Shown here piece after piece: positions 1 through 64,000 of a DNA stretch of 64,000 nt. A program made the position numbers and the translations under genes. This DNA comes from Saprospira sp. CCB-QB6 (lineage in GTDB: Bacteria; Bacteroidota; Bacteroidia; Chitinophagales; Saprospiraceae). The stretch spans positions 3,439,501-3,503,500 of the forward strand of contig NZ_CP116808.1 in the NCBI RefSeq assembly GCF_028464065.1. The letters run 5' to 3'. Under the pieces are notes generated by a model. That model searched no databases. It saw only the letters and a program-made list of their open reading frames with translations, and had not been told where the DNA came from. Positions within the stretch are counted from its first letter, which is position 1, and the number at the start of each line of letters is the position of its first letter.

Positions 1-1
1 T

Positions 2-112
2 CAATTAGAATTTATGAAAATGGAAGCCAAAATAAGCGATTTACAAAATATGGAGGGGGAATTTAAGCCCATAAATGATAAAGAGTTAGCAGCTGAATTA
101 GAAGCTCTCTAA
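2..112 (+). CDS. C-terminal end of an unknown protein (5' truncated by the window)
   Basis: An open frame runs from the window edge to a TAA at 110-112 and gives about 36 residues, ending ELAAELEAL. The segment is hydrophilic and rich in E, K and L, compatible with a helical or coiled-coil tail. A clear intrinsic terminator starts 8 bases after the stop, which supports this being the true end of a gene. The family cannot be judged from this much sequence. Confidence 0.6.
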   Translation, partial: QLEFMKMEAKISDLQNMEGEFKPINDKELAAELEAL

Positions 113-119
113 TCCATGA

Positions 120-143
120 GCCATCCTTAGGATGGCTTTTTTT
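120..143 (+). terminator. Rho-independent terminator
   Basis: The stem GCCATCC / GGATGGC has a 4-base loop and is followed directly by seven T. It ends the partial gene on its left. The T-tract runs straight into the head of the first family A repeat. Confidence 0.85.
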
Positions 144-273
144 GGGGCTGCCCCGCCCTTCGGGCGGGTCGGGCTGTTCCGGGCTCGCTGCTCGCTCGGC
201 CCTTCAGGCTTCACTTCGTTTCGCCTTCGGTCTGGCCTGCGGCCACCCGCTCCGCATCGCTCAGCCGCTCCTC
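144..273 (+). repeat. Family A GC-rich repeat, copy 1
   Basis: This is the first of about 20 copies of one element. The shared order is a T-tract, GGGGCTGCCCC, a small variable hairpin, GGGTCGGGCTGT, a block ending CTCGCTCGGCCCT, a variable hairpin, then GGTCTGGCCTGCGGCCACC and a tail ending near CTCAGCCG. Several internal pieces are self-complementary, so the transcript should fold strongly. Open frames across it are arginine/proline-rich artefacts. Here it lies directly behind a terminator. Confidence 0.85.
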
Positions 274-386
274 TTTTTTCTTTTGCTCGGGCGGCAGCTC
301 TTCGGCCCTTTAGACCACAAAAGTTGTTTTTTTTTGGCCCTACTCCCGCTTTTTTAATAGCTTTAGCGCTCATAAAAAAAACAAAG

Positions 387-1007
387 ATGAACTATCTAGT
401 ATTTGATTTGGAGATGACGGGCACCGAGCCCGGCTGGCATGAGATTGTACAAATTGGGGCCGCCATTTATGATGAAAATTGGGAGAAAAAAAGTAGTTTT
501 TTAACCAATGTCTATCCCGAAAATGAAGAGAGCTTCTCGCTGCCCGCCTTAGAAGTACATGGCCTAACCCTAGAAATTCTAGACGAGGCCCCTATGCTAC
601 ACGAGGCCATAGAAGCTTTTGAAAACTGGGCTGTCACTACCGTTTTGGGACACAAAAAATGGCAGGAACATCAAAAGCCAGGGGCACTCAAGCGCCTAGT
701 GGTCTGCGGGCAAAGTGTGCATTACGATATCAACTTTTTGCGTTTTGCCTATATGGACCTCAAGCAGCCTTATCCTTTCTCCTTTAAAACCATTGATTTA
801 TATCAGCAGGCCTATTTCTTGTTCCGTTTGCTCCGAGAAAACGGACAGCCTACTTCTAAGGGCCTTAGCCTAGGCGCCCTATCCGAGTATTTTGGTTTGG
901 AACGAGAAGGCGATATGCACAATGCCCTAGAAGATGCGGAATTGACTGCAGCCTGTTTGAAGGAAGTCTTTAACTATTTGCCCAAATTTAAGTACGATCC
1001 AACTTAA
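387..1007 (+). CDS. DEDDh-type 3'-5' exonuclease
   Basis: This 206-residue protein has the exonuclease (RNase T / DnaQ) fold signature. D7 and E9 lie in FDLEMTG, D114 in HYDINFL, and H178 and D183 in HNALEDAELTA, so all five DEDDh metal and catalytic residues are present. The opening resembles oligoribonuclease as well as DnaQ-like proofreading subunits. Family members remove nucleotides from RNA or DNA 3' ends, and the substrate cannot be assigned from sequence alone. I start at ATG 387 because the frame upstream runs through the GC-rich repeat and encodes low-complexity sequence. The 3' end overlaps the convergent aminotransferase gene by 20 bases, so the two transcripts share their tails. 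Confidence 0.85.
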   Translation: MNYLVFDLEMTGTEPGWHEIVQIGAAIYDENWEKKSSFLTNVYPENEESFSLPALEVHGLTLEILDEAPMLHEAIEAFENWAVTTVLGHKKWQEHQKPGALKRLVVCGQSVHYDINFLRFAYMDLKQPYPFSFKTIDLYQQAYFLFRLLRENGQPTSKGLSLGALSEYFGLEREGDMHNALEDAELTAACLKEVFNYLPKFKYDPT

Positions 1008-2127
1008 AGAACTGGAAAATCTGATCGATAATAAATTGCTGTTCTTGAGCTTGGAGCTCAAAAAAGAGGGGGAGCCGTAGCAGGCGGTCGGCATAGCGCT
1101 GAGCCTGTGGCAGTTTGCGGCCATCGTGTTTTGGTCCATAAAATGGACTAGCATGTAGGGGGAGATAATGAAAAACAGCATGAATGCCAACGGCTCTGAG
1201 CGCTTGTATCAGGGCCGTTCTTTCGTCTAGACTCCTGCAAATAAGGTAAAAGAGATGGGCGTTATTGCTGCTGTGTTCTGGAATATTAGGCAGTTCGATC
1301 AGGCCTTTTTGGGCCAGGGGATAAAGGGCTTCAAAGTAGCGGTTCCAGCGTTCTTTGCGGGCATTTTGGATCTGGTCGAGCTCTTCCAATTGGGCAAAGA
1401 GAAAGGCCGCTACGGTTTCGGAGGGCAAAAAAGAAGAGCCTAGGTCTACCCAGCCATATTTATCGACCTCTCCCCGAAAAAAGGCGGCCCGGTTGGTGCC
1501 TTTTTCCCAGATGATTTCAGCTCTTTGGGCCAGTTTAGGCTCATTGATGACGAGCAGTCCACCTTCTCCAGCAATAATATTTTTGGTCTCATGAAAAGAG
1601 AAGCAGGCCAATTGGCCAAAGCTGCCGAGGGGCTGCCCTTGATAATAGCCATCAATGGCTTGGGCGGCATCTTCAACTAGGGCAATTTGATACTTTTGGC
1701 AGAGGTCCATAATCTCTTGCATAGGGCAGGCCATGCCGGCATAATGGACCAGCACTAGGGCTTTGGTCTTTTCATTGATGAGGGGCAAAATAGCTTGGGG
1801 ATCGAGATTGGGGTGTTGGGCCTGAGAATCGACAAAGCGAATATTGGCCCCACGGAGCACAAAGGCGTTGGCGGTAGACACAAAAGTATAGGAGGGCATA
1901 ATGACCTCATCGCCAGGCTGGATGTTGAGGAGTAGGGCGGCCATTTCGAGGGCATCGGTGCAGGAGGTGGTCAGCAGGCATTTGTGGAAGCCATAGCGCT
2001 TTTCAAAAAAGCTTTGGCAGGCCTTAGTAAATTGGCCATTGCCTGATAATTGGCCCGATTGGACCGCTTGATAGAGATAGTGGGCTTCTTTGCCCGTGAG
2101 ATAGGGCTTATTAAAGGGTATTTGCAT
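988..2127 (-). CDS. wecE: dTDP-4-amino-4,6-dideoxygalactose transaminase (WecE/RffA type)
   Basis: This 379-residue PLP enzyme of the DegT/DnrJ/EryC1 family matches E. coli WecE closely from memory, over blocks such as PGDEVIMPSYTFVSTANAFV, CFSFHETKN and EKGTNR. The PLP lysine is K182 in FHETKN, and D153 of VEDAAQ should contact the cofactor ring. The known reaction transfers an amino group from glutamate to dTDP-4-keto-6-deoxyglucose, giving dTDP-fucosamine for surface polysaccharide. No other sugar-nucleotide gene is adjacent, so it works apart from a cluster here. It reads leftward from an ATG with no close upstream partner and overlaps the exonuclease gene tail to tail by 20 bases. Confidence 0.88.
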   Translation of the reverse strand: MQIPFNKPYLTGKEAHYLYQAVQSGQLSGNGQFTKACQSFFEKRYGFHKCLLTTSCTDALEMAALLLNIQPGDEVIMPSYTFVSTANAFVLRGANIRFVDSQAQHPNLDPQAILPLINEKTKALVLVHYAGMACPMQEIMDLCQKYQIALVEDAAQAIDGYYQGQPLGSFGQLACFSFHETKNIIAGEGGLLVINEPKLAQRAEIIWEKGTNRAAFFRGEVDKYGWVDLGSSFLPSETVAAFLFAQLEELDQIQNARKERWNRYFEALYPLAQKGLIELPNIPEHSSNNAHLFYLICRSLDERTALIQALRAVGIHAVFHYLPLHASPFYGPKHDGRKLPQAQRYADRLLRLPLFFELQAQEQQFIIDQIFQFFKLDRT

Positions 2128-2210
2128 CAGTGTGAGAGATTAAGAGCAGGGAGGGAATTGGCCCAGCGCTGGCCGGCCCTAGTGGGCAATATCCGCAGAA
2201 GGCCTTTTTC

Positions 2211-2280
2211 GGTAGGTTAAAACCTACAGCCAGATGGTATTGCTGCGCAATGATGTATGAATGAGGGTTAAAACCCTCAT
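2211..2280. repeat. Family C palindromic repeat, copy 1
   Basis: Two palindromes, TAGGTTAAAACCTA and ATGAGGGTTAAAACCCTCAT, flank about 35 bases that hold a degenerate version of the GCAAAGCG hairpin. The same order recurs at 13991, 16851 and 59481. It lies between wecE and the nitroreductase terminator. Confidence 0.7.
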
Positions 2281-2312
2281 AAAATTAACCGCGGGCCCCA
2301 AATAATAAAGCT

Positions 2313-2350
2313 CAAGATAAAAAAAGGGCTGACCAAAATGGCCAGCCCTC
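2313..2350 (-). terminator. Terminator of the pirin-nitroreductase operon
   Basis: The arms AGGGCTGACCA / TGGCCAGCCCT pair with one mismatch. On the minus strand a run of T follows. It lies about 30 bases after the nitroreductase stop. Confidence 0.75.
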
Positions 2351-2377
2351 AGACTATTCACAAAAATCAAACTATCC

Positions 2378-3001
2378 TTAGATATTTTCGAAGAGGACTT
2401 CTTTGGCTTTGCGCACCTTAGCGGCATGTTGCATACCATCTTCTTCGTGGCGGTAGCCTAGGGTGGCAATAACGGCAGTAGTCCAGCCATCTAGGCCCAA
2501 AATCTCATCAAATTGAGCGGCGTCGAAGCCTTCCATAGGGCAGGCATCTACTTTGAGGTCGGCAGCAGCGGCTAGGAGTGTACCAAGAGCGATATAGGCT
2601 TGTTTGCCCATCCAGCTTTTGGCGCCTTCTTCGGTTTGGTTCAAAAGGGCACCTTTCATGAACTCGCTATAGTCGTTGAGGACAGCGGGATCAAGGCCGC
2701 GAGTATCGGCAGTGAGTTGGATTAACTCATCGATATGCTCGGCGGTAAAGCTAGTGGGAATGGTAAAAACGAAGAGCTGAGAAGCGTCTACGATTTGGCT
2801 TTGGCCCCAAGCAGCAGCTTGGAGTTTTTTGCGTACTTCAGGGTTTTGCACATCAAGAACCTTGTACAATTGTAGACCATAAGAAGATGCAGACAATTGG
2901 ATGGCTGTTTTGAGTTGCTCTAAAACCTCAGCAGTGATTTTTTTGCTGGCATCAAATTTTTTGGTGGCGTAGCGCCATTTCAGATTTTCGACTAAAGACA
3001 T
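2378..3001 (-). CDS. NAD(P)H-dependent nitroreductase family oxidoreductase
   Basis: This 207-residue protein looks like an NfsB-type FMN enzyme. It has an N-terminal LKWRYATKKFD segment, where family members bind the FMN phosphate, a helix with SASSYGLQ, and a C-terminal G-rich loop (IATLGYRHEEDG). The length is normal for the family. Such dimeric cytosolic enzymes reduce quinones, nitroaromatics or flavins using NAD(P)H; the true substrate is unknown. The gene is second in an operon, 33 bases after the pirin gene and followed by a terminator. The pairing suggests a shared redox or electrophile-defence role, which is inference. Confidence 0.85.
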   Translation of the reverse strand: MSLVENLKWRYATKKFDASKKITAEVLEQLKTAIQLSASSYGLQLYKVLDVQNPEVRKKLQAAAWGQSQIVDASQLFVFTIPTSFTAEHIDELIQLTADTRGLDPAVLNDYSEFMKGALLNQTEEGAKSWMGKQAYIALGTLLAAAADLKVDACPMEGFDAAQFDEILGLDGWTTAVIATLGYRHEEDGMQHAAKVRKAKEVLFENI

Positions 3002-3034
3002 ATTGTTATTTTTTATTCGGAAAGGTAATTTTGA

Positions 3035-3898
3035 TTATTTCATTGGAACTTCCATCAGGAGAATTTTGGCCTCCTTTGTCGCTTTGAGCTCAAGTTTGGA
3101 GGTATCCCAAACGCCAAGACCATCTCGGCGATCTAAAACTTGTGTGCCCGCCTCAATTTGTCCTTCGAGAACAAAAATATAGAGGCCATTGCCGGCTCGT
3201 TTCAAGTTGTATGCTTGTTGGTGGCCGGCCTCCCAATGGCCTAGGTGAAACCAGGCTTCTTGATGGATCCAGACGCCCTCATCATTTGGAGAGGGAGAGA
3301 GGACTTGTAGGAGGTTATTCTTCATTTTTGCCCGATCCAGCTTGATTTGGTCATAGCGGGGGGCAACATTTTTCTTATTGGGCAGCACCCAAATTTGTAG
3401 AAAGCGGACCTCTTGGTCTAGCTTTTTATTTTTTTCAGAATGGAAAACGCCTGTGCCAGCAGACATCACTTGGAGGTCGCCTTCTTGGATCAGGGCAACA
3501 TTTCCCATACTATCTTGATGTTCAAGGTCACCAGACAAAGGAATCGAGATGATTTCCATATTGTCATGAGGGTGGCGGCCAAAGCCTCGGGCGGCGGCTA
3601 CTTTATCGTCATTTAGCACTCTGAGTGCGCCAAATCCCATGCGTTCGGGGTTATAGTAATTGGCAAAACTAAAACTGTGGTAGGTATCGAGCCAGCCGTG
3701 GTTGGCATGTCCGCGGCTATTCGCTTTATGCAAAACGGTTTTCATTTTTCCTATTTTTTGCTGTTCGCCAGCATCTGCTGGAAGGTGATTAAACCCTAGC
3801 TGTTCTGGCCCCTTTGGCTCAGATTGGCCCATTTTGGGGGCAGCAAAGAGCCCCAAACTGCCCAATCCTAATGCTTTTAAAAATTGTTTTCGTTTCAT
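3035..3898 (-). CDS. Pirin family protein with an export-like N-terminus
   Basis: This 287-residue protein is a bicupin pirin. The N-terminal cupin carries the full metal set: H109 and H111 in GRHPHDNME, H153 and E155 in GVFHSEKN. Pirins bind iron, and some have quercetin 2,3-dioxygenase activity. The first 50 residues are unusual. They begin MKRKQFLKALGLGSLGLFAAP, a basic then hydrophobic stretch resembling the N-termini of exported oxidoreductases, but without a clean twin-arginine pair (KRK only). The canonical pirin body starts near K53 (TVLHKANSRGHANHG). This may be an exported pirin or one with a non-functional leader. It is first in an operon with the nitroreductase. Confidence 0.87.
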   Translation of the reverse strand: MKRKQFLKALGLGSLGLFAAPKMGQSEPKGPEQLGFNHLPADAGEQQKIGKMKTVLHKANSRGHANHGWLDTYHSFSFANYYNPERMGFGALRVLNDDKVAAARGFGRHPHDNMEIISIPLSGDLEHQDSMGNVALIQEGDLQVMSAGTGVFHSEKNKKLDQEVRFLQIWVLPNKKNVAPRYDQIKLDRAKMKNNLLQVLSPSPNDEGVWIHQEAWFHLGHWEAGHQQAYNLKRAGNGLYIFVLEGQIEAGTQVLDRRDGLGVWDTSKLELKATKEAKILLMEVPMK

Positions 3899-4005
3899 CT
3901 GCTGCTAATTTAATGTATATACATCAATTGTAATAACAATCTTGTAAAAAAGTTGAGGAGAGGCTCATTTTTTTTAAAATTTATTTGAGAGAGGGTTGTT
4001 GTTTT

Positions 4006-4140
4006 GGGGCCCGCGGCCAGCTCGGCTTCGCCTCGGTTGGCCGCCGCTATGCTGCGGGGCTCACAGGTCTGTTCGGCCCTTCGCCGCTTTTGCGGCTCGG
4101 TCTGGCCTTCGGCCACCCCTCCGCAGCGCTGGGCCGCTCA
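4006..4140 (+). repeat. Family A repeat, copy 2 (diverged)
   Basis: It keeps the GGGGC head and the GGTCTGGCCTTCGGCCACCCC core, but the first third differs from copy 1. It lies upstream of the pirin gene and is followed within 50 bases by a family B repeat. Confidence 0.75.
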
Positions 4141-4184
4141 ACGGTCTTTTTTCTTTGGGCGTTCTTCTTCGGCCGTTTTGGGCC

Positions 4185-4352
4185 CATGGGCTTCAGCCCA
4201 TGCTTGTAGACTATGCAAACTGGCGGGCTAAAGCCCTTGTTTGCTATAAATCAGTATTTGAGAATTAGTTATGGGCCGATGGTTGAAACCATCGGCCCAT
4301 TTTATTGTGCTTAGTATGGCCTCTTTTGTTGCTGTGGGTTTCAACCCACAGG
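4185..4352. repeat. Family B multi-palindrome repeat, copy 1
   Basis: Four successive palindromes are visible: CATGGGCTTCAGCCCATG, GGGCTAAAGCCC, a long one reading ATGGGCCGATGG-TTGAAA-CCATCGGCCCAT, and GTGGGTTTCAACCCAC. Linker text is conserved between copies (for example TATGCAAACTGGC and TTGTTGCT). Five copies are recognisable in the window. Confidence 0.8.
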
Positions 4353-4359
4353 TATTATA

Positions 4360-5190
4360 AAAATGCCTAAAGGCCGCAGCCACTTTTGTTGGGCCTTGGT
4401 CTTTTTTGCCGCAGTGGCTTAAACGCCTCTGCTTTGTTTTTGGAAAAGACGAGCAAAACTCCTAGCTAGTCGTTCTGAAACCTATAATATATGTTGTCAA
4501 AGTCATTGAATGCACTAATTAACTGCTCGTTCTAGGTTCTTTTACTGCATAGCTATCGTCCTGAACTCTATGGTATAGGTTGTGAAACTCTATGTTTGTG
4601 CTTTTTTACTGCAAGCTAGTCCTTAGCAAATTGCAAACTAAGGTGATCAAAGCCTAGACTTGCAGTTGGTGGACTGGACTAGAGGAGTTATAGAACCTCA
4701 GTTTTTCTATAATGAACCTCAAGCATAGTTAAAGTAATCGCTCCTAAGCAGTATCATAAGGTCTATTATAGATAAAAGAACCGCAGCTAAGGACTAGCTT
4801 TAGCCCTAATTTGGGTTGCTCTACCCCAAGCAAGCAGTTTTGGACCTATATGATGCAGTCCCAGACGTCTATAAAGCAGTAGGAGAGCCCTAATTTTGGT
4901 TACTAGACCTATAGCTTGAGGTAAACAAGCGGTCTCTTTTGCTTTTTAAGCTATAAAATACGGTAGAGAAGGTCTATTTTGGGGTTGTTGGACCTAGGGA
5001 GATACCTTAGAGGGCCCCTATTTGGGGTTTGTGGGGGACTGTTCAGGATTTTGTGTATCCGAATAAAATTTGGGCTGTTTAGCTTAGTACTCAAAAGCAG
5101 GATTCAGCCAATAATCGCCTAGGGGCTTGTCCCTAGGAGCATTCACCTATATACGGCTTCGCCCGTTTGGGGATCTTGAAAAAACAATAG
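4360..5190. other. 830-bp non-coding stretch of unknown nature
   Basis: No convincing open frame exists on either strand. The text is full of short recurring words such as GACCTAT, GGTCTAT, GCTATAA and CTAG-rich blocks, some complementary to each other. It ends with a small perfect hairpin, CCTAGGG / CCCTAGG, at about 5129-5147. I see no tRNA or rRNA signature. It could be decayed coding DNA or a structured RNA. Confidence 0.5.
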
Positions 5191-5741
5191 TTTTATGAGA
5201 ATTTTGTTAATTTTGGCTTGTAAGTTTTTAATTGTAAATTCTTTTTTTGCTCAAAATGAATTAAAGGGCGTTTATTCATATTTCGATAGCATTACTTTTG
5301 CGAGAAGTAAGATAGTGATTGATTCTTTAGGGACGTTTAAGTTTTTTGTAAAAAATGACTTTGAATTGGATTATCATATTTTCGGAAAAGGAGCTGTTGA
5401 TTATAAATCAGATAAGAGTTTTGTATTGAATTTTGAAAAAATTAGTGATCGGTCTGAATATAGTTTGGCCGAATGTGCTGATGTGATCGGTCAAAAAACA
5501 CAGATTCGATTTAATGATCTTTCAGAGTACTCTAAAGAGAGTAGTGTTACAGTTATGTATGACGTTGAAATAGATGGGAAACGATTATTTATTACAAAAG
5601 AAATTAGTAGATCAGGAGTTGTTTTATTGTCAGAGCAGGCTAAAATTTTATCCTTAGAAATAAGGAAGAAAAATTATCATACAATTAAAATAGATGTAAG
5701 TAAGTTAAATGGAAAATGTTTGGATCTGAGAATGTTTTTTA

Positions 5742-5750
5742 TCCCCTATC
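5742..5750. repeat. Target site duplication, left copy (TCCCCTATC)
   Basis: These nine bases are repeated directly at 6841-6849 on the other side of the insertion sequence. A 9-bp duplication is the known size for IS903-group elements. Confidence 0.9.
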
Positions 5751-6840
5751 GGCCTTGTTGTATAAATCGTAACTTACTGATTAGTAACAACTTCCAACTT
5801 GACAGCATTAAGCTCATTTAAAATTTGAATACGCATCAGGACTTCTTGCTTCTGCATTTTAAAGCTGAGCGAAGAGAGCCGTTCAGAGAAAAAGTGCTTG
5901 AGTCGCATCATTGCAGTTTCGCTTAAATTTCGACGATGATAGCCTAAATCTTGTTTCCAAGCAGTAGCTCCCAACTCCCAGATATATAAAATATCATCAT
6001 TGCGATAACTGTCAACCAGCTCTCCATCTTTTCCTTTTTTTAGGCGAGCATTTTTACGTGGGGGAATAAACGGTACCGCTCCAGCCTTACAAATTGCTTC
6101 CCGACATTTTATTTGGTCATAGGCGCCATCTGCATAAACTTGGCGGATATTCAAGGATTTCATTTTTTTCATCATTTTGGGGAGTTGAGAAGCATCGGTT
6201 TTTCGCTCTGTGGTAATCTCTACAGATAATATTTCTCCTGTTTTATCATCCACTGCTAAATGTACTTTAATCCAGCTAGAGCGCTGCTTTTCCAAGTATT
6301 TTTTTCTTAACCATTCTCCCTGTCCTTTTGTTTTTAGTCCTGTACTATCTATTGCTACCGATCTTTCTTTAGTCCTCTTTTTAGACTTAATATTCAGTTT
6401 TAGTTTCTTGACTCTACGATATATTTGAGTAAAAGATATGGGCTTAGCATCCAAATTATATTTGGAAATAACGCATTTTAGAATACCTTCTAATTGTCGA
6501 TATCCAAAAGAAAAAAGCACTTTTAAACGGAATAAATAGCGAATAAATTCATCAGAAATTGTTTTAGGTCTGCCGCGTTTTGAAGGCTTAGCTATGAGGT
6601 TTTTGCTTGCCAAAGGCGGGAACCAAACATTAAAAAGAAACTTACCTTGGGCCGTATAAAATCTGTTGGTTAGTGCGTAATTCTGTATGTTTTTTTTAGA
6701 TTTGTCATGGGACAGCTCGAGGTTTTATTGTTCGTCGAAAAAACTTAAATCTACGGGGCTTGTCCCTTTTTTTATGCCTAATTCGCAAGGTTTTTTGTAA
6801 TTAGCTGGTTTTTAATTTATTAGATTTATGCAACAAGGCC
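5751..6840 (-). mobile_element. IS5-family, IS903-group insertion sequence (1090 bp)
   Basis: The left end reads GGCCTTGTTGTATAAATC. The reverse complement of the right end reads GGCCTTGTTGCATAAATC, matching at 17 of 18 positions. From memory this is nearly the terminal repeat of IS903 (GGCTTTGTTGAATAAATC). The flanks carry a perfect 9-bp duplication. One transposase is encoded on the minus strand. Both ends and the target duplication are intact, so the insertion looks fairly recent. Confidence 0.93.
5774..6708 (-). CDS. IS903-type DDE transposase, probably needing a -1 frameshift
   Basis: The main frame, open from TTG 6613 to TAA at 5774, encodes the RNase H-like DDE core. The first D lies in VAIDSTGLK, the second in YADGAYDQ, and E in YHRRNLSETAMMRLK, all typical of IS5/IS903. 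The expected N-terminal part is present upstream in the same frame (NIQNYALTNR...FNVWFPP) but has no ATG. An ATG at 6706-6708 begins MTNLKK in the other frame and reaches A8 at 6690-6697. Slipping -1 on A_AAA_AAA joins both parts into a 311-residue protein, close to the 307 residues of IS903 transposase. The alternative is a one-base indel in the A run that inactivated the gene. Confidence 0.85.
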
Positions 6841-6849
6841 TCCCCTATC
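6841..6849. repeat. Target site duplication, right copy (TCCCCTATC)
   Basis: It is a perfect direct copy of 5742-5750. The interrupted reading frame resumes at 6850. Confidence 0.9.
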
Positions 6850-7044
6850 CTGAAATGGTAAAAGCTAGACGATACTACTCTGAAGTATCTTTAGAGGGGG
6901 AAATATTGTCCCTAGACACACTCTTGTTAAATAATAAGTTGAAATATATTAGGTCACGCTAAGTAATTATCCGTCTAAATTGATAGCATCAACTGTCTTG
7001 TCCCTTTGGACTTTCTTCTTTGGCGGCTTAGATCAGTTTGGAGG

Positions 7045-7184
7045 CCATGGTTGTAGACTATGCAAACTGGCGGGCTAAAGCCCTTGTTTGCTATAAATGA
7101 TATGGGCCGATGGTTTCAACCATCGGCCCATTTTTATTGTGTTTAGCATAGCCGCTTTTGTTGCTGTGGGTTTCAACCCACTGG
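7045..7184. repeat. Family B repeat, copy 2
   Basis: It has the same palindrome order as copy 1 but lacks the first half of the opening CATGGGCTTCAGCCCATG. It runs into an inverted family A copy 16 bases later. Confidence 0.8.
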
Positions 7185-7199
7185 GATATACATCCATCC

Positions 7200-7352
7200 T
7201 ACAGGCGGCGAAGCCGCCGCAAAGAAGCGAAGCGACTTGGCCTAGGGGCCTGCAAGGGTGGCCGCAGGCCAGACCGAGCCGCTAAAAGCGGCGAAGGGCC
7301 GAACAGACCTGTGAGCCCCGCAAGGGCCCGGCCGCCGTAGGCGGCAGGCCCC
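7200..7352 (-). repeat. Family A repeat, copy 3 (inverted)
   Basis: It carries GGTGGCCGCAGGCCAGACC in the inverted sense and ends at the CCCC that is the complement of the head. Between the interrupted gene (6962) and the next coding region there is nothing but this copy and family B copy 2. Confidence 0.8.
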
Positions 7353-7475
7353 AAATAAATATATATAGGCTCTTTCTGAGAAGGAGTCTTGTTGCACTAT
7401 TGCAGGCACCAAAGGGGGAGAATTTATCATCTAGGGGAAAGTGAAAGAGGGGGGATAAAACTCAAATTCAGCAAA

Positions 7476-7979
7476 ATGAGAGGGCAATTTAAGTACTACC
7501 AGAGATTCATGAACGGGTGGAGTATTGTACCACTACTTACTTTTTTCGCTTTGCCTTTTTGGGCAAAAGGGCAGGGGGGAGATAGTTTGTTGATGCAAGC
7601 TAAATTATTAACGGTTTCTGCATATCGTCAGCTTCCAAAAGATAGTCTTTTAGCGTTGTTGCAGCAGCAGCCTGCAGAGATTTATAAGGCGAAGAAATTA
7701 AAGGGCTTTTATTTGATTAAAATCAGTTCGAAGCAAGCTGCGGATAGTTATAATTCTTGTGTTTTTTATTTGGTGTATGAAGAGCGGCGGCGGCAATTTT
7801 ATCGAATAGCAGGTTTTGATCAGCAAGAATATTCAGCCTTTAGAAGGCGAGTTCGAGGGCGGCGTTTATTTTGGGGCGAAAAAGCGATTCGTAGAGATTT
7901 TTCGGGGCATTTTCCAAGAAGGCAGAGCCGGAGGGTAAATTGTGCAGAGGAGATGGAAAAAGAAATAAAAGTATATTAG
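7476..7979 (+). CDS. Secreted hypothetical protein, first of two tandem paralogs
   Basis: I start at ATG 7476 (MRGQFKYY); ATG 7509 (MNGWSIVPLL) would give a tidier signal peptide ending near KGQG. The mature part shares the order DSL..AKLL, FYLIKI and YRIAGF with the next gene (DSL..AKLL, VLLFRI, LKVAGF), so the two look like diverged tandem duplicates. After GFDQQEYSAF the sequence turns arginine-rich (FRRRVRGRR). The neighbouring frame encodes a less odd stretch there (PLEGEFEGGVYFGAKKRF), so a frameshift near 7845 is possible but unproven. Two bases separate its stop from the next ATG, which indicates an operon. No known family is recognised. Confidence 0.6.
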   Translation: MRGQFKYYQRFMNGWSIVPLLTFFALPFWAKGQGGDSLLMQAKLLTVSAYRQLPKDSLLALLQQQPAEIYKAKKLKGFYLIKISSKQAADSYNSCVFYLVYEERRRQFYRIAGFDQQEYSAFRRRVRGRRLFWGEKAIRRDFSGHFPRRQSRRVNCAEEMEKEIKVY

Positions 7980-7981
7980 TT

Positions 7982-8458
7982 ATGTGGAGATTTGTGATTT
8001 ACCTTTTCTTTATATGGCCAGCGGCTTTATTGGCACAGGATAGCTTGTCCAACATGTATTTTAAGGCCAAATTACTTTGCTTGGGCTCTACTGCTTATAC
8101 CTCTTATGCAGATGGCATTGCGGCATTAGATGCTGCTGATATGCAGTGCTTGAGGGGGCCTAAATTTCCCTCTGTTTTGTTGTTTCGCATTCAATTGCAA
8201 GATGCTGCAGCGCCTTATTATGTAGCCTATGACAAAAAAGGAGATCTCTTTTTGAAAGTAGCAGGATTTAAGAAAAATCAGGGAATCGCTTTCTTTAAAG
8301 TTTTGGAAAGAGATCAGCCTATTATATTAGAAATAAAGGCATTGGAAACTTATTTTGGCCTAACTCAAAAAGATTTTAGCGCCAAAGACTGGAGGTATTT
8401 GAGGCGAATAGGGTTTAGTGAAAAAGAACGTACTTTTGTTGAGCTTGATTTGGAGTAG
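7982..8458 (+). CDS. Secreted hypothetical protein, second tandem paralog
   Basis: This 158-residue protein has a clear Sec signal peptide (MWRFVIYLFFIWPAALLAQ) and a small mature domain of mixed polarity. ATG 7982 was chosen over an upstream in-frame ATG at 7940 because it opens the signal peptide directly and follows the previous stop by two bases. The shared AKLL and VAGF landmarks link it to the preceding gene. An LRR lipoprotein gene follows 63 bases later on the same strand and may be co-transcribed. The likely location is the periplasm or cell surface. The function is unknown. Confidence 0.75.
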   Translation: MWRFVIYLFFIWPAALLAQDSLSNMYFKAKLLCLGSTAYTSYADGIAALDAADMQCLRGPKFPSVLLFRIQLQDAAAPYYVAYDKKGDLFLKVAGFKKNQGIAFFKVLERDQPIILEIKALETYFGLTQKDFSAKDWRYLRRIGFSEKERTFVELDLE

Positions 8459-8521
8459 TTGATAACCATATAGCTAAAGGGGCATAAAGGAGAGCATTTA
8501 GCAAAATCAATTAGACACAAA

Positions 8522-10162
8522 ATGAGCTCAAAATATAAAAGCCTTTATTTATGGGGCGGATTATTACTTCTGTTGAGTTGCCAACGGCCACAGTATAAAC
8601 GCTATCAAAATGCTATAGCCTATATCAATCAGCAAGATAGTTTTATAAAATCTAATACTGTTTTTTCCTCAGAGCCCCTCTATAATCTTTGTCCAAAGAG
8701 TTATTTGCCACCATTGCCAATGCCTTGTTTTGATAAGGATAGTCTAGCGGTTTATATTGATGATGTCGCCTTCCAAAAGGTTACGGAGCGGAGTTTAGTA
8801 GATTCCTTTACCGCTACTACTTTTTTAGAAGAAGGGCTGCTCCCCAAAAAATTACAGCTCCCCTTAACTAATAGTCCTAACCGATTAGTTTTTCGCCACT
8901 ACCATAAAAAGTACAAAATGTTGATGGCTACTTTGTACTTTAATATATCGGAAGCAGAGCGGCCATATTATGAGATTCATAGTCCCAATACAGCTACTGC
9001 TTATCACTATTTATTTTTTTTCAAGAAAAGTGGTGAAATTAGAGCTGTTTTAGAAAACTTTGAACTGAATGCTTTTCTAGATCTAAAGCGGATGAGTCCC
9101 CAGAAGGATGATTTAGCTCCTCAATATGAATTCATTTTTTGTAAGCAAAATTCTCAATCAAAATACGGTGTCCTCATTAAGGAAACAGGAGTAAAAGTCG
9201 CCTGTATTTATGACTATATCGGCTACAGCCATTTTCCAGGATACTTAGAAGCGATAAATCAAGATGGTCGATTTTTGCTTAATAAAAAAGGGGAACAGCT
9301 AGTCTATGCCCGAGCTGTTCATGAATTGACGGCAGGAACTCAAGCTCTTTACCTCCCAAGAAGACCATCAACTAATGAAATTAAGCAACTAACTAAGTGT
9401 AAGCAAATCAAAATGTTATCTATTACTGGCTTAGCTACTTATCCTAAGGAGCTTAAAAAACTTAGGAACTTGGAATATTTAAGCTTAAAAAATGGTCAGC
9501 TTACAGCAATAGAAGGAGTAAGTGAGCTTAAACAGCTAAAATATCTAGATTTAGAGCAAAATAAATTAAGGCAGTTGCCTAAAGAGATAGAGGCTTGCAC
9601 AAAGCTAATTGAGCTAGATTTAAGGGCTAATGAGTTGGCTCTAAATAAGCAACTAATCAGTTTGCCTCAAAACTTAGAAATACTGAATTTATCTAGTAAT
9701 CAATTAACAAAAATCAGAATAAACAGTAATATTCTAAATAAATTACGTGTTTTAGATCTTAGTCAAAACTCAATAAAGAACCTGAGTGAGATTTTACCTG
9801 ACCTAATCGAAATAGAAGAGATTTCTTTATTCGATAATCAATTAAAAAATGAAGATGTCATTTTTTTAGATCACCCTAAGTTGGCAAAAATTAACCTCGC
9901 CTTCAATAAATTAGATCGCTTACCAATAGGGCTGTATCAAGTAAAAACACTAAATGAACTGAATTTATCAGGAAATCAGCTTAAAATATGGCCTAGAGAA
10001 TTACGGCAACTACAGCAATTAAAAGAAGTAAATCTATCTCAAAACCAATTGGAAGAGCTGCCCATAAATTTACTGGAGTATAAATTTTTAGATAGCTTAA
10101 AACTAAATGGAAACCCCTTAAACAAACAGGCAAAACAACTTTATAGGCTATTTAGCCAATAA
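8522..10162 (+). CDS. Leucine-rich-repeat lipoprotein
   Basis: The 546-residue protein starts with a lipoprotein signal (LYLWGGLLLLLSC), so it is probably anchored to a membrane by its cysteine. Residues of about 25-220 form an unrecognised region. Around 205-270 there are WG/KWG-like stretches (KYGVLIKETG, GRFLLNKKGEQL). From about residue 300 to 535 it carries some nine to ten leucine-rich repeats of about 22-24 residues with the pattern LxxLxLxxNxLxxLP. The known role of LRR arrays is protein-protein binding. It ends a run of secreted unknowns in this accessory stretch. Confidence 0.85.
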   Translation: MSSKYKSLYLWGGLLLLLSCQRPQYKRYQNAIAYINQQDSFIKSNTVFSSEPLYNLCPKSYLPPLPMPCFDKDSLAVYIDDVAFQKVTERSLVDSFTATTFLEEGLLPKKLQLPLTNSPNRLVFRHYHKKYKMLMATLYFNISEAERPYYEIHSPNTATAYHYLFFFKKSGEIRAVLENFELNAFLDLKRMSPQKDDLAPQYEFIFCKQNSQSKYGVLIKETGVKVACIYDYIGYSHFPGYLEAINQDGRFLLNKKGEQLVYARAVHELTAGTQALYLPRRPSTNEIKQLTKCKQIKMLSITGLATYPKELKKLRNLEYLSLKNGQLTAIEGVSELKQLKYLDLEQNKLRQLPKEIEACTKLIELDLRANELALNKQLISLPQNLEILNLSSNQLTKIRINSNILNKLRVLDLSQNSIKNLSEILPDLIEIEEISLFDNQLKNEDVIFLDHPKLAKINLAFNKLDRLPIGLYQVKTLNELNLSGNQLKIWPRELRQLQQLKEVNLSQNQLEELPINLLEYKFLDSLKLNGNPLNKQAKQLYRLFSQ

Positions 10163-10195
10163 AACAAAATGGATTAGTTTATTAGTTATTTTTCT

Positions 10196-10323
10196 GGGGC
10201 CTCCCGCCTTCGGCGGGCGCTACGTTTCGTGGCTCGCTATTCGCTCGGCCCTGCGCGGGCTACGCCCGCTTGGTCTGGCCTTTGGCCACCCCTGCACATC
10301 GCTAGGCCAGTCGCTTTGCTCCT
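10196..10323 (+). repeat. Family A repeat, copy 4
   Basis: It begins 33 bases after the LRR gene stop with GGGGCCTCCCGCC. This is the sub-type that has CTCCCGCC-ggcggg-CGCTACG after the head, shared with copies at 16925, 44209, 53596 and 56510. Confidence 0.8.
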
Positions 10324-10352
10324 TCTAGACGCAAGAATTTAGTCCTGCTAGT

Positions 10353-10435
10353 TATGGGCCGATGGTTGAAACCATCGGCCCATTTTATTGCGCTTAGTAT
10401 GGCCTCTTTTGTTGCTGTGGGTTTCAACCCACAGG
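10353..10435. repeat. Family B repeat, copy 3 (lacks the left part)
   Basis: Only the long GGGCCGATGG palindrome and the GTGGGTTTCAACCCAC palindrome remain. The following text (AACGGCAAAGAAAAATCC) resembles the right flank of copy 4. A small hairpin, ATCCCCTC / GAGGGGAT, lies just beyond at 10475-10494. Confidence 0.7.
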
Positions 10436-10544
10436 TTCAAAAAATAATAGCCCAACCACAACGGCAAAGAAAAATCCCCTCGAATGAGGGGATGACGATT
10501 TTTTCGATAGCCTAGGGCCTTGGCCCTAGGGTTCTTATGAAATT

Positions 10545-10789
10545 TATGGGGGAGAAAAAAACAAAATCAAACTATCGCAGAAAAAAATAATCCTTGTTCA
10601 AAGCGGTAGAGGATTTTAATCCTCTCCGCACTATAGATGTAGAATGGGGTTGTTGTATGGCTGCTGGTTTTAACCTGCAGCCACAGCTAGCAGGCCCGAA
10701 GGGCCGCAGGCAAAGGCCAAATGAAAGCCCTGCCACTTCTATCCTTTGCTTTAATTTCTTGCTATTCTGCGTTATTTTTCTCCCCCATA
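10545..10789. repeat. Possible small non-autonomous element with 15-bp inverted ends
   Basis: TATGGGGGAGAAAAA at 10545-10559 is repeated in perfect inverted form at 10775-10789. The 215 bases between hold two further palindromes (GCGGTAGAGGATTTTAATCCTCTCCGC split by one mismatch, and GCTGCTGGTTTTAACCTGCAGC). There is no credible gene. It may be a miniature transposable element or a coincidence of repeat fragments. Confidence 0.4.
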
Positions 10790-10868
10790 GCTAGGGCTAT
10801 GCCTTTAAAAAATGCCTTGACTAGCCTGAATTTTTTATCCAAGGATGGCCGAAGCACAGGACTCCCAT

Positions 10869-10986
10869 TTGGCCTAGCTGCCTGTAGTGGTGCCGCGAAG
10901 CGGCAGACCTAGGCAGCTTGCTGCCGCAGGGCCGAGCAGGCTTGCGAGCCACGGTCTGGCCCGGCCGCCGTAGGCGGCAGGCCCCC
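10869..10986 (-). repeat. Family A repeat, copy 5 (inverted, diverged)
   Basis: The inverted CCCC head lies at 10983-10986. The central GGCCAGACC block is displaced or rearranged relative to other copies. It lies just past the 3' end of the nucleoside transporter gene. Confidence 0.65.
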
Positions 10987-11051
10987 AAAAAAAACAGCCC
11001 CAAAACAAAAAATTGCTTTGGAGCTGCATCCTAAAATTCAACAAATTGGGC

Positions 11052-12491
11052 TTAGCTGCCAATGAGCATACCCGCAATAGTAGCCGTTAGAAAACAAGCA
11101 ATTGTTCCCCCAATTAAGGCCTTAACGCCAAAGGTAGAAAGCTCTTTGCGGCGAGCCGGAGCAATAGCGCCAATTCCCCCAATCTGAATACCAATAGAGG
11201 CAAAGTTGGCAAAACCACAAAGGGCGTAAGTGACAATGATTTTAGATTTCTCACTGATAATATGCTCTACTTTGGGAATATCGGCATAGGCGACAAACTC
11301 ATTCAGAATCGTCTTTTTACCCAACAACTGCCCAATAACAACCATATCCTCTGAAGGGGTGCCCAAAAGCCAAGCAATAGGAGAGAGCAAAATTCCCAAC
11401 ATATACTCCAAATTGAAGCCCGTAAAACGGCCCGCTGTGCTTTTTTCAATATACATATTAAGCGTGATGCCTTGTACATCAAAGGCTTTTCCAGCTACTT
11501 CTGGATTGTTTTCCTGCATCAACAACCAATTGGCTGCCTCGGCATTCCAACGCAAAACGGTATTGGCTGGTAGGTCATTTCCGCCAAAAAACTGAAAGCT
11601 TCCGTTATCGGCAGACCAAGCAACCAATTCTCCAATAGTGCCACTAACCATACTGTTGAGTAAGGCCATTAGGGCCGTGAAAACGAGCAACATGGCCCCT
11701 ACATTAACCGCCAAACGCAGACCGTCTGTGGTGCCCTTAGAAATGGCATCGAGTAGGTTGTCGCCCACCTGCTCTCTAGGGATGCTAATCGTTCTATTGA
11801 TGTCTTCCGAGGTTTCTGGATAAAGCATTTTGGCCGCCAAAATAGCCGCTGGTGCCGACATGATCGAGGCCGTGAGCAAATGCGTGGCAAATTCCTGACG
11901 AGCCACTGGATCATCGCCGCCCAAAAAGCCAATGTAAGCGGCAAGTACGCCCCCCGCAATGGTCGACATCCCGCCAACCATCAAACACATGAGCTCCGAT
12001 TTCGACATTTTGTCCAAATAAGGCTTGATAATCAAAGGCGCCTCGGTTTGTCCAATGAAAACATTGGCCGCAGCCGCCAAACTCTCAGCTCCTGTCAAAC
12101 GCATGACTTTGCTCATCCCCCAAGCCAAAACATAGATAATGGCCTGCAAAATGCCCAGATAATAGAGAATAGCCGAAAGGGCCGAGAAGAAAATAATAGT
12201 GGGCAATACCTTTACTGCAAAGATATAGCCCACCGATTGTGTATTGAGCAAGCCACCAAATACTAAGGCTGCTCCCTCATCCGTAAACTCAATGACCATC
12301 ACAAAAAAACCAGAGAGAAAGTCGAAAATAGCCCGAACTTCATCCACATACATAATGAGGACACCCAGTATAATCTGAAAAAAGAGGGCAACGCCCACTA
12401 GCTTCCAATCAATCGCTTTGCGGTTATTGGATGCCAAAAATAGAATGAGTAATAAGACCGCAATCCCCAAAAGGCCTCTTAAAATATCCAT
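11052..12491 (-). CDS. nupC: Concentrative nucleoside transporter (NupC/CNT family)
   Basis: This 479-residue inner-membrane protein has the CNT signature blocks: VFIGQTEAPLIIKPYL, MSTIAGGVLAAYIGF, KTILNEFVAY and CGFANFASIGIQIGGIGA. In characterised members these form the two substrate-binding hairpins and the broken helices. It should import nucleosides together with Na+ or H+; the coupling ion cannot be told here. It has about ten hydrophobic segments. A roughly 70-residue insert (around 290-365, VAWSADNGSFQFFGG...) is longer than in E. coli NupC and typical of the longer CNT subtype. It is monocistronic, with a hairpin terminator of the upstream gene in front. Confidence 0.92.
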   Translation of the reverse strand: MDILRGLLGIAVLLLILFLASNNRKAIDWKLVGVALFFQIILGVLIMYVDEVRAIFDFLSGFFVMVIEFTDEGAALVFGGLLNTQSVGYIFAVKVLPTIIFFSALSAILYYLGILQAIIYVLAWGMSKVMRLTGAESLAAAANVFIGQTEAPLIIKPYLDKMSKSELMCLMVGGMSTIAGGVLAAYIGFLGGDDPVARQEFATHLLTASIMSAPAAILAAKMLYPETSEDINRTISIPREQVGDNLLDAISKGTTDGLRLAVNVGAMLLVFTALMALLNSMVSGTIGELVAWSADNGSFQFFGGNDLPANTVLRWNAEAANWLLMQENNPEVAGKAFDVQGITLNMYIEKSTAGRFTGFNLEYMLGILLSPIAWLLGTPSEDMVVIGQLLGKKTILNEFVAYADIPKVEHIISEKSKIIVTYALCGFANFASIGIQIGGIGAIAPARRKELSTFGVKALIGGTIACFLTATIAGMLIGS

Positions 12492-12548
12492 GTTGCTTTG
12501 ACTCTAAAAGAGGGAAACCCCTCTGTGAATGTAAATAAAATGTAAAAG

Positions 12549-12583
12549 CCTCTAATTTATTGAAAAATAATAAATTAGAGGCG
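12549..12583 (-). terminator. Terminator downstream of DAHP synthase-chorismate mutase
   Basis: The arms CCTCTAATTTATT / AATAAATTAGAGG pair around a short loop. A moderately T-rich stretch follows on the minus strand. It lies between the DAHP synthase gene and the nucleoside transporter. Confidence 0.7.
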
Positions 12584-12701
12584 GTTTAATTAGTCCCCTA
12601 ATTAACTAGTTAACATTGGCTTAATCCTTTGTTAAAAGTTGTTCGGAAAATAGGAAACTATCATAAAAGCAACAAAAAAACAGCTGTAAAACAATAAGCC
12701 T

Positions 12702-13823
12702 TTAAGCTTTTTGCAGCCGATCCAAAATGCGACTGCTCCCAAAAACAGCCTCTTGCTGGCGTATGGACTCCTGATGAATGGCCTGAATCAATAAACTGAT
12801 GAATTCTTGGGCCAATTGCAACTCCTGCGCCTGCCCACAACGATCTTTGTAAATTTCGGCCCAACGCTCCAATTGCAAAATGCTAATTTGCTTCTCATAT
12901 TTGTATTCCCCAATCTGCCGAACAAGCTGCATCCGCCTAGCCAAAACTTTCAATAACTGATGGTCCAAATAATCAATCTCTTTGCGCAGTTCATTCAAAT
13001 GACAAAGAAAATCGGGATCAGAAGATGCTGCACGCAAAGGCTCTAAATTCCCTAAAAGTTGCTCCAAATCTGCCGCATTAATTTGCTGAGCTGCATCGCT
13101 CCAAGCCTGTTCGGGCTGGCAATGACTCTCAATCATTAAACCGTCAAAGTTCAAATAGAGGGCCTGCTGCGCCAATTCGCCCAGCAACTCTCGCTTGCCC
13201 GCAATATGACTGGGGTCCCCAATCAATTCCAAATTGGGCCACTGCCGCTTCAACTCAATCGGCAACTCCCAAATGGGCGCATTGCGGTAACGCTGCTCCC
13301 CATAAACCGAAAATCCCCGATGAATAGCCGCTATTTTTCGAATCCCCTGCTGGTAAAAACGCTCAATGGCTCCCATCCAAAGCTTTAAATCTGGATTGAT
13401 CGGATTTTTGACCATCACCGGCACATCTTTGCCCGCCAAGGCCTCCGCCAAGGCTTGCACCGCAAAAGGATTAACGCTGGTCCGCGCCCCAATCCACAAA
13501 ATATCTACCCCAGCCGCCAAAGCCAATTCTACATGCTCGGGCTGCGCTACTTCCACACAAATCGGCAATCCCGTCAATTCCTTGGCCTTTTGCAACCAAA
13601 CTAAACCCTCTTTTCCCACGCCTTCAAAGGAGTTGGGCCGCGTTCTAGGCTTCCAAATGCCCGCCCGCAAAATATGCACCTGCCCAGTTTGCGCCAGCTC
13701 CAAACAACTACGCAACAATTGCTCTTCAGTCTCGGCACTACAAGGACCCGATATCAAAATCGGCTGCTCTTCCGCAATCGCTTCCAATCCAAATCCCCAA
13801 TCTCTTATCTGTATGAAATCCAT
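12702..13823 (-). CDS. Bifunctional 3-deoxy-7-phosphoheptulonate synthase / chorismate mutase
   Basis: The 373-residue protein carries a type I-beta DAHP synthase in residues 1 to about 265. Visible motifs are ISGPCSAET, RAGIWKPRTRPNSF, WIGARTSVNPF, KNPINPD, HRGFS and DPSHIAG. A C-terminal AroQ-type chorismate mutase follows from about residue 275 to 365 (LNELRKEIDYLDHQLLKVLARRMQLVRQIGEYK). It catalyses the first committed step of aromatic biosynthesis (PEP + erythrose-4-phosphate) and converts chorismate to prephenate. In Bacteroidota relatives the mutase domain also serves as the feedback sensor for prephenate. The domain order matches those fusions. It is a single gene with its own terminator. 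Confidence 0.93.
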   Translation of the reverse strand: MDFIQIRDWGFGLEAIAEEQPILISGPCSAETEEQLLRSCLELAQTGQVHILRAGIWKPRTRPNSFEGVGKEGLVWLQKAKELTGLPICVEVAQPEHVELALAAGVDILWIGARTSVNPFAVQALAEALAGKDVPVMVKNPINPDLKLWMGAIERFYQQGIRKIAAIHRGFSVYGEQRYRNAPIWELPIELKRQWPNLELIGDPSHIAGKRELLGELAQQALYLNFDGLMIESHCQPEQAWSDAAQQINAADLEQLLGNLEPLRAASSDPDFLCHLNELRKEIDYLDHQLLKVLARRMQLVRQIGEYKYEKQISILQLERWAEIYKDRCGQAQELQLAQEFISLLIQAIHQESIRQQEAVFGSSRILDRLQKA

Positions 13824-13974
13824 AATTTTCTATTTAAAATCCTCGGCCCAAAAGGACCAGCTTTCTCTTTAACACTCAAGCCTCTCCTAAGTTTCAATTT
13901 TTATTGAAACTAATGAACCGCAGCATATTTTTTCCCGCTCAACAAGATTTTTTCAATTTTTTTGAGGATTTTTA

Positions 13975-14204
13975 GGGGCTGCCCCTCCCGTTAGGTTAAA
14001 ACCCAGCGCAAAGCGATATCGCTTTGCGAAGCTAGACAAAATGAGGGTTAAAACCCTCCTAAATTATCGGTCGGGTCGGGCTGTGTCGCGGCTCGCAGGT
14101 CGCTCGGCCCTTCAGCGCTTCGCGCCTTGGTCTGGCCTGCGGCCACTGCTGCCCATCCCTCAGCCGCGTCGCTTCGCTCCTTTGCGGCGGCTTCGCCGCC
14201 TGTA
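13975..14204 (+). repeat. Family A repeat, copy 6, carrying a nested 77-bp family C unit
   Basis: The A element is interrupted at 13991-14067 between CTCCCG and CGGTCGGGTCGGG, which in copy 11 are separated only by a short TG loop. The rest of the element continues normally. This copy and copy 20 are the only ones with the insert. Confidence 0.85.
13991..14067. repeat. Family C repeat, copy 2 (nested in family A)
   Basis: It contains GGTTAAAACC, the hairpin GCAAAGCGATATCGCTTTGC and GAGGGTTAAAACCCTC. Its length and position inside the host repeat are the same as in the copy at 59481. Confidence 0.8.
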
Positions 14205-14238
14205 GGAAGCCCACAAAACTAGAAAAAAGAAACGGATA

Positions 14239-15003
14239 ATGATTGCTAAAATAGAACATCCCGAAAAAGGATCGCTAAAGATCGATTTTCAACTTTTTTA
14301 TGATTTGGCCCGCCCGCTTTCGGCCTCGGCCCAAAATCCCCGCGCCTGGCATTGTGGCTGGCCCGAAATGGAACCCGTTAGGGCCGGTAGTTTTGTCGGC
14401 TCGGTCAAAATGGGCAGCTCAGTCAATTTTTTTAATGTCTCTTTTAATCCCCACGGCCATGGCACCCATACCGAATGCCTGGGCCACATTTCGGCAGAAC
14501 AGCACAGCCTCCGAACTTGTTTAAGCAATTTTAATGGCTGGGCCCGCCTGCATTCTTTTTTGCCCAATCCCAAAAATGGCCAATGGCAAATTACGGCCGA
14601 TCAATTGGCGCCTAAACTGGAAAACTGGCCCAGCAATACGGCCCTCATTATCCGCACCCTCCCCAATGAGGAAGAAAAAATTAGCCGAAATTATTCGGGC
14701 AGCGATCCCGTCTTTATTGAAGAGGAGGCCATGCTGCTCATCCGCCAAGCGAATATCCCGCATCTTCTCATTGATACCCCTTCGGTAGATCCAGAAGAGG
14801 ATGGAGGCGCCCTTTTGGCCCATAAAGCTTTCTGGAATTATCCAGAGGCGCCCCGCTTTGGGGCCAGCATCACAGAATTGATCTATGTGCCCAATGCTGC
14901 CCTTGATGGCGATTATTGGCTACAATTGGGGGTGCCCGCCTTCGAGCTAGATGCCGCCCCCTCTCGGCCACTTATTTACCCTGTGTTGAGCGAGGACCAA
15001 TAA
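14239..15003 (+). CDS. Cyclase-family metal hydrolase (kynurenine formamidase-like)
   Basis: The 254-residue protein belongs to the cyclase/KynB superfamily. The metal-binding motif is seen as H72-G-H74-G-T-H77-T-E79 in NPHGHGTHTE, a close variant of the usual HxGTHxD. The C-terminal YPEAPRFGASITELIYVPNAAL also fits the family. Members hydrolyse N-formylkynurenine or related amides and esters in the cytosol; the substrate here is not clear. ATG 14239 follows directly after the family A repeat. It converges on the next gene, with a shared two-way terminator at 15003-15040. Confidence 0.82.
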   Translation: MIAKIEHPEKGSLKIDFQLFYDLARPLSASAQNPRAWHCGWPEMEPVRAGSFVGSVKMGSSVNFFNVSFNPHGHGTHTECLGHISAEQHSLRTCLSNFNGWARLHSFLPNPKNGQWQITADQLAPKLENWPSNTALIIRTLPNEEEKISRNYSGSDPVFIEEEAMLLIRQANIPHLLIDTPSVDPEEDGGALLAHKAFWNYPEAPRFGASITELIYVPNAALDGDYWLQLGVPAFELDAAPSRPLIYPVLSEDQ

Positions 15004-15040
15004 AAAATGGCTGCCGAAAACTCGGCAGCCATTTTTGTTT
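15003..15040. terminator. Bidirectional terminator
   Basis: AAAAATGGCTGCCGA and TCGGCAGCCATTTTT form a perfect stem with A and T tracts on both sides. It ends the cyclase-family gene and the convergent membrane protein gene. Confidence 0.9.
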
Positions 15041-15779
15041 ACTCTCGGACGATTTCTGCATCTCGCAGCAAATAGGCCATTTTTAAGAAGTCAAATTCAT
15101 TTAATTCCAAACGCCCCCGAATCTTTACTTTGCCCTGACTGTAAGGAATGGGCGATTTGGGATAAACCTCCATCACAGATTCTGGTCCAGCACCCTTACA
15201 AAAGAAACAACTGGCCGTGGGAAAGGCCGAAAGCATAAACATTGTTCCATCATCTCCGGGGCCCATGGTTTGGGCCACAATATCATGTGGAATAATAAAG
15301 CCTTCAATTTCTATGGTCTGTTTGTCATAAGCCCGAATGGCTTTAGTGAACAGCGGCTGCATAATGACTTCTTCCAAACTTTGGTCGAGCCCCAAATCAA
15401 ACTTTAATTCCAGAAAAATATCCCAAAGTCCACCCACCGACTGTTGGGCAGCTCCGCCTTCAATTTCAAACATGCTTTCGGGCTCTTCAAAAGCGGAAAA
15501 ATCATCTTCCTCATAGCCATCGGCATACATCACAATACTGCCATCGTCTTGGCGCTCTGCTTCTAAATCAGTTTTGCGCAAGCTGGGCCGACGAGGATCT
15601 ACATAATCGGCATCTCGCTTTTTTTCTGCTCCTCGATTTTCATTAAGGTTTTCCTCAATGTTAGTTTCTGTTAAGGGCGAGTTTGTTGGGGCTATGCCCA
15701 AAAAATCAGGTCGAATAAAGAAGATACTGAGGCCTACAGTAAGCAGGCCGATAGCGGTCCAAAGTATTGTTTTTGACAT
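15039..15779 (-). CDS. Membrane-anchored hypothetical protein with a CFFC motif
   Basis: The protein has 246 residues, with one N-terminal transmembrane segment (about 5-23). A charged linker rich in E, D, R and N runs to about residue 110. A compact C-terminal domain follows (IEIEGFIIPHD, FMLSAFPTASCFFCKGAGPESVMEVY, KVKIRGRLELNEFDF). The order of a beta-strand opening GFIIP, a cysteine pair and a closing GRLELN recalls DUF3299-like small domains, but I am not certain of the match. The CxxC-like pair could bind a metal or form a disulfide outside the membrane. It follows fmt by 49 bases and is probably co-transcribed with it. Confidence 0.7.
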   Translation of the reverse strand: MSKTILWTAIGLLTVGLSIFFIRPDFLGIAPTNSPLTETNIEENLNENRGAEKKRDADYVDPRRPSLRKTDLEAERQDDGSIVMYADGYEEDDFSAFEEPESMFEIEGGAAQQSVGGLWDIFLELKFDLGLDQSLEEVIMQPLFTKAIRAYDKQTIEIEGFIIPHDIVAQTMGPGDDGTMFMLSAFPTASCFFCKGAGPESVMEVYPKSPIPYSQGKVKIRGRLELNEFDFLKMAYLLRDAEIVRE

Positions 15780-15828
15780 CTTGCTTTTTTTTATGCGTTC
15801 AAATCAAGGATTGGGCGCAAAGCGAATT

Positions 15829-16767
15829 TTAGTCGAGTGGATCGACCGCGCTGGCATTCCATTCCTGTCCATTGAGGAAGGTTTGCACATCCATACGTTT
15901 GCGTTTTTCGGCTTGCAGCTCTAAAATATCGAGCCAAGCGCCTTGGGCGGCAATGCGCAAAAACTTTTTGCCATCGGTCCAGATGCTGCCAGGGCTAGCG
16001 CTTTGTTCTGCAAAGATGATTTGACTGCGGTAAATTTTAAGTTTTTTGCCTCCTACTTTGGTCCAAGCAACAGGGTAGGGGCTAAGCCCACGAATAAAGT
16101 CAAAGACTTTTTGGGCGGGTTGCTGAAAGTTAATCAAGCAATCTTGATGAAAGATTTTTGGTGCATGACAAACTTCGGTTTCCACTTGAGGCTGCGTTTG
16201 ATAATTGCCAGTTTTGAGGAGGCGGACCGAGCGCAGCACCAAATCGCCCCCAGCAATCATTAGGCGGTCGTGTAGCTCGCCTACGGTTTCTGCTGGACCA
16301 ATAGGGGTCTTATATTGCAACAAAAGTTCTCCCGTATCAATTTCATGTTGGAGCAAAAAGGTAGTCAGGCCCGTTTCTTTTTCTCCATTAATGACGGCCC
16401 AGTTGAGGGGGGCTGCGCCTCTGTATTTGGGCAAAAGAGAACCGTGTAGGTTCATACTTCCCAATTTAGGCATATCCCAAACCATTTTGGGCAGCATTTT
16501 AAAGGCGACCACGACTTGCAGGTCTGCTTTATAACTGCGGAGTTCTTCTAGGAAATCGGGATTTCTAAATTTTTCGGGTTGTAGAACGGGAATATTTTGG
16601 CTCTGGGCGTATTTTTTTACAGCCGATTGCAAAAGGGTTTTATTGCCTCTGCCGCCCCATTTATCGGTACTTGTCACAACGGCAACCACCTCCAAGTCGG
16701 GGGCTTCTACCAAGGCTTGTAGGCTAGGAACTGCAAAATCGGGGGTTCCCATGAATATAATGCGCAT
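15829..16767 (-). CDS. fmt: Methionyl-tRNA formyltransferase
   Basis: This 312-residue enzyme formylates initiator Met-tRNA using 10-formyl-tetrahydrofolate. The N-terminal Rossmann domain begins MRIIFMGTPDFAVPSL. The catalytic set is visible as N107 and H109 in MNLHGSLLPKYRGAAP and D144 in HEIDTGE. The C-terminal OB-like tRNA-binding domain covers about 205-312 (GLSPYPVAWTKVGGKKLKIYRS). Length and order are normal. It heads a two-gene unit with the membrane protein downstream. Confidence 0.96.
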   Translation of the reverse strand: MRIIFMGTPDFAVPSLQALVEAPDLEVVAVVTSTDKWGGRGNKTLLQSAVKKYAQSQNIPVLQPEKFRNPDFLEELRSYKADLQVVVAFKMLPKMVWDMPKLGSMNLHGSLLPKYRGAAPLNWAVINGEKETGLTTFLLQHEIDTGELLLQYKTPIGPAETVGELHDRLMIAGGDLVLRSVRLLKTGNYQTQPQVETEVCHAPKIFHQDCLINFQQPAQKVFDFIRGLSPYPVAWTKVGGKKLKIYRSQIIFAEQSASPGSIWTDGKKFLRIAAQGAWLDILELQAEKRKRMDVQTFLNGQEWNASAVDPLD

Positions 16768-16850
16768 AAACTAAACGATCAAATTGAAGAATAAGAGAAT
16801 TGAGTGCGCCTTCTATCCTTTTAATAAAGGGTGGCGGACAAGTTAATTTC

Positions 16851-16922
16851 ATGAGGGTTTCACCCCTCATTTATATATAATCGCAAAGCGATACCACAGT
16901 TGCTGTGGGTTTTAACCTACAG
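16851..16922. repeat. Family C repeat, copy 3
   Basis: ATGAGGGTTTCACCCCTCAT, a partial GCAAAGCG arm and CTGTGGGTTTTAACCTACAG follow one another. It directly abuts an inverted family A copy, so C and A are neighbours here rather than nested. Confidence 0.7.
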
Positions 16923-16924
16923 TA

Positions 16925-17037
16925 TCGGCCTAGCGATGTGCAGGGGTGGCCGAAGGCCAGACCGAAGCGCGTAGCGCTGAAGGGCCGAGCGAACAGCGAG
17001 CCCCGAAACGTAGCGCCGGCCGCAGGCAGGAGGCCCC
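16925..17037 (-). repeat. Family A repeat, copy 8 (inverted)
   Basis: It belongs to the sub-type with CGCTACGTTTCGGGGCTCGCTGTTCGC read on the minus strand. Its head lies 11 bases beyond the rpe stop codon. Confidence 0.8.
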
Positions 17038-17048
17038 AAAAAATCAAT

Positions 17049-17714
17049 TTAAAGGGCTAAACCGCCAATATTTTTAAGTTGCTGAATGGCTTTTTTAGGA
17101 TCGGGCGCTTTGAAAACAGCGCTGCCGGCTACAAGGACATCGGCCCCAGCTTGCAAGAGGACCTGGGCATTTTGCATACCTACGCCTCCATCTACTTCGA
17201 TTAGGGTGGGGAGGTTGCGGATAATAATTTCCTCCTTGAGTTTTTTGATTTTCTCGATGCTGTGGTAGATAAACTTTTGGCCGCCAAAACCGGGATTAAC
17301 CGACATAATAATGACCAAATCGATCTCTTCTAGCACGGGAAAAAGAGCCTCTACGGGCGTATGTGGATTGATGGCCACTCCAGCTTTGGCGCCAGTGGCT
17401 TTAATCTGTTGAAGGTTGCGATGAAGGTGAGGGCAAGCCTCGTAATGTACTGAAATCCAATCGGCTCCAGCCTTTTGGAAGGCTTCTACATAGCGTTCGG
17501 GCTCCAACATCATGAGGTGTACATCTAGGGTTTTATCGCTTAGGCGGTTGATGGCCTCGACCAAGGGCATGCCGAAAGTGAGATTAGGGACAAAGCGGCC
17601 ATCCATGATATCGAGATGGATCCAATCGGCTGCAGAGTCATTGAGTAGGGCAATTTCTTCGGGTAGGCGAGCAAAGTCGCAAGCCAAAACAGAGGGTGCG
17701 ATAAGGTGTTTCAT
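17049..17714 (-). CDS. rpe: Ribulose-phosphate 3-epimerase
   Basis: The 221-residue TIM-barrel enzyme interconverts ribulose-5-phosphate and xylulose-5-phosphate in the pentose phosphate pathway. Family motifs are present in order: APSVLACDF, WIHLDIMDGRFVPNLTFG, DVHLMMLEPERY, SVHYEA, VNPGFGGQKF and EVDGGV. The metal-binding histidines and the two catalytic aspartates fall in these blocks. Start and length are typical. It is monocistronic, with a TAnnTTTG-type promoter box about 35 bases upstream. Confidence 0.96.
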   Translation of the reverse strand: MKHLIAPSVLACDFARLPEEIALLNDSAADWIHLDIMDGRFVPNLTFGMPLVEAINRLSDKTLDVHLMMLEPERYVEAFQKAGADWISVHYEACPHLHRNLQQIKATGAKAGVAINPHTPVEALFPVLEEIDLVIIMSVNPGFGGQKFIYHSIEKIKKLKEEIIIRNLPTLIEVDGGVGMQNAQVLLQAGADVLVAGSAVFKAPDPKKAIQQLKNIGGLAL

Positions 17715-17748
17715 GCGTAAAATTCCTAATTTAGGTCTAAGAATGGGG

Positions 17749-17756
17749 CAAAGGTA
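17749..17756 (-). promoter_or_regulatory. Candidate -7 promoter box (TACCTTTG) for rpe
   Basis: On the minus strand the octamer matches the Bacteroidota -7 consensus TAnnTTTG. It lies about 35 bases upstream of the rpe start. No strong -33 TTTG is evident at the usual spacing. Confidence 0.5.
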
Positions 17757-17832
17757 CGGCTTTTTAAAACAAGATTGGGCCCGCCTTGTTTTTTGATTTT
17801 ATTTTAATGTAATCAACAGAATAACTAAACAA

Positions 17833-18816
17833 ATGGAATATCGCAGATTAGGAAAATCGGGTTTGCAAGTTAGTGCGCTTTCTTTGGGCTCTTGGCTTAC
17901 CTTTGGGAATCAAATTGGGGATGATGTGGCCGAAGAATTGATGAAAATGGCTTATGAGCAGGGCGTCAACTTCTTTGATAATGCCGAAATTTACGCCAAT
18001 GGGCAATCGGAGATAGTGATGGGCAATATTTTGAAGAAAATGGGCTGGCGGCGCTCTTCCTATTTGGTATCTAGTAAAGCCTTTTTTGGCGATGGGAATA
18101 AATTGCCCAATGAAAGAGGCCTGAGCCGTAAGCATTTGGTAGAAGCTTGTGAGGCCGCCTTGAAGCGCTTGCAAGTTGATTATTTGGACCTCTTTTACTG
18201 TCATCGTCCAGATAAAGAAACACCCATTGAAGAGACCGTTTTGGCCATGAATACGCTCATCCAACAGGGCAAAATTTTGTATTGGGGAACCTCAGAATGG
18301 TCGGCCCAAGAAATCATGGAAGCGCATATGGTGGCCAAAGATTATCGCCTGATTGGGCCTACAATGGAGCAGCCGCAATATAATATGTTTCATAGAGAAA
18401 AAGTGGAGGTAGAATATGCCCAAATTTATAAAACAGTGGGGCTGGGCACCACCATTTGGTCGCCTTTGGCCTCTGGGGTTTTGACCGATAAATACCTCAA
18501 GGAGTTTCCAGATAACACCCGCTTGAGCTTGCAGGGCATGGAGTGGCTCAAAGAGCGCTCATTAACGCCTGAGCGCTTGGATAAGGTGCGCCAACTCCAA
18601 AAACTGGCGGATGAAATGGGGACCTCTGTGGCCAAATTGGCTATTGCTTGGTGCGCCAATAACCCCAATGTAAGTACGGTTATTTTAGGGGCTTCTAAGC
18701 CGCATCATTTGGCCGAAACCTTGACCGCTTTGGAGCTTTTGCCTCAATTTACAGAGGATTTAAAAACTCAAATTGAGGATATTTTGGGGAATCAACCCGA
18801 ATTTCCTATGTTCTAA
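17833..18816 (+). CDS. Aldo/keto reductase (potassium-channel beta-subunit-like group)
   Basis: The 327-residue NADP(H)-dependent TIM-barrel oxidoreductase has the catalytic tetrad D49 and Y54 (FFDNAEIYANGQSE), K82 (VSSKAFF) and H124 (FYCHRPD). The sequence order and the QPQYNMFHREKVE segment place it with the AKR6 group, related to K+ channel beta subunits and YghZ. Members reduce aldehydes or methylglyoxal. It is a stand-alone gene with its own terminator shared with the convergent PepSY gene. Which carbonyl substrate it uses cannot be told. Confidence 0.9.
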   Translation: MEYRRLGKSGLQVSALSLGSWLTFGNQIGDDVAEELMKMAYEQGVNFFDNAEIYANGQSEIVMGNILKKMGWRRSSYLVSSKAFFGDGNKLPNERGLSRKHLVEACEAALKRLQVDYLDLFYCHRPDKETPIEETVLAMNTLIQQGKILYWGTSEWSAQEIMEAHMVAKDYRLIGPTMEQPQYNMFHREKVEVEYAQIYKTVGLGTTIWSPLASGVLTDKYLKEFPDNTRLSLQGMEWLKERSLTPERLDKVRQLQKLADEMGTSVAKLAIAWCANNPNVSTVILGASKPHHLAETLTALELLPQFTEDLKTQIEDILGNQPEFPMF

Positions 18817-18820
18817 AACG

Positions 18821-18858
18821 AAAAAGAGGAAGCTAGCAATTTGCTAGCTTCCTCTTTC
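18821..18858. terminator. Bidirectional terminator
   Basis: The 17-bp perfect arms AAAGAGGAAGCTAGCAA / TTGCTAGCTTCCTCTTT lie between two convergent genes, five bases from each stop codon. Confidence 0.92.
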
Positions 18859-18862
18859 CAAT

Positions 18863-20050
18863 TTACTTCACTTTCTTCCACCAGAAAATAAAGCCCGTAA
18901 TGGGTAAAGAACAGCCGATTAGGGCCATAATAAAATAGAGAATAATGCTTTTGATGCCCAGAATTTCTCCAGTATGCAAAGGCTTGGCAATTTCGATAAA
19001 CTGTTTGTGCAAAGCCTGATCGGCAAACAGCGCCTGATTTTTCAGTTCTCCTTTTTTATTGAAGGCCAGTTCATCGGGCAAAATGGCGCCTAATAAATTG
19101 CTCGTATTGAGCTTGGTCACCTTAAATTCGCTTTCCTTATCGTTGGGCCCCACAATAGAGATGGCCCCAGCATAAGGCAGTTGTTTATTCGTCAAGTGAT
19201 AAATCGAATCAAAGGAAACCGCCGAAAGCTCCGCCATTTGCTTTTTATCTTGCTCTTTGGCCAACATTTGCTTCAAAACGGCATCAAAATCTTCCGACAA
19301 TTCCTCCTTGGCGGCTTCACTGGCCACAGCATGTCCGCCCAAACTCACAATAAAGACGTTTTTCATCCAAGGGTAAGTAATATAGGCCCCCGTCAAAGCG
19401 ATAAAAAGCAAGAGCAAGGAACTATAAAAGCCAAGCACCTTGTGCAAATCATAATTGATGCGGTAAAACTTCGCCTTGAATTTGATGTAAAAGCCACGCT
19501 TTAAATTGCGCATGTTTTTCGGAAACCAAAGGACCAAACCAGAAAGCAAAAGCAGACAAAATATCAAACTGCTAATGCCCACAATTTGCTTTCCGATGCC
19601 TGGAATCCATAAACTTTTGTGCAAACTCAAAATCAACTCAAAAAAATCATCCAATTGGATGGACCGATACCCCAAAAGTTGTTGCCGATAAGGATCAAAA
19701 TACTGGGTTTTGCTTTGTTCTTCGCCTTGCTCCCGAAAACTAATGCTATAACTCCTATTGGGCTGTTCGGGAATCACTATGGCCGTGATTTCTCGCCCCT
19801 CCCGCTCAAATAAAGCTTCTATAGCCGCAATATTTACCTGGGGCTGGGCTGGCGCTTCTACAAAAACTTTCTCCGCATTGTAATAGTCATTGATCTGCGT
19901 CTTAAAGGCATAGATACTGCCCGATAAACAGATAATAAAAACAACCAAAGAGGAGAGGAGCCCCAACCAAAGGTGCAAAATTCCAGAGATGTATTTAAAC
20001 CAAGATTCCTTTTTTTTCTTTTTGGGAAATAAGGCTTTTTTGAGTTTCAT
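18863..20050 (-). CDS. PepSY-associated transmembrane protein
   Basis: This 395-residue protein has the PepSY_TM layout. A first membrane segment starts at about residue 28 (LWLGLLSSLVVFIICLSGSIYAF). An external region follows (about 55-150) with a PepSY-like FDPYRQQLLGYRS block. A middle pair of membrane segments comes next (GIGKQIVGISSLIFCLLLLSGL, and KVLGFYSSLLLLFIALTGAYITYPW), and a last one near the C-terminus. Conserved H and W residues at membrane borders (SLHKSLWIPG, HKVLGFYSS, PLHTGEILG) fit the iron-regulated PepSY proteins, some of which are ferric-siderophore or heme reductases. It lies 34 bases after an LTxxQ lipoprotein gene, an apparent envelope-stress or metal-linked operon. 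Confidence 0.85.
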   Translation of the reverse strand: MKLKKALFPKKKKKESWFKYISGILHLWLGLLSSLVVFIICLSGSIYAFKTQINDYYNAEKVFVEAPAQPQVNIAAIEALFEREGREITAIVIPEQPNRSYSISFREQGEEQSKTQYFDPYRQQLLGYRSIQLDDFFELILSLHKSLWIPGIGKQIVGISSLIFCLLLLSGLVLWFPKNMRNLKRGFYIKFKAKFYRINYDLHKVLGFYSSLLLLFIALTGAYITYPWMKNVFIVSLGGHAVASEAAKEELSEDFDAVLKQMLAKEQDKKQMAELSAVSFDSIYHLTNKQLPYAGAISIVGPNDKESEFKVTKLNTSNLLGAILPDELAFNKKGELKNQALFADQALHKQFIEIAKPLHTGEILGIKSIILYFIMALIGCSLPITGFIFWWKKVK

Positions 20051-20084
20051 GCAAATGAGTTCTATCGTGAATATTTATTAAGGC

Positions 20085-20705
20085 TTACTCCTTGATTTTG
20101 CTCCGATCAAAAGGCTTGACCAACTCCAAAAATTGCGCATATTGCTCTTCTGAAAGTACGCTTTTCATGGCTTTTTTGCGCTCTTCATCAAATTTTATCC
20201 AATACTCTTGCGCCAATTCTCTATTGCCATGATAAATATCATGCGCATCGTGAAAAGATTTCTCAAACGCATTGTTGGCAGCCTCCAATACATTAGCTTG
20301 CTCTTCGGTCAAAGCCAAATCTGCCTTGATTTTGGCCAAGGTCTCATCATTATATCTAGGGCGCTTGCGGGCATGCTTTTCCATAAACGCTTTGTAGGTA
20401 CTAAGTTGCCCCTCATCTAAAAATGCCGCCATCTCTTCGGCCTGCTGCTTGTTGCGCTCCTCCATTTTCTTAAAAGCCTCCACGCGGTCAAATTTTCCAC
20501 CCTCAGCCTTGGCCGCCGCACGCATTTCCTCCCCAATTTTCTGATACTTGGCCGTAACCGCATCAAATTGACTGCTCTGCTCTTCCGTGAGCTGCAAATT
20601 GCCCTTCAATTCGTCATAATTTATCCCTCTGCGGCCCTCCTTTTTTTCGCCACAAGAAATTGCTAAAACAGAAATCGCCAAGAGGATAAATAACAGTTTT
20701 TTCAT
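20085..20705 (-). CDS. LTxxQ-motif (Spy/CpxP-like) lipoprotein
   Basis: The 206-residue protein starts MKKLLFILLAISVLAISCG, a clean lipoprotein signal with the lipobox cysteine. I chose this ATG over one 35 codons upstream because it opens the signal peptide. The mature part is almost wholly helical and highly charged. It contains two units that each begin LTEEQ (LQLTEEQSSQF and LALTEEQANVL) and end in a similar LS-EQ or DEGQ-containing helix. LTxxQ motifs mark the Spy/CpxP periplasmic chaperone and metal-stress family. It leads an operon with the PepSY protein, which suggests a metal- or envelope-stress function; that is inference. Confidence 0.8.
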   Translation of the reverse strand: MKKLLFILLAISVLAISCGEKKEGRRGINYDELKGNLQLTEEQSSQFDAVTAKYQKIGEEMRAAAKAEGGKFDRVEAFKKMEERNKQQAEEMAAFLDEGQLSTYKAFMEKHARKRPRYNDETLAKIKADLALTEEQANVLEAANNAFEKSFHDAHDIYHGNRELAQEYWIKFDEERKKAMKSVLSEEQYAQFLELVKPFDRSKIKE

Positions 20706-20856
20706 TTGATTATTTTTTTGATGTGTGCTTAGAATGCCTAAAGCTAAAAGTAGTTTAATCCGCATTCTTGTATAAACATGAAATGGCCGCCAAGCTAAGT
20801 TTTTATACATTATTTATTATTAGTCTAAATAAAATTTAAAGCATTTTTAACAATTT

Positions 20857-20992
20857 GGGGCTGCCCCTCGCTTCGCTCAGGTCGGGCTATGCGGCAGCTC
20901 GCTGATCGCTCGGCCCTTCAGCGCTACGCGCTTCGGTCTGGCCTTCGGCCACTGCCTACTATCCCTCAGCCTGCGGGGGCTTCGCCCCCTGT
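20857..20992 (+). repeat. Family A repeat, copy 7
   Basis: It is a full-length copy in the divergent gap between the LTxxQ lipoprotein and the DUF4254 gene. The tail ends in the hairpin GGGGGCTTCGCCCCC. Confidence 0.85.
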
Positions 20993-21038
20993 ACAACCTA
21001 AAAAATTAGATTAGGCCTTCCTTTTAGCAGGAGTTCAT

Positions 21039-21046
21039 TATCTTTG
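21039..21046 (+). promoter_or_regulatory. Candidate -7 promoter box (TATCTTTG) for the DUF4254-GT9 operon
   Basis: It matches the Bacteroidota TAnnTTTG consensus 32 bases upstream of the DUF4254 start codon. Confidence 0.5.
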
Positions 21047-21077
21047 CGCTCATTCTAGGAAATAAATACTACTATAT

Positions 21078-21686
21078 ATGTCATCATTCAGTCAGTCAGC
21101 CAACAAAATCTTTGATGAGGTGGTCGCTTTTTACCATGTTTTGGACCAGGTCGATCAAGAAGGAAAAAATCCCTATTCTGCCGATACTATCGAGTATTTA
21201 CTCTACCAAAAAAACTGGATCGATAGCGTTCAGTGGCATGTAGAGGACCTTATTCGCGAGCCCGAAATTGAGCCCAGTTTGGCCCTGAGCTATAAACGCC
21301 GTATCGATGCCCTCAATCAAGAGCGCACCGATACCGTAGAACGCATTGATGATTATTTCTTGGCCAAATTTGCAGCGGTTCCCGCCAAAAGCAATCGCCT
21401 CAATACCGAAAGCCCCGCTTGGGCCATCGATCGCCTATCTATTTTGGCCCTAAAAATCTATCACATGGCTATCGAAGCCGAACGCTTAGATACGCCTATG
21501 GATCAGCAAGCTCGCTGTAAGCAAAAATTAGCTATCCTGCTCGAACAAAGAGAAGATCTCTCTACCGCTATCGATCAGCTGCTAGAAGAATTGGCCCAAG
21601 GCGAAAAACAAATGAAGGTGTACCGCCAAATGAAAATGTATAACGATCCACAGCTCAACCCTGTGCTCTACCAGAAAAAGGCCTAA
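21078..21686 (+). CDS. DUF4254 protein
   Basis: The 202-residue soluble, mainly helical protein fits DUF4254 by its opening (SQSANKIFDEVVAFYHVLDQVD) and the core YLLYQKNWIDSVQWHVEDLIREPEI. In Bacteroidota this domain is usually encoded next to a family 9 glycosyltransferase, exactly as here. The two genes are two bases apart. A role in assembling lipopolysaccharide core or another glycan is therefore likely, but the biochemical activity of DUF4254 is not known to me. Confidence 0.88.
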   Translation: MSSFSQSANKIFDEVVAFYHVLDQVDQEGKNPYSADTIEYLLYQKNWIDSVQWHVEDLIREPEIEPSLALSYKRRIDALNQERTDTVERIDDYFLAKFAAVPAKSNRLNTESPAWAIDRLSILALKIYHMAIEAERLDTPMDQQARCKQKLAILLEQREDLSTAIDQLLEELAQGEKQMKVYRQMKMYNDPQLNPVLYQKKA

Positions 21687-21688
21687 TT

Positions 21689-22729
21689 TTGAAAGAAATT
21701 TTGCTCCTGCGCTTCTCGGCTATGGGGGATGTGGCCATGTTGCAACCCGTTTTGCGACAAGCCTTGGCTCAATATCCCGATTTGCGCTTTCGGCTATTGT
21801 CTAGACCCGCCTTTGCCCCCTTTTTTGCTCCTATTGATCGCCTAGAGTTTGTAGGTATTGATCTAGAGAAAGATTATCAGGGCTTGGGTGGGCTTTGGCG
21901 TTTGTCTAAAGAATTGCAAAAAGGACCAAAACCGCTAGCTATTGCCGATATGCACAATGTGTTGCGCACGCAAGTTCTTGGCCCACTGCTTTCTTGGTCC
22001 TGGGGCATTCCCTTGGCCAAAATGCAAAAGGAAAGAGGGGCCAAAAAAAAATTAGCGGCCCCAAAAGCCCATAAAAATATTCATTATTTGCGCTCGCATC
22101 ATCTGCGCTATGCCGATGTCTTGGCCAAATTGGGCTTCCCCATCGATTTATCGGCCAAGCTAGCCCCCCCCGTCTTTAAGGGAACAACAGCTTTGGCCCC
22201 TTTTTTAGCCCCCCAAGGCCCCAAATTGGGCGTGGCGCCCAAGGCTCGCTATGCTGGCAAAACTTATCCGTTGGAACTCATGCAGCAAAGTCTAGAAACT
22301 TTGCTGGCCGCCTGCCCAAATTTGCAAATCTATTTGTTTGGTGGACCATCTGAAGCTCAGGAGTTTAAACTATGGCCTGTCACAAAGTCTAAACAATTGC
22401 ATATTGTCGCTGGCCAACTTTCCCTCTCTGATGAATTGGCCCTAATGAGTCAATTATCCGCCTTTTTGGCTATGGATTCTTCCAATATGCACATGGCCGC
22501 CTTTTTTGAAAAACCCATTGTTTCGCTTTGGGGAGCGAGCCATCCCGCTTTTGGTTTCTACCCTTGGCGCCAACCCTTGGCGCATGCCCTTTTGCCAGAC
22601 TATGAGCAGTTTCCCATGCTGCCCAGCTCCAGAAATGGCAGCAAAATGTTTAAGGGCTATGAAGAGGCCATGGCCAGTATTTCCCCCCAACAAATTGTCG
22701 ATAAATTATTACCGCTTTTGAAGGCATAA
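21689..22729 (+). CDS. Family 9 glycosyltransferase (heptosyltransferase-like)
   Basis: The 346-residue GT-B protein has an N-terminal KEILLLRFSAMGDVAM, the typical RFSAxGD opening of ADP-heptose:LPS heptosyltransferases. The C-terminal donor site includes LFGGPSEAQEF and MDSSNMHMAAFFEKPIVSLWGASHPAFGFYPW. It should transfer a sugar to lipopolysaccharide core on the inner face of the membrane; the actual sugar is not certain. The only start that keeps the RFSAMGD opening intact is TTG at 21689, two bases after the DUF4254 stop, so translation is probably coupled. A terminator follows directly. Confidence 0.9.
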   Translation: MKEILLLRFSAMGDVAMLQPVLRQALAQYPDLRFRLLSRPAFAPFFAPIDRLEFVGIDLEKDYQGLGGLWRLSKELQKGPKPLAIADMHNVLRTQVLGPLLSWSWGIPLAKMQKERGAKKKLAAPKAHKNIHYLRSHHLRYADVLAKLGFPIDLSAKLAPPVFKGTTALAPFLAPQGPKLGVAPKARYAGKTYPLELMQQSLETLLAACPNLQIYLFGGPSEAQEFKLWPVTKSKQLHIVAGQLSLSDELALMSQLSAFLAMDSSNMHMAAFFEKPIVSLWGASHPAFGFYPWRQPLAHALLPDYEQFPMLPSSRNGSKMFKGYEEAMASISPQQIVDKLLPLLKA

Positions 22730-22730
22730 A

Positions 22731-22766
22731 AAAAATCCTAATCGTTTTGCGATTAGGATTTTTTTG
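22731..22766 (+). terminator. Terminator of the DUF4254-GT9 operon
   Basis: The arms AAAAATCCTAATCG / CGATTAGGATTTTT lie around a TTTTG loop and continue into T. It may also act on the convergent redoxin gene. Confidence 0.9.
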
Positions 22767-22775
22767 TGGACAAAC

Positions 22776-23402
22776 TTATTTTTTAGCCGCTAGCAAGTTT
22801 TCTAAGGGCAAGTGATCATCCAAGGTTTTGCCATAATAGGCTTCTAAGATATTGCCGTCATGATCCAAGACAAAGTCAGCAGGAATCAATGCATCAGGCT
22901 TTTCTCCCTTGGCCATATAGCTTCTGAAATCTTTTTTATAGCTCTTTTTACCCTCTTCAATATGGGCCAAAAGTTTTTTGTCTTGCATAGCTGCTTTCAT
23001 CTTTTCGGGATTGCGCTCTACCTTATACGAGCGGTACAATTCTCCAGAAGGATCTGCTACTACTTTAAAGGGCAGTTCATGGTCTTCTACATATCGAATG
23101 AGCTGCTCTTGAGGGGATTCATAAACCACGACAACTTCATAATTTGCCGCTTTGAGTTCTTCGTAACGCTCCATCAATTCATGCGAGCGAAGATTGCAAA
23201 CAGGGCACCAAGCATGGCGCATAAAGACCAAAAGAACCCGATCTTGCTCCTTGAGGAGTTTGCGCAATTTTAGTTTTTCGCCTCGAACATCTCTGGTGTT
23301 AAATAGAGGTGCTTCATCGCCATTGTGCAAACGTTCTGAAAGAGGTGCTGCTGGATTAGCAAAAAGAAAAAGGCTAGTTAAGATTAAGATTAGATTGTTC
23401 AT
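22776..23402 (-). CDS. Exported peroxiredoxin-like protein, paralog 1
   Basis: The 208-residue thioredoxin-fold protein has an N-terminal signal (MNNLILILTSLFLFANPAAP) and the active-site motif RHAWCPVC, with C66 and C69. The order GDEAPLF, LVFMRHAWCPVCNLR, VVVVYES, FKVVADPSGELYRSYKVE, DALIPADFVLDHDGNI fits the AhpC/TSA 'peroxiredoxin-like' group. It probably acts in the periplasm on peroxides or disulfides. A homologous gene of the same orientation lies upstream, separated by a family A repeat. It starts at the ATG that opens the signal peptide. Confidence 0.87.
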   Translation of the reverse strand: MNNLILILTSLFLFANPAAPLSERLHNGDEAPLFNTRDVRGEKLKLRKLLKEQDRVLLVFMRHAWCPVCNLRSHELMERYEELKAANYEVVVVYESPQEQLIRYVEDHELPFKVVADPSGELYRSYKVERNPEKMKAAMQDKKLLAHIEEGKKSYKKDFRSYMAKGEKPDALIPADFVLDHDGNILEAYYGKTLDDHLPLENLLAAKK

Positions 23403-23579
23403 TCTTACTTGTTAATTTTAAGAACTGTATGGTGTATAAATAATTTTATTAAACTCTTTGATTATAATGCACTTAACTTGTTAATTGTTTGTTAGTGCTC
23501 TGCTAAAGTAGTTTAATTTGTTCTGTCCTATAGATACCATAGTCACAGTAAGGTCACATTTTTATTAAATTTTTTTTTT

Positions 23580-23727
23580 GGGGCTGCCCCAGCCTGCGGC
23601 TGGGTCGGGCTGTGCCGCAGCTCGCAGGTCTGCTCGGCCCTGCGCTTTTTCGCTTTGCTTCAAAAGCCCTGGGTCTGGCCTGCGGCCACTGCTATCCATC
23701 CCTCAGCCGCGTCGCTTCGCTCCTTTT
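23580..23727 (+). repeat. Family A repeat, copy 9
   Basis: It lies between the two peroxiredoxin-like paralogs, behind a run of nine T. The tail reads CTCAGCCGCGTCGCTTCGCTCC, shared with copies 6 and 20. Confidence 0.85.
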
Positions 23728-23849
23728 AGAGTGCAAAGCGTCCCTTTTGGGCCAAAAAAGAACCAGCCCTTAGGGAGAGCTGGTTCAACCTTGTTCTTCT
23801 AAACATTTTGTAGGCTTAGCACCTATCAACTATTTAGAGGGGAAGCAGA

Positions 23850-24530
23850 CTAATGGGAATTAGTGTCTTGAAGAGTTGTTTGGACCAATTCTTCTAATGG
23901 AAGATGGTCATCTAGATATTGGCCATAGTAGGCCTTGATAATTTTTCCTTTATGGTCCAAGACAAAATCGGCAGGAATGAGGGCATCTACGCTTTCGCCC
24001 TCTGCCATATAAGACTTGAACTCTTTTTTGTACATGTTTTTACCTTTCTCAATATGCTCCAAAGTTTCCTTACGCTTCAAAGAAGCCTTTAGTTTTTCTG
24101 CATTGCGTTCTACTTTATATTCTTTATAAAGAAGCCCCTGAGGGTCGGCAATTACTTTGAAGGGCAGTTGATGGTCTTCTACATAGCGGAGGAGTGCTTC
24201 CTGCTTAGATTCATAAACAACCACAACTTCGTAACCTGCTGCTTGCAAATTTTTGTAATTATCAATCAATTCGTGAGAGCGAAGATTGCAAACTGGGCAC
24301 CAAGCGTGACGCATAAAAACGAGTAAAGTCTTTTCATTAGACTTAAGAATTTTCTTAAGTTTAAATTGCTTGCCATATACATCCTCAATTTTAAAGAGGG
24401 GAGCTTTTTCGCCTTCTTTTAGGCGGGGGATATCTTGATTAGGGGCGGTATCTTGGGGGATTTGGGCGAAAAACGCCAAAAATAAAAGCATTAAAGAGAT
24501 CATGCTAATGGATAGAATTTTCTTGTGCAA
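23850..24530 (-). CDS. Exported peroxiredoxin-like protein, paralog 2
   Basis: The 226-residue protein is colinear with the downstream gene over nearly its whole length: MRHAWCPVCNLRSHELI, VVVVYESKQE, YVEDHQLPFKVIADPQG, DALIPADFVLDHKGKI and YLDDHLPLEE. The redox cysteines are C78 and C81. The N-terminus is hydrophobic (MISLMLLFLAFFAQ) and should direct export. The two genes clearly arose by duplication. A well-formed promoter lies 60 bases upstream, so this copy has its own transcription start. Confidence 0.87.
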   Translation of the reverse strand: MHKKILSISMISLMLLFLAFFAQIPQDTAPNQDIPRLKEGEKAPLFKIEDVYGKQFKLKKILKSNEKTLLVFMRHAWCPVCNLRSHELIDNYKNLQAAGYEVVVVYESKQEALLRYVEDHQLPFKVIADPQGLLYKEYKVERNAEKLKASLKRKETLEHIEKGKNMYKKEFKSYMAEGESVDALIPADFVLDHKGKIIKAYYGQYLDDHLPLEELVQTTLQDTNSH

Positions 24531-24587
24531 AAAAAAAGTTCTGTGGAATTGGTGGTTGGATATCTCTGCTTTATGTGATTTGGGTCA

Positions 24588-24615
24588 CAAAGGTAACTCC
24601 TTTTTTTTTGACAAA
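24588..24615 (-). promoter_or_regulatory. Candidate promoter (TTTG ... TACCTTTG) for peroxiredoxin-like paralog 2
   Basis: On the minus strand, TTTG at 24612-24615 is followed 16 bases later by TACCTTTG at 24588-24595. This resembles the -33/-7 pair of Bacteroidota housekeeping promoters, with slightly short spacing. Confidence 0.55.
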
Positions 24616-24740
24616 AAAAATAAATTTGTGATAAAAGCTTAAAAATCAATTTGGAACCAGATAATTTATGAGTCTGTTAAGTAAATAGTCGATTTTGGTT
24701 GTATTTTGGAGCATCTAAAATTGGTTGATTTTGGAGGGGA

Positions 24741-24880
24741 CAGGGCGCGAAGCGCCCGCAGGCTGAGGGATGGACAGCAGTGGCCCGTAGGGCCAGACCG
24801 AGGCGCCTTTGGCGGCGCAGGGCCGAGCAGACCTGCGAGCTGCGAGACAGCCCGACCCAGCCGCAGGCTGGGGCAGCCCC
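24741..24880 (-). repeat. Family A repeat, copy 10 (inverted)
   Basis: It is a full-length inverted copy in the divergent gap between the redoxin gene and the DUF4412-like gene. Its head faces the latter. Confidence 0.85.
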
Positions 24881-24944
24881 AAAACAGAATTATTTTATTT
24901 GTAAAACCAAGAGCTTTAGGGCTCGAATAGAAAACGAAGTATTC

Positions 24945-25670
24945 ATGCGAAGAGCACAATTAGCTATTTTTAGCCTCATTTTATTTTTAGGTTTGGGCAC
25001 AACCTCTTTGATGGCCCAGAAGAAAATGACCGAGGGTTATATTAAGTATACGATGAATATGGCAGGGGAGGAAGAAAACCCTATGGCGGCGATGTTGAAC
25101 GGTTCGGAGATGAAGGTGTATTTTTTGGGCAGTCAGGTGAAAACCTCAATCAATATGATGAGTGGCATGATGAACATGAACATCATTATGGATAATGAGG
25201 CTCAGGCTGGCTTGATGCTGATGTCGATTCCAATGATGGGAAAAAACATGGCGGTAGAGTTGACCAAAGAGCAGATAGAAGAGATGAAAGCCCAGCAAAA
25301 AAATGTGGGAGCTAGCCAGCCAGAATTTAAGTACTTTAAGCGCAAGCGGAAGAAAATTGCAGGTTATAAGTGTAACAAGGTAGAGGTAAAAATGCCTGGT
25401 GTAGATGAGCCGTTAACCATGTATGTGACTAAAAAAATTAAGCCTGCAGGGCAAAGCCAAATACAAGAACAGCTTCCAGGTTTGGATGGATTTCCACTTC
25501 GGTATGAAATTAGCCAAGGAGGAATCAAGTTGGTTTTTGAGGCTGAAGAGATTTCAAATAAACCACCTAAAGCAGAGGTATTTGATCGCAGCATTCCAGA
25601 AGGTTATGAAAAAACGACCCTTGAGGAGCTAGGCGGTATGCAAGGCTTAGGTGGTGGTTTTGGCCTCTAA
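24945..25670 (+). CDS. Secreted DUF4412-like protein, paralog 1
   Basis: The 241-residue protein starts at ATG 24945, which opens a signal peptide (MRRAQLAIFSLILFLGLGTT...MAQ). The longer frame upstream lies in the repeat and is rejected. The mature part has the layout GYIKYTMNMAGEE, a methionine-rich middle (MMSGMMNMNIIM, LMLMSIPMMGKNM), KKIAGYKCNKVEV, and an exit IPEGYEKTTLEELGG. The AGYKC..K.....Y.T.KI pattern is typical of DUF4412 and GLPGLI-type periplasmic proteins of Bacteroidota. It is followed 35 bases later by a paralog. The many methionines could be a metal-binding trait, which is speculation. Confidence 0.78.
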   Translation: MRRAQLAIFSLILFLGLGTTSLMAQKKMTEGYIKYTMNMAGEEENPMAAMLNGSEMKVYFLGSQVKTSINMMSGMMNMNIIMDNEAQAGLMLMSIPMMGKNMAVELTKEQIEEMKAQQKNVGASQPEFKYFKRKRKKIAGYKCNKVEVKMPGVDEPLTMYVTKKIKPAGQSQIQEQLPGLDGFPLRYEISQGGIKLVFEAEEISNKPPKAEVFDRSIPEGYEKTTLEELGGMQGLGGGFGL

Positions 25671-25705
25671 AACAGATATTTTACTACCATTTTATATTCC
25701 ATTCT

Positions 25706-26419
25706 ATGAGAAATTCAGTTTTATTCCTGCTCTTTGCGGTTGTTTTTTCCCTTCCTTCTACCCAAGCGCAGTTTTTCCGTTCTAAGAAAATGGATAAGGG
25801 GAGCATTACCTATACCCTTAATGTAGAAGAAAGTAAGGACCCTCAGGCTTCTATGGTCAATAATTCTACGCTCAAATTGGTCTTTCATAAGGGCGACCTA
25901 AGAGCAACAGGAGCTGTTATGGGCGGCTTGATGATGGGAGATCTCATTATGAGCAGTAGCAGCAGCAAAGGTTTGGCTTTGATTCAGATGATGGGCGAAA
26001 AAACCGCTATGAAAATTCCTTCAGAAGATATCAAAAAGGTACAGAAGGAAATGACTAATTTAGACAAAATTGCTACAGAGTTTAAGGATGTAAAAGGAGG
26101 CGACAAAGAAATTGCAGGCTATAAATGCCGTAAGGTCTTTGCTCAACATCCTAAAGATCCAACGACTAAAGTAGCCATTTACTTGACCGATAAAATTGAT
26201 GCAAGTGCAGTTTCTTTTATGTCGGAAGTTAGTGAAAAACTAGGGGGCTTTCCTTTAGGGATCGAGGTGGACAGCCCGGAGGGGAAGTTCTCTATGTTGG
26301 CTACAGAAATTGATAAATCTACTCCTTTGAGCAGTAATTTTGATATGACTATCCCTGAAGGTTATACCGAAAAAACAGCTCAGGAATTGCAAGAAGCGCC
26401 TCCCACAATTGGGGGATAA
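25706..26419 (+). CDS. Secreted DUF4412-like protein, paralog 2
   Basis: The 237-residue protein has a signal peptide (MRNSVLFLLFAVVFSLPSTQAQ). It shares its order with the preceding gene: KGSITYTLNVEE, VMGGLMMGDLIM, KEIAGYKCRKVFA, IYLTDKIDAS, GFPLGIEVDSPEG and IPEGYTEKTAQEL. The two were born by tandem duplication and are probably one transcript ending at the terminator at 26441-26478. The predicted location is the periplasm. The function is unknown to me. Confidence 0.78.
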   Translation: MRNSVLFLLFAVVFSLPSTQAQFFRSKKMDKGSITYTLNVEESKDPQASMVNNSTLKLVFHKGDLRATGAVMGGLMMGDLIMSSSSSKGLALIQMMGEKTAMKIPSEDIKKVQKEMTNLDKIATEFKDVKGGDKEIAGYKCRKVFAQHPKDPTTKVAIYLTDKIDASAVSFMSEVSEKLGGFPLGIEVDSPEGKFSMLATEIDKSTPLSSNFDMTIPEGYTEKTAQELQEAPPTIGG

Positions 26420-26440
26420 TTTCCCAGCATAATCCATTTT

Positions 26441-26478
26441 AAAATTACCTCTAGGCCTAGCTTAGGGGTAATTTTTTA
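26441..26478 (+). terminator. Terminator of the DUF4412-like pair
   Basis: The arms AAAATTACCTCT / AGGGGTAATTTT pair with one mismatch and are followed by TTATTTT. Confidence 0.85.
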
Positions 26479-26570
26479 TTTTGGGCAGACGTTCTTATTT
26501 TGCAGTCCCCTTTTAAGTTGAACTCTCTTGCTAAATGAGTTCATGATGAGTTTTTAACGAATAATTAGTT

Positions 26571-27563
26571 ATGATGCTTCGCCACCTTAGTTTTCTAATC
26601 CTATTTTTGGGCTGTTCTATGGCCCTTTGGGCACAGCCCCAACGCTTTAATGGAGGCTTTCCAATCTGTACGCCCGATGAGAGTCCGGCCGAAATTGAAC
26701 CAGAAATAGACCAAACGCTCAAGGCTATTTATGGCGGTTGCCAGTTGGCCCTAGATGAGCGTGTTTTGAAAAAGAGAAAAGATCCCGAAGCCTATATCGT
26801 TAGCGATTATCAGGAGCAGATGCTAGCCTTTATTGCCTACGCTCAAGAACAAAATACTAAACTTAATGGACAACCCCGAAAAAAGCTGTTAGAGGAATTG
26901 GAAAGCCTACTCAAAAAGGAAAAATTTGAGGATGCCCAGCTTTTACTCAAAAAAGAAAAACTAGAGGGCTTGGGCCAAGAAGATTGGCAAACCCTCTATT
27001 TCGCCTGGGCCAATTATCGCTACGAAGCCCAAGCGCAAGCCCCTTGGCTAGACCCTATCAATCGCCGAACCAACCGTCGCTACCGAGCCATTATCAATTA
27101 TGTAACTCAACGCTTTGAACAACCCTTTGGCCAACAAGCCCAAATGGGTGGGGTAGTGGCCGATGCCGCCCAAGCCCTGAGCAATTGCATGGCTTATCCC
27201 GAAAACCTCGCCTGGCAAGGAGAAGGCGGCTTCAATATGAAAAAAGAAGACGAACTCCGCCGCCTCGCTTCCGATATCGCCTATCTAGAATGGCGCACCC
27301 AAGAGAAAGTTAATGGCCGCCGAGCTTATGCCATTGATCGCAAAGCCATTATGAAAATTAAATTGGCCCTTTTTGATGTGATCCAAAGTATGGAGAAGCA
27401 AAAAGGAAGCTGGCACAGCTCTTCAAAACATGGCGAAAACCTAGAAATTCTCTATAATCTCACTTTCGATAATGATTGGCGAGTAGACGCCAGTAGCGCC
27501 CTCAAAAGAGAAAGCGAAAATGAAGAAAACAGCCCCAACTTACCCAGCCGAATAGAATACTAA
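26571..27563 (+). CDS. Secreted hypothetical protein
   Basis: The 330-residue protein has a signal peptide (MLRHLSFLILFLGCSMALWAQ); either of two adjacent ATG codons could start it. The mature chain is hydrophilic and mostly helical. It has a lysine/glutamate-rich stretch around 100-125 with a repeated LLKKEK motif (SLLKKEKFEDAQLLLKKEKLEG), and several tryptophans and cysteines elsewhere. I recognise no family. It stands alone with a terminator shared with the convergent rpsP gene. Confidence 0.72.
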   Translation: MMLRHLSFLILFLGCSMALWAQPQRFNGGFPICTPDESPAEIEPEIDQTLKAIYGGCQLALDERVLKKRKDPEAYIVSDYQEQMLAFIAYAQEQNTKLNGQPRKKLLEELESLLKKEKFEDAQLLLKKEKLEGLGQEDWQTLYFAWANYRYEAQAQAPWLDPINRRTNRRYRAIINYVTQRFEQPFGQQAQMGGVVADAAQALSNCMAYPENLAWQGEGGFNMKKEDELRRLASDIAYLEWRTQEKVNGRRAYAIDRKAIMKIKLALFDVIQSMEKQKGSWHSSSKHGENLEILYNLTFDNDWRVDASSALKRESENEENSPNLPSRIEY

Positions 27564-27573
27564 ACCCACAAAA

Positions 27574-27604
27574 AAAGGGGATAAGCTTTAAGCTTATCCC
27601 CTTT
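27574..27604. terminator. Bidirectional terminator
   Basis: The perfect arms AAAGGGGATAAGCTT / AAGCTTATCCCCTTT lie between two convergent genes. Confidence 0.92.
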
Positions 27605-27622
27605 GTCTTAAGTCACAATGAC

Positions 27623-28120
27623 CTAGGCTTCTGCATCAGTTCCTTCTTCAGTAGAAGCTTCAGCCTCAGTGGTTTCAGGAGCAACCTCTACCTTAGGCTC
27701 AGGCTTGGCAGGAGGCGTTCCAAAAATCATCTGACGTTGCTTTTCTAGACGCTGCTTGGTTTGCTCACGACGAGACTCTACCACAGCTTCTTTGCCTTCC
27801 ACCCATTGCGCTAGTTTAGCATCAGCCTGCTCTTGAGTAAGAGCACCCTTAGCTACACCACGCTGAAGGTGCTTCTTGTAGAATACACCTTTGAATTTCA
27901 AAATGGCACGAACAGTGTCGGTAGGTTGTGCACCTTTCATCAACCAGTCAAAAGCGGCATCACGATCAACATTGATTGTAGCAGGTACAGTCAATGGATT
28001 GTAAGTACCAATGCGCTGAATGTACTTACCGTCACGGGGAGCACGAGAGTCAGCAATAACGATGTGATAAAAAGGAGCTTTTTTGCGTCCTTTGCGTTGC
28101 AAACGAATCTTTACGGGCAT
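27623..28120 (-). CDS. rpsP: 30S ribosomal protein S16
   Basis: The first 80 residues are a standard S16 (MPVKIRLQRKGRKKAPFYHIVIADSR, DGKYIQRIGTYNP, AQPTDTVRAILKFKGV). The ATG at 28120 is chosen because it starts this conserved block. The protein is 165 residues, about twice the bacterial minimum. The extra half is a charged helix followed by a tail of P, E, A and T (PAKPEPKVEVAPETTEAEASTEEG). Similar acidic extensions occur in other Bacteroidota S16 proteins. It is transcribed alone from a promoter at about 28200. Confidence 0.95.
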   Translation of the reverse strand: MPVKIRLQRKGRKKAPFYHIVIADSRAPRDGKYIQRIGTYNPLTVPATINVDRDAAFDWLMKGAQPTDTVRAILKFKGVFYKKHLQRGVAKGALTQEQADAKLAQWVEGKEAVVESRREQTKQRLEKQRQMIFGTPPAKPEPKVEVAPETTEAEASTEEGTDAEA

Positions 28121-28194
28121 GTCTGTAAAATTTAAGCCTGTGATTTGATCCCCCACTGAACTTGCTGAACAAGCGGTGGGGCTTTACGAAAGCA

Positions 28195-28202
28195 CAAAGA
28201 TA
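28195..28202 (-). promoter_or_regulatory. Candidate -7 promoter box (TATCTTTG) for rpsP
   Basis: It matches TAnnTTTG on the minus strand, 75 bases upstream of the S16 start, at the edge of the gap that holds family A copy 11. Confidence 0.5.
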
Positions 28203-28243
28203 CACTCTTTTCTGAGTTTTTTCTTTTTAGTTCTTCTTTTTTT

Positions 28244-28380
28244 GGGGCTGCCCCTCCCTGCGGTCGGGTCGGGCTGTGCGGGGGCTCGCTGTTCGCTCGG
28301 CCCTGCGGCGGCTTTGCCGCCTCGGTCTGGCCTGCGGCCACCCCCTGCCATCCCTCAGCCGTAGCGGGCTGCGCCCGCTC
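28244..28380 (+). repeat. Family A repeat, copy 11
   Basis: It is a full-length copy between rpsP and the rhodanese gene. Its last bases touch the rhodanese stop codon (28380-28382). Confidence 0.85.
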
Positions 28381-28682
28381 TAACTGTTCATCAGTTCATA
28401 AATGCCACCAAAGAGGTTGTAGCAAACTAAGTCTTTGCGCAGGCCCCTTATTCTTTGTATGGCCAATTGGCTGCGCAATCCTTTGCGACAATAAAGGACC
28501 AGACAGCTGTTGGGCGGCACGCGCTCAATAAAAGCACCTAAATCAGATAAGGGCACTAACTGCCCTCCAATATTAAATTCTTCATGTTCATGTGCTTCTC
28601 GAACATCGACCAAAATGAAGTTTTTCTCTTGGGCCTGCCATTTTTTTAGGGACCTTAAATCAATTTGCTGAATACCATTCAT
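28380..28682 (-). CDS. Single-domain rhodanese-like sulfurtransferase
   Basis: The 100-residue cytosolic protein consists of one rhodanese domain: ILVDVREAHEHEEFNIGGQLVPL at the front and the active-site loop LYCRKGLRS with catalytic C65. The six-residue loop CRKGLR followed by S fits sulfurtransferases of the GlpE/PspE size class, which move sulfur from a donor to cyanide or to protein acceptors. It is 13 bases downstream of the DUF4230 gene and should share its transcript. The stop codon borders a family A repeat. Confidence 0.88.
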   Translation of the reverse strand: MNGIQQIDLRSLKKWQAQEKNFILVDVREAHEHEEFNIGGQLVPLSDLGAFIERVPPNSCLVLYCRKGLRSQLAIQRIRGLRKDLVCYNLFGGIYELMNS

Positions 28683-28695
28683 AAGTTGGGGGATT

Positions 28696-29394
28696 TTATT
28701 CTAGGCCTTGAGTGGCCTTTTTTTCAGAAAGGGGAGGAATTTTTATTCTAATCAGAGAGTCTGCCGAGGGAGCTGCTTTCTGCTGATCTTCTATGTTTTT
28801 GGGGGCGGATCTGACGGCCTCAAAGGTCCAGCCATTTTGCTCTACCAAGAGTTTGATGAGGCCCAAATTGCGCAAACCTTCTCGCCGAGCTTTGGCCATG
28901 AGTTCGCTTTCTTGGGCTTCTTCGCGTAGCATTTTTTTGACAACGACATTGATGCTCGTCAGCTCCTCTTCATTAAAGGCGTTAAAGACCCCTTCTTGAA
29001 TGTCGTAGTACTCTAAATCATGGTCAATAGACAAAATCTGAGGATCGGGCAAATTGCGCACCCGTACAATCTTATTGATCTCATCTACCTCCCAGTTCAA
29101 CTGACTGAGATCGTAGCCTACAGCCACCTTGGCCTTGACTTTTACCAATGCTTTTTTGCGCAGTGGACTAATATCATAGGCATAAAAGTTATTGTACTCA
29201 TGCACATTAGAAAATTCGCCCTCTACGGTAACCAATTTGGCTACTTCTTTAATGCGCTCCAGCAAAATTTGTTGCTTGGCCTGAGGCATAGGATCCCTTT
29301 TTTCTAAATTTTGGCCCACAACAAAGAAATGGTAGCCTGCCGCTCCAGCCAAAGCTCCCAAAAACATAAACAGAAGATAATCAAAAAAACGCAT
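28696..29394 (-). CDS. DUF4230 membrane-anchored protein
   Basis: The 232-residue protein has one N-terminal membrane segment (FFDYLLFMFLGALAGAAGYHFFV). Its extracytoplasmic part has the DUF4230 pattern: ERIKEVAKLVTVEGEFSNV, KKALVKVKAKVAVGYDLSQLNWEVDE, VRVRNLPDPQILSIDHDLEYYD, then a helix EEAQESELMAKAREEGLRNL-like and a C-terminal NGWTFE. The function of the domain is not established to my knowledge. It is first in a two-gene unit with rhodanese. Confidence 0.82.
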   Translation of the reverse strand: MRFFDYLLFMFLGALAGAAGYHFFVVGQNLEKRDPMPQAKQQILLERIKEVAKLVTVEGEFSNVHEYNNFYAYDISPLRKKALVKVKAKVAVGYDLSQLNWEVDEINKIVRVRNLPDPQILSIDHDLEYYDIQEGVFNAFNEEELTSINVVVKKMLREEAQESELMAKARREGLRNLGLIKLLVEQNGWTFEAVRSAPKNIEDQQKAAPSADSLIRIKIPPLSEKKATQGLE

Positions 29395-29484
29395 AGAACT
29401 AAAAGCTTTAAAAGGGTTTATTGCTAAAACTAAGCTTTTATTCTAAGATTTTGTTGAATTTAGGGCCATATAAGTTTGGCCCTA

Positions 29485-29631
29485 GAGGAGCGCAGCGACT
29501 GGCTGAGGGATGGTAGGGGGTGGCCGAAGGCCAGACCGAGCTTTTTTGAGCAAAGCGAAAAAAGCGATGGGCCGAGCGAGCAGCGAGCCCCCGCACAGCC
29601 CGACCCGAGCCCTTGGGCGAGGGACAGCCCC
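29485..29631 (-). repeat. Family A repeat, copy 12 (inverted)
   Basis: Its head lies seven bases beyond the mreD stop codon on the minus strand, after a TTTTTT tract. It may therefore be transcribed as the 3' end of the mreBCD message. Confidence 0.85.
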
Positions 29632-29638
29632 AAAAAAT

Positions 29639-30142
29639 CTAGACCTTTACTCTAAATATAAACTGATAGAGCAGGACAAATAGAAAGGAAATGACAAAGC
29701 TGAGCAGACAGCGGGCCAACCACAACCAGCTAAAGCTGAGATCTTCTAATAGGGTGGCCATGATCATGTAGGCGCCCATCATCAGGGCGGTATATTGAAT
29801 GATCCAACTGCGGCCCAGACTTTCTTTGCTGAGGAGTTGGCCTGGCTCATAGCCCGAACTGGGCTCAATGATGGCGCAAATGAGTGGCCGCAAAAAGGCT
29901 AGGGCAACCATCACGGCCGCATGTAGCCCAAAACTATTGAGGAAGGTATCGACGCCCAAACCAAGGGCAAAAGCCAAAACAAGGGCCAAGACCATTGGAA
30001 TTTCGAGGGGGAGGAGCAGGACAAAAAGCGGGTGAATATAAATATCAATCAGCTTGAAATCTACATATTTGAAGAGCAGACCCTGCAACAACAAAACAAA
30101 GATAAAGCGGAAAATATTGATGCCAAAAAGGTTATTGCTCAT
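29639..30142 (-). CDS. mreD: Rod shape-determining protein MreD
   Basis: The 167-residue hydrophobic protein has about five membrane segments, and its position right after mreC identifies it. Bacteroidota MreD proteins diverge strongly from E. coli, and here the visible landmarks are few (PLEIPMVLALVLAFALGLGVDTFLNSFGLHA). It belongs to the elongasome, which links MreB filaments to cell-wall synthesis. It overlaps mreC by 11 bases, indicating coupled translation. The stop is followed by a family A repeat rather than a plain terminator. Confidence 0.85.
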   Translation of the reverse strand: MSNNLFGINIFRFIFVLLLQGLLFKYVDFKLIDIYIHPLFVLLLPLEIPMVLALVLAFALGLGVDTFLNSFGLHAAVMVALAFLRPLICAIIEPSSGYEPGQLLSKESLGRSWIIQYTALMMGAYMIMATLLEDLSFSWLWLARCLLSFVISFLFVLLYQFIFRVKV

Positions 30143-30977
30143 GGATAGAAGCTTCTAATTCAATTTGTTCGTCTCTCAGAATATTGTCCACAATATAAAC
30201 TTTATCGGCCTGGCCTAAATCATTGGTCAATTCAACCGAAATATTGTAGAAATTACTACCAGGCTCTATATAAAAGCTATCAATTTTCCCTAAGAAAATA
30301 TCTTTGGGAAAAACCGTAGAAAAGCCACTGGTCAAAACGCTATCTCCTTTTTGGAGGGCCAAATGCTTGGGAATATCATGCAGTTGCATGTAGCGAGGAT
30401 CTTGGCCATCCCAACGCAGTACCCCCAAATAGTTGTTGCTGCCAATGCGGCTACTAATGCGGCTATCCGTATTGAGTATAGACATGACCAAAGCATAATG
30501 CGTAGAAACTGCCCGAATGACCCCCACCGCCCCTTTTTGCGTATTGGCCAAAACAGCGGTGTTTTTTCGCACCCCATGCTTGCTCCCTCTATTGAGCGTC
30601 AGGAAGTTCTTTTGCTGATGCACGCTATTATTGACCACCGTAGCAGCCAAATAATGATATTGCTGCTCACTTAAACTATCCTCAGCCCCCACTGTGGCCG
30701 AATCGAGTAAATGCGAAAACTGCGTACTGGGCAGCTGCATCTTTAGTCGGGCATTTTCTTGGGCCAAAGAATCATTCACCGCAGAGAGGTTCCAATAACG
30801 CGACCAACGATTTTGGTAATCGTAAATTCCCCCCACCATGCGATTGGCAGAACTAAGAAAGGCCGTCTTTTCTGGAGTTGCATTTTGGCTAAAGTAAAAG
30901 TTTAGCGCAATCAACTCTAAGATAAAGAAGGCAAAAACACCATGATAGCGAATAATGAGCTGGCTAAACTTATTCAT
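30132..30977 (-). CDS. mreC: Cell shape-determining protein MreC
   Basis: The 281-residue protein has one N-terminal membrane segment (FAFFILELIALNFYFSQ). A periplasmic coiled region follows (about 60-85, LSAVNDSLAQENARLKMQL), then the beta-barrel-like MreC domain (AATVVNNSVHQQKNFLTLNRGSKHGV, GVIRAVSTHYALVMSILN, LQKGDSVLTSGFSTVFPKDIFLGKI). ATG 30977 is chosen over an ATG 26 codons upstream, since it places the membrane segment at the usual distance. It connects MreB and the wall synthases across the membrane. Confidence 0.93.
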   Translation of the reverse strand: MNKFSQLIIRYHGVFAFFILELIALNFYFSQNATPEKTAFLSSANRMVGGIYDYQNRWSRYWNLSAVNDSLAQENARLKMQLPSTQFSHLLDSATVGAEDSLSEQQYHYLAATVVNNSVHQQKNFLTLNRGSKHGVRKNTAVLANTQKGAVGVIRAVSTHYALVMSILNTDSRISSRIGSNNYLGVLRWDGQDPRYMQLHDIPKHLALQKGDSVLTSGFSTVFPKDIFLGKIDSFYIEPGSNFYNISVELTNDLGQADKVYIVDNILRDEQIELEASIHEQ

Positions 30978-31081
30978 AATAGGCAATAAATAGGGCGTGT
31001 CGGACCAGCCTATACCGCTCCGACACGCTTTATTTTTTGGAGAATTATAGTCCACTATAATTCTCTAGCAACATCTTCGTC

Positions 31082-32116
31082 TTAGAGGCTCTTCTGAGAA
31101 ATGAGGAAAGAGAATTTTGCAATATTTTGCAAGGCAATGCCCGTTCCACGCACTACCGCGCGAAGTGGATCTTCGGCAATGTGTACAGGCAATTTGGTCT
31201 TTTTGCTAATGCGATTGTCCAAACCACGCAAAAGCGCTCCTCCACCAGTCAAATAAAGGCCTGTACGATAAATATCCGCCGCCAATTCTGGAGGGGTACT
31301 CTCCAAGGCTTTCAAAATGGCCTCCTCAATTTTGGCCACAGATTTATCCAAACAGCGGCTAATCTCTTTATGAGAAACCATAATTTGCTTGGGAATTCCC
31401 GTCATCAAATCTCGACCATTTACAGGATAATCCGCAGGCGGTTCCTCTAGGTTTTGCTCTGCAGCACCTACATGAATCTTAATTTGCTCGGCTGTGCGCT
31501 CTCCAATCAATAGATTGTGCTCGCGACGCATATAGTTGACAATATCAAAGGTAAACTCATCTCCAGCCGTACGGATAGATTGGTCACAAACGATACCCGC
31601 CAAAGCAATAACTGCAATCTCGGTCGTTCCTCCCCCAATATCAATAATCATGTTACCAACAGGCTCGGTCACATCCAAACCAATCCCCAAAGCAGCAGCC
31701 ATAGGCTCGTGAATGAGGTAGGTTTCGCGAGACCCCACATGCTCGGCTGAATCAAAAACAGCACGCTTTTCTACTTCGGTAATGCCAGAAGGAATACAAA
31801 TAACCGTGCGCATGCTGCGAAGCAGCTTTCGGCGGTTGGGAATCATATCAATTAGCCCCTGAATCATGCGCTCCGCCGCCTCAAAATCAGCAATTACGCC
31901 ATCTTTCAATGGGCGAATGGTTTTGATCTTTTGGTGGGTCTTTTCGTGCATCATCATGGCCTTTTTTCCTACGGCCATAACATCATTGGTATTGCGGTCT
32001 ACGGCCACAATAGAGGGCTCATCTACAACTACTTGATCGTTGTGGATGATAAGTGTATTTGCAGTCCCCAAGTCGATCGCAATCTCTTGGGTAAAGAAGT
32101 TGAAGAATTTTTTCAT
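31082..32116 (-). CDS. mreB: Rod shape-determining protein MreB
   Basis: The 344-residue bacterial actin has the phosphate-1 loop at IAIDLGTANTLI, a phosphate-2 block at NMIIDIGGGTTEIAVIAL, and the adenosine motif LTGGGALLRGLD. It polymerises with ATP beneath the membrane and directs lateral wall growth. I start at ATG 32116 (MKKFFNFF). A further four codons upstream would need a TTG and lack support. It is the first gene of mreBCD, with a 104-base gap to mreC and a candidate promoter at 32194. Confidence 0.96.
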   Translation of the reverse strand: MKKFFNFFTQEIAIDLGTANTLIIHNDQVVVDEPSIVAVDRNTNDVMAVGKKAMMMHEKTHQKIKTIRPLKDGVIADFEAAERMIQGLIDMIPNRRKLLRSMRTVICIPSGITEVEKRAVFDSAEHVGSRETYLIHEPMAAALGIGLDVTEPVGNMIIDIGGGTTEIAVIALAGIVCDQSIRTAGDEFTFDIVNYMRREHNLLIGERTAEQIKIHVGAAEQNLEEPPADYPVNGRDLMTGIPKQIMVSHKEISRCLDKSVAKIEEAILKALESTPPELAADIYRTGLYLTGGGALLRGLDNRISKKTKLPVHIAEDPLRAVVRGTGIALQNIAKFSFLISQKSL

Positions 32117-32193
32117 AAGGAGTGGCAAGCTTTATACTTGGCTAGTAGGTTGGGCAAAATGTCTTTGAGCACTAAGGGTTAATCGGCTTAGGC

Positions 32194-32201
32194 GCAAAAA
32201 T
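32194..32201 (-). promoter_or_regulatory. Candidate -7 promoter box (TATTTTTG) for mreBCD
   Basis: It fits TAnnTTTG on the minus strand, 78 bases upstream of the mreB start. Confidence 0.4.
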
Positions 32202-32263
32202 ATAATTTTTAATCTATTAAAGTAAATTTATACGGATTCAAAATAGAGATGTGAATATTTTTT

Positions 32264-32377
32264 GGGGCCTGCCGCCTTTGGCGGCCGGGCCCTTGCGGGG
32301 CTCGCAAGTCTGCTCGGCCCATCGCCAGCAAGCTGGCTTGGTCTGGCCTTCGGCCACCCCTGCAGGCCCCTAGGCCA
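32264..32377 (+). repeat. Family A repeat, copy 13
   Basis: It is a shorter sub-type with GGGGCCTGCCGCC at the head and a CCCCTAGGCC tail. It faces copy 14 tail to tail, 72 bases away. Confidence 0.8.
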
Positions 32378-32449
32378 ATAGAAAGCCCTGTGGGCGAGCA
32401 GCGGCCCAAGGGCCGCCCACTAAAATCCGCCTAGATGTTTTGGCGTCCT

Positions 32450-32595
32450 ACAGGCCCAGAGCGCCGCGGCTGAGGGATGGCAGGGGGTGGCCGCAGGCCA
32501 GACCAAGCTTTTGAGCAAAGCGAAAAAGCGCAGGGCCGAGCAGAACTGCGAGCCCCCGCACAGCCCGACCCGAGCCCGAAGGGAGGGGCAGCCCC
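32450..32595 (-). repeat. Family A repeat, copy 14 (inverted)
   Basis: Together with copy 13 it makes a 330-bp inverted arrangement in the gap between mreB and the end of the giant gene. The head lies next to the giant gene's terminator. Confidence 0.85.
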
Positions 32596-32601
32596 ACAAA
32601 A

Positions 32602-32631
32602 AAAGGACTCTCCTCATGGAAAGTCCCTTTG
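32602..32631 (-). terminator. Terminator of the giant surface-protein gene
   Basis: The imperfect arms AAAGGACTCTCC / GGAAAGTCCCTTT lie 12 bases beyond the stop at 32643 on the minus strand, followed by TTTTTTTG. Confidence 0.75.
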
Positions 32632-32642
32632 TAAAATACAAC

Positions 32643-35600
32643 TTATCGCAAGAGCTGAATGCTGCCCTTTAAAACTAAAGTATGTCCATCTATAAATTCT
32701 AGTTCAGCATACCAAGCATAAACCCCAGAATTCATCGGTCGGCCCTTAAAGCTGCCATCCCAACCCCCTTGGGGATCGTTTGGTGCTAAGTTTTGGCCCT
32801 CAAAGACCAACTCGCCCCAACGGTCATAAACTCTGAAGAGTTTGACCAGCTGTAGGCGATCATCTCCCTGAATAAAGAAGCGATCATTGGCCCCGTCACT
32901 ATTGGGCGTAAAGGCATTGGGCGCCGCCGCAATTCGCTCTTTGTCAATGAAGACTGTAATGCTGCTATCCAAGCGACAACCGCGCTCGTTTTGGGCCACA
33001 AATTCATAAATCGCCCGATCAAAAGGCCGCACCCACAACTGATAACTGCTATCGGTCAATAACTGATTGTTCAAGCTTTCGCTCCAGCTGAAACTAACGC
33101 CCGAACTATCATTGAGCAAGGCATAAAGCAGCAAGCTATCGCCATAAGCTAGGGTGGTATCGGCTGGACCAAATTGCTGCAAGAAGAAGGGCAAGCCCGC
33201 TTCTACACTCACTAGGGTATCGGCCACACAATCATTATTGTCTCGAACATAGAGCGCATAATCAGCCGCTGCCAAAGCAGGGAAGTAGGGAGATGCCTGC
33301 CAGTTTATGCTATCCAAACTGTAGCTATAACCGCCCAATGCAGTAGAACCGCCCTGGGCCAAGATTAAGATACTTCCATTGCTTTCGCCCAAACAGCGCA
33401 CAGAATCGATCTCTGCAGATAGCTCAAGCGGAGCGGGATCCACAAACTGAATGCTGTCTGTTTGCTGACAACCATTGGCATCGGTGGCCGTTACGGCATA
33501 CCAAGCAGCGCCTAGGCCTTGGGCCAGCGACTGTGTATCGCCATGGGACCAAAGATAGCTGTATGGGGCTGTACCTGAATGGGCCAAGGCTTCCACACTA
33601 GCCGTTTGATCTCCAGTACAACGAATATTGCTTTGCGGCTTGAGGGTTAATCCCAAGGCGGGGGGACCGCCCAAGACATATTGGAAGTCTGAACTACAGC
33701 CGTTTTGATCGACTACCGTCAAATTATAGAGCCCTGCAGCCAAGCCCGTTAAGGGCTCCCCAACTTGTCCAGTAGACCAAAGGAAGGCATTGACTGGAAC
33801 CGAAGAAGACTGATAGCTAATGCTGCCATCGTCGCCTCCAGCACAAGCGGGCATATTCAACTGCATATTGAGTTGTAGGGGCGCAGGATCGGTAATCTGC
33901 AGCGATAAATCAGCTGTACAACCATGTCTATCTGTTACGGTCAGACTGTAGCTCCCTGCCCCTAGGTTTTGGGCCGTGGGCGCTGTTTGCCCATCTGACC
34001 ATTGATAGCTCAGCGGAGAGGTTCCGCCGCTAGCTTGTACCTGAGCTTGACCATTTTGTTCGCCTTCACAGCGAGGGTCTTGGCTACTAACTAAGGTTAA
34101 TTGTATGCCAGCAGGCGCTCCCACTTGAGCACTTAAATTGAGGGCACAACCATTGGCATCGGTAGCTGTAAGGCTATAGTTTCCAGCAGTTAGGTTAGAG
34201 AGGATAGCGCTGTTGCCGCCATTGGACCAACTATAGTTGTAGTCGCCATTGGCTAAGGGCGTTCCTCCACTGATGATTGCCGTGAGCTGGCCCGATGCGC
34301 CATTTTGGCAAAGGGCATCCTGTACATTGATATAGCCCATCAAGCCACTTGCTGGCTCATCAACAACTACTTGTCCCTGAATGCTACAACCATTGGCATC
34401 GGTAACTGTAAGTTGGTAGTTTCCTGCGGCCAAGCCCGTCACTTGTTGCGTTTGGGCCCCATTGGACCAAAGGAAGCTATAGGGGAGGGTTCCGCCTTGT
34501 ACACTAGCTGTCGCTTCACCATCTACTCCTTGCAAGCAGCCTGCAGCTTGGCTACTTAAGCTGAGTTGAAGAGCCGCTGGAGCTAAAAGTTCAAAACTAT
34601 CGACTAGTTGACAACCGCCTGCATCGCTAACTGTAAGGCTATGCCAGCCTGCGCTCAAGTTGCTGGCATTGGCGCTGCTGCTTCCATTGGACCAGCTATA
34701 TTGATAGGGGGAAGTTCCACCGACCACTACGGCTTCTAGTTCGCCATCTGCTGCATTATGGCAGCTAGGCGCCTGAATTTGATTGATGGCGAGTCCTAGG
34801 CCCATTGGTTGGCTCAACTGAATGTTGGCATTCTGCTGACAACCTTTAGCATCGGTCACAATCAATTGATAGCTGCCTGCGGCTAGGTTTGTAGCGGTAG
34901 CAGTGGTTTGTCCATCGGACCAAAGGTAAGTGTAGGGGGCCGTTCCTCCTGTAGCTACCACTGTGGCCGTACCAGAGTTTTGTCCCTGACAGTTGGGGGC
35001 GGTCGTCTGCAATTGAATTTGTAAGCTACTGGGCTCTTCTACTAAAACGCTAGCTGTAAATTGGCAGCCTTGCGCGTCGCTAATTGTCAATTGGTAGTTG
35101 CCCGCCGTCAATCCTCTAGCTTGTTGGCCGCTTTGGCCATTGGACCATAGATAATTGTAGGGGGCGGTTCCTCCACTCGCTTGGGCGAGGATCGCTCCAT
35201 CGCTACTGCCTGCACAACTGGCCGAATCTACTTGGAAGCTAATTGCTAGGGGAGAAGGGCTATGCAAGCTGGTCGTTTTGACCAAACTACAGCCGTTGGC
35301 ATCAGTTAGGCTTAGGCTATAACTCCCTGCAGATAGGTTAGTGGCCGTAGCTGTTGTTTGTCCATCGGACCAAAGGTAAGCATAGGGGGCTGTTCCTCCT
35401 GTCGCCAAGGCGACTAGGCTTCCATCATTGCCATTAAAGCAGCTAGGATCATTTGGGCTAAGCTGTAGTTGCAGGGGCGCAGGAGATGTAATTTCTATGC
35501 TATCTTGAATTTGGCAACCATTGCCATCTCTCAGCTGAACAATGTACCAGCCTGCGCATAGGTTGCTCCAGTTGTTATTGGGACCAAAGACTTGACCGTT

Positions 35601-38600
35601 TTGGCCAGGGCCCAAAAGGCGATACTCATAACCATTTTGGCCTAGTGTGCCTGTGCCAGCTACTGCTTGATAGATAATCTGGCCATCGCAGCTATTGGCA
35701 CAGCTAGCCGCACTTACTGTTTGTTGGGCAGCAAGGGCCAAAGGCGCGCTAATCTCTATGCTATCAACAGCAGTACAACCATTGGCATCACTAAAGCTGA
35801 CGCTATACCAACCCGCCGATAGGTTTTGAATCAGAGCTGTATTTTCCCCTGTAGACCAACTGATGAGATAAGGGCTAGTTCCGCCCTGCGCCTGAACGCT
35901 AAGCGCTCCATCACTAGCGCCTGCACAGCTAATAGTTGCCCCATGATAGTTGCTGTAAATACTAATAGTTGGTTGTATAGCCGAGGGTGCTACTAATTGT
36001 ATGCTTGTTGTGGCCTGACAGCCTCTAGCATCTGTGGCGGTCAGACTATAGTTCCCTGCTGCTAATTGCTGTAGATCCTCAGTAGTATCTCCTGTAGACC
36101 AAAGGAAGCTGTAGTTTGGCGTTCCCCCTTGGGCATCGGCATCAATCCAGCCATCTGTTCCTTGATAACAGCTCGGATTTTGACTATTTAATACATTGGC
36201 AATAACGGCATTGTTGGGTTCTTGTACGAAAGCCGAAGCGGCAATACTGCAGCCATACGCATCGGTAACTGTAAGCTGATAGGGACCCGCTGTTAGGTTA
36301 TTGATATTAGTTGTGGTTTGTCCATTGGACCAAAGGTAGCTGTAAGGCGCAATACCTCCACTGACTAGGGCTGAAATGCTTCCGTCTGCCCCAGCATTAC
36401 AGCGTACAGAGTCGGCATCTAGTTGTAGGGCCAAGGCTGTAGGCTCTGTAATTGTCCAGTTGCCCATCCAACTACAAGCATTAGCATCGGTAACAGTAAG
36501 TTGGTAAAGTCCAGCGGCTAGGCTGCTAATCGTGCTTGTTGTTTGTCCATTAGACCAAAGATAAGTATAGGGGGGAAGGCCGCCTTGCATAAAGACGCTC
36601 AATTCCCCATTCTGTTGGCCCGCACAAATGATGTTTTGCTGCTGTATACTATCTAATAGTAGGCTATCGGGGGCAATAAGCAGCACACAGCTACTGTCTT
36701 GGCAGCCATTGATGTCTGTTACGCTAAAACAGTAGTTGCCTGCTGCTAGACTGTTTTGTAGGGCTTGCTGACTACCATTGCTCCATTGGCCCTGAAGGCT
36801 TCCCCAGCCCCCACTATAGTTAGCTTCTAGCTGTCCATCTTCGGCAGTGGCGCAAGAGGTGGTATAGCCATTATAGAAGCTTAGGGTATCAATGGTCAAC
36901 TGTATAGCAGCAGGGGCTTGTAGACTAATGCTGCTACTATCTTGGCAGCCATTCTGGTCGCTAATCGTAATGGCGTAATTCCCAGCAGCCAATCCGTTGA
37001 TGCTGCTCGTGCTAGCTCCTGTACTCCAGCTGTAGCTATAGTTAGCCGTTCCGCCAGTTACTGTTGCACTAAGCGCAGCATCCGTGGCCCCAAAGCAAGA
37101 GATTGGACTACCATTGTAGTCTTGATCTATCGTAATGTTTGCTATTAAGGGGTTAGGCTCTTGAATACTTACCAAGATGGTGTCCATACAGCCTACATCA
37201 TCAATAACTTGGACTAAATAGTTGCCCGCTGCTAAGGCTGAGAACTGTCCCGTTTGGTTGGTATCTCCAGCCATGATATAGTTGTAGGGAGCCTGTCCGC
37301 CTGCGGCGGTTAAGCTAAAGGCGCCAGAGCTATCGCCAGCGCAATTGAGGTCCTGACTAGCCAGTAAACTGATTTGGATAGGACTAGGCGGCACAGGAAT
37401 ATTCAATTGTAGGGTGTCATAACAACCATTGCGGTCGCTAATGGTCACACTATAATTGCCCGCACAAAGATTAGTGACCAAGGAGGTACTATCTCCATGA
37501 GACCATTCATAATAGTAGTCTGTTGAAATGCTTCCGCCAATTGCCGTTATAGCCGCAGAACCATCACAAAGACCTGGACATTGGGGCAGGCTTCCATTGA
37601 CTAAAGTTGCCTGCACTGGGCTTGGACTGCCAATTTGGACCGTCATGCTATCCTGACATCCATTGTTGCTACTAACGGTAACGCTATAAGTTCCTGCACA
37701 AAGGCCTGTGGCCGTGGCTGTAGTTTGATTGCCTGCGGCCGCATCCCATAAATAGTTGTAGTTAATGGCCAAACCTGAAAGGGGTAAAACTGTAGCAGAA
37801 CCATCACAGCTGCCCAAACAGCTCTCATCTCTTTGAGAGGCAAGCTGCAACCCCAAAGCGTTGGTGCTATCGACAAAAACACTATCAATAGCAGAGCAAC
37901 CCCCAGGTCCAGAAGAGGTGACTGTAACGGTATACCAGCCCGGACTAAGGTTCGTGATGACAGAGTCTACGGCACCATTCGACCATTGGAAACTAAAAGG
38001 AGGTGTTCCCCCTACAGTCGTTGCTGTGGCCGTACCATTATTGCTGCCACAACCCGAAGGAGTAGAGGTCGGCATAGGCACTGGGCTAGTCGTCGTCTGT
38101 ATCATGAATGTCCCATTGTTGCTTCCTCCAAGGAAGTTAAACCCACCATCAATCTGGACAATATAAGGGGTGTTGGGTTGCAGGTTGGTATAAGTGAATG
38201 ACCAGTTTATCGGCTGGGTCATACAGCTATTAAAGCTTTGGCAATCAACCAGCACATCAGGGTTATTATCGCAAGGGCTGCTATCTTGGAAGAAAGAGAT
38301 ATTAAAACCATCGCCGGGCACGGTGCCCCCAATACAGTTTCCACTAGAGGTGGCATTGATAATACTTAAAGTTACGGCACTACCATTACAGTCAGAGACA
38401 AAGTAGTAGTAAAGAGAATGCTCAGGGTCATCTCCCTCTCCACATTCAAAATAACCTGGGGCGCCAGCTGCAACTCCTTCTCCAGTAGCCGAGGCCGTGT
38501 TGAAGCAGTAAGGAACATTCGGTTGAATGGGGTAGGCAATGGCATTGAGGCAGTTGTCGGCCCCACAACCTTCCGATACGCAGAGTTCAAAGTTCTCATT

Positions 38601-41600
38601 ATCATCATCTCCACCATCGTTGAAGACTTGGAGGAGGATTTGGCTGCCAGGAGGAGCGGCAATCTCAAAGCCGACATCGCCACTAAGGCCGCCTGTACCA
38701 CAAGCTAGCTGTTGGAGGTTGCCGCATCCACCGCTATAAGCCACAACTACTAGGTCGGAGAAGTCGCCAATAGGAGAGGAGGAGCTAATCCCATCATCAT
38801 TACCCTCTACAAGAGCTACACCACTACTGGGCATGGTAAAGCTATACCAAGTTTCTCCACAATTTTGTCCACAACTACTGGCTTGGCTAGCGGTAGGCAC
38901 GCCATAATTGTAGCTGTTCCAGCTGCCACTGCCATTGGTACAAGATTCTGATTGAACGGGAATGCTGATGGCATTTTGGCAGTAGTTATTGACGGGCTCA
39001 GGGTCATTGGGTTGCCCTGTACCAAAGAGCGGCTCCATATCCCGAACTCGGATGGTGAATTCCCCTTCTCGATTTAGGCCCTCTCCATCGACTTGGATGA
39101 AGTAAATGTTGCCGGGCGTCAAACAAGTTGCTTCGACATTCTCGGTAATGATTGCCGTGGGGAAGTTCGAGCCATCACTTAGGCTGAGTTGGCCCGTACA
39201 ACTATTTGTTGAGGAGCCGAAGATGTAGACTTCTGGGTCTATCCCAAAGATAGGATCATTGCTTTCCACTTCGATCTCTACACGGCCTGAAGGCGGAGCC
39301 GTAAACTGGTACCAAACGCTATGTTCGGCATAGCCGCCCAAACCTGGCTCTCCTAATTCTACATTAGCACATTCATTGGTCTCATTGCCTAGGCTAGCAA
39401 AGCTGCCTGTGGGCAGTCCAAAGTCGTAGGCATCACAAATGTTGTTATTATAAGGGAAGCTGGTGCTTCCTCCATCATCTTCGATCTCAATCGTGAAGTA
39501 ACCTTCTTCTACCCCAAAGTAATCTTCTTGTCCATCTACTTGTAGATAGTAGGTTGCCCCTGGAACCAAGCAAGTAATGCTCATTGATTCATCGTTCAGT
39601 AGGGGGTCGTAATCACTACCCATTTCTAGCCAAGGGCCTGCACAAGTGCCGCCGGGACTGTACCAAAGGGCAAGCTGCAAGTTGGGGTTGTCGCCCAAAC
39701 TTGCGGGGTCTGATTCTAAGCTGATACTGATATTTCCAGAAGTAGGGGCCTCAAAACTAAACCAGACGGTCTCATCCACCGCAAAGGCCGAGGGATTAGG
39801 TTCGTTGGGCTCTACCGTAGCACAGTAGTTATTGTAACTGACGTTATTGTTGATGCTGCCTCCATTGGGAACGGCTCCTAAGGGCGTGGCATTACAAATG
39901 TTGTCGTTGGCAGGGAAAGCGCCAGCCCCATCATCTTCAATCTCAATCGTAAAGTAACCCTCTACATCAATGAGGGAACCATCTACTTGGACCCAGTAGG
40001 TCTCTCCTGGAACCAAACAGGTTAAATTGACCTCCGCATCAAAGCTTAGGGTGGGATTGTCTACTCCTTCTTCCAAAAGTTGGAGGTTGCCCGTACAGCT
40101 TCCATTAGAAGAGCGGTAAACGGCCAACTGTAGGTCTACGCCATTGCCTTGGTTATTGGGATCAGACTCTACACGAATGCTAACCTCTGAAGAAGTGCTG
40201 GCCCCAGCATGTGCAGGTGCCTGAAAGCTAAACCAAACGGTCTGTTCTATATTAAAGGGAGCGGGTTCTCCCGATTCCGTATCTGCACAAAAATTAGAAT
40301 AGTTGATGTTGTTATTGATTCGGCCTCCAATAGGTACAGCGCCCAAGGCTTCTGCATTACAAAGGAGGTCATTAGTGGGAATTGGCACAGAGGGGGCCTG
40401 ACTGATGGTCAAATCAAAGTAGCCCTGCACATCTAAGAAGGAGCCATCCACCATGATGAAATAGGTCTTGCCCGCATCTAGACATTGTACGTCCATATCT
40501 TCATCAAAGAAGCCTGGATCATAATCACTTTCTACTTCTGTGAGGGTACCTGTACAACTGTTATTAGAAGATTCAAAAACAGCCAATTGAATATCTATGG
40601 CGTCTTGAGAACTAAAGGGCGTAAAGGTAGTGGCCGAAATGTCTACGGCATAAGGTCCCCCTGTGGCAGGGGTAGTAAAGCTGTACCATACGGTCTGGTC
40701 CGCATCAAAATCATCTGGATTCGGATCGCCAATGGCATCGGCACAGAGGTTATGCTGATTACTGATGCTTTGGGGGCCATTAGTAAAGGGATCTCCCAAA
40801 GGAATCGCATTGCAGATAAGATTATTAGGGGCTACGGGGATAGGCGGAATCTCGCGGATTGTAATATCAAAATATCCTTCTTCGGGGTCCAAAATAGCGA
40901 GGTCTGCACCATTCACTTGTACATAGTAGACATCCCCTGGGTTCAAACAATAGACCTCTAGGTCCAAATCAAAGACGACCAGGTCATCTCCGCTGTTCAT
41001 TTCTCGCCAACTGCCCGTACAGCTAGCCGCTTCCCAAACAGCTACTTGTAAATCAATGGGATCCACTCCATTAAGTGGATCATCAGAGCTAAGCTCGATC
41101 TCTACATTACCGCTAGCGGGGGCCGTAAAGGTATACCAAACTGTTTGGTTAGGGTTAAAGGCGCCCGGATTGGGCTCTCCAGCTCCTGTTGCACAGAAGT
41201 TGTTCTGACTTCCATGTTGTGGACCTGGACTGCTTCCTATCTGCCCTCCTGTTGGGTCGCCCAAATAGATGGCATTACAAGGATCATCATTTGTTGCGGG
41301 GGGATCGCGAGGGTCTCCATAGATTTCCAGATCAAAGATACCCTCTTGGAGGTCGGGGTCAAAAAGAGCGCCCTCTCCATCTACCATAAGGAAATAGGTT
41401 CGCCCTGGAGTAAGGCATTCTACCTCCATGTTTTCATCCCAGACGACTCCAATTCCATCATGTTCGCTTTGCACTTCTGTCAAGGGATCGGTACAAGTTT
41501 GGTTAGCGGCATCAAAAACAGCCAATTGTAGATCAATTTGGTCCGAGCCGAATAGACTTTGGTTCTCTGCTCGAATTTCTACCTTACCTGAGGGGGGCGC

Positions 41601-43160
41601 AACAAAGGTATACCAAACGCCACGATCATTCCCCCAGTTGTTGGGGATGGGCTCAAAGAGATTGTCTGCACAATAGTTATTCTGATCGGTTAGTCCTACG
41701 GTACCGCCAGCAGCAGGGGCCCCTAGGGCAATTGCATTACAAATCTGGTCATTGGGAGCGGGGGGGATTCCTCCGTCTCGCACTTCCAGATCAAAGATAC
41801 CATCTACATTAAGGGTAGAGCCATCTACCATAATATAATAGATGCGGCCTGCTTCCAAGCAGCGCACATCTAGTTCTTCTCCAAAGCCAGTTGGATCATA
41901 GTCGCTATCTACTTCGCTGAGGGTTCCTGTACAGCTATTGTTCGAGCTGCTATAAAGGGCCAACTGAAGGTCTACGGCATCTGTCCCGAAGGGGGCCGGT
42001 TGGTCACTATTGGCCTCAATGATGACATGCCCAGAAGGAGGGGCCTCAAAGGAGAACCATACGCCCTGCTCATTGCTCCAATTGCCAGGAACAGGCTCAT
42101 TGGCATTGCTCGCACAAAGGTTAGATTGGCTGAGGGCGATAGTCTGAACTTGCCCCCCTGCTGGAACGGCACCCAGATGGGTAGCTGCACAGATACTATC
42201 GGCTGATTGCTGCACCCCAAGGTCAAAAATTTCTAAGCCGAAGTAACCTTGGCCGTCATCTGTGAAGGGGATGCCGCTATCTTCCCCATCTACTAAGAGA
42301 AAGTAGGTGGTATTAGGCTGCAAGCATTCTACACTCATTTCTTCATCGTAGAGGGCGCCTGCGCCCTGATAATCTTCGGCCACTAGGCTAAGGGCGCCAT
42401 TACAAGTTCCTGTAGAACTTTCATAAAGGGCCAATTGTAGATCAATCCCATCCCCTAAGTTTTGGGGATCAGAGATAGCCTCAAAGCGGAGGCTAGCGCT
42501 GGGGTTGGGGCCTGTGGTAAACTGAAACCAAACGCCTTGTTCATTGGCATTGCCCCAGGGGCTAGGTTCTAAGGTATTAGTTGCACAGAAGTTCCCATAG
42601 TTGCTTAGGCTGTTGTCGCCAATAGAACTGTTGCTATTTAGGGTGCCTAGGTTGATGGCATTACAAATCTGATCATAGGCTTGGCCTGCATTGACAAAGC
42701 TTCCTGTTGCCCGAACGGTAAAATCTACCTGTCCCCAGCTGCTGTTCCCACAACAGTTGGGAATGCTTAGGGTATAATTGACAGAGGTCCCTGCAGCGGG
42801 AGTTGCAAAGTTCTGACAAATCTGGGCCAAACAAGTTTGGTCTACCACACAGGCGGCTCCATCATCCTCAAAGGCTCTAAAGCAGAGCTGAATAGTAGCG
42901 GGATAATCTGTTGCACAGATAAAGTCCTCATCGTATTGCCTATTGGGGGCATCGGTAAAGCAGGCCCCCGATTGGGGGTAGGTGGTCCAGCCTTGGCTTT
43001 CTATATTGACCCGCCATTGGGGATCGGGACTTCCGCCAAAGATGCCGTCTGTACAACTGGTTCCCGCTGTTCCCGAGTTGATGATGACCTCTAGACGAAC
43101 TTGGGCCTGCAGGCTCCAAGTACAGAGAAATAGGAGGCCGATTAGGTAGATATGTCGCAT
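32643..43160 (-). CDS. Giant T9SS-exported SprB-repeat surface protein (about 3505 residues)
   Basis: ATG 43160 opens a Sec signal peptide (MRHIYLIGLLFLCTWSLQAQ). Residues of about 20-160 form a first cysteine-rich module. About 160-1690 hold roughly ten units of 120-150 residues, each starting CNAI..LG and containing VWY-F-AP-SG, DLQLAVY and CL-PG-TYY-MVDG, a layout like pre-peptidase C-terminal domains. About 1690-3340 hold some 21 SprB-type repeats of about 75 residues (C-G..DG...GGTAPY-YLWS-GQTT....LAAGNY-LTVTDANGC). The last 95 residues (APNAFTPNSDGANDRF ... VYAWYAELEF) are a type B T9SS sorting domain. SprB-like proteins act as mobile surface adhesins in gliding. No sprF/porP gene is adjacent. 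Its neighbours are only repeats. Confidence 0.93.
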   Translation of the reverse strand: MRHIYLIGLLFLCTWSLQAQVRLEVIINSGTAGTSCTDGIFGGSPDPQWRVNIESQGWTTYPQSGACFTDAPNRQYDEDFICATDYPATIQLCFRAFEDDGAACVVDQTCLAQICQNFATPAAGTSVNYTLSIPNCCGNSSWGQVDFTVRATGSFVNAGQAYDQICNAINLGTLNSNSSIGDNSLSNYGNFCATNTLEPSPWGNANEQGVWFQFTTGPNPSASLRFEAISDPQNLGDGIDLQLALYESSTGTCNGALSLVAEDYQGAGALYDEEMSVECLQPNTTYFLLVDGEDSGIPFTDDGQGYFGLEIFDLGVQQSADSICAATHLGAVPAGGQVQTIALSQSNLCASNANEPVPGNWSNEQGVWFSFEAPPSGHVIIEANSDQPAPFGTDAVDLQLALYSSSNNSCTGTLSEVDSDYDPTGFGEELDVRCLEAGRIYYIMVDGSTLNVDGIFDLEVRDGGIPPAPNDQICNAIALGAPAAGGTVGLTDQNNYCADNLFEPIPNNWGNDRGVWYTFVAPPSGKVEIRAENQSLFGSDQIDLQLAVFDAANQTCTDPLTEVQSEHDGIGVVWDENMEVECLTPGRTYFLMVDGEGALFDPDLQEGIFDLEIYGDPRDPPATNDDPCNAIYLGDPTGGQIGSSPGPQHGSQNNFCATGAGEPNPGAFNPNQTVWYTFTAPASGNVEIELSSDDPLNGVDPIDLQVAVWEAASCTGSWREMNSGDDLVVFDLDLEVYCLNPGDVYYVQVNGADLAILDPEEGYFDITIREIPPIPVAPNNLICNAIPLGDPFTNGPQSISNQHNLCADAIGDPNPDDFDADQTVWYSFTTPATGGPYAVDISATTFTPFSSQDAIDIQLAVFESSNNSCTGTLTEVESDYDPGFFDEDMDVQCLDAGKTYFIMVDGSFLDVQGYFDLTISQAPSVPIPTNDLLCNAEALGAVPIGGRINNNINYSNFCADTESGEPAPFNIEQTVWFSFQAPAHAGASTSSEVSIRVESDPNNQGNGVDLQLAVYRSSNGSCTGNLQLLEEGVDNPTLSFDAEVNLTCLVPGETYWVQVDGSLIDVEGYFTIEIEDDGAGAFPANDNICNATPLGAVPNGGSINNNVSYNNYCATVEPNEPNPSAFAVDETVWFSFEAPTSGNISISLESDPASLGDNPNLQLALWYSPGGTCAGPWLEMGSDYDPLLNDESMSITCLVPGATYYLQVDGQEDYFGVEEGYFTIEIEDDGGSTSFPYNNNICDAYDFGLPTGSFASLGNETNECANVELGEPGLGGYAEHSVWYQFTAPPSGRVEIEVESNDPIFGIDPEVYIFGSSTNSCTGQLSLSDGSNFPTAIITENVEATCLTPGNIYFIQVDGEGLNREGEFTIRVRDMEPLFGTGQPNDPEPVNNYCQNAISIPVQSESCTNGSGSWNSYNYGVPTASQASSCGQNCGETWYSFTMPSSGVALVEGNDDGISSSSPIGDFSDLVVVAYSGGCGNLQQLACGTGGLSGDVGFEIAAPPGSQILLQVFNDGGDDDNENFELCVSEGCGADNCLNAIAYPIQPNVPYCFNTASATGEGVAAGAPGYFECGEGDDPEHSLYYYFVSDCNGSAVTLSIINATSSGNCIGGTVPGDGFNISFFQDSSPCDNNPDVLVDCQSFNSCMTQPINWSFTYTNLQPNTPYIVQIDGGFNFLGGSNNGTFMIQTTTSPVPMPTSTPSGCGSNNGTATATTVGGTPPFSFQWSNGAVDSVITNLSPGWYTVTVTSSGPGGCSAIDSVFVDSTNALGLQLASQRDESCLGSCDGSATVLPLSGLAINYNYLWDAAAGNQTTATATGLCAGTYSVTVSSNNGCQDSMTVQIGSPSPVQATLVNGSLPQCPGLCDGSAAITAIGGSISTDYYYEWSHGDSTSLVTNLCAGNYSVTISDRNGCYDTLQLNIPVPPSPIQISLLASQDLNCAGDSSGAFSLTAAGGQAPYNYIMAGDTNQTGQFSALAAGNYLVQVIDDVGCMDTILVSIQEPNPLIANITIDQDYNGSPISCFGATDAALSATVTGGTANYSYSWSTGASTSSINGLAAGNYAITISDQNGCQDSSSISLQAPAAIQLTIDTLSFYNGYTTSCATAEDGQLEANYSGGWGSLQGQWSNGSQQALQNSLAAGNYCFSVTDINGCQDSSCVLLIAPDSLLLDSIQQQNIICAGQQNGELSVFMQGGLPPYTYLWSNGQTTSTISSLAAGLYQLTVTDANACSWMGNWTITEPTALALQLDADSVRCNAGADGSISALVSGGIAPYSYLWSNGQTTTNINNLTAGPYQLTVTDAYGCSIAASAFVQEPNNAVIANVLNSQNPSCYQGTDGWIDADAQGGTPNYSFLWSTGDTTEDLQQLAAGNYSLTATDARGCQATTSIQLVAPSAIQPTISIYSNYHGATISCAGASDGALSVQAQGGTSPYLISWSTGENTALIQNLSAGWYSVSFSDANGCTAVDSIEISAPLALAAQQTVSAASCANSCDGQIIYQAVAGTGTLGQNGYEYRLLGPGQNGQVFGPNNNWSNLCAGWYIVQLRDGNGCQIQDSIEITSPAPLQLQLSPNDPSCFNGNDGSLVALATGGTAPYAYLWSDGQTTATATNLSAGSYSLSLTDANGCSLVKTTSLHSPSPLAISFQVDSASCAGSSDGAILAQASGGTAPYNYLWSNGQSGQQARGLTAGNYQLTISDAQGCQFTASVLVEEPSSLQIQLQTTAPNCQGQNSGTATVVATGGTAPYTYLWSDGQTTATATNLAAGSYQLIVTDAKGCQQNANIQLSQPMGLGLAINQIQAPSCHNAADGELEAVVVGGTSPYQYSWSNGSSSANASNLSAGWHSLTVSDAGGCQLVDSFELLAPAALQLSLSSQAAGCLQGVDGEATASVQGGTLPYSFLWSNGAQTQQVTGLAAGNYQLTVTDANGCSIQGQVVVDEPASGLMGYINVQDALCQNGASGQLTAIISGGTPLANGDYNYSWSNGGNSAILSNLTAGNYSLTATDANGCALNLSAQVGAPAGIQLTLVSSQDPRCEGEQNGQAQVQASGGTSPLSYQWSDGQTAPTAQNLGAGSYSLTVTDRHGCTADLSLQITDPAPLQLNMQLNMPACAGGDDGSISYQSSSVPVNAFLWSTGQVGEPLTGLAAGLYNLTVVDQNGCSSDFQYVLGGPPALGLTLKPQSNIRCTGDQTASVEALAHSGTAPYSYLWSHGDTQSLAQGLGAAWYAVTATDANGCQQTDSIQFVDPAPLELSAEIDSVRCLGESNGSILILAQGGSTALGGYSYSLDSINWQASPYFPALAAADYALYVRDNNDCVADTLVSVEAGLPFFLQQFGPADTTLAYGDSLLLYALLNDSSGVSFSWSESLNNQLLTDSSYQLWVRPFDRAIYEFVAQNERGCRLDSSITVFIDKERIAAAPNAFTPNSDGANDRFFIQGDDRLQLVKLFRVYDRWGELVFEGQNLAPNDPQGGWDGSFKGRPMNSGVYAWYAELEFIDGHTLVLKGSIQLLR

Positions 43161-43270
43161 ATAGCTGTTTTTTGTCAAACAAAATGGAGGGCTAAAAATA
43201 AGAAATCATTAGCAGTTCTTCACTAAACGTTTGTCTACAGCCTGCTTGTTGTCAAGGGGACTGATTTTTT

Positions 43271-43465
43271 GGGGCTGCCCCTGCGCTGCCTCCCTTCGGT
43301 CGGCCAAGCCGCCCTAGCGGGCGGCTCGACGCTTCGGGTCGGGCTATTTCGCAGCTCGCAGGTCTGCTCGGCCCTGCGCGGGCTTTGCCCGCTGGGTCTG
43401 CCGCCTTTGGCGGCCCTGCTCCATATCCCTCAGCCTGCGGCTCGCTGCGCTCGCCTGTACGCTCT
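43271..43465 (+). repeat. Family A repeat, copy 15 (long, with extra hairpins)
   Basis: Compared with other copies it has an added block after the head (GGTCGGCCAAGCCGCCCTAGCGGGCGGCTCGACG-like, several small hairpins) and a longer tail. It lies 110 bases upstream of the giant gene. Confidence 0.75.
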
Positions 43466-43507
43466 AAAAGCGGTATTCGTCGCTTCGCTCCTCATTCGCC
43501 CATAAAT

Positions 43508-43567
43508 CCCCGCCCACCCACCCCTCCTCAGGATTCCTTAAGGAATCCTTCGGGGGCTTGGGCGGGG
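43508..43567. repeat. 60-bp imperfect inverted repeat
   Basis: The left arm CCCCGCCCA...AGGATTCCTT and right arm AAGGAATCCT...TTGGGCGGGG close on a perfect GATTCCTTAAGGAATC centre. A short T-rich stretch follows on the plus strand. It may be a terminator or a replication/recombination structure. No gene is nearby on that strand. Confidence 0.6.
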
Positions 43568-43674
43568 ATCTTCTTTTTGTTGGTCCTCAATCTCCGCTCT
43601 TTGGTCCTAATTGGCGAAAGTTCCGCCCCTTAAAGCTGGTCCTAGGCCCTAGTTTGGATCTTTTTAGGGGGGCA

Positions 43675-44017
43675 GTGGCCGCCAGAGCGTGAAAACGGAG
43701 AGTGGATTTAGGTCTGTGGCCGCCACAGAGGTAAAACGGAGAGCGGATTTGGGTCTGTGGCCGCCACAGAGGTAAAACGGAGAGCGGATTTGAGTCTGTG
43801 GCCGCCACAGAGGTAAAACGGAGAGCGGATTTGAGTCTGTGGCCGCCACAGAGGTAAAACGGAGAGTGGATTTAGGTCTGTGGTAGCCACAGAGGTAAAA
43901 CGGAGAGCGGATTTAGGGCTGTGGCTGCCACAGCGTAGAAACGGAGAGCGGATTTAGGGCTGTGGTAGCCACAGAGGTAAAACGGAGAGTGGATTTGAGT
44001 CTGTGGCAGCCACAGCT
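43675..44017. repeat. 41-bp tandem repeat array with a hairpin in each unit
   Basis: Eight full units plus a part unit start at 43675, 43716, 43757, 43798, 43839, 43880, 43921, 43962 and 44003, exactly 41 bases apart. Each holds CTGTGG-NNN-CCACAG (stem with a three-base centre) followed by GGTAAAACGGAGAGYGGATTT. The centre varies (CCG, TAG, CTG, CAG) while the stem stays. Since 41 is not a multiple of three, the long open frames across it cycle and are not credible genes. It is not CRISPR, as there are no unique spacers. Confidence 0.9.
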
Positions 44018-44107
44018 TCAAGCCGTCTAAAGAGTAGGCAATAAAAAGGGGGAATACAGGGCCATCGTTTTGAGGGGGAGGGGAAAAAGGAGAGGAGAAG
44101 GCATAAA

Positions 44108-44139
44108 AAAAGGCCCAAGACAACTGTCTTGGACCTTTT
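44108..44139 (+). terminator. Terminator-like hairpin after the tandem array
   Basis: The arms AGGCCCAAGACA / TGTCTTGGACCT pair with one G-T wobble and are followed by TTTTAA. No protein gene ends here on the plus strand. If functional, it would end a transcript of the tandem array. Confidence 0.5.
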
Positions 44140-44208
44140 AACTTCTATTAGAGCTATAGATTTGGCCAAAAGGCCAGCAAAGTAGTTAGGGCGAGCTCTT
44201 GCTGTGGC

Positions 44209-44324
44209 GCTCGGCCTAGCGATCTGCAGCAGTGGCCGTCAGGCCAGACCGAGGCGCGAAGCGCCGAAGGGCCGAGCGAAGAGCGAGCTGCGGAAGGTAG
44301 CGCCCGCCGAAGGCGGGAGGCCCC
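44209..44324 (-). repeat. Family A repeat, copy 16 (inverted)
   Basis: It is of the CGCTACG sub-type. The head lies 23 bases beyond the mscS stop codon. Confidence 0.8.
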
Positions 44325-44347
44325 AAAATACCCTAATCTAACTGCTT

Positions 44348-45169
44348 TTAATCATTCTTATGGATATGAACATCCATTTGAGGGAAAGGGATATTAAGGC
44401 CCTCCTCATTGAAGCGGTTATAAATCTTCTCATTCATGTCAAAAGTTACGCCCCAGTAATCAGAAGACTTGACCCAAAGGCGAACTGTGAAGTTGATTGA
44501 GCTATCGGCTAGTTCGGCTAGGGCAATAAAGGGGGGAGCGGGTTCTTGGAGGATACGATCATCTTTAGCGATAATGTCGTTGAGTACCGCTCTGGTCTTT
44601 TCGGTGCTATCTCCGTAGCCGACCCCTACGGTAAGGTCTACTCTGCGGAAAGGCTCCGTAGAGAAGTTGGTAAGAGAGGCATTAGATAGGCCGCCGTTAG
44701 GGATGACAATCGTTTTGTTATCGGGTGTTTTAAGGATCGTATTAAAGATTTGGATCTCTTTAACGACACCGGTAAAGCCTTGGGCTTGGATAACATCTCC
44801 GACCTTAAAGGGTTTGATAATAAGGATAATGACTCCGCCGGCGAAGTTCTGTAGGGTGCCAGAGAGGGCCATACCTACGGCAAGTCCCGCTGCACCAAGG
44901 ATCGCGATAAAAGAGGTCATTTGGATGCCTAGTACATTAAAGATACTGAGGACCAGAAGGACCTTGAGGGTCATGTTGGTTAGGGAAACGAGGAAAGGAC
45001 GTAGGGAATCGTCGATCTTTTGTTTCTCGAGCATTTTGGCGAGCATCTTTGTCACTTTGCCGATGACCCAGAAGCCAATAAAGGCGATAAATGCGGCACC
45101 AAAGATTTTTGGGCTATAGGTAATAGCCAGCTCGGTAACTAGTTTGATTATTTCTTCGATATTCATCAT
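44348..45169 (-). CDS. Small-conductance mechanosensitive channel (MscS family)
   Basis: The protein is about 273 residues. It starts at either of two adjacent ATG codons (45169 or 45166), and I reject a more distant in-frame ATG whose codons are not conserved. There are three membrane segments, and TM3 carries the glycine/alanine packing motif ILGAAGLAVGMALSGTLQNFAGG that lines the MscS pore. The cytoplasmic beta domain follows (PFKVGDVIQAQGFTGVVKEIQIFNTILKTPDNKTIVIPN), then the C-terminal domain ending FPQMDVHI. It opens under membrane tension and releases solutes during hypo-osmotic shock. It is a single gene bordered by a family A repeat at its end. Confidence 0.92.
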   Translation of the reverse strand: MMNIEEIIKLVTELAITYSPKIFGAAFIAFIGFWVIGKVTKMLAKMLEKQKIDDSLRPFLVSLTNMTLKVLLVLSIFNVLGIQMTSFIAILGAAGLAVGMALSGTLQNFAGGVIILIIKPFKVGDVIQAQGFTGVVKEIQIFNTILKTPDNKTIVIPNGGLSNASLTNFSTEPFRRVDLTVGVGYGDSTEKTRAVLNDIIAKDDRILQEPAPPFIALAELADSSINFTVRLWVKSSDYWGVTFDMNEKIYNRFNEEGLNIPFPQMDVHIHKND

Positions 45170-45416
45170 AAGGTTAAAATATAAAAAGTAAAGGGTTAAT
45201 AAAATGCTGTGATTGCTCACAAGATAAAATAATAAATCATACTCCTTTTTCCAAAAGGCAAATTAGAGAGCGGCAAAGTTGAAAATGGTCACAGGGGGGC
45301 TTAAAAAAACTTTTAGACGAGCTTTTTTTGTAAGCCAAGGCTGATTCTCTATTTTAGCCGCATTGCTTACATACTGAACAGCATTTGTTTTGTTCAAATA
45401 TAAAAACACAGCTAAT

Positions 45417-47045
45417 ATGGCCAATGCTTTTTTCAAGATTCCGACACCGAAGAATGAGCCGGTAAAAGCCTATCGCAAGGGTAGTCCTGAGCGTGCATCG
45501 CTTAAAGCCGAACTGGCGAGATTGAAGGGAGAGGAGTTAGAAATTCCCATGATTATTGGGGGAAAAGAGGTGCGCACCGGCAATTTGGTGAGCATTCATC
45601 CTCCGCATGAGCTTAAACATACATTAGGTCACTACCATAAGGGAGGGGCTAAAGAGGTAAACATGGCTATTGATGCTGCGCTAGCGGCTAGAAGTAGTTG
45701 GGAGAACACGCCATGGCAGGAGCGTGCGGCAGTTTTTCTCCGTGCGGCAGAGTTGTTGGCGGGACCTTATCGCGATCGGATGAATGCGGCGACGATGTTG
45801 GCGCAATCGAAGAACGTTTTTCAGGCGGAGATTGATGCGGCTTGTGAGATGGTAGACTTTTTCCGTTTTAATGCGGCCTATTTGGAGCAGGTTTACAGTG
45901 ATCAGCCCAATTCGGCGGCGGGGATATGGAATCGTTTGGAGCATCGTCCTTTAGAGGGCTTTGTGTTTGCGGTAACGCCCTTCAACTTTACGTCAATTTG
46001 TGCCAACTTATGTGCTGCGCCTGCTCAGATGGGTAATGTTGTCGTTTGGAAGCCTTCTGATACGCAGATTTATTCAGCCAAAGTGATTATGGACCTTTTC
46101 ATGGAGGCGGGATTGCCTGCGGGCGTAGTGAATATGGTCTTTGCGGATGGTCCTGTAGCGGGAGAGGTTTGTTTCAAGCATCCTGAATTATCTGGTTTAC
46201 ACTTTACTGGGAGCACGAAGACCTTTCAGTATATGTGGAAGACCATAGGGGAGAACATTCATAACTATCGTTCTTATCCTCGCATTGTTGGGGAGACAGG
46301 TGGTAAGGATTATGTTTTGGCTTATAAGGATGCCAAGGCGGAGCAGGTGGCTACGGCTCTTTTGCGAGGTGCCTTTGAGTATCAGGGGCAGAAATGTTCG
46401 GCGGCTTCACGGGCCTATATTCCTCAGAGTTTGTGGCCTGCGGTAGAAGAGAAGCTAGTCGCTGATTTGAAGACCGTAAAGATGGGAACCGTAGAAGACT
46501 TCAGCAATTTTGTCAATGCGGTGATTGATGAGCGGGCCTATGACAAGATCACGGCTTATATTGAGCAAGCCAAGAAAGACGAGGGCGTAGAAATTATTGC
46601 TGGAGGGAATCATTCTAAAGAAGAGGGGTACTTTATTGAGCCCACAGTAATTGTAGTGAAGGATCCGCATTATGTTACGATGAAGGAAGAGCTCTTTGGT
46701 CCAGTCATGACGATCTTCGTTTATGAGGATAATGAGTTGGATGCAGCTATCTCGGCTTTAGATACGGCTTCTCCTTATGCTTTGACTGGTGCTATTTTTG
46801 CTACGGATCGCCTGGTAATCAATGAGTTAATTGAAAAACTCCGTCACACTGCTGGTAATTTCTATGTAAATGACAAACCAACAGGTGCTGTTGTTGGGCA
46901 GCAGCCTTTTGGTGGTGGACGTGCATCGGGTACTAATGATAAGGCGGGCTCTTATCTCAATTTGTTGCGTTGGGTGTCTCCACGTACGATAAAAGAGAAC
47001 TTTGTACCGCCTACAGACTATCGTTACCCCTTCTTGGAGGAATAG
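45417..47045 (+). CDS. pruA: L-glutamate gamma-semialdehyde dehydrogenase (P5C dehydrogenase)
   Basis: The 542-residue aldehyde dehydrogenase belongs to the stand-alone P5CDH group (TIGR01236 type). The catalytic C327 lies in EYQGQKCSAASRAYIP, E293 in VGETGGKDYV, and the cofactor loop in HFTGSTKTF. The enzyme oxidises glutamate semialdehyde to glutamate with NAD+, the second step of proline breakdown. I start at ATG 45417 (MANAFFKIPTPKNEPV), which matches family N-termini better than one nine codons upstream. No proline dehydrogenase gene is near. A strong terminator follows. Confidence 0.94.
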   Translation: MANAFFKIPTPKNEPVKAYRKGSPERASLKAELARLKGEELEIPMIIGGKEVRTGNLVSIHPPHELKHTLGHYHKGGAKEVNMAIDAALAARSSWENTPWQERAAVFLRAAELLAGPYRDRMNAATMLAQSKNVFQAEIDAACEMVDFFRFNAAYLEQVYSDQPNSAAGIWNRLEHRPLEGFVFAVTPFNFTSICANLCAAPAQMGNVVVWKPSDTQIYSAKVIMDLFMEAGLPAGVVNMVFADGPVAGEVCFKHPELSGLHFTGSTKTFQYMWKTIGENIHNYRSYPRIVGETGGKDYVLAYKDAKAEQVATALLRGAFEYQGQKCSAASRAYIPQSLWPAVEEKLVADLKTVKMGTVEDFSNFVNAVIDERAYDKITAYIEQAKKDEGVEIIAGGNHSKEEGYFIEPTVIVVKDPHYVTMKEELFGPVMTIFVYEDNELDAAISALDTASPYALTGAIFATDRLVINELIEKLRHTAGNFYVNDKPTGAVVGQQPFGGGRASGTNDKAGSYLNLLRWVSPRTIKENFVPPTDYRYPFLEE

Positions 47046-47069
47046 CATAAGCTGTTTAAGCGATAAAAC

Positions 47070-47105
47070 GGGCTCACTACAAGCAAGTTGTAGTGGGCCT
47101 TTTTT
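47070..47105 (+). terminator. Terminator of pruA
   Basis: The arms GGGCTCACTACAA / TTGTAGTGGGCCT lie around a five-base loop, followed by TTTTT. Confidence 0.9.
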
Positions 47106-47215
47106 ATGGGGGCACAGTTTCTTATTGGAAAAAGGCTCCTTTTGCGAATGTCACTTTTTTAAAGATTCTAATATTTTAACAGCGAATATATGAGTCGATT
47201 TATAAATAGCTTCTG

Positions 47216-47223
47216 TATATTTG
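47216..47223 (+). promoter_or_regulatory. Candidate -7 promoter box (TATATTTG)
   Basis: It fits TAnnTTTG 46 bases upstream of the DHFR-family gene. A convincing -33 element is not seen. Confidence 0.45.
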
Positions 47224-47268
47224 TTTTGTTAAATTGATTGCGTAGCGAAAAAAAGATAGTTCAGATCG

Positions 47269-47799
47269 ATGAAGATCAAACTTTATATTGCCCAGTCATT
47301 GGATGGTTATATTGCGGGACCAAATGGAGAATTAGATTGGTTGGAGGAGGTTCCGAACCCTAAACAGGAGGACTTTGGCTATACGGCTTTTTATGAGAGT
47401 GTTGATCTTTTATTGTTTGGTCGTAAGACCTATGAGGCCATATTGTCTTTTGGTATAGACTGGCCTTATGTAGGTAAGCAGAGCTTTATTTTTAGTCGGT
47501 CGGAGCAGTTGGAATGTCCAACGCCTGACAGTTGGCAGTTGCAGGATATTGATTCTGTGACAATAGCGAGTTTGAAGCAATTGAGTCAGAAAGGGATTTG
47601 GTTAGTGGGTGGAGGTAGTTTAATACAGGGCTTTTTGGCGGCTTCAGCAATTGATGAGATGATCATATCAGTAGTTCCTTGTCTTTTGGGCGAGGGCATT
47701 CCCTTATTCCCTTCTTCTTGTTCCCCATCTAATTGGCAGTTGCTGGAGACGCAGCGATTTGCCAATGGTATCGTCAATTTACATTACCTAAAAGTGTAG
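47269..47799 (+). CDS. Dihydrofolate reductase family protein (RibD C-terminal-like)
   Basis: The 176-residue protein has the DHFR/RibD-C fold markers: KLYIAQSLDGYIAGPNGELDWL, DLLLFGRKTYE, IWLVGGGSLIQGFLAA and DEMIISVVPCLLGEGIPLF. This YyaP/YwjB-like group is distinct from true folate DHFR and usually of unknown substrate. It probably binds NADPH. It is monocistronic and follows pruA after a terminator. Confidence 0.85.
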   Translation: MKIKLYIAQSLDGYIAGPNGELDWLEEVPNPKQEDFGYTAFYESVDLLLFGRKTYEAILSFGIDWPYVGKQSFIFSRSEQLECPTPDSWQLQDIDSVTIASLKQLSQKGIWLVGGGSLIQGFLAASAIDEMIISVVPCLLGEGIPLFPSSCSPSNWQLLETQRFANGIVNLHYLKV

Positions 47800-47877
47800 A
47801 TGAGCACAGAGATATAAGGCCTTTAGGGGCAATTGAGAACGAGTAATTATTTTTAGTACCTAAACTTATATTTTAGT

Positions 47878-49302
47878 ATGAAACAGCTTTTACCTCTGCT
47901 GCTCTTTTGCAGCTTGAGTTTTGGTTTGTGGGCCAACAATCTACAGATTAGTAATGTGACTTTGACCAATGACTCGACTTTGACGTTCAGCATTAGTTGG
48001 GAGAACAGTTGGCGGATGGATGGGACGCCTCCTTACAATCATGATGCAGTTTGGTTATTTGTAAAGAAGCGGGATTGTGCTTCTAGTTTGTGGAGCCATA
48101 CGGATTTGAGTGTTACTACGGCACATCATACGGCTGGAAGTCCCTTAGAGGTCTATGTTGATGGAAAGGACAGTAGTTCGGTAGCCAAGGGCGTCTTTGT
48201 TCGTCGTCGAACGGATGGGGTTGGCAACATTAGTAGTGTGAGTGTATCCTTGCGGATGGTGGGATTGGTTCCGGGCCAGTTTGATTTTCGTGTATTTGGG
48301 ATTGAGATGGTGAATATTCCAGAGGGGGCCTTTTATCTAGGAGATGGGGGGAGTTCAGGTTCTTCTTTTAGAGAGGGAGCAGCGACAACACCTTATCAAG
48401 TGACTTCTGAGGGCGCTATTGCTTATGGTAATACTGCAGGGAAGTTGTATGCTGCTTCTAGAGCTTTAACTGCGACTATTGCGGCGGATTTTCCTAAAGG
48501 ATTTGCGGAGGTATACTGCATGAAGTATGAGATTTCTCAGGGACAGTATGTCGATTTTGTGAACTCTTTACAGTCTGATCAAGCGATTGCTAGAAGAATT
48601 GTGGGAAGCGCAGCTTCTAGAACTAATGTTACTGGAAACTGGCCCGTGATTGTGGCCAATACGCCTCATCGAGCTATGGGGTATTTGGGTTGGGCTGATT
48701 TATTGGCTTATTTGGATTGGGCGGCTTTGCGTCCAATGTCTGAATTTGAGTATGAAAAAATTTGTAGAGGCCCATTAAATCCTGTAGCGAATGAGTACGC
48801 TTGGGGAACAAGCTTAGTGACGGATGCGAATACCTTGGTGACTGATGGAACAGCCACAGAAACGGCTTCTAATGCAGTGACGCCTGGTTCGGGACTTTGT
48901 AATTACAACAATAGTACAGTATTGGGCCCAATGCGTTGTGGTTATGCGGCTAAGCCGGGTACAACTCGTCAGCAGTCGGGGGCCACTTACTATGGAGTAA
49001 TGGATATGTCTGGAAATGTTTGTGAGCAGATGATTCATTCGTATAGTGATGGGCAATTCTTTACGGGTGATCTTGGCGATGGAGAAATCTCTGTGGCGCC
49101 TAATGCAGGACATGCGAATAATATATCATGGGCTCGCCCAGAGGCTGCAAATGCTTCAAGTACAGCTCCTGGTCGTATGATTAGAGGGGGGAGTTACTAT
49201 ATGACCTATACCTACCTTAGAGTAGCCGAACGTTATTATGGATCGACCTATGCTGATGATGGTACTCGTCTAAATTATGTTGGGGGCCGTGGTGTCCGTT
49301 AA
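47878..49302 (+). CDS. Exported SUMF1/formylglycine-generating-enzyme-like protein
   Basis: The 474-residue protein has a signal peptide (MKQLLPLLLFCSLSFGLWA). An N-terminal beta region (about 20-140) comes first and a C-type-lectin-like SUMF1 domain from about 145 to the end. The domain shows MVNIPEGAFYLGDGG, KYEISQGQYVDFVNSL, LRPMSEFEYEKICRG, MSGNVCEQ and RMIRGGSYY. The place where true formylglycine enzymes have active-site cysteines (after RGGS) reads YYMTYTYLRVAERYYG, without cysteine. It is therefore probably a binding or structural relative, like the gliding proteins GldJ/GldK. It is followed by a T9SS-sorted repeat protein 14 bases later in an evident operon. Confidence 0.85.
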   Translation: MKQLLPLLLFCSLSFGLWANNLQISNVTLTNDSTLTFSISWENSWRMDGTPPYNHDAVWLFVKKRDCASSLWSHTDLSVTTAHHTAGSPLEVYVDGKDSSSVAKGVFVRRRTDGVGNISSVSVSLRMVGLVPGQFDFRVFGIEMVNIPEGAFYLGDGGSSGSSFREGAATTPYQVTSEGAIAYGNTAGKLYAASRALTATIAADFPKGFAEVYCMKYEISQGQYVDFVNSLQSDQAIARRIVGSAASRTNVTGNWPVIVANTPHRAMGYLGWADLLAYLDWAALRPMSEFEYEKICRGPLNPVANEYAWGTSLVTDANTLVTDGTATETASNAVTPGSGLCNYNNSTVLGPMRCGYAAKPGTTRQQSGATYYGVMDMSGNVCEQMIHSYSDGQFFTGDLGDGEISVAPNAGHANNISWARPEAANASSTAPGRMIRGGSYYMTYTYLRVAERYYGSTYADDGTRLNYVGGRGVR

Positions 49303-49316
49303 AAAACTTATTCCTT

Positions 49317-50357
49317 ATGCGATATATTTATCTCTTTTTATGCTGCTTCCCGGCTGTTCTTTTTGGACAATTCACGGGGGGGAGTGGCTCTGGGGTAGAC
49401 AGTGCGGGAATAGGAGGATTGCTTTGTAGTAGTTTTACTAGTTCATCTGTAAATGGAGGCTCTGGTTATGGCCAAAGCATGCTAGCAGCAGCGGTCAATT
49501 GTATTCATTTTACTGGAAACAGCAGTTCGGGCCAGAGTCAGGCTATGGTGGCTGCTGCAGTCAACTGTATGTTATTTACAGGAGATAGTCTTTCTGGTCA
49601 ATCGAATGCCTTTATGCCGGCTGCGGTTAACTGTTTACAGTTTTCTGGTGATCGTGCTTCTGGTGCGCAGTATGCTTATTTGGATGATGGCCTATCTTGT
49701 CCTCAGTTTATGGCTTCGGCTGCTGGGGGGAGTGGAACCTATAATCGATCTTATTCCGATGATCAGGGCGTTTGTGCTGTGATTACGCTTCCGATAGAAG
49801 GTTCTCCGCTCTTTGGAGAAAAAGAAGGCCGAAAAGGGCGACTGCATTGGCAGACCTTTGCTGAAATAGGTTGTGAGGGCTTTGAAATTCAGAAGAGCCG
49901 AGATGGTTTGAATTGGGAGGCCTTGGGTTGGGTAGCTGGACAAGGCTATAGCCAACAGACTACTTCCTATGAGTTTTGGGACGAGCAACTACAGCCTGGT
50001 ATTCAGTATTACCGCTATAAGCAAGAGGATTTTGATGGTAGTTTTTACTACTCTAATGTAGTGGCTATAGATGAGCAGGAAGGTGCCTTCAATCCGAATG
50101 TGTTTACCCTTTATCCCAACCCTAGTCGAACTGGGGCCCAAATCAGTATTGATGGTTGGCTGAGTGAAGACTTAGCAATTGAACTGACCGCAGTAAATGT
50201 ACTGGGGCAAAAAATATGGTCCGAAAAGGTCCGCTTTACGGAAGGGCGATACACTTATAATTTGCCGGCTGTTTTTGAAGCTGGAAATTATTGGCTGTTG
50301 CTTTCGGTACCCGAAAAGGGTTTCCGAAAGGTTTTGCCCTTTGTAGTGATTCGATAA
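49317..50357 (+). CDS. T9SS type A sorted secreted protein with short repeats
   Basis: The 346-residue protein has a signal peptide (MRYIYLFLCCFPAVLFGQ). Residues of about 20-150 carry roughly five units of 26-28 residues with the pattern F-GDS-SGQS-A---AAVNC, each with a cysteine. A beta-rich domain follows (LHWQTFAEIGCEGFEIQKSRDGLNWEALG, typical of proteins ahead of a sorting domain). The type A sorting domain is at 265-346 (FTLYPNPSRTGAQISI ... LGQKIWSEKV ... AGNYWLLL). It should cross the outer membrane through the type IX system and be anchored or released. It is co-transcribed with the SUMF1-like gene, possibly as partners on the surface. Confidence 0.88.
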   Translation: MRYIYLFLCCFPAVLFGQFTGGSGSGVDSAGIGGLLCSSFTSSSVNGGSGYGQSMLAAAVNCIHFTGNSSSGQSQAMVAAAVNCMLFTGDSLSGQSNAFMPAAVNCLQFSGDRASGAQYAYLDDGLSCPQFMASAAGGSGTYNRSYSDDQGVCAVITLPIEGSPLFGEKEGRKGRLHWQTFAEIGCEGFEIQKSRDGLNWEALGWVAGQGYSQQTTSYEFWDEQLQPGIQYYRYKQEDFDGSFYYSNVVAIDEQEGAFNPNVFTLYPNPSRTGAQISIDGWLSEDLAIELTAVNVLGQKIWSEKVRFTEGRYTYNLPAVFEAGNYWLLLSVPEKGFRKVLPFVVIR

Positions 50358-50362
50358 AAGAA

Positions 50363-50391
50363 AAAAGGCTCCCGATCGGGAGCCTTTTTTT
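50363..50391 (+). terminator. Terminator of the SUMF1-like/T9SS operon
   Basis: The arms AAAGGCTCCCGAT / ATCGGGAGCCTTT are followed by more T. Confidence 0.92.
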
Positions 50392-50416
50392 GTGCGTTGG
50401 TCCTTTCTGCGTTTAG

Positions 50417-50553
50417 CAGGCCCAAAGGGCCGCAGGCTGAGGGGCTGGAGCAGGGCCGCCGAAGGCGGCAGACCAAAGCCCGCAGGGCTGCAGGGCCGAG
50501 CAGACTTGCGAGCTGCGGAATAGCCCGACCCGCCCGAAGGGTGGGGCAGCCCC
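50417..50553 (-). repeat. Family A repeat, copy 17 (inverted)
   Basis: It is a full-length inverted copy whose head faces the start of the esterase gene 40 bases away. Confidence 0.85.
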
Positions 50554-50594
50554 AAAAAAGCTGTATCTTCCCTTATTGATTAGATAAATAAAAA

Positions 50595-51437
50595 ATGTTT
50601 AGGATGCGAGCTTATATCTGCTTATTGGGTTTAGTGTTTTTCTGCTTGTTGGGAAAAGGACAAAATCTGCCCCAAAATTTGGGAGAGACAGACTTTGTGA
50701 TTGGGGAAACTATTCGATTGTGGTCGGATAGTTTAGGTGAGGAACGGAGAATAAATGTTTATTTGCCAGGAGATTATGACCAAGATAGTTTAAAACAATA
50801 TCCAGTCATTTATTTGTTGGATGGGGGGAAGGAGGAGGATTTTATACATATTTCAGGGATTGTGCAATTTGGTACTTTTTCTTGGATAAATATGCTTCCG
50901 GCCTCTATTGTAGTTGGCATTGAGAATGTGGATCGAAAGAGAGATTTTACTTATCCTTCTGAAAATGAGTTAGATCAAAAGGAGTTTCCTAGTTCGGGAC
51001 AATCTGAGCGATTTATTGAGTTTATAGAAAAAGAATTGCAACCCTTTGTTGCGGCGAGCTATCGAACAGCGGGAGATAAAACGCTAATTGGGCAGTCTTT
51101 AGGGGGATTATTGGCTACAGAGATTTTGCTTAAGAAGACGGCACTTTTTGAGCATTATATTATTGTTAGCCCAAGCCTTTGGTGGGATGAAGAGCGCCTG
51201 TTGAGTTGGGATATGTCTTTGGCCAAGGAGGCGACATCTATATATATAGCGGTGGGCAAAGAGGGCAAAGTAATGGAGCGAACCGCCAAAACACTCTATA
51301 AAAAACTGAGGAAGGAAGGGGCTGGAAAGCGTAATTTATTCTTTGAGTTTTTGCCCGATAAAACGCATGGAGATGCTTTACATCAGGCGGTTTATCATGC
51401 CTTTGAAAAAATATATGCGGCTAAGAAGAAGGAATAG
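50595..51437 (+). CDS. Exported alpha/beta-hydrolase, esterase D/IroE-like
   Basis: The 280-residue protein has a signal peptide; the start may be ATG 50595 or 50604. The fold matches the putative-esterase family that includes S-formylglutathione hydrolase and siderophore esterases: RRINVYLPGDYDQDSLKQYPVIYLLDGG, VVGIENVDRKRDFTYP, and the nucleophile elbow LIGQSLGGLLATEIL with its serine. Then come SPSLWWDE with the acid region downstream and the histidine at DKTHGDALHQAV. The Sec signal points to periplasmic action on an ester, with the substrate unknown. It stands alone with a two-way terminator. Confidence 0.87.
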   Translation: MFRMRAYICLLGLVFFCLLGKGQNLPQNLGETDFVIGETIRLWSDSLGEERRINVYLPGDYDQDSLKQYPVIYLLDGGKEEDFIHISGIVQFGTFSWINMLPASIVVGIENVDRKRDFTYPSENELDQKEFPSSGQSERFIEFIEKELQPFVAASYRTAGDKTLIGQSLGGLLATEILLKKTALFEHYIIVSPSLWWDEERLLSWDMSLAKEATSIYIAVGKEGKVMERTAKTLYKKLRKEGAGKRNLFFEFLPDKTHGDALHQAVYHAFEKIYAAKKKE

Positions 51438-51449
51438 TTTGGGCCAAAA

Positions 51450-51479
51450 AAAAGAGACTCTAAAACTAGAGTCTCTTTT
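51450..51479. terminator. Bidirectional terminator
   Basis: The arms AAAAGAGACTCTA / TAGAGTCTCTTTT lie between the esterase gene and the convergent acyl-CoA dehydrogenase gene. Confidence 0.92.
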
Positions 51480-51498
51480 CTATTAGATAGGAGGTAAT

Positions 51499-52665
51499 CT
51501 ATTTGTGATCAGGCAAATAGAGCTTTCCATTTTCTATCGAGCGGCCCAAAACGATGCGTTGCACCTCAGAGGTCCCTTCATAGATTTGTGTAATTTTAGC
51601 ATCGCGCATGAGGCGTTCTACATGATATTCTTTAACGAAACCGTAGCCACCATGTACTTGAACGGCTTCTACAGAGATTTTCATTGCAGCTTCAGAGGCG
51701 GCTAATTTAGCCATAGAACTGGCCATATCGTAGTCCATGCCTTGGTCTTTGAGCCAAGCTGAGCGATAGACCAACATACGGGCGGCTTCTACCTGCATAG
51801 CCATATCGGCCAATTTGAAAGAAATACCTTGGTGTTTGATGATCGGCTTACCAAAAGCTTCTCTTTCTTTAGCATAAGCAGCGGCCAATTCATAAGAACC
51901 GGCGGCAATGCCGAGGGCTTGAGAAGCGATACCGATACGTCCACCAGAAAGGGTTTTCATGGCAAACTTAAATCCGAAACCATCTTCGCCTACGCGGTTT
52001 TCTTTAGGTACTTTCACATCATTGTACATGATCGTGTGTGTATCAGAAGAGCGGATACCGAGTTTATCTTCTTTGGCCCCGATCACAACGCCATCCCAAG
52101 AAGTTTCTACGATAAGGCAGTTGATTCCACGGTGGCCCAATTCAGGGTTAGTTTGTGCAATAACCAAATGTAGCTGAGAGGTACCACCGTTAGTGATCCA
52201 GTTTTTGGTTCCGTTTAGGATATAGTGATCGCCCATATCTACAGCGGTTGTGCGCTGAGATGTAGCATCAGAACCTGCTTCGGGCTCAGAAAGGCAGAAA
52301 GCACCAATCCATTCGCCAGTAGTCAATTTGGGCAAATACTTTTGTTTTTGCTCTTCTGTACCAAAGGTTTCTAATCCCCAGCATACCAAAGAGTTGTTTA
52401 CAGACATGGCCACTGAGCAAGAGTTGTCAATTTTAGAGAACTCCTCCATGGCGATGGCATAAGAGAGCGAGTCCATTCCGCCTCCCCCGTATTTGGGGTC
52501 TACCATCATACCCAAAAAGCCCATTTCGCCCATCTTTTTCAAGATTTCTGTGGGGTGAGTCATCTTGCTATCACGCTCAATAACACCGGGTAGACATTCT
52601 TTGCGGGCAAACTCTCTAGCCGCCTCTCTTACAGCCAAATGCTGTTCGCTTAGTTCAAAATTCAT
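51499..52665 (-). CDS. Short/medium-chain acyl-CoA dehydrogenase
   Basis: The 388-residue flavoprotein has all the family signatures: GAFCLSEPEAGSDATSQ, NGTKNWITNGGTSQLHLVIAQT, KLGIRSSDTH, the GRIGIASQALGIAAG segment and a C-terminal QVHGGYGFVKEYHVERLMRDAKITQIYEGTSEVQRIV. The catalytic glutamate is the E of YEGTSE. Family members desaturate acyl-CoA at C2-C3 and pass electrons to ETF, in fatty-acid or branched-chain catabolism. The sequence looks most like butyryl/short-chain enzymes. It has a textbook Bacteroidota promoter upstream. Confidence 0.93.
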   Translation of the reverse strand: MNFELSEQHLAVREAAREFARKECLPGVIERDSKMTHPTEILKKMGEMGFLGMMVDPKYGGGGMDSLSYAIAMEEFSKIDNSCSVAMSVNNSLVCWGLETFGTEEQKQKYLPKLTTGEWIGAFCLSEPEAGSDATSQRTTAVDMGDHYILNGTKNWITNGGTSQLHLVIAQTNPELGHRGINCLIVETSWDGVVIGAKEDKLGIRSSDTHTIMYNDVKVPKENRVGEDGFGFKFAMKTLSGGRIGIASQALGIAAGSYELAAAYAKEREAFGKPIIKHQGISFKLADMAMQVEAARMLVYRSAWLKDQGMDYDMASSMAKLAASEAAMKISVEAVQVHGGYGFVKEYHVERLMRDAKITQIYEGTSEVQRIVLGRSIENGKLYLPDHK

Positions 52666-52719
52666 ATCTGTTGTTCAGTTTTATTTTTCGTTTCAAGACT
52701 TTTTCGTCCAAAATTCGCA

Positions 52720-52751
52720 CAAATATAACTTCTCTACAGAAGATGAACAAA
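52720..52751 (-). promoter_or_regulatory. Promoter of the acyl-CoA dehydrogenase gene (TTTG-N20-TATATTTG)
   Basis: On the minus strand TTTG at 52748-52751 is followed after 20 bases by TATATTTG at 52720-52727. This fits the -33/-7 consensus of Bacteroidota. The start codon is 54 bases downstream. Confidence 0.7.
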
Positions 52752-52797
52752 TAAAATTAGGATGGCTTGCTTTTCTTTGACTTATTCTAAATAAGCT

Positions 52798-53361
52798 TTA
52801 TCGCAAGACTTTTACATAGCTCCCCAACCAACGATCATAAAACATCTGTTTGCTCTGGCTTTGGCTGCCTTTTACCCAATAAGCAACGCTCAGAAAGAAC
52901 CATAATAAGAGGAGGGGGAAAAACTCAGGAGAAACATAGCTCGTGAGTATATAAGGGAAAAAGAGCAGCCCTATTTTAAGACTGTTGCGCTTCAGGCTCT
53001 TCCAAAAATCGAGTCGCTTATCTTGGGCATCCACTACTCTTAACCCCAATAACCATTTGACGGGAGTGGCCCGCATGGCCGATTGCTCAAAAATAGTATA
53101 ATAGGCCAAACTGATGGCAAATTTCAAGGGCAAACCATTCAGAATCTCCATCCATAAAAGTTTGGACTCATCATAGTAATAATGCTGATATGCCCAGGGA
53201 TCATTGGGCGTACTCTGCTGAAAATGCTCAAAAAGGTTATAAAAATTGCCCTCAGCTATAGAGATAACAAGCCAAACCAATAACATAATGACTATAAAAT
53301 CAATTAAAACGGCAAAGGATCGCAAGGTGTAACGAGCCGGATATAGTTTTGTTTTTGACAT
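52798..53361 (-). CDS. RDD family membrane protein
   Basis: The 187-residue protein has the RDD pattern: an N-terminal RYTLRSFAVLIDFIVIMLLVWLVIS with the R and D residues in the first membrane segment, and ATPVKWLLGLRVVDAQDKRLDFWKSLKRN between the second and third. It has three to four membrane helices. ATG 53361 (MSKTKLYPARYTL) is used, since 16 codons further upstream do not look conserved. RDD proteins are little characterised; some are ion antiporters. It stands alone. Confidence 0.85.
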   Translation of the reverse strand: MSKTKLYPARYTLRSFAVLIDFIVIMLLVWLVISIAEGNFYNLFEHFQQSTPNDPWAYQHYYYDESKLLWMEILNGLPLKFAISLAYYTIFEQSAMRATPVKWLLGLRVVDAQDKRLDFWKSLKRNSLKIGLLFFPYILTSYVSPEFFPLLLLWFFLSVAYWVKGSQSQSKQMFYDRWLGSYVKVLR

Positions 53362-53595
53362 ATAAAATGTGTTTTTGGGGCCAATATTCTCCTCCACTGC
53401 TCTTCCCAATTCTTGCCCCTATGTTATAAAAAAGCGAGCAAGGACGGATCTATCCTTAGCTCGCTGATGCTATTGTTTACGCTATTATGCCTTAATTCTG
53501 TTTCATTTAAGCATCTTTTCTAGTCCATTAACTAGCTTATAAACTTAATAAAATTTTGTCAATTTTTGTTCTTTTTATTCAGGATCTACTTTTTT

Positions 53596-53727
53596 GGGGC
53601 CTCCCGCCTGCGGCGGGCGCTACGTTTCGGGGCTCGCTGCTCGCTCGGCCCTGCGCCGGCTTTGCCGGCTTGGTCTGGCCTTCGGCCACCCCTGCACATC
53701 GCTAGGCCAGCGGGCTTCGCCCGCTTC
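53596..53727 (+). repeat. Family A repeat, copy 18
   Basis: It is of the CGCTACG sub-type and the closest match in layout to copy 4. It lies in the divergent gap upstream of the RDD gene and the photolyase gene. Confidence 0.85.
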
Positions 53728-53830
53728 TACACCCAAAATAGTTCCTTAGATGCAGCCGAAGCCAATGGGCTTAAACTCTTTCTCTTTTTTAGTGTTCAAA
53801 ATCTGTTGAAAAAATAACTTATCCCTACTT

Positions 53831-55168
53831 ATGAAATATAGCATCTTTTGGCACCGCAGAGATCTTCGCCTAAAGGATAATGCCGCCTTATATCTGGCCC
53901 TCAAAGCAGGCGGGCCCGTTTTGTCCATCTTTATTTTCGACCAAAATATTCTAGAGGATTTAAATAATCGCCAAGATGCGCGAGTAGATTTTATTCATCA
54001 AGAGCTGCAGCGCCTGCAAAAGGAGCTGCGAGAACTCGGCAGCGATTTATTGGTCCTTTATGGCCGCCCTCAAGCGGTCTGGACCCAATTGCTGCAAGAC
54101 TGGCCCATCAATAAGGTGTATGCCAACCGAGATTATGAACCCTACGCCAAAAAAAGAGATGCCGCTGTTGCCGAACTTCTCCAAAAAGAAAACATTCCCT
54201 TTTTGACCAAAAAAGACCATGTTATTTTTGAAGCGCTAGAAGTAGAAAAGAAAACTTCTGGTCCCTATACCGTTTTTACGCCTTATAGCAAACAATGGAA
54301 GGCTAAGCTGGAGACCAAAAAAACAGCAGCAGGCGAATCCTTTTTCCTGCAATCTTATCCCAATGAAAACTACCAACAAAATTATGCAACTCTCCCCAGC
54401 AATTTTGAGATCCCTAGTCTAGAAAGTATGGGCTTTGCACCCAGCCAAATGAATTTCCCTAGCCGATTGCTGCAGCAAAAACGCATTAGAAAATATGAGG
54501 AGACCCGCGATTTTCCCGCTCTAGAAGAAGGAACTTCTCGTTTGGGCCTGCATTTCCGTTTTGGGACCATTTCTATCCGAGAAAAGGCCCGAAAAGCCCG
54601 AAAACTCAATGCTACTTATCTCAATGAATTGATCTGGCGAGATTTCTATGCGCAAATCTTGGCCAATTTTCCCAATGTGGTCGGGCAGAGCTTCCGCCCC
54701 CAATACGACCAAATCGAATGGCGCAATAATGAGGAGGAGTTTGAGGCTTGGTGCCAAGGAAAAACGGGCTATCCCTTGGTCGATGCGGGAATGCGAGAAC
54801 TCAATGCTACGGGCTATATGCACAACCGTGTACGGATGCTGGTGGCCAGCTTTTTGTGCAAACATTTATTGATTGATTGGCGCTGGGGAGAAGCCTATTT
54901 TGCCGAAAAATTACTCGATTTTGATTTGGCCAGCAATAATGGCGGTTGGCAATGGGCCGCAGGCTCTGGCACCGATGCCGCGCCTTATTTCCGCATTTTT
55001 AGTCCCGAAAGCCAACTCAAAAAGTTTGATGCCGAGCTGAAATATGTCAAAAAATGGGTGAAAGAATATGGCAGCCGCCGCTATCCTCAGCCCATTGTAG
55101 AGCATAAATTTGCTCGGCAGCGTTGTTTGGCCACTTATAAATCTGCACTAAATCAAGACAATGCCTAA
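53831..55168 (+). CDS. phrB: Deoxyribodipyrimidine photolyase
   Basis: The 445-residue protein of the class I photolyase/cryptochrome family starts IFWHRRDLRLKDNAALYLAL (antenna domain). The FAD-binding part contains RLGLHFRFGTISIRE, LNELIWRDFYAQIL, KTGYPLVDAGMRELNATGYMHNR and DFDLASNNGGWQWAAGSGTDAAPYFRIFSP. It repairs UV-induced cyclobutane dimers using blue light. The tryptophans of the electron-transfer path appear present in the last two blocks. It overlaps the next gene by eight bases, so the two are co-translated. Confidence 0.94.
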   Translation: MKYSIFWHRRDLRLKDNAALYLALKAGGPVLSIFIFDQNILEDLNNRQDARVDFIHQELQRLQKELRELGSDLLVLYGRPQAVWTQLLQDWPINKVYANRDYEPYAKKRDAAVAELLQKENIPFLTKKDHVIFEALEVEKKTSGPYTVFTPYSKQWKAKLETKKTAAGESFFLQSYPNENYQQNYATLPSNFEIPSLESMGFAPSQMNFPSRLLQQKRIRKYEETRDFPALEEGTSRLGLHFRFGTISIREKARKARKLNATYLNELIWRDFYAQILANFPNVVGQSFRPQYDQIEWRNNEEEFEAWCQGKTGYPLVDAGMRELNATGYMHNRVRMLVASFLCKHLLIDWRWGEAYFAEKLLDFDLASNNGGWQWAAGSGTDAAPYFRIFSPESQLKKFDAELKYVKKWVKEYGSRRYPQPIVEHKFARQRCLATYKSALNQDNA

Positions 55169-55853
55169 ATCCTCTATATATCAGCAGCCGCTTTATTGTT
55201 TGCCTGGCTTAGGAACCGATCATCGAATTTTTGAGCAGCTTTTGCCTTTGCTCCCCTTTGAAGATGTTCGCTTTTTAGATTATAAAGAAGAATATTGCCG
55301 CCCGGGCAAGGGCTGCGATGATTATCTGGCCCATTTGCTGCCTGAATTGCAAAGCGAATTAAAAGCAGGAGAGCAACCCAATTTTATGGGACTTTCTTTA
55401 GGCGGATTATTAGCGACTCGCTTGCAGCATCATTTTCCAGATAGCCAATTGATTTTGGTCTCTACCATTAAAACTAATGAGGAAGCGCCCTTTATTTTTT
55501 CTTTGGGCAAAATTTTACCGCTTTATTGGTTGGTCCCCGCCATTTTTAGTTGGGAGATGGTGCCCAGAATTAGTTATTGGGCGGGCGTGATTTCTGATAA
55601 AGACGGTTATGAGCTCTACAAAAAAATGTTGCGAACTTGGACCCCAAAAATGTTGCGCTGGGCTCGCGATGCTGCTGTTCATTGGTCCAATAGCGCCCCC
55701 GTGGGCCAAGTTTTGCATATTCATGGCAAAAAGGACCATGTTTTTCCCGCAAAAAAAGCGCAGGCCGATTGCTGGGTCGATCAAGCTACACATTATATGA
55801 TTGTCTCTCATGCCGAAGAAGTGGCCCAACATATTAAGGCCCATTTTGGCTAA
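55161..55853 (+). CDS. Alpha/beta-fold hydrolase
   Basis: The 230-residue cytosolic protein begins LYCLPGLGTDHRIFEQLLPLL, has the nucleophile elbow NFMGLSLGGLLATRL, and ends with LHIHGKKDHVFP and a histidine near THYMIV. These are the serine, acid and histidine positions of an alpha/beta hydrolase. The substrate is unknown. The eight-base overlap with the photolyase gene suggests coupled expression rather than a shared pathway. Confidence 0.85.
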   Translation: MPKSSIYQQPLYCLPGLGTDHRIFEQLLPLLPFEDVRFLDYKEEYCRPGKGCDDYLAHLLPELQSELKAGEQPNFMGLSLGGLLATRLQHHFPDSQLILVSTIKTNEEAPFIFSLGKILPLYWLVPAIFSWEMVPRISYWAGVISDKDGYELYKKMLRTWTPKMLRWARDAAVHWSNSAPVGQVLHIHGKKDHVFPAKKAQADCWVDQATHYMIVSHAEEVAQHIKAHFG

Positions 55854-55948
55854 AGTCTACAACCCTGGGCTGAAGCCCAGGGCCGAAATAACAGAACTAA
55901 TAGCAATTGTTTTTATCCCTGAATTTTTAGTGTGGAGTTGTTTTGGTC

Positions 55949-56124
55949 CATGGGCTTCAGCCCATGGTTGCGGGTCTATGCAAACTGGCGGGCTGAAGCC
56001 CTTGTTTGCTTAAAATGGAAAAGGTTTTTAGTTTAATTTTTTATGGGCCGATGGTTTCAACCATCGGCCCATTTTTTTGGATGTAGACTGTCCTCCCTTG
56101 TTGCTGTGGGTTTTAACCCACTGG
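55949..56124. repeat. Family B repeat, copy 4
   Basis: All four palindromes are present. It is preceded by a separate hairpin, CCCTGGGCTGAAGCCCAGGG, at about 55862-55881. A near-identical partial copy lies 438 bases downstream. Confidence 0.85.
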
Positions 56125-56305
56125 TTTAGAAAAACTTCAAAAAAATAAGCAGCCAAGCACAACCGCCAAGAAAAATCCTGGCTTTCAATTAGCAACTGGA
56201 CCAAAAAACAATGAATTTTTTCTGCGGTAAAAAAACTAATGGATCCAAAACCATCAAGAAAAAAAAAGCGAACAAGGACTTTAGTCCGTCAGTTCGCTCA
56301 GTTAA

Positions 56306-56328
56306 TAACCCTGGGCTTCAGCCCAGGG
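56306..56328. repeat. Palindrome AACCCTGGGCTTCAGCCCAGGG
   Basis: It is a single hairpin of the same style as the one ahead of family B copy 4. It marks the start of the second, duplicated B block. Confidence 0.65.
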
Positions 56329-56386
56329 CGGTAAGCATAGCCATTGTTGACTAAGCTTAAATATTCTAGCAGCTCGCCTTTTCTGC

Positions 56387-56501
56387 CATGGGCTTCAGCC
56401 CATGGTTGCGGGTCTATGCAAACTGGCGGGCTGAAGCCCTTGTTTGCTGTAAAATGGAAAAGGTTTTTAGTTTAATTTTTTATGGGCCGATGGTTTCAAC
56501 C
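56387..56501. repeat. Family B repeat, copy 5 (truncated by a family A copy)
   Basis: It matches 55949-56062 with about two differences over 115 bases. The match breaks off in the middle of the long palindrome, at ATGGGCCGATGGTTTCAACC. From there the text reads TACAGCTATGGCC, as found beside family A copies. Confidence 0.85.
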
Positions 56502-56509
56502 TACAGCTA

Positions 56510-56638
56510 TGGCCGAAGGCCAAACGGCCTAGCGATGTGCAGCAGTGGCCGAAGGCCAGACCAAGCCAGCGAAGCTGGCGCAGGGCCGAGCGAACAGCGA
56601 GCTGCGAAACGTAGCGCCCGCCGCAGGCGGGAGGCCCC
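56510..56638 (-). repeat. Family A repeat, copy 19 (inverted)
   Basis: It is fused to B copy 5 on its left. The head lies 14 bases past the polA stop codon. Confidence 0.85.
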
Positions 56639-56652
56639 AAAAAAACAGTTTC

Positions 56653-59436
56653 CTAATGCGCTTCCAACCAATTATCGCCTTCATCGATGCCGACTAAAAT
56701 GGGCACCTGTAAATTGGGCAAAGCGGTTTTCATTTCTTCCTCCACCAATTGGCGAAGTTTGGCCAATTCTGATTTGGGCACATCAAAAAGGAGTTCATCA
56801 TGCACCTGAAGGATCATTTTGCTCTGCAAACCTTCGGCTTTAATGCGATTTTGTACCTTAATCATGGCCAGTTTAATCATATCGGCAGCGGTGCCCTGAA
56901 TGGGGCTATTGATGGCATTTCGCTCGGCATGTCCGCGCACCACGGCATTTTTTGATTGGATATCGCGCAGATAGCGGCGGCGGCCCAACAAAGTTTCCAC
57001 ATAACCTTTTTCCTTGGCCGTTTCTACCGTTTGGTCCATATATTTTTTGAGGCCGGGATACTGCTTAAAATATTGCTCAATCAGATCGGCGGCTTCCTTG
57101 CGCTTGATGTCCAAATTTTGCGAAAGATTAAAAGCCCCAGCGCCATAAATGATACTAAAGTTGACCGTTTTGGCATTGTAGCGCTGTTCTTTGGTCACTT
57201 CTTCAATATCCACCTCATAAATGCGGGCCGCCGTGGCCGAGTGAATATCTTGGCCCGCCTTAAATGCGGCCAACATGGCCTCATCGCCGCTAATTTCGGC
57301 AATTAGGCGCAACTCAATCTGCGAGTAATCCGCCGCCAACAAGCAGTGATTTTCATCTCTAGCGACAAAAGCCTTGCGAATTTCTCGGCCTCTGGGCGTA
57401 CGAATTGGAATATTTTGCAAATTCGGATTATTAGAACTCAAACGGCCCGTTGTGGTCAGGGCTTGATTGAATGAGCTATGCAAACGGCCCGTAAATTTAT
57501 TGACCAAGCGGGGTAGGGCCTCCACATAAGTCGAACGCAATTTGGCCAATTGGCGATACTCTAAAATCCAGGCAATAATTTCATATTCATGGGCCAATTC
57601 GCTCAATTTTTCTTCATTGGTCGAATATTGGCCGGTTTTGGTTTTTCTCCAGCGGTAGGGGATTTCCAATTTATCAAAAAGCAATTCGCCCAACTGTTTA
57701 GGCGAGTCCAAATTGAGCAAGGGAGCCTCGGCCTTTTCTAAAATCTTTTTGACCAAAACATCGCTTTCTTGCTTGAGCTCTTCGGCATAATTGTTCAAAA
57801 AGTCGCTATCCAAGGCCACGCCTTCAAATTCCATATCCACCAAAACATAAATCAAAGGCGCTTCCATTTCATTATAGAGGGCCAATAATTCTTTAGACAA
57901 TTGGGGACGCAATTTTTCATAAAGTTGCCAGCTAATATCGGCATCTTCGGCGGCATATTCAATGACTTTTTCTAAAGGCACATCCCGCATACTGCGTTTT
58001 TTCTTGCGGCCTTTGCCCAAGAGGTTTTCGATGGGAATGGGCGAATAATTGAGGTAAGTTTCCGATAAATAGTCCAGACTATGTTTTTTATCGGGCTCCA
58101 ACAAATAGTGCATCAACATGCTATCCCAAAGTTTGCCCGCCACTTTTATATCGTAAAAGCGGAGCATGAGCAGGTCAAATTTTAGGTTTTGGCCCACTTT
58201 GGCAATTTCGGGATCTTCAAAGATGGGGCGAAACTCTTCGAGCAGTGTTTTTGTGGCCGCCTGATCTTCGGGCAGGGCCAAATAATAGGCCTTATGGGCC
58301 TGTAGGGCAAAAGAAAGGCCCACAATTTCGGAGCCCAATTCTAGGCCCGTCGTTTCACTATCGAAGCAAAAAATGCCTGCTTTTTTGATCTCGGCAATCA
58401 GGGCTGCTCTTTTTTCGGCTGTATCCAGCAAAATATATTCGTGCTGGGTATTGCTATGCGTATGATCGACCAATAATTCATTGGCGGCCTTGAGTTTTTT
58501 CTTAGGCGCCTCTTCGATGGGCTGTCCAAAAAGATCGACCTGTTGAGGGGCGGCGGCAGGGGCTTCTTGGCCCAAAATCCGTTTGCTCAGACTTCTAAAC
58601 TCCAGCTCCTTAAAAATTTCGGATAGGGCGTCGCGATTAAATTCTTCCAGGGCATATTTTTCCGCATCAAATTGCACGGGCACATCCAATTTGATGGTCG
58701 CCAATTCCTTAGACAAAAGCGCCTGTTCTTTATTTTCCTCTACTCGTTCTTTTTGTTTGCCTTTGAGCTCATGCGTATGCTCCAACAAATTTTCGATGCT
58801 GCCATATTGGGCCAATAATTTTTGGGCCGTTTTGGGACCAATGCCCGGAATGCCCGGAATATTATCCACCGCATCGCCTTGCAAGCCCAAAATATCAATG
58901 ACCTGATCTACTCGTTCAATATTCCATTTTTCCAAGACCTCCGCCTTGCCCAAAACAGAAAACTTATTGCCAAAACGAGCGGGTTTATACAAAAAGATCT
59001 GATCTTCCACCAATTGCGCATAATCCTTATCGGGGGTCATCATATAAACCGAAAAGCCTTCTCGGGCAGCCTGTTTGGCCAAGGTCCCAATCACATCATC
59101 GGCCTCATAATTGGGCACGGCCACCACCGGAATATTAAAGGCCTCAATAATTTGCTTAACATAGGGAATGGCCAACTGAATATCCTCTGGTTGCTCCTCT
59201 CGATTCGCTTTATAGGGCTCATACATTTCATGTCGAAAGGTCCCGCCGGGCAAATCAAAAGCCACGGCAATATGCGTAGGTTTTTCTTTGCGCAATAATT
59301 CCCAAAGGGTAGAGGTAAAGCCATTCATGGCCGATACATTCAAGCCTTTAGAGTTAATCAATGGGTTTTTGATAAAAGCAAAATGCGCCCGATAAATTAG
59401 GGCCATCGCATCGAGTAGGAATAATTTTTTTTGCAT
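56653..59436 (-). CDS. polA: DNA polymerase I
   Basis: The 927-residue protein has three domains. The 5'-3' exonuclease (1 to about 290) shows LLDAMALIYRAHFAF, NYEADDVIGTLA, TPDKDYAQLV and GDAVDNIPGIPGIGPKTA. The 3'-5' exonuclease (about 330-520) keeps its acidic residues (D359 and E361 in FDSETTG, then NLKFDLLML and YAAEDADISW), so proofreading should work. The polymerase domain has LLAADYSQIELRL, RYNAKTVNFSIIYGAG and MILQVHDELLFDV. The start is ATG 59436, as the upstream frame lies in the repeat. It fills gaps during Okazaki-fragment processing and repair. A family A repeat with a nested C unit lies in front of it. Confidence 0.97.
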   Translation of the reverse strand: MQKKLFLLDAMALIYRAHFAFIKNPLINSKGLNVSAMNGFTSTLWELLRKEKPTHIAVAFDLPGGTFRHEMYEPYKANREEQPEDIQLAIPYVKQIIEAFNIPVVAVPNYEADDVIGTLAKQAAREGFSVYMMTPDKDYAQLVEDQIFLYKPARFGNKFSVLGKAEVLEKWNIERVDQVIDILGLQGDAVDNIPGIPGIGPKTAQKLLAQYGSIENLLEHTHELKGKQKERVEENKEQALLSKELATIKLDVPVQFDAEKYALEEFNRDALSEIFKELEFRSLSKRILGQEAPAAAPQQVDLFGQPIEEAPKKKLKAANELLVDHTHSNTQHEYILLDTAEKRAALIAEIKKAGIFCFDSETTGLELGSEIVGLSFALQAHKAYYLALPEDQAATKTLLEEFRPIFEDPEIAKVGQNLKFDLLMLRFYDIKVAGKLWDSMLMHYLLEPDKKHSLDYLSETYLNYSPIPIENLLGKGRKKKRSMRDVPLEKVIEYAAEDADISWQLYEKLRPQLSKELLALYNEMEAPLIYVLVDMEFEGVALDSDFLNNYAEELKQESDVLVKKILEKAEAPLLNLDSPKQLGELLFDKLEIPYRWRKTKTGQYSTNEEKLSELAHEYEIIAWILEYRQLAKLRSTYVEALPRLVNKFTGRLHSSFNQALTTTGRLSSNNPNLQNIPIRTPRGREIRKAFVARDENHCLLAADYSQIELRLIAEISGDEAMLAAFKAGQDIHSATAARIYEVDIEEVTKEQRYNAKTVNFSIIYGAGAFNLSQNLDIKRKEAADLIEQYFKQYPGLKKYMDQTVETAKEKGYVETLLGRRRYLRDIQSKNAVVRGHAERNAINSPIQGTAADMIKLAMIKVQNRIKAEGLQSKMILQVHDELLFDVPKSELAKLRQLVEEEMKTALPNLQVPILVGIDEGDNWLEAH

Positions 59437-59464
59437 TGATCTTTTTTCTAATTCTAATTTTTTT

Positions 59465-59700
59465 GGGGCTGCCCCTTCCGCCGGGTTGAAACCCAGCGCA
59501 AAGCGGCATCGCTTTGCGAAGCTATACAAAATGAGGGTTAAAACCCTCATGAATTATCGGTCGGGTCGGGCTGTTTCGCAGCTCGCTGTTCGCTCGGCCC
59601 TGCGCAAAAAAACAAGTTTTTTGCTGGGTCTGGCCTTCGGCCACTGCTGTCCATCCCTCAGCCGCGTCGCTGCGCTCCTTTGCGGCGGCTTCGCCGCCTG
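59465..59700 (+). repeat. Family A repeat, copy 20, carrying a nested 77-bp family C unit
   Basis: It has the same architecture as copy 6, with the head, then C at 59481-59557, then CGGTCGGGTCGGGCTG and the rest. Its head is 28 bases from the polA start codon, so the polA promoter must lie in or beyond it. Confidence 0.85.
59481..59557. repeat. Family C repeat, copy 4 (nested in family A)
   Basis: GGGTTGAAACCC, GCAAAGCGGCATCGCTTTGC and GAGGGTTAAAACCCTC follow in order. It is 77 bases long, like the copy at 13991, with about eight differences. Confidence 0.8.
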
Positions 59701-59786
59701 TCCCCTCCAAAAAAAGGAGCGGAGTTTGGGCCAAAAGATAATGAATTTATTTTGAAGGGAGGGGATTTGTGGGGGAGGAGAGGAAA

Positions 59787-59820
59787 AAGCGCCAAATGGA
59801 AATTTTTCCATTTGGCGCTT
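59787..59820 (-). terminator. Terminator of the coiled-coil/KAP unit
   Basis: The perfect 16-bp arms AAGCGCCAAATGGAAA / TTTCCATTTGGCGCTT are followed by TTTT on the minus strand. The hairpin lies eight bases after the KAP gene stop. Confidence 0.9.
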
Positions 59821-59827
59821 GGTGAAG

Positions 59828-62788
59828 CTAAAAGACTTTTATCAAATAAAATCCTGCTGAGTTATATTCATAAATATTGTACTTGAACTTTAGATGATTA
59901 CCTTTCTGAAGGTCGATATCATCAATATCTATTTTTGCCGTAGAGTATATTTCTAATACATCTCCTGTAGTTATTGCGGTATCATCCATTTCTAAATCGT
60001 CAATTTTTGTACCATAGGGAACCGCGATGTACAGTTTATGAGTGGAGGCCATTTTACTTTGGTTAATTTCAATTTCTACTTTACGTCTTATCTGAAATAA
60101 CTCTTTAGCATGCTTGAGATAGAGTTTTTGAATGCCAGAGTTATAGGCATTAACATTTGCTATAAAATCAGTGATATTTTCGGCCTCACCATAAATAACT
60201 GGAGCGTATTTTAAGTCTGCTACAAAATAGCGCCCCCAGTTGGGGTGCATAACAGGTGGTTCTTGTTTTATCTCTGTTCTATGGACTTGACTTTTGTAGG
60301 CATCCAAAAACTCCTCTAAAGCTTTGTGTTGATTGTTATTTAATTTGCTTGAACAAGCTGTTATGAATTTAGTGAAGTCTTCTATGTCGTCAGGAAATAG
60401 TAATAAGGATAAATAATAGAAGAAGGTGCCTTTTAAAACAAACGGATTTATATGAGGGTGTAAAAAGTTGCCTATCCAAAGTGGATCAAAGAATTTAATC
60501 AATACTTGCTTGATCCTCAATTTAGTCGCATTAGACATAATGAGCTTCTTATCGATGGATTGGATTCTAAATAACTCCCCAAGACAGAAAAATAAAATCT
60601 TAGTATTTCTAGCATCAAGTTGATCTCCTTGCTCAATCTTTTTAATAAAGCCTTCAAATTGCATATATCCATATTCAAACAAGTCTTGATCAAGTAATTT
60701 GATTTTATAATCATTTAATGATACTGCCCCAAGTAGACGCACTACATTTTCGTTATTTTTGAACTCCTCTCCATCCAGAATCTGTCTTAAAACAGATAAA
60801 AAGTCTGTTTCATCCGTTGAGTCAATTACTCTTTGTTGCAACTCATTATTGTATAAAGTAGCATGAATTAGGTCAGGATTCACTTCAATAGTAAAGTAGA
60901 TATGTAGACATCGGCTTAAACTTTCTTTGGACTGAATAGAGTGAATGACATCAGATTTTAGATTAGTAGAGAGCTTTTTTCTGAGAATAATTTTTTTCTC
61001 CTCTGAAATAGAAGCTAGGTCATTTATAAAGTTATTTTCTGTTCCTGAAATATATAGAAAAACGGTTTCTGTAATACGGCTAATGTCAGGAACAAAGATT
61101 TGGTATAAAAGGCTAAAATTATCTACATGATAAATTCTTTTTCTAGTAGAGACTTCGGGCTCTTCTTCTGTTGGGCTAGACTCTTCTATAAGATCATAAT
61201 CATCTGTAACTTCAAAAGTTTGGACATTGAAAAGAGTTTTTATGATTGGAAGTGTGGATCTATTTCTCAAATGTAAGATTGAAATAATTTTTTCCTTATC
61301 CTTTTCTATGTGTAGTGTGTTTGTGTTTGTGTTTGTGGTAAAAATATATTTCTGTTTTTTCCAGAGCATTTCATAGACCTCATAATACTTTAATCGAATT
61401 AGGTAGAGGTAAAAGAAGTCTTTACTATGAATATATTCCCCCATTTCAATGAAGTCCAATATAATGCTATTATAAAAGCGTACGATATCTCTAGGCGTTT
61501 CGAGATAATGCCATAGTATTTTACTATCAGCATTTAGCCAATCCTTATTTTCTTCTGCTTCAATTACTTCTCTTAAGCTCTCTTCCTTACTATTTTTTAA
61601 TAAATTTTTCAGTACTTGAAATAAATTGTTATAATCAAGTTTGGGCAGAACAACTTCTTTTTGTACAATTTTTTCCAGAAAATATTTGCTATTGTGGTCG
61701 CTTAAGGCTTTTTTGATGGCTTTTTCTACATAAGCTTTAGAATAAGCAACAATAAAAGTAATTCCCTTAAAATTGGCAACATTTCGAATGAGCTTCAGTA
61801 CCGCGACTACTTCTCCTGCATCTAATCGGTCAAGATCATCAATAACAACAACAATGGGTTCTTCAATACTGTCAATGGCTTTAGCTAGCTTCTGATAGCT
61901 TTCTTCTGTTCCTTCAATGTTAGGAGTTAATAGTTTTAGTGCTTGTAGTCCTAGTTTCCCCACTTTGGGAACTCCAGCTGCAGGAATAGCCGTAGAAATA
62001 TTAAGTAAACTATTTAGGTAGTTAGAAATTTCCGGAGCTAATTGTTCATTGTAAGGAGAGAGTGATTTTTTTAGGCTATAGAAAAAATCGGCAATCACGG
62101 CTTCTTCTCCCTTATTCTTCCAGGGAGAGAAAGGGATGATTATTGCACGATCATTTTCTTCTAGTTCATCTTTGATGTGCTTAATAAAAGTTGTTTTTCC
62201 TGAGCCCCATTCTCCTGTAATGGCTAGTGCAAAAGCTTGCTCCGTATTTATATGAATAATATTAGTCGCAATTTTTTTAGCTAAATCTTTTCTAGGGCTA
62301 GTTTCTTCATCTGGAAAGATGATAGATAAATCGTCTTCGGCAACAAAAAGAGACGTTGCTGAGTCCTGTTTAAGCGTATTTTTCCCTGGCCAATTTTTTA
62401 TTTTCCACCATAAAAAAAAGACTAGGTGCATACCTGAAATTAGATGTATTAGATGTAAATACTTAAAGTTGCTACTAGAGGGAAAAAAAATGACTGTAGT
62501 TTTACTTATGCAAAATTGATAGTATAAAAGACTTAAGCTAAAAGATAACCAAAAAGACAGCTGCATGTAGAAGTCTGTTTTTTTGTTAATTTTAATGCGT
62601 ATAAATCGAATAGCAATAATAATAAGAGCTACAACAATGAAAAAAACAAGCTGAGTATAATTGACTTGGTTGAATGTGATAAATTTCTCGAATTTTATTA
62701 GAGAAATAATATATAAAAATGACTTCTCAAAAGCAATACTTAAGAATGCTAGTAGAGGATAGAAAAGCAGTTTTTTTTTTGACTCCAA
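59828..62788 (-). CDS. KAP-family P-loop NTPase with four N-terminal membrane segments
   Basis: The 986-residue protein has four hydrophobic helices (about 8-31, 47-64, 75-93 and 110-130). The KAP NTPase domain follows: Walker A GEWGSGKTT at 192-200, the conserved PFSPW after it, and Walker B VVVIDDLDRLD at 313-323. A long C-terminal part (about 480-986) is unrecognised and ends in a beta-rich stretch. KAP NTPases are membrane-linked and include PifA, which aborts phage infection. The reading frame has no ATG between its upstream in-frame stop and residue 75. It either starts at TTG 62788, inside the preceding gene, or is made as a fusion by a -1 slip at the shared A10 run. The base composition is AT-rich compared with polA next door, so transfer is possible. 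Confidence 0.85.
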   Translation of the reverse strand: MESKKKLLFYPLLAFLSIAFEKSFLYIISLIKFEKFITFNQVNYTQLVFFIVVALIIIAIRFIRIKINKKTDFYMQLSFWLSFSLSLLYYQFCISKTTVIFFPSSSNFKYLHLIHLISGMHLVFFLWWKIKNWPGKNTLKQDSATSLFVAEDDLSIIFPDEETSPRKDLAKKIATNIIHINTEQAFALAITGEWGSGKTTFIKHIKDELEENDRAIIIPFSPWKNKGEEAVIADFFYSLKKSLSPYNEQLAPEISNYLNSLLNISTAIPAAGVPKVGKLGLQALKLLTPNIEGTEESYQKLAKAIDSIEEPIVVVIDDLDRLDAGEVVAVLKLIRNVANFKGITFIVAYSKAYVEKAIKKALSDHNSKYFLEKIVQKEVVLPKLDYNNLFQVLKNLLKNSKEESLREVIEAEENKDWLNADSKILWHYLETPRDIVRFYNSIILDFIEMGEYIHSKDFFYLYLIRLKYYEVYEMLWKKQKYIFTTNTNTNTLHIEKDKEKIISILHLRNRSTLPIIKTLFNVQTFEVTDDYDLIEESSPTEEEPEVSTRKRIYHVDNFSLLYQIFVPDISRITETVFLYISGTENNFINDLASISEEKKIILRKKLSTNLKSDVIHSIQSKESLSRCLHIYFTIEVNPDLIHATLYNNELQQRVIDSTDETDFLSVLRQILDGEEFKNNENVVRLLGAVSLNDYKIKLLDQDLFEYGYMQFEGFIKKIEQGDQLDARNTKILFFCLGELFRIQSIDKKLIMSNATKLRIKQVLIKFFDPLWIGNFLHPHINPFVLKGTFFYYLSLLLFPDDIEDFTKFITACSSKLNNNQHKALEEFLDAYKSQVHRTEIKQEPPVMHPNWGRYFVADLKYAPVIYGEAENITDFIANVNAYNSGIQKLYLKHAKELFQIRRKVEIEINQSKMASTHKLYIAVPYGTKIDDLEMDDTAITTGDVLEIYSTAKIDIDDIDLQKGNHLKFKYNIYEYNSAGFYLIKVF

Positions 62789-63513
62789 AAAGTAATAAAT
62801 TTGACTAGCCTTTTTCTGAGGCTAGTCTTTTTCTTTGGAGGTGTCATCTTGTATATCTTTTTATCGAGAATTTGTGCTTCTCTCTTATTCTGCTCAACAA
62901 GAGCAGTTCTTAATTCTTCTATTTGTTTATTTAATGATTTTAATTTTTCTTGGTCATTGGATCCTAACTTTTCTTCCTCTCTTTCGATAATTTTTTGATA
63001 GAGTTCTTTTTCCTTGGTACACGTTTCTATAGATGCTCGCTTTTTAGCTTCTTCATACTTTCTTTGTAAGGCAAGTTCTTTAAACTTAGCTTCGTCAGAA
63101 TTAAGGTCTTCTCTTAAAACAGATAGACTAGATGTTTTGAGAGTTGTTTCAGTAGTTAATTTTTTTAGTACTTCTTTTTTTTCCTCTTCAGCTTTTTTTA
63201 AGGCGTCTAATGCCTTATTTATACTTTTTATATCTTCTGCCTCTAGATGTGTAAATCCAAGTGTCTTTAGTTCTGCTATTTCTAATTCAGTTATTAGTTT
63301 TCTTCTTTCTAGGTTTGTTAAGGATTTTTTAAGGTTATCGATATTTTTTATGTTCGAGTTTATTGTTTTTTCTTTACCTTTAGACTCATGGTCAATTTTA
63401 TCTATGGCTTTTTGTGTTAGCTTAGTTTTTTCCGCTATTATAGTTTCAAGCTTTTCTTGAAGCTCTTCAGCTTTTTTCAAAAGCTCTTTAACGTCATCTT
63501 TATCAGAATTCAT
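62749..63513 (-). CDS. Coiled-coil protein preceding the KAP NTPase
   Basis: The 254-residue protein is almost wholly charged helix (residues 1 to about 220, rich in K, E, L and with heptad spacing such as LKKAEELQEKLETII and LKSLNKQIEELRTALVEQ). It has no signal peptide or membrane segment. Its last about 40 residues turn basic (PPKKKTSLRKRLVKF). It overlaps the KAP gene by 40 bases in another frame, and the overlap contains ten consecutive A at 62771-62780. It probably oligomerises and acts with the NTPase. No enzymatic motif is seen, and the family is unrecognised. Confidence 0.8.
   Translation of the reverse strand: MNSDKDDVKELLKKAEELQEKLETIIAEKTKLTQKAIDKIDHESKGKEKTINSNIKNIDNLKKSLTNLERRKLITELEIAELKTLGFTHLEAEDIKSINKALDALKKAEEEKKEVLKKLTTETTLKTSSLSVLREDLNSDEAKFKELALQRKYEEAKKRASIETCTKEKELYQKIIEREEEKLGSNDQEKLKSLNKQIEELRTALVEQNKREAQILDKKIYKMTPPKKKTSLRKRLVKFITFWSQKKNCFSILY
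62803..62827 (-). promoter_or_regulatory. Hairpin just upstream of the KAP start
   Basis: The perfect 8-bp arms GACTAGCC / GGCTAGTC have a nine-base centre. The hairpin is 15 bases from the TTG start and 22 bases from the A10 run. It could hide or expose the KAP start depending on translation of the first gene; this is inference. No T-tract follows, so it is not a terminator. Confidence 0.45.
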
Positions 63514-63675
63514 GATTATCCATTTTAGGTCTTAGTAAAATAAAGGCTAAAATAAGTAAAAACATTGTTGGGACCCTAGTGGTTGTTTAGCTTTTTAGTT
63601 GAAAAAAAAGAATAAGGACTATTAGGAAAAAAATTACTAGATATCGCCCTTTCAATTAGCCCTTTTCAAATAGCA

Positions 63676-63715
63676 AAAGGCCGAAAAATTACTTAGGTTT
63701 TTCGGCCTTTTTTTT
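63676..63715 (+). terminator. Terminator-like hairpin with T8
   Basis: The 13-bp arms AAAGGCCGAAAAA / TTTTTCGGCCTTT are followed by further T on the plus strand. No plus-strand gene lies to the left within 3 kb. It may insulate the last gene from antisense transcription of the coiled-coil/KAP unit. The rest of 63514-63781 holds no recognisable gene. Confidence 0.7.
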
Positions 63716-63720
63716 GCTCT

Positions 63721-63728
63721 TACCTTTG
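63721..63728 (+). promoter_or_regulatory. Candidate -7 promoter box (TACCTTTG) for the last gene
   Basis: It fits TAnnTTTG 54 bases upstream of ATG 63782, directly behind the hairpin. Confidence 0.5.
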
Positions 63729-63781
63729 CAATCCCCAAAAATAAACTTAGCTTTAAAAAGCAACAAAAAATATAAAGACTT

Positions 63782-64000
63782 ATGGGCCAGTTGGATAAAA
63801 AGTTTCAGGATTATAAGCTGAGCAAAAAAATGCTCAAGGCGTTTTATGGTATTTCTTATCCTACTTTGCGCAAACGCCTAAGGGCTGCGGGTTTGGACGC
63901 ATTTATTGGCCGCCGAAAATTTTTGTTTGGGGAGTTTCTGCTCATTTTTAAGGCCTTGGGCCAGCCCGAGCAAATTTATAAGGAGCTAGAAGAGCTGGCG
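63782..64000 (+). CDS. Unknown protein, 3' truncated by the window end
   Basis: From ATG 63782 the frame stays open to the window edge (73 codons). The visible part begins MGQLDKKFQDYKLSKKM and contains ISYPTLRKRLRAAGLDAF, a short helix-turn-helix-like stretch, then GEFLLIFKALGQPEQIYKEL. It could be a small DNA-binding or hypothetical protein. There is not enough sequence to decide. Codon use looks like ordinary coding DNA of this genome. Confidence 0.65.
   Translation, partial: MGQLDKKFQDYKLSKKMLKAFYGISYPTLRKRLRAAGLDAFIGRRKFLFGEFLLIFKALGQPEQIYKELEELA

What the first reader, a model, noticed from the sequence alone, without database searches (positions are those of the whole stretch)
59828..63513. 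Coiled-coil/KAP NTPase unit with a possible programmed -1 frameshift fusion
The two genes overlap by 40 bases and share ten consecutive A (62771-62780). In the first frame this run reads CAA AAA AAA AAC and so contains A_AAA_AAA, a classic -1 slip site. A -1 slip moves exactly into the KAP frame and would give a fusion of about 1230 residues, with the coiled coil attached to the first membrane helix. The KAP frame lacks any ATG before residue 75. The pair sits alone between polA and an unrelated gene, is AT-rich, and has its own terminator. KAP NTPases are known in phage exclusion (PifA), so a two-mode defence or membrane-sensing system is plausible.
Basis: partly seen in the sequence, partly recalled or inferred. 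Interest (0 to 1): 0.72.

Follow-up and report, generated by a model that had tools for sequence, protein, structure and literature searches.

The report
Slip-tract coiled-coil KAP defence gene
A marine bacterium carries, in a spot where its relatives keep anti-virus genes, a membrane ATPase gene whose front part is out of step by one letter at a run of ten As beside a predicted RNA hairpin, so a slipping copying enzyme could make both a short and a long protein from one gene.

Summary
On the minus strand a 254-aa helical, coiled-coil-like ORF overlaps a 986-aa KAP NTPase frame by 40 nt. A10 (62771-62780) lies in the overlap with the phase needed to join them (1228 aa, 143 kDa).

The most telling feature was not in the finding. 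The 67 nt 5' of the run fold into a stem-loop (z -4.8; 0 of 200 shuffles) that ends on the first A and pairs the only early KAP start (TTG). It is the strongest composition-corrected structure among 452 windows of the unit and the most extreme z among the genome's 22 A>=10 tracts. Nothing unusual folds 3' of the run. This is the anatomy of transcriptional slippage, so I prefer RNA-polymerase slippage to a ribosomal -1 shift.

Defence context is good: the polA site holds Gabija in S. grandis DSM 2844, and the relatives' KAP site holds DarTG in another strain.

Against: the pair is seen in one genome. The coiled coil is an orphan (1 of 396 genomes of the order), and KAP homologues lack it and the A10. 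DNA phase variation, recent mutation, assembly error, or two coupled proteins remain possible. No RNA or protein data exist here.

The parts
62749..63513 (-). zero-frame ORF, 254 aa, 29.7 kDa: three long helices (3-84, 92-182, 185-223), no proline before residue 225, then a basic tail
   Evidence: AlphaFold single-sequence model, mean pLDDT 82.8; no Pfam, PADLOC, NCBIfam or PHROGs hit
62780..62846 (-). predicted RNA stem-loop abutting the A run on its 5' side; its 3' strand ends on the first A of the run and pairs the whole TTG codon (62788-62786)
   Evidence: dG -21.7, z -4.81, 0 of 200 shuffles; pair list; rank 1 of 452 windows
62771..62780 (-). A10 slippage run in the overlap of the two frames
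59828..62788 (-). KAP NTPase frame, 986 aa from TTG: predicted N-terminal membrane helices, KAP domain, about 540-aa C-terminal region
61463..62293 (-). KAP P-loop domain (residues 166-442; Walker A GEWGSGKT, Walker B region DDLDR)
   Evidence: PF07693, 164.5 bits against a cut-off of 20, E 4.3e-48; motifs invariant in the 4-row alignment A1
59828..63513 (-). whole unit; if one A is added to the transcript it encodes a 1228-aa coiled-coil/membrane/KAP protein; A10 gives 254 aa, A12 gives 262 aa
59787..59820 (-). intrinsic terminator-like hairpin after the KAP frame
63675..63711 (+). terminator-like hairpin on the upstream side, between the unit and the divergent gene at 63782

Best explanation
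One accessory gene, probably for phage defence, encoding an N-terminal coiled-coil region joined through a basic linker to a membrane-anchored KAP NTPase. RNA polymerase slips on the A10 run, helped by the nascent-RNA stem-loop that ends at the run. Transcripts with ten As give the short soluble coiled-coil protein (254 aa); transcripts with one more A give the membrane-bound fusion (1228 aa). The short form may tune or oligomerise with the long form, which would sense infection through its C-terminal region and act at the membrane. Shown: ORFs, run, frame relation, KAP domain, helical prediction, predicted stem-loop, hotspot. Inferred from published precedent: slippage and both products. Inferred only: the division of labour and the defence activity.
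For: Frame phase is right and A10 exceeds the 9-A threshold at which a review reports efficient bacterial polymerase slippage; the same review describes a 5'-adjacent nascent stem-loop as the enabling feature in a Roseiflexus insertion sequence (PMC5009743, passages). Citrobacter tssM1 has A11 before a stop and makes two needed length variants at about 20% shifting (PMC4256274, abstract and one Results section). Stem-loop: z -4.81, 0 of 200; rank 1 of 452 windows in the unit (the target window was added to an 8-nt grid, and ranks 2 and 3 are the grid windows overlapping it); z -5.38 against -2.24 to +1.84 for the 21 other A>=10 tracts; lower than all but 2 of 2000 synonymous versions. Downstream z -0.41. 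Both ORFs are intact, and ten other runs of 7-8 bases inside them keep frame. The fusion supplies a linker that continues without gaps into the DSM 2844 KAP N-terminus. In-frame N-terminal extensions occur in other KAP genes (L030, L018, L100). Hotspot: Gabija GajA/GajB at this site in DSM 2844 (E 7e-227 and 2e-245); DarTG at the pssA site in G057, the site that holds KAP in DSM 2844 and G100 and is empty in this genome.
Against: Single genome; the coiled coil has no relative in 396 genomes of the order apart from itself (E<=1e-6), so neither run nor stem can be tested for conservation or covariation. Homologues work, as far as annotation shows, without the coiled coil. Raw folding energy is not exceptional: 19% of 80-nt windows of the 64 kb fold as well, and one place in the unit folds lower. 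Permuting synonymous codons with the same codon set reaches the observed energy in 60 of 1000. The linker homology is weak: 5 of 29 identities, anchored shuffle p 0.02, but free local alignment p 0.5-0.6. The inner hairpin is also terminator-like for the opposite strand, so it may have another role. No RNA or protein data.
Confidence: 0.5

Rival explanations
1. DNA-level change: the A run is a phase-variable switch, or has recently lost one A, so that this isolate holds the off form of a single coiled-coil/KAP gene and A11 cells are on.
For: A run of ten As is also prone to replication slippage (general knowledge; homopolymer phase variation appears in the listings). The KAP gene of G100 is also out of frame with its ATG, at a C6 run, compared with DSM 2844, so KAP genes of this genus do suffer N-terminal frame breaks.
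Against: It does not account for the stem-loop next to the run. The C6 site of G100 has no such structure (z 0.06). Two other A10 runs lie well inside ORFs and are in frame (L066, L070).
Confidence: 0.18
2. Two separate proteins: coiled coil and KAP are made independently, KAP starting at TTG 62788 by translational coupling in the overlap.
For: MESKKKLLFYP would be a normal N-terminus: L087 seems to start with TTG as LKKKHILP, and L022 and L105 offer only GTG. Homologues have short tails before the first membrane helix.
Against: The TTG is fully paired in the stem and lies 40 nt inside the upstream ORF. No other early ATG, GTG or TTG in the KAP frame. The coupling does not explain A10 in the one phase that joins the frames.
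Confidence: 0.15
3. Assembly or sequencing error: the true genome has A11 and one uninterrupted 1228-aa gene.
For: Homopolymers next to hairpins are error-prone; an uninterrupted fusion is the simplest ancestral gene. The sequencing technology is unknown to me.
Against: Ten other runs of 7-8 bases in the two ORFs keep frame. Against 18, 50 and 51 ORFs (>=150 aa) of three relatives in the syntenic region, the split rows found for this genome reduce to none in a real gene: ten of eleven distinct cases are antisense to longer open frames and one is the leader of a ribosomal-protein gene. Two other A10 runs inside ORFs are in frame.
Confidence: 0.12
4. Programmed -1 ribosomal frameshifting at A AAA AAC or A AAA AAA.
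For: Both heptamers are in the zero frame; same fusion product.
Against: No 3' structure (z -0.41). A structure 5' of a shift site is reported to weaken -1 shifting in one virus (PMC5009743 passage). A10 is longer than a heptamer needs.
Confidence: 0.05

Closest known systems
KAP family P-loop NTPases (PF07693)
   Same: Domain far above cut-off, Walker motifs, membrane helices next to the NTPase
   Different: Orphan coiled-coil ORF out of frame at the N-terminus; none of 32 other TM-KAP loci shows it (only ORFs of 60 aa or more ending near the KAP frame were inspected)
PifA (F-plasmid phage exclusion; name recalled and PADLOC model)
   Same: NTPase region matches the PADLOC model, E 3.3e-60
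   Different: Only model positions 22-366 of 720 match; C-terminal part and gene setting differ
QatA of qatABCD
   Same: KAP-type ATPase in an anti-phage setting (PMC13279940, passages)
   Different: 47.1 bits against a cut-off of 600; no qatB, qatC or qatD neighbours seen
Citrobacter rodentium tssM1 (A11) transcriptional frameshifting
   Same: Poly-A run just before a stop, membrane protein, long form needs added A (PMC4256274)
   Different: Secretion gene; here a coiled-coil protein and a KAP NTPase are joined, and a 5' stem-loop abuts the run
Roseiflexus IS630 stem-loop-mediated transcriptional slippage
   Same: Inverted repeat 5' adjacent to the slip motif (PMC5009743 passages; the original paper was not read)
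   Different: There the motif is T5C5 and one base is lost; here A10 and one base would be gained

Membership tests
KAP NTPase (PF07693) | profile match over cut-off with intact Walker A and B motifs | tested here: met
   164.5 bits against 20; GEWGSGKT and DDLDR
KAP NTPase (PF07693) | membrane segments associated with the NTPase | tested here: met
   hydropathy only: 2 windows over threshold in this protein, 2-6 in the 32 others kept
PifA | full-length match to PifA | tested here: not met
   22-366 of 720 positions
QatABCD | QatA equivalog score and qatBCD neighbours | tested here: not met
   47.1 against 600 bits; neighbours are polA and a 155-aa HTH-like ORF
productive transcriptional slippage | run of 9 or more A/T in the phase that joins two frames | tested here: met
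productive transcriptional slippage | 5'-adjacent nascent RNA stem-loop (Roseiflexus type) | tested here: met
   prediction only:
productive transcriptional slippage | conservation of run and frame in relatives | tested here: not met
   no relative carries the pair; longest A run near the N-terminus of 30 other loci is A9, in frame
productive transcriptional slippage | mixed run lengths in RNA and two proteins | not testable with these tools
   no RNA or protein data
programmed -1 ribosomal frameshift | slippery heptamer | tested here: met
   A AAA AAA and A AAA AAC
programmed -1 ribosomal frameshift | 3' stimulatory structure | tested here: not met
   z -0.41; 64 of 200 shuffles fold as well
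phase-variable gene | run length differs between isolates or cells | not testable with these tools
   one genome per species held; no reads
anti-phage defence gene | location at a site that holds known defence systems in relatives | tested here: met
   Gabija at the same polA site
anti-phage defence gene | protection from phage | not testable with these tools
   needs a bench test

The most novel reading that the evidence does not exclude
A defence switch built on RNA-polymerase slippage: the stem-loop/A10 element sets the ratio between a free coiled-coil regulator and an armed membrane KAP fusion, and infection-caused changes in transcription shift that ratio, arming the cell without any DNA change or dedicated sensor.
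Probability: 0.15. Interest if true: 0.85.

Novelty: new variant of a known kind. Interest (0 to 1): 0.52.

Why it matters
If slippage is real, this would be a defence-type NTPase made in two forms by transcriptional slippage, which I did not find in print (search listings only). It would add a stem-loop-assisted A run to the few productive slippage sites and is easy to test with a reporter. It also warns that automatic annotation may file such genes as two genes or as a frameshifted pseudogene.

Tried and rejected
Ribosomal -1 shift as first choice: demoted for lack of a 3' structure. A repeat or mobile palindrome as source of the stem: the 86-nt stretch occurs once in this genome, and the other hits in the genus are 25-27 nt pieces at E 0.05-0.09. 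Other coiled-coil/KAP pairs: 54 loci brought by alignment A1 were examined; 33 had a membrane block before the NTPase (this one included), 18 had none, and 3 were not parsed. L088 has a coiled-coil-like lipoprotein ORF just upstream, but it ends before the KAP ATG. Viral contigs: no relative of KAP, of the coiled coil or of the junction DNA; plasmids: 118 records match KAP, none over 80% of the query, none match the coiled coil. No PDB relative by sequence. The AlphaFold model of KAP from a two-row alignment failed (mean pLDDT 38.9) and was not used. Promoter scan gave no more sites than shuffles (14 against 14.1).
Full report
The observation. The minus strand carries a 254-aa ORF (63513-62749) and a 986-aa KAP frame (62788-59828) that overlap by 40 nt and share A10 at 62780-62771. 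The KAP frame opens 11 codons before a TTG, its first ATG is residue 75, and reading one extra A gives 1228 aa and 143 kDa. The unit has GC 0.32 against 0.45 for polA and the window, and a terminator-like hairpin follows it. The first protein has no family match. AlphaFold models it as three long helices (mean pLDDT 82.8, pTM 0.25), it has no proline before residue 225, 44% of residues 1-222 are charged, and its hydrophobic residues repeat every 3.4-3.65 residues (0 of 2000 shuffles reach the observed power). That supports long amphipathic helices; coiled-coil pairing itself is inferred. The second protein is a KAP NTPase (E 4.3e-48).

The run and its hairpin. In the own genome 39 overlapping A10 hits make 22 tracts. 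I read the context of all 22: this is the only one that joins two overlapping ORFs of more than 200 aa. Four others lie in ORFs of more than 200 aa on the A strand, each in a single frame, two of them close to the stop. The 80 nt ending with the run (62850-62771) fold at -21.7 kcal/mol, z -4.81, none of 200 shuffles as low; the 81 nt after it give z -0.41. In a scan of 452 windows across the unit the target, which I added to an 8-nt grid, ranks first (z -5.57), with the two grid windows overlapping it next. Over all 22 tracts the same test gives -5.38 here and -2.24 to +1.84 elsewhere. Against: by raw energy 19% of windows in the 64 kb fold as well and another place in the unit folds lower; 2 of 2000 synonymous versions, but 60 of 1000 same-codon permutations, reach the energy. 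The stem runs from 62846 to 62780, ends on the first A of the run, leaves nine free As, and pairs all three bases of the KAP TTG. Read in the other direction the inner hairpin is terminator-like. The stretch is not a repeat in this genome.

Mechanism. A review reports high-efficiency bacterial slippage at nine As or Ts and a nascent stem-loop, 5' adjacent, as the enabling feature in a Roseiflexus element (PMC5009743; passages read; the original study was not read). Citrobacter tssM1 has A11 before a stop, shifts about 20%, and needs both forms (PMC4256274; abstract and one Results section). On that precedent A10 should slip to some degree whatever its purpose; that the product is used is inference. 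A ribosomal -1 shift at A AAA AAC would give the same protein but lacks a 3' structure. DNA-level variation, recent mutation and assembly error stay open.

Quality controls. Ten other runs of 7-8 bases in the two ORFs keep frame. Compared with three relatives in the syntenic region (18, 50 and 51 ORFs of at least 150 aa with hits), the split rows for this genome come down to eleven places: ten antisense to longer open frames and one in the leader of a ribosomal-protein gene. These speak against an error-ridden assembly but cannot certify one run.

Relatives. Of 6 genomes of the genus 4 match KAP, including this one. G100 has the same gene at the same site, 96% identical in DNA up to about codon 400, after which the C-terminal part is replaced while the flanks stay at 94-96%; its ATG is out of frame with the rest at a C6 run. 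The match in G102 is a weak, distant KAP. Across order, class and phylum samples (396, 395 and 395 genomes, overlapping), 22, 21 and 17 genomes match alignment A1 at the chosen cut-offs. Of 54 loci, 33 have membrane helices before the NTPase; of the 32 besides this one 28 have an ATG at or near the first helix (in one of these, L035, the first helices are in another frame), three offer only GTG or TTG, and G100 has none. None has the coiled coil. The coiled coil matches only itself in 100 genomes of the family and 396 of the order. The DSM 2844 N-terminal tail lines up without gaps with the coiled-coil tail across the junction, but the support is weak (5 of 29 identities; anchored p 0.02, local p 0.5-0.6).

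Setting. Between polA and a conserved radA-like gene (name by my reading) the four well-assembled strains differ: this unit here; GajA/GajB Gabija in DSM 2844 (E 6.7e-227 and 1.5e-245); an ATPase-Toprim-like protein and PADLOC candidate families in G057; a 595-aa ORF without PADLOC hit and a PDC-S26 candidate in G100. The pssA site (name by my reading) that holds KAP in DSM 2844 and G100 holds DarT and DarG in G057 (E 2.4e-55 and 2.5e-94) and is empty here. Both places therefore behave as defence hotspots, and the swapped C-terminal part suggests a recognition module. Protection from phage is untested.

Verdict. A KAP NTPase of probable defence function with a new N-terminal arrangement. The slip run is real in the assembly, and the abutting stem-loop makes polymerase slippage the best explanation, at about even odds. 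It is a new variant of a known kind, limited by having been seen once.

Noticed in passing
window 59454-59550 (approx.): The first 30 or so codons of the 965-aa polA ORF match an intergenic repeat scattered through the genus (dozens of short hits per genome in four strains), so the true polA start is probably downstream; the matches in two relatives begin at residue 14.
   Followed up: partly
window 59550-63780 and L052, L056, L060: polA-radA interval is a variable defence hotspot: Gabija in DSM 2844, ATPase-Toprim-like and PADLOC candidates in G057, other ORFs in G100.
   Followed up: yes
L116, L117, L009 (pssA site): Second hotspot: DarTG in G057, KAP in DSM 2844 and G100, empty in this genome.
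   Followed up: yes
L014 and L016: KAP genes of DSM 2844 and G100: about 400 near-identical N-terminal codons, then a replaced C-terminal part between conserved flanks, suggesting module exchange.
   Followed up: partly
L016, N-terminus: G100 KAP gene: the ATG is out of frame with the body at a C6 run, and no ATG, GTG or TTG lies in frame before codon 45 of the open frame.
   Followed up: partly
L035 1000-1350: A distant KAP gene has its first two membrane helices in a different frame from the rest, without an obvious slip run.
   Followed up: no
L100 and L030: KAP proteins with long in-frame N-terminal extensions (about 375 and 105 residues before the NTPase or first helix), possible exchangeable modules.
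   Followed up: no
window 62803-62827 (+): The inner hairpin followed by T5CT3 reads as an intrinsic terminator for opposite-strand transcripts.
   Followed up: no
window 32643-43178 (-): A 3511-aa ORF, not examined.
   Followed up: no
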